Source: an uncultured Paracoccaceae bacterium (GTDB taxonomy: Bacteria > Pseudomonadota > Alphaproteobacteria > Rhodobacterales > Rhodobacteraceae). From it: a stretch of DNA of 10,260 nt. Below, in pieces: positions 1-10,260 of this stretch. The number at the start of each line of letters is the position of its first letter. Position 1 is the first letter of the stretch. Made by a program: the position numbers and the translations under genes. The notes under the pieces are model-generated. The model was not told where the DNA came from and ran no database searches. It saw only the letters and a list, made by a program, of their open reading frames with translations. The stretch spans positions 1 through 10,260 of the forward strand of contig CAJXHQ010000067.1 of NCBI GenBank assembly GCA_913054485.1, given 5' to 3'.

Positions 1-84
1 CAGCGCGACCGCGCATTCGGTGCGGAACACAAGCTCCAGCTGCGCAAGGGTCACCGAACCGGGGATCAGGGTAAGCACCGTCAA
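1..84 (-). CDS. hutH: Histidine ammonia-lyase, N-terminal fragment (runs off left edge)
   Basis: Only the first 28 codons are present. Read from a TTG at 84-82, they give a peptide beginning [17 protein letters not shown], which fits the N-terminus of histidine ammonia-lyase (the enzyme that deaminates L-histidine to urocanate). The TTG overlaps the hutI stop codon by three bases (TTGA arrangement), which suggests translational coupling; a GTG at 78-76 is the alternative start. Its position directly behind hutI supports hutH. The active-site MIO tripeptide (Ala-Ser-Gly) lies outside the window, so the identity rests on the short N-terminal match and on context. Confidence 0.72.
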
Positions 85-1292
85 TTTTTGCCTCCAAAGA
101 TACGGGCATGAAGCGGGTTGAAGCCAATGCGGTAGGCCAGCTCGGCCGGATGAGAGACATTCCAGACCGCAAGGTCCGCGCGCATCCCCGGCGCGATCAT
201 GCCGCAATCCTTCAATCCCAAGGCACGGGCGGCAGTAACGGTAACACCTTTCAGTGCCTCCTCAGGGGTCATGCGAAACAGGGTGCAGCCCATATTCATC
301 GCCAGCAGAAGCGAGGTCATCGGCGCAGAACCGGGATTGCAGTCAGTGGCCAGCGCCATCGGCACGTTATTTTGCCGCAATAGTTCAATAGGCGGCATCT
401 GAGTTTCGCGCAGGGTATAGTAGGCTCCGGGCAGGATGACGGCCGTGGTCCCGGCCCCCGCCATGGCTTTCACGCCGTCCTCATCGAGGTATTCAATGTG
501 ATCCGCCGACAGCGCGCCGTACCCCGCTGCCAGTTTTGCACCGCCAAGATTGGACAGCTGCTCGGCATGCAGTTTGACCGGCAAGCCAAGCCCGCGGGCG
601 GCCTCAAACAGCGGCACCAGCTGCTCCGGCAGAAAGGCAATCCCCTCGCAAAAGGCATCCACCGCATCCACCAGCCCTTCGGCATGCGCGTCTTTCAGCG
701 CGGGGAGGCAGACCTCTGCAATATAGGCATCGGCCCTGCCCTTGTATTCCGCAGGCACCGCATGGGCGCCAAGGAAACTTGTCACCACCTGTACCGGGCG
801 GTGCCGCGCCAAAGCGCGGGCGGCGCGCAGCATGTTCAGCTCGGTCTCGCGGTCCAGCCCGTAGCCGGATTTCACCTCGATTACGGTGACGCCCTCGGCC
901 AGCATCGCATCGACACGCGGCAGAGCCTCGGCGATCAGCGCTTCCACGCTGGCCGCGCGGGTCGCCTTGACCGTGGAGATGATGCCACCGCCGGCGCGGG
1001 CGACTTCCTCGTAACTGGCGCCGTTCAGACGCATCTCGAACTCCACAGCCCGGTGGCCGCCGTGCACCACATGCGTGTGGCAATCGATCAGCCCCGGCGT
1101 CACCAGACGTCCGCCAAGATCTGTACGCAGCAGATCGGCATAGTCCAGCGGCAGCTCCGCTTCCGGGCCCACCCAGGCAATCTGCCCGTCGCTGACCGCA
1201 ATTGCGGCCTCCCCGATCAGCCCGTAAGCCGCAGCGCCCCCAGCCATCGTAGCGGCGCTGAGACCGGTGAAAACCTGGCGATCTCCCTGCAT
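81..1292 (-). CDS. hutI: Imidazolonepropionase
   Basis: HutI hydrolyses 4-imidazolone-5-propionate to N-formimino-L-glutamate, the third step of cytoplasmic histidine breakdown. The 403-residue product has the usual length and the amidohydrolase TIM-barrel signature. Visible metal and substrate residues are the H72-x-H74 pair in [11 protein letters not shown]144 in KSGYGL, H177 in GAHAVP, H242-x-E244 in LHAEQ, H265 in SADHIEY and D317 in ATDCNPG. All are where the family needs them, so the enzyme should be active. The ATG at 1292 is supported by a purine-rich ribosome binding site, GGGAGGGAG, six bases upstream (complement of 1299-1307). It overlaps hutH downstream and diverges from hutF across an 82-bp gap with a probable HutC operator. 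Confidence 0.97.
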
Positions 1293-1344
1293 TCGAATCT
1301 CCCTCCCGGGTCAATTTCCTCTTTTCTGGTACAGTCCAATATGT

Positions 1345-1362
1345 ATTATGTCTATGCATAAT
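1345..1362. promoter_or_regulatory. Probable HutC operator in the hutI/hutF divergent promoter
   Basis: The 82-bp gap between hutI and hutF contains ATTATG-TCTATG-CATAAT, a perfect 6-bp inverted repeat with a 6-bp spacer. The core reads ATGCATAGACAT on the minus strand, which has the general form of operators bound by HutC-type GntR repressors. TATTAT at 1344-1349 and CATAAT on either strand of the palindrome resemble -10 boxes, so a bound repressor could block both directions. No good -35 match was seen for either gene. The link to HutC is inferred from hutC being two genes away; the known ligand of HutC is urocanate. Confidence 0.55.
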
Positions 1363-1374
1363 GCGAGTTAGATC

Positions 1375-2739
1375 ATGACAACACTCTTTGCGAACCGCGC
1401 CCTTCTGCCGTCGGGCTGGGTGGATAACCTCCGGCTGGAAATCGAAAACGGGCGCATCGCGACGCTGGTTCCGGACAGTCGGCCCAATGGTGCGGAAGCC
1501 TCGGTGGACACACTTCTGCCGGCGCTGTCCAATCTGCACAGCCACGCCTTTCAGCGCGCCATGGCCGGGATGAGTGAATACCGCGCCGCCGGGCGCGACA
1601 GTTTCTGGACCTGGCGCGAGCTGATGTACCGCTTCACCGCCCGCCTGACCCCGGATCAGATCGAGGCCATCGCGGCGCTGGTCTACATGGAGATGCAGGA
1701 GGCCGGATATGCCGCGGCCGGAGAGTTCCACTACCTGCATCACCAGCCCGGCGGTGCGCCTTATGCACGTCTGGCCGAAACCTCGGACCGGATCATGGCC
1801 GCAGCCTCTGAAACCGGCATCGGCCTGACCCATCTGCCTGTGCTCTACAGTTATGCAGGCGTGGGGGAGAAGCCGCTGGAGGCCGGGCAGGCCCGGTTCG
1901 GCAATGATGTCTCCCGCTTCTGCGCACTGGTGGATCAGACACAGGAAAGCCTCGCCAATTTGCCGGCGGACTGCCGCATTGGCATTGCGCCGCACTCCCT
2001 TCGTGCCACATCACCGCGTGATCTGGCCGAGGTGCTGGCCGCGCAAGGAACCGGCCCGATCCATATCCATATCGCCGAACAGCCCAAGGAAGTCGCCGAG
2101 GTGCAGGCCGGGCTGGGCGCGCGGCCAGTGGAATGGCTGCTGGCAAACGCGCCGGTGGATGCGGGCTGGTGCCTGATCCACGCCACCCACATGACGGATG
2201 CGGAAACCCGCGCCGTGGCCGCCAGCGGCGCGGTGGCCGGGCTCTGCCCGGTGACCGAAGCCAACCTGGGCGACGGGCCTTTCAACGGCCCGGCCTATCT
2301 GGACGCCAAGGGCATCTTTGGGGTTGGATCGGATTCCAATGTTCTGATCTCCCTCACCGAGGAGCTGCGCATGCTGGAATACTCCCAGCGGCTGCGCGAT
2401 CTGTCGCGCAATGTGCTGGTGGATGGGGCAGGCTCGGTGGGTGCACAGATCTACCTTGGCGCTGCCAAAGGCGGGGCGCAGGCGCTGGGGCGCGCGGCGG
2501 GGCGGATCGAGACCGGCCTGCTCGCCGATATCGTGGCGATCAACAGCCAGGACCCGGCGCTCTGCGCATTACCGCCGGACCAATTGCTGGACGGGCTGGT
2601 CTTTGCCGCAAAGGACCACGTTGTCACGGATGTCTGGTCTGCCGGGCGGCACCAGGTCCGCGGCGGGCGGCACGTGGCGCGTGATCGCATCCTGCAAAGA
2701 TACCGCAAGGCGCTCAGCAGCCTGCTGGACAGTCTCTGA
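1375..2739 (+). CDS. hutF: Formimidoylglutamate deiminase
   Basis: HutF deiminates N-formimino-L-glutamate to N-formyl-L-glutamate plus ammonia. This is the branch later completed by HutG deformylase, as opposed to direct formiminoglutamase hydrolysis. The 454-residue length is typical. The amidohydrolase zinc and catalytic residues are visible: H55-x-H57 in NLHSHAFQ, H207 in APHSLR, H232 and E235 in HIAEQ, H269 in IHATH and D320 in GSDSN. These positions are almost the same as those I recall for the Pseudomonas aeruginosa enzyme. The chosen ATG follows a weak purine stretch (GAG at 1365-1367), so translation initiation may be modest. It diverges from hutI and is followed 57 bp later by hutC in the same direction. 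Confidence 0.95.
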   Translation: MTTLFANRALLPSGWVDNLRLEIENGRIATLVPDSRPNGAEASVDTLLPALSNLHSHAFQRAMAGMSEYRAAGRDSFWTWRELMYRFTARLTPDQIEAIAALVYMEMQEAGYAAAGEFHYLHHQPGGAPYARLAETSDRIMAAASETGIGLTHLPVLYSYAGVGEKPLEAGQARFGNDVSRFCALVDQTQESLANLPADCRIGIAPHSLRATSPRDLAEVLAAQGTGPIHIHIAEQPKEVAEVQAGLGARPVEWLLANAPVDAGWCLIHATHMTDAETRAVAASGAVAGLCPVTEANLGDGPFNGPAYLDAKGIFGVGSDSNVLISLTEELRMLEYSQRLRDLSRNVLVDGAGSVGAQIYLGAAKGGAQALGRAAGRIETGLLADIVAINSQDPALCALPPDQLLDGLVFAAKDHVVTDVWSAGRHQVRGGRHVARDRILQRYRKALSSLLDSL

Positions 2740-2796
2740 GCGTGCAAACGGACCTATGGCTTTGCGCATTCCCCCCATTCCGGACATAAAGGCCGC

Positions 2797-3525
2797 ATGA
2801 CTGCTCAAGACGATGAAACCCCCGCGGCACACCGCAAGCCGGTCGGCTTCCAGGAGATCCGGGATGAGGTCATCGACCGCATTCAGACCCGCGTCTGGCC
2901 GCAGGGCGCCCTTTTGCCGACCGAGCTGGAGCTGGCGGCGGAGTTTGGCTGTGCCCGGGCGACGGTGAACCGCGCCCTGCGCGAGCTGGCGGAACAGGGT
3001 ATCGTAACCCGCAAGCGCAAGGGCGGAACCCGCGTTGCCTCCACCCCGGTGAAACAAGCCAAGCTGGCGATCACCGTGGTGCGCCAGACCATCGAGGAGA
3101 TGAACGCCGCCTACCGCTATGCGCTGGTCAGCCGCTCGCTTGTGGATTGCCCGCCCTGGCTGCAGGCCCGGACCGGCATCCCGGAGGGCGGCCAGGTGCT
3201 GCACCTGCAATGTATGCATCACGCCGACAACCGCCCCTTCCAGTTCGAAGAGCGCTGGATCAACGTGGCCGCTGTCCCGCATGTGGCCGGGGAAAACTTC
3301 CAGGACATTGGCCCGAACGAATGGCTTCTGGCAGAAGTGCCTTTTTCGGACGCTGAAATCTGCTTTTCCGCGGTGCCGGCAACCGGGACGCTGGCTGATT
3401 TTCTGGCAGTGCCCGCAGGCGCGCCGCTGTTTCAGATGGAGCGCACCACCTGGTTCCGCAAGAACCCGGTCACCTTTGTGCGGATGACCTTTCACCAGGG
3501 CTACCAGATGCGGACGGCTTACTAA
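2797..3525 (+). CDS. hutC: Histidine utilization repressor HutC (GntR family, HutC subfamily)
   Basis: This is a 242-residue transcription factor. Residues about 17-83 form a GntR winged helix-turn-helix (LLPTELELAAEFGCARATVN, then a GIVTRKRKGGTRV wing). Residues about 95-235 resemble a UTRA ligand-binding domain, ending in the typical FVRMTFHQGYQMR segment. HutC proteins repress hut genes and are released by urocanate; that role here is inferred from domain type and position behind hutF. The start at 2797 has an AAAGG ribosome binding site at 2787-2791. It is probably co-transcribed with hutF and ends convergently with the next regulator gene, leaving only 23 bp between the stops. Confidence 0.92.
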   Translation: MTAQDDETPAAHRKPVGFQEIRDEVIDRIQTRVWPQGALLPTELELAAEFGCARATVNRALRELAEQGIVTRKRKGGTRVASTPVKQAKLAITVVRQTIEEMNAAYRYALVSRSLVDCPPWLQARTGIPEGGQVLHLQCMHHADNRPFQFEERWINVAAVPHVAGENFQDIGPNEWLLAEVPFSDAEICFSAVPATGTLADFLAVPAGAPLFQMERTTWFRKNPVTFVRMTFHQGYQMRTAY

Positions 3526-3548
3526 GCACCGGGGGGCCGGGCGCCGGA

Positions 3549-4322
3549 TCAGACCGACAATTGCCGCCGCTTGGCCGCGCGCATCTCGCGGGCTTGCTGT
3601 TCCTGCCCGGTGCGGAAGGATTCCTCGACAAAATCCATGTGATTACGGGCCGCCGCCTCGGCCCGCTCCGGATCGCCTGCGATGATCGCCTCGGCAATCT
3701 CCTCGTGCTGGGCCAAAAGCTGGCGGCCCGACCCGTCCATGCTGCGCAGGAAACTGCGGTTGTAAAACACGCCCTGCCGCGTGAGATCGTAGATCGAGGC
3801 CATCATATGGATCAGCGTGGTGTTCTGGCTCGCATCCACCACCGCGGCATGCAGGCGGAAGTCAGCCTCCTGGCTGGCATCGGGATCATCCTCTTCCCAG
3901 GCTTTGCGCATTTCCGCGATGATGTCTTGCAAGCGCGCTTTGTCGGAGTCGGTGGCGCGCTGTGCCGCCAGGCGGCTGGCAAAGGCCTCCTGCTCACGCC
4001 GGTATTCCAGATAATCATAAAAGGCGCTGCCGTGGCGGGTGTAGAGCGCCAGAAGCGCAGGCGACATGGCGCGGCCGGTAAGCGGCGCGACGAAGGTTCC
4101 CTCGCCGTGGCGCACATTGACCAGCCCGCGTTCTTCCAGCGCCTGCAGCGCCTCGCGCAGCTTCGGACGCGACACACCCATCGCTTCGGCCAGTTCCCGT
4201 TCAGAGGGCAGCTTGCGCCCCTCTTTCAGGATGCCGTCGACGATCATCGACTCGATCTGTTCGATCACCGCATCAGCGATTGATTCGTGCCCGACAGGGT
4301 CAAAAAGGCTGGTTCCGGACAT
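3549..4322 (-). CDS. FadR-family GntR regulator, PdhR/LldR-like
   Basis: The 257-residue product has a GntR winged helix-turn-helix at residues 12-80 (GRKLPSERELAEAMGVSRPK, then RHGEGTFV in the wing) and an all-helical FCD domain from about 95 to 235. The FCD metal ligands are visible: D154 and H158 (DFRLH), H206 (QHEEI) and H228 (NHM). The overall sequence recalls E. coli PdhR more than LldR; both sense short organic acids (pyruvate, lactate). I chose the ATG at 4322 because AGGTGA (complement of 4328-4333) sits five bases upstream; an ATG at 4400 in the same frame would add 26 unlikely residues and lacks this support. It diverges from the TRAP/dld genes, which it most likely represses. The effector is inferred, not shown. 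Confidence 0.9.
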   Translation of the reverse strand: MSGTSLFDPVGHESIADAVIEQIESMIVDGILKEGRKLPSERELAEAMGVSRPKLREALQALEERGLVNVRHGEGTFVAPLTGRAMSPALLALYTRHGSAFYDYLEYRREQEAFASRLAAQRATDSDKARLQDIIAEMRKAWEEDDPDASQEADFRLHAAVVDASQNTTLIHMMASIYDLTRQGVFYNRSFLRSMDGSGRQLLAQHEEIAEAIIAGDPERAEAAARNHMDFVEESFRTGQEQQAREMRAAKRRQLSV

Positions 4323-4372
4323 GGCAGTCACCTGGATTGCGGCGCGCGGGCCAAAAAAGTGGTTGTTCGGAA

Positions 4373-4400
4373 ACTTTACCACTGACGGCGCAAACTTCAA
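4373..4400 (-). promoter_or_regulatory. Candidate promoter of the GntR regulator gene
   Basis: Read on the minus strand, TTGAAG (complement of 4395-4400) is followed after 16 bp by TAAAGT (complement of 4373-4378). Each hexamer matches the sigma-70-type consensus at four of six positions. The expected transcript would start near 4366 and give a leader of about 44 bases before the ATG at 4322. The -10 hexamer lies inside the inverted repeat AGTGGT-N14-ACCACT (4358-4383), which would allow autoregulation. This is prediction from spacing and consensus only. Confidence 0.4.
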
Positions 4401-4540
4401 GACCTTCTACCCAGAAATACGGAGAGGCGGATCGGCTATAATCCGCTGAAATACGGTATTATTCCCGAAGTCGACGCCAAATCTCTGCGAATTAGAGCCA
4501 CCTGCAACGGGCCGGGGAACCGGGCGCCCTATCCCGTCAG

Positions 4541-4588
4541 TGGTAAATAAAGTTGTTGACTGAAATTTGTGGTCAACAATATTTACCA
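4541..4588 (+). promoter_or_regulatory. Large imperfect palindrome overlapping the TRAP operon promoter (operator)
   Basis: The left arm TGGTAAATA-aag-TTGTTGAC (4541-4560) pairs perfectly over 17 bases with the right arm GTCAACAATATTTACCA (4572-4588), apart from a 3-base insertion in the left arm; the spacer is 11 bases. Within it, TTGACT (4556-4561) is a good -35 box, with AATATT at 4578-4583 as a possible -10 after 16 bp. A 13-bp near-palindrome TTGTGGTCAACAA (4567-4579, five of six base pairs symmetric) resembles operators of FadR-family repressors and sits between the two boxes. I infer that this is where the neighbouring PdhR/LldR-like protein binds to block transcription. Confidence 0.6.
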
Positions 4589-4614
4589 GCATGCCGCTGA
4601 GGCGGTGTGACGAG

Positions 4615-4632
4615 TGGCCGAAGGAGCGGCCA
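4615..4632 (+). other. Small hairpin in the predicted leader of the TRAP binding-protein mRNA
   Basis: TGGCCG (4615-4620) and CGGCCA (4627-4632) are perfectly complementary, with the six-base loop AAGGAG. The hairpin lies 11 bases before the true ribosome binding site at 4644-4650. The loop itself looks like a ribosome binding site but has no suitable start codon behind it. It could protect the 5' end of the mRNA or be chance. Confidence 0.35.
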
Positions 4633-4655
4633 ACCTGTTTACCGGAGGAGACACC

Positions 4656-5708
4656 ATGAAAAAGACCCTGACCTCGCTGGCCGTGGCCGCATCCCTGATC
4701 GCAGCGCCCGCCGCACAGGCAGCCGACAAGCTGCTGCTGAAAACCCCGATCGCCTTTTCGACCGCGCTGCCGGGCCTCGGCTCGCCGATCCCGCGGGTGG
4801 CCGAACAGCTGGACCTGATGTCCGGCGGCACCCTGAAAATGAAAGTCTACGAGCCCGGCAAACTGGTCCCGCCGTTTGAGATCCTGGATGCGGTCTCCTC
4901 GGGCAAGATCAACTCGGGCTACACCACCGCCGGCTACTGGGCGGGCAAGATCCCGGCAGCACCGCTGTTTTCGGCCGTGCCCTTTGGCCCCGAAGCCGGC
5001 GAATACATGGCCTGGCTGTATTACGGCAACGGCGTGAGCCTCTATCAGGAGATGTACGACCAGGCCGGCTATAACGTGAAGGTCATTCCCTGCGCCGTCA
5101 TCGCACCGGAAACCTCCGGCTGGTTCGCCAAAGAGATCAACAGCCCCGACGATCTGGACGGGTTGAAAATGCGCTTCTTCGGCCTTGGCGGCAAGGTGAT
5201 GCAGAAGCTGGGCGTTGCCACCTCGCTGCTGCCCGGCGGCGAGATCTTCCCGGCGCTGGAAAAAGGCGCGATCGATGCGACCGAATTCTCCATGCCCGCC
5301 ATCGACGCCCGCCTCGGCTTCCACAAGCTGGTGAAGTTCAACTACTTCCCCGGCTGGCACCAGCAGGCCACCGTGTTTGAGATGCTGATCAACAAGGACG
5401 TCTGGAACGGCGCCTCCGAGCAGCACCGCGCCATCATCGAGAACGCCTGCAAGGCCTCCATGGCGGACAGCTTTGCCGAAGGCGAAGCGATCCAGCACGA
5501 CGCGCTGATCGACAATGTTGAAAACAATGGCGTGCAGATCAAACAGTGGGACGACGCCATGCTCGACGTGTTCCGCGCCACCTGGGAAGAGGTTGCCGCG
5601 GAAGAGGCCACCAACGACCTGTTCTTCGCCAAGGTGCTGATGGATATGGATGATTTCCGGGCCGGCTATTCCGTCTGGAAAGAAAACGCTTTCCTCCCGC
5701 GCAAGTAA
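4656..5708 (+). CDS. TRAP transporter solute-binding protein (DctP family, TakP-like)
   Basis: This is the periplasmic receptor of a sodium-driven tripartite (TRAP) importer, 350 residues. Residues 1-22 form a clear signal peptide (MKK, hydrophobic stretch, APAAQA cleavage motif). The mature part has DctP-family features: FSTALPGLGSPIP near the start, AVIAPETSGWFAKEI, then LKMRFFGLGGKV with R173, the Arg expected to hold the substrate carboxylate, and PALEKGAIDATEFSMPA. It recalls the subgroup containing Rhodobacter TakP (2-keto acids) and the Thermus lactate-binding protein. The ATG at 4656 follows a strong GGAGGAG (4644-4650); an in-frame GTG at 4614 is less likely because it would spoil the signal peptide. 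With dld downstream, lactate or a related 2-hydroxy/2-keto acid is the most likely cargo, but mannitol/chloroaromatic-type annotations would also fit this subfamily. Confidence 0.92.
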   Translation: MKKTLTSLAVAASLIAAPAAQAADKLLLKTPIAFSTALPGLGSPIPRVAEQLDLMSGGTLKMKVYEPGKLVPPFEILDAVSSGKINSGYTTAGYWAGKIPAAPLFSAVPFGPEAGEYMAWLYYGNGVSLYQEMYDQAGYNVKVIPCAVIAPETSGWFAKEINSPDDLDGLKMRFFGLGGKVMQKLGVATSLLPGGEIFPALEKGAIDATEFSMPAIDARLGFHKLVKFNYFPGWHQQATVFEMLINKDVWNGASEQHRAIIENACKASMADSFAEGEAIQHDALIDNVENNGVQIKQWDDAMLDVFRATWEEVAAEEATNDLFFAKVLMDMDDFRAGYSVWKENAFLPRK

Positions 5709-5725
5709 TTCCGCTTGCGTAACTT

Positions 5726-5756
5726 CCGGGGCGGCCCTTCCACCCAGCCGCCCCGG
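5726..5756 (+). terminator. Strong intercistronic stem-loop after the binding-protein gene
   Basis: CCGGGGCGGC (5726-5735) pairs perfectly with GCCGCCCCGG (5747-5756) across an 11-base loop and is followed by CTTT. It starts 17 bp after the binding-protein stop, within the 127-bp gap before the permease gene. It has only a short T run, so it probably acts as a partial terminator and 3'-end stabiliser, giving more binding protein than membrane protein. The permease gene still has its own strong ribosome binding site downstream. Confidence 0.7.
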
Positions 5757-5835
5757 CTTTCGCTGATTTTCGCCCTTTTCCCACCCGCTGCCGGCGCATT
5801 CACGCCGCCCCCGCCAAGATCCTGAGGAGGAGACC

Positions 5836-7902
5836 ATGGCCGAGAAGCTGCAGGCGCAGACCGACCCGATCGAACTCTACGAAACCATCCTGGAACATGA
5901 CGACCGCGACCGGCAGGCCGTTGCCCTGCTGCTTGACAAGGGGGTGAAGGGGGCCGGCAATATCGTGATGTGGGCCAACCTGCTGCTGGTCCTCGCCATC
6001 GTCACCCAGGTTGCCATGCGCTACCTGTTCAACCAGAACTACCCCAAGCTGGACGAGGTGCAGTGGCATTTCTACGGGCTGGTCACGATGATCGGCATCT
6101 CTTATGCGCTGGTCACCGACAGCCACGTGCGTGTCGACCTCCTGCACATGCAGCTCTCCCGCCGCGCACAGCGGGTGATCGAGGTGATCGGCATCCTCGC
6201 CTTGCTGGTGCCCTTCATCTACCTGATGATCGATCAGGGCTATGACTATTTCTACGAAAGCTGGCGGGTGAATGAACGCTCCAGCAGCCCCACCGGCCTG
6301 CCGGCCCGCTGGGTGCTGAAGGCGGTGATCCCGCTGAGCTTCATCCTGCTGGCGCTGGCCGCCCTGGCGCGTCTGGTCCACGACGGCCACGCACTGCTGA
6401 CCGGCCCCGCCGAAGAACGCGAGGGCAAGGGCATCCGGCTGGTGATCTGGGCTCTCATTGCTTTTGCAGTCGTCGCCACCGCGCTGACTTTCCTGGTGGA
6501 AACAACCGAGGAAAAGCTGGTCATCGCCATGTTCCTCACCTTCATCGCGCTCTTGTTCACCGGCTTCCCGGTGGCCTGGACACTGGCCGGCGTCGGCGTC
6601 GCTTACTGCGGTATCGCCTTCCTGTTCGACAATGGCATGATGAATTGGACCGGCCTGGAAGAGACCCTGACCGGGCTCGACTATCTGACCCTTGGAGCTG
6701 TCGTGAACCGGGTCTATGCCACCATGTCCAATGCTGTGCTGGTGGCGCTGCCGATGTTCATCTTCATGGGGCTGATGCTGGATGAGTCCGGCGTGGCAGA
6801 GCGGCTGATGACCTCAATGCAGCGTCTGTTCGGCACCGTGCGCGGCGGGCTGGCGATTACTGTGACAATGATCGGCATCATCCTTGCCGCCTCCACCGGC
6901 ATCATCGGCGCCTCCGTTGTGTTGCTGGGCGTGCTGTCCCTGCCTTCGATGATGGAGCAGAAGTATTCGCCCTCGCTGGCGGCCGGTGTGGTCTCGGCCT
7001 CGGGCACGCTGGGCATCCTGATCCCGCCCTCCATCATGCTGGTGATCATGGCCGACCAGATGGCGCTGAGTGTCGGCGACCTGTTCATGGCCGCGGTCTT
7101 CCCCGGCGTGATTATCGGCGCGCTTTACCTCACCTATATCTTCGTGATCGCGCTGATCAAACGCGACGTGGCCCCGGTGCCGGAAGGTGCGAAACGTCCC
7201 GACTGGGCGGCCGTGAAGGACGTTCTGATCGCGGTTCTACCGACTCTGGGCCTGATTCTGGCCGTGTTAGGGTCTATTTTTGCAGGACTCACCACGCCGA
7301 CCGAAGCCTCAGGCGTGGGCGCATTGGGGGCCACCGTTTTGGCGCTTGGCTACCGCAAGCTGACGCTGGCCAAGCTGGTCAACGTGCTGAAGGCGACCTT
7401 CAACACCACCGCCTATATCTTTGCGATCTTCCTAGGCGCGACCGTCTTCTCCTACGTGCTGCGCGAACTGGGCGGTGACGCGCTGATCGAGGACATGATC
7501 CACGGCACCGGTTTTGGCCCGCAGGGCACCGTGCTGGTGATCCTGTTCATCGTCTTCCTGCTGGGCTTTGTGCTCGACTAGATCGAGATCACCCTGATCG
7601 TGCTGCCGCTGATGCGCCCGATCGTGAACGGGCTGGGACTGGATATTCCCGGTTTCGGCGCGATGGATGAACCGGCGCTGGTCTGGTTTGTGATCCTGGT
7701 GGCGGTGACCCTGCAAACCTCCTTCCTGACGCCACCGGTGGGCTTTGCGCTCTTCTACCTGAAAGGGGTCTGCCCGCCGGAAATCCGCCTGACGGACATC
7801 TACAAGGGCATCATCCCCTTCGTGATCCTGCAGCTCACCGGATTGGCATTTGTCTTCCTGTGGCCTGCTCTGGCAACATGGCTGCCGTCGGTCGCCTACT
7901 GA
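5836..7902 (+). pseudogene. Fused TRAP transporter permease (DctQ-DctM), interrupted by an in-frame TAG
   Basis: Read through the TAG at 7579-7581, this would be a 688-residue membrane protein. Residues about 40-190 are the small DctQ-like subunit (FNQNYPKLDEVQWHFYGLVT, four membrane segments). Residues about 205-680 are the large DctM-like subunit, with signatures SGTLGILIPPSI (389-400) and TPTEASGVGA (487-496), and LTPPVGFALFYL near the C-terminus. As written, translation ends after residue 581, in FLLGFVLD-stop-IEITLIV. Family members have Trp in this DWIEI motif, so a TGG to TAG change is the simplest explanation. The frame stays open for 106 more codons to TGA at 7900-7902, 13 bp before dld. 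The truncated product lacks the last membrane segments and the second signature, so it is probably inactive unless the stop is read through. The ATG at 5836 follows GAGGAGGAG (5824-5832). Alternatives are a sequencing error or a strain-specific mutation. Confidence 0.88.
7579..7581 (+). other. In-frame amber codon at a conserved Trp position of the TRAP permease
   Basis: The codon order GTG CTC GAC TAG ATC GAG ATC replaces the expected Val-Leu-Asp-Trp-Ile-Glu-Ile. No frameshift is involved: both sides are in the same frame and both match the family. A GTG at 7600 and an ATG at 7612 could in theory restart translation, but neither has a convincing ribosome binding site. Confidence 0.9.
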
Positions 7903-7915
7903 GGGGGAGAGGGCA

Positions 7916-9598
7916 ATGGATGATGCAGCGCTGATCAAACGGCTGAAAGCCATCTGCGGGCGGCGGCACGTGCTGACCACCGCCCGCGCCACCCAGCGGT
8001 TCCGCAAAGGGTTCAGATCCGGCGAAGGCGAGGCGCTGGCCGTTGTCCAGCCCGCAACCCTGCTGGAGCAGTGGAAGGTGCTGGAGGCCTGCGTCGAAGC
8101 GGATAAGATCGTCATCATGCAGGCCGCCAACACCGGCCTGACCGAAGGCTCGACCCCAAAGGGCAGCTATGACCGCGATGTGGTTCTGATCAACACGCGG
8201 CGGATGGATCAGATCCAGCTCTTGGACGGCGGCAAACAGGTCATCAGCTTTCCCGGCTCGACCCTGTTCAAACTGGAGAAAATGCTGGACCCGCTCGGCC
8301 GTCAGCCGCATTCGGTGATCGGCTCGTCTTGCATTGGAGCCTCCATCGTTGGCGGGGTCTGCAACAACTCCGGCGGCTCGCTGGTGGAGCGCGGGCCGTC
8401 TTATACCGAACTGTCGCTCTATGCCCGCATCACCAAAGAAGGCCAGCTGGAGCTGGTCAATCACCTTGGCATCAATCTCGGCAGCACGCCGGAAGAGGTG
8501 CTGTCCCGCCTGCAAAACGGAGAATATGCGGACGGGGACATAGAGACCGGCAACCGCAAGGCGTCGGACACGGATTACGCCCGCCGCGTACGCGATATCG
8601 AGGCCCCCACCCCTGCCCGTTTCAACGCCGACACCTCCCGCCTGTACGAGGCCGCAGGCTGCGCCGGCAAACTGGCGGTTTTTGCAGTACGGCTGGACAG
8701 CTATCCGAAGAACACCGCCGAGAAGACGTTTTATATCGGCAGCCCCAGCACCGGGGCGCTGACCGATCTGCGGCGGCGGATCCTGGGGGAATTCACCACG
8801 CTGCCGGTCAGCGCCGAATACATGCACGCGGATGTCTTTGACCTCTCGGACCGCTACGGCAAGGACACGATGGTAATGATCGACAAGCTGGGCACCGACC
8901 GGCTGCCGATGTTCTTTGCCATGAAGGGCGCGATTGACGCCCGGCTGACAGCCATTCCCGGGCTTGGCAATGTCACCGACCGCTTCATGCAAGGCGCATC
9001 GCGCCTCTGGCCCGACATCCTGCCCGCCCGGATGCGCGATTTCCGCGCTGCCTACCCGCATCACCTGATCCTGAAGATGCGCGACGGCGGCATCGACGAG
9101 GCCCGCGCCCTGCTGGAAGAAATGGCCGCCGGCGGCAAGCTGGCCTTCTTCGAATGCGATGCGCGCGAAGCGAAGATGGCCGGGCTGCACCGCTTTGCCG
9201 CCGCCGGGGCCGCGGTGCGCTACATGGCGGTGCACAAGTCGGAAGTAGAGGAGATCATCGCGCTGGATATCGCCCTGCGCCGCAACGACCGCGACTGGTT
9301 CGAGGAGCTGCCGGCCGAAATCGCGGATCAGCTGGTCAGCAGGCTCTATTACGGGCATTTCATGTGCCACGTGCTGCACCAGGATTACATCGTGAAGAAA
9401 GGCGCCGACCCCAAGGCGCTGAAGGCGGCAATGCTGGAGATCCTGGACAAGCGCGGCGCGGAATACCCGGCCGAGCACAATGTCGGGCATCTTTATCCCG
9501 CAAAACAAGGCCTGGCAGAGTTTTACAAGTCGGCGAACCCCACCAACAGTATGAACCCCGGCATCGGCAAAATGTCCCGCAAGAAGAACTACGCCTGA
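7916..9598 (+). CDS. dld: Quinone-dependent D-lactate dehydrogenase
   Basis: Dld is an FAD-containing peripheral inner-membrane enzyme that oxidises D-lactate to pyruvate and passes electrons to the quinone pool. The 560-residue product is close to the E. coli enzyme in length and matches it, as recalled, along nearly its whole length: YRKGFRSG-like RFRKGFRSGEG (28-38), MQAANTGLTEGSTP (68-81), the FAD-domain stretch SSCIGASIVGGVCNNSGGS (137-155), LHRFAAAGAAVRY (424-436), ALRRND (453-458), YYGHFMC (478-484) and PTNSMNPGIGK at the C-terminus. Residues about 40-260 form the FAD domain and about 275-560 the membrane-binding Dld domain. The ATG at 7916 follows GAGGGGGAGAGGG (7901-7913); an ATG at 7850 would extend back into the permease end. 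It is the last gene of the TRAP operon. Confidence 0.96.
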   Translation: MDDAALIKRLKAICGRRHVLTTARATQRFRKGFRSGEGEALAVVQPATLLEQWKVLEACVEADKIVIMQAANTGLTEGSTPKGSYDRDVVLINTRRMDQIQLLDGGKQVISFPGSTLFKLEKMLDPLGRQPHSVIGSSCIGASIVGGVCNNSGGSLVERGPSYTELSLYARITKEGQLELVNHLGINLGSTPEEVLSRLQNGEYADGDIETGNRKASDTDYARRVRDIEAPTPARFNADTSRLYEAAGCAGKLAVFAVRLDSYPKNTAEKTFYIGSPSTGALTDLRRRILGEFTTLPVSAEYMHADVFDLSDRYGKDTMVMIDKLGTDRLPMFFAMKGAIDARLTAIPGLGNVTDRFMQGASRLWPDILPARMRDFRAAYPHHLILKMRDGGIDEARALLEEMAAGGKLAFFECDAREAKMAGLHRFAAAGAAVRYMAVHKSEVEEIIALDIALRRNDRDWFEELPAEIADQLVSRLYYGHFMCHVLHQDYIVKKGADPKALKAAMLEILDKRGAEYPAEHNVGHLYPAKQGLAEFYKSANPTNSMNPGIGKMSRKKNYA

Positions 9599-9611
9599 AG
9601 CGCCTCAGGCG
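9592..9611. terminator. Stem-loop at the convergent end of dld and the AraC-type gene
   Basis: CGCCTGA (9592-9598) pairs with TCAGGCG (9605-9611) around the six-base loop AGCGCC. The stem contains the dld stop codon on the plus strand and the ancestral stop codon of the AraC-type gene on the minus strand. There is no T run on either side, so it would be a weak or Rho-assisted bidirectional terminator at best. Confidence 0.4.
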
Positions 9612-10260
9612 CAGGCCGCGGCGCCGCCGCCCTGGAAGGTCATCCGGCGGATCATCTTCGGGCTCTCCCCCTGCTCGCGCTTGAACCATTAGGCCAGGCT
9701 CACCTGCGTGCCAAAACCTGTCGCGGCGGCCACCTCAGGCAGCGGCAGGCTGCTGTGCTCCAAAAGCTGGCGGGCGCGTTCCAGCCGCAGCTGGCGGTAG
9801 GCGGTAAGCGGCCCGGTGCCGGTCTTGTCCTGAAACCGGCGCTGCAGCTTGCGGGTGGAGACACCCAATTCGCAGGCCAGGTCGCAGATTTGCAGAGGCT
9901 CTTCCAGGTGATCGCTCATCATGGTCAGGCTCTTGTCGATCAGCGCATCACCTTCGGCACGGCGGCGCAGGTCCAGCAGCGTCTTGCTGACCGGCTGGGC
10001 AGACTGCACGGCAGCCAGACCGAGGTAGCCCGCAAGGGCATCAGCAAAGACCTTGCCCTGATCCTCACCGATCAGCTCCAGTAGCAACGGTATTGCGGCA
10101 AATCCAGAAATCGCGCTGCGAATATTTCCTGACTGCGCCATCGGTTCGCCAATCGTTGCGAAATTCAGGTAAAACTCTTCGGCAGCAGCAGCGAAGTTCG
10201 GGTGGACTGCGGCCTTATGCGCGGCGCTCAGGCCGGTTTCATGCAGCAGAAAAACCGCGC
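9605..10260 (-). pseudogene. GlxA/AraC-type transcriptional regulator, 3' part, interrupted by an in-frame TAA
   Basis: The reading frame is open from the right edge (first full codon 10258) to a TAA at 9691-9689, giving 189 residues with no start in view. The first part, beginning AVFLLHETGLSAAHKAAVHP, resembles the end of the DJ-1/PfpI-like sensor domain of GlxA-type regulators. The AraC domain follows (LQICDLACELGVSTRKLQRR for the first helix-turn-helix, LEHSSLPLPEVAAATGFG for the start of the second). The TAA comes right after TGFGTQVSLA, where the recognition helix should continue, and the frame then reads WFKREQGESPKMIRR and on to TGA at 9607-9605, seven bases from the dld stop. An ATG at 10141 is internal, not the real start. 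The truncated protein would lack a complete DNA-binding domain. The regulatory target is unknown; nothing ties it to dld except position. Confidence 0.78.

Follow-up and report, generated by a model that had tools for sequence, protein, structure and literature searches.

The window, the whole 10,260-base stretch of DNA analysed here and the entire contig C67 of the draft genome of a marine bacterium, carries a gene for a fused TRAP permease, dctQM, whose frame is interrupted by an in-frame TAG at codon 582. At the level of the draft's letters this stop is genuine, and it is one among eight similar stops that we accepted in 644 kb. We consider a base error in the draft to be its most likely cause, with a slightly better than even chance of being correct; taken more broadly, either error or a recent mutation of an ordinary kind is most likely, and not new biology.

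The interrupted permease gene

Pfam families PF04290 (DctQ) and PF06808 (DctM) both match within a single frame at 5836-7902, in which 581 codons precede the TAG (7579-7581), 106 follow it, and a TGA at 7900-7902 closes the gene. The TAG is the sole interruption of this frame. As written, the DctM part of the product is incomplete: the TAG cuts the profile match off at position 328 of 413, whereupon a separate open reading frame beginning with GTG at 7600 picks the profile up again at 337 and carries it to 412. The letters and the Pfam matches on both sides bear out the initial annotation, which described a TAG at codon 582 of an otherwise intact DctQM frame. Coordinates of the gene, of its neighbours and of the other accepted stops are given in Table 1.

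The closest known systems are fused QM TRAP permeases (TIGR00786/PF06808 with PF04290; structures solved for 7qha/8b01, 8y4w, 8thi, 7qe5 and 9pym). The full-length dctQM frame aligns to SiaT chain 8thi_A over residues 18-686 and, when read through, passes the TIGR00786 cut-off (274.2 versus 268.45). It differs in ending at residue 581 as written, and the part upstream of the stop alone scores 210.5, below that cut-off. As in fused-QM TRAP systems, a partner binding protein (PF03480) is encoded directly upstream. The neighbouring dld, a gene for a membrane D-lactate dehydrogenase, suggests that the substrate is a lactate-type acid. The divergent GntR regulator has an opposite-strand match of >50% identity in 75 of 80 relatives' loci. 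Beside the TRAP operon, at window positions 81-3525, lie the histidine-use genes hutI (-), hutF (+) and hutC (+); the relatives' 80 loci, none of which extends further than 5 kb from dctQM, gave no match to hutF.

Table 1. Features of the window and the other lone in-frame stops accepted in the draft (locus handles, with the draft contig in brackets)
Feature	Position	Strand	Stop	Evidence
FCD-type GntR regulator, divergent from dctP	3549..4400	-		PF07729 + PF00392
dctP, TRAP substrate-binding protein, intact	4656..5708	+		PF03480 (frame from 4659); adjoins dctQM in 78/80 loci
dctQM, open part before stop, 581 codons	5836..7578	+		Pfam DctQ 1-128/132, DctM 1-328/413
dctQM, in-frame stop at codon 582	7579..7581	+	TAG	Letters; Trp/TGG in 80/80 orthologous loci (best 80 of 97)
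dctQM, rest, 106 codons and natural TGA	7582..7902	+		DctM 337-412/413 from ORF at 7600; dN 0.015, dS 0.44 versus G001
dld, membrane D-lactate dehydrogenase, intact	7916..9598	+		PF09330; NCBIfam PRK11183, 905.5 bits; directly 3' of dctQM in 47/80 loci
panC, pantoate-beta-alanine ligase	L145:3236 (G000:C2)		TAA, codon 72	PF02569 contiguous in both halves; relatives' residue variable
regB-like histidine kinase	L239:6102 (G000:C36)		TAG, codon 278	HisKA before, HATPase after; G001 ortholog unbroken, Gln
Second TRAP DctM	L150:7712 (G000:C7)		TAA	Closest ortholog, G001 L046 (94%), has Glu
Aminotransferase class III, two sites	L238:11991 and 11529 (G000:C35)		TAG, TAA	Unbroken in 7/7 aligned relatives; Gln at first site, Glu at second
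thiE	L157:13490 (G000:C14)		TAG	Gln in 2/3 relatives
DAO/GCV_T oxidoreductase	L155:14007 (G000:C12)		TAA	Relatives' residue variable

Codon 582 in relatives and second records

We compared the codon across orthologous loci kept from named genomes, taking the best 80 of 97 relatives found in genome_contigs. Codon 582 is TGG in all 80, as it is in the nearest relative (G001; 86% DNA identity), and none of the 80 has an internal stop. Across 29 wider TRAP loci covering the codon, the window's own copies excluded, the residue is Trp in 16, Phe in 8, Thr in 2, and Tyr, Ser and Pro in one each, with no stops. Trp at 582 is thus fixed among orthologs and not across the TRAP family, and the earlier assertion that a family motif needs Trp at this position holds for the former but not for the latter.

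A protein search with residues 1-581 returned no 581-residue protein among the 120 best matches listed. The closest foreign protein (P0002; 97% identity) has Trp at 582 and is identical to the window over residues 583-688. A search for a C-terminal piece of the organism's own permease carrying Trp gave no 100% identical match among the 120 listed, although with clustering at 90% such a piece may stay hidden. A search of plasmids for a possible copy with the same stop gave three records in all, from Leisingera sp. S132 (86.1% along the full query), Aestuarium zhoushanense (78.0% over 94%) and Alloyangia pacifica (over 7%). A 722-base contig named Escherichia coli (P0123) also holds a 92% identical piece of the permease; this record is probably mislabelled or contaminated.

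We found no sign of relaxed selection beyond the lesion. With G001 as the reference, dN and dS are 0.015 and 0.44 over the 106 codons that follow the stop, and 0.038 and 0.67 over the 581 codons that precede it. The conservation of the codons after the TAG that had been noted from the letters is thereby upheld, by these values and by the absence of any difference from P0002 in that part. Since selection is not relaxed 3' of the stop, any real mutation must be very recent.

One match in the protein search, P0049 (517 residues, from a 9,743-base contig), agrees with the window at every position up to residue 512, is frameshifted thereafter and ends before codon 582. A single missing base at 7370-7373, upstream of the TAG, explains the frameshift. 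P0049, which represents two member sequences, one of them shown, is apparently a second record of the same organism; with a frameshift in one and the TAG in the other, the two records disagree inside dctQM. The truncated RegB of the draft also recurs, as P0242, on two contig records, the longest of 12,187 bases, as is the draft's own contig C36. Hence, the regB stop is reproduced between records, perhaps from the same reads, and dctQM differs between them.

Lone stops across the draft

The draft comprises 692 contigs, up to 29.8 kb, and 3.84 Mb, with a completeness of 75.02% and contamination of 1.28%. We sampled up to 20 kb from each of contigs C1-C40 and added the window, 643,703 bases together, and used as control 1.6 Mb (1,600,000 bases) of G001, with its rpoC locus added for ortholog comparison. 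A codon-usage scan for stops with a coding-like frame on either side picked out 29 draft sites, as compared with 22 in the 1.6 Mb of G001. Eight of the G001 sites have ATG as the second codon after the stop and were read as gene boundaries; the other 14 have no Pfam family on either side (0/14). Ten of the 29 draft sites were examined with Pfam, and eight were accepted. The two rejected were a TctB/TctA gene boundary (L156) and a stretch flanked by no family (L237). Of the other 19 sites in the draft, 6 have ATG as the second codon; all 19 were judged by eye alone to be boundaries or antisense, and the eight accepted sites were picked partly by eye. In five of them, the same Pfam family lies on both sides, its profile breaking off and resuming at 68|70 in panC, 65|68 in thiE, 252|264 in the second DctM, 108|117 in DAO and 328|337 in dctQM.

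Eight stops in seven genes in 644 kb is a draft-wide excess of lone disruptive substitutions: in the 1.6 Mb of G001 we accepted none by codon-usage scan and one by ortholog comparison. Under an equal per-base rate, the chance that all eight would fall in the draft is 4.6e-5, and the chance of at least 8 of 9 when the G001 stop is included is 3.1e-4. The eight comprise four TAG, four TAA and no TGA. Single substitutions under the codon usage of the draft would yield TGA for 18.5-20.2% of stops, and the chance of 0/8 TGA is 0.17-0.19. Relatives do not share one residue at these sites, as reassignment or suppression would call for; they have Trp at one, Gln at three, Glu at two and variable residues at two.

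Ortholog comparison could evaluate 127 of 872 G001 frames in the draft and gave four nonsense calls: dctQM, panC, regB and L231. We judged the stretch at L231, from which the sole multi-frame call came as well, to be non-coding and dropped it. Clear frameshifts were absent from the 127 comparisons, versus three accepted stops. In the reverse direction, 141 of 406 draft frames were evaluable in G001, with six nonsense calls in four frames and three multi-frame calls. Accepted stops thus number 3/127 in the draft versus 1/141 in G001. The latter is a lone in-frame TGA that interrupts a fasciclin domain whose frame is conserved before and after it (L174, about 11199-11555, G001:C9), and it tells against a clean contrast between draft and control.

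An earlier, smaller comparison evaluated 99 G001 genes in the draft (7 with nonsense calls, 2 frameshift-like) and, as reverse control, 81 draft genes in G001, of which 12 had nonsense calls and 2 were frameshift-like. Candidates at L147, L230 (two), L231 and L145:18079 were dropped on reading as antisense, start-site or non-coding cases (L230 from stop position only). Ten frames flagged in this reverse control or in the larger comparison were checked with Pfam, yielding one lone G001 stop, two apparent stop losses in the draft, five frames whose stop or frame change in G001 is upstream of the domain and two frames without a family; the flagged frames outside this check (L230, two; the regB frame in L239; two window frames) were judged by stop position or antisense placement. 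In panB (L145:1875-3023) the frame changes before the domain, and the regB frame in L239 differs upstream of the likely start. Two draft frames run on past the end of their G001 counterparts: bamA (Omp85; L235:3250-5769, G000:C32) extends beyond the natural end in G001, and PhyH (L154:10132-12189, G000:C11) overruns the G001 stops into KduI, for which G001 uses a different frame. In each case the draft seems to have lost a stop, although natural variation may also account for it.

Applied to the 80 loci around the operon (0.91 Mb), the same codon-usage scan produced 17 sites, each of which we took on visual inspection for a boundary or antisense. A wider check of the other broken genes found a stop before the start codon in a relative of thiE and one at the extreme end in a relative of panC. 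Within the window, singletons at near-invariant columns number none in dctP, one in dctQM (the stop), two in dld and none in gntR; the two other than the stop are too few to decide on a raised error rate. We dropped rpoC as a yardstick for base errors, as the draft has only a contig-end piece of it.

In the draft, RF1 is present and unbroken, and TAG ends 44/320 long frames (123/770 in G001), TAG and TAA together 105/320 (308/770 in G001), such that TAG has not been retired as a terminator. We recovered 13 tRNA genes from the incomplete draft, none with anticodon CTA or TTA. SSU rRNA, also tried as a yardstick, was not matched in the draft, by a search that failed on 5 of its 14 control genomes too.

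Possible causes of the stop and its predicted consequence

That lone stops of two kinds are over-represented throughout the draft speaks for error or general decay rather than for a cause peculiar to dctQM, and substitutions without a clear frameshift in 127 comparisons fit substitution noise better than decay. On our reading, the TAG is a lone single-base nonsense change in an otherwise normal, conserved dctQM, seen in this draft only and belonging to a draft-wide scatter of lone substitutions, and base error is likelier as its cause than fixed mutation. The fragmentation and incompleteness of the draft, its 13 tRNAs, its lack of an SSU rRNA match (in a search that missed some controls), the disagreement of P0049 with the window and the two apparent stop losses (bamA and PhyH) fit a base error, as does the fact that every accepted stop is a lone substitution in a frame conserved on both sides. 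However, the implied rate of about 6e-4 per base, an estimate from eight stops, a 2.5% nonsense share and a coding length assumed to be 560 kb, seems high given that contigs reach 29.8 kb; moreover, the truncated RegB occurs on two contig records, and G001, the better genome, has a lone stop of its own. These last two observations also speak for a real and very recent nonsense mutation, a null allele of the strain or population and perhaps part of a general early loss of genes, which we regard as a serious contender with somewhat less than an even chance. Under that explanation DctP and Dld would remain while the permease ended at residue 581. It accords with both records of dctQM being broken, differently, and with the assignable changes among the stops running from G:C to A:T, like ordinary mutation. 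Lone stops also fall in the biosynthetic genes panC and thiE, and loss of genes of this type is common in host-associated bacteria. Against it, decaying bacterial genomes usually show many frameshifts, of which we found no clear case; the codons after the stop have had no relaxation of selection, requiring great youth; and the draft is fragmented and incomplete. Ordinary nonsense mutations, pseudogenes and base errors in drafts are alike in consisting of one substitution in a conserved frame in one genome only, and nothing distinguishes the present stop from them except the raised number in the draft.

Readthrough or suppression, by an amber or ochre suppressor tRNA or a leaky context, would yield full-length permease. 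An ochre suppressor could read all eight stops, the codons after the TAG are conserved, and the recovered tRNA set is small; yet the lack of TGA is unremarkable under random single substitutions, relatives' residues differ between sites, TAG and TAA still end about a third of the long frames, RF1 is unbroken, and no recovered tRNA has a suitable anticodon. We therefore consider readthrough very improbable, and slightly more so its genome-wide form, in which a suppressor tolerating TAA and TAG, and not TGA, would have let lone UAR stops accumulate with the proteins still made. Codon reassignment was rejected, as TAG and TAA are ordinary terminators here, the residues differ and RF1 is unbroken. 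Hence, of the three causes proposed in the initial annotation, recent mutation and sequence error survive and readthrough is left with no positive support. The converse proposal, that the permease ends naturally at 581 with a separate downstream gene, is contradicted by the 80 of 80 orthologs (best 80 of 97) that continue through the codon, and we rejected it. A 100-codon frame with a GTG start at 7600 does exist, and its product might complete the permease, but no protein of 581 residues is among the 120 best matches listed, and the alignment places the break within the transport domain, in its HPout region; such a split is scarcely credible.

To gauge what the stop would mean for transport, we aligned the read-through protein with SiaM (chain 7qha_B). 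With equivalences read from alignment offsets, the SiaM counterpart of codon 582 is residue 330, and that of Gly577 is G325. The SiaM study (PMC9971032) locates the Na2 site at G325, G366, T369 and M372, where the HPout loop faces the TM11a-b loop, and reports that T369A leaves about 3% of transport. The stop lies five residues past the equivalent of G325, and the product as written is, in contrast to SiaM, without the equivalents of G366, T369 and M372, which by the alignment are Ser629, Thr632 and Val635, and it also lacks TM11, TM12 and some of the HPout hairpin. Provided that the stop is real, removal of both helices and of most of the Na2 site should abolish transport; the prediction made from the letters, that import by this route would be lost, is thus supported by mapping onto a solved structure.

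The wider lesson is one of caution: where a draft is fragmented, the number of stops that it carries overall should be considered before one stop is taken as evidence of lost function. Should the stop be a base error, the gene of the organism is probably an intact fused TRAP permease that works with its binding protein and D-lactate dehydrogenase. If instead it is real, it would be of modest interest, in that a lineage would have lost its lactate-type TRAP importer naturally and not long ago while keeping the binding protein and the D-lactate dehydrogenase.
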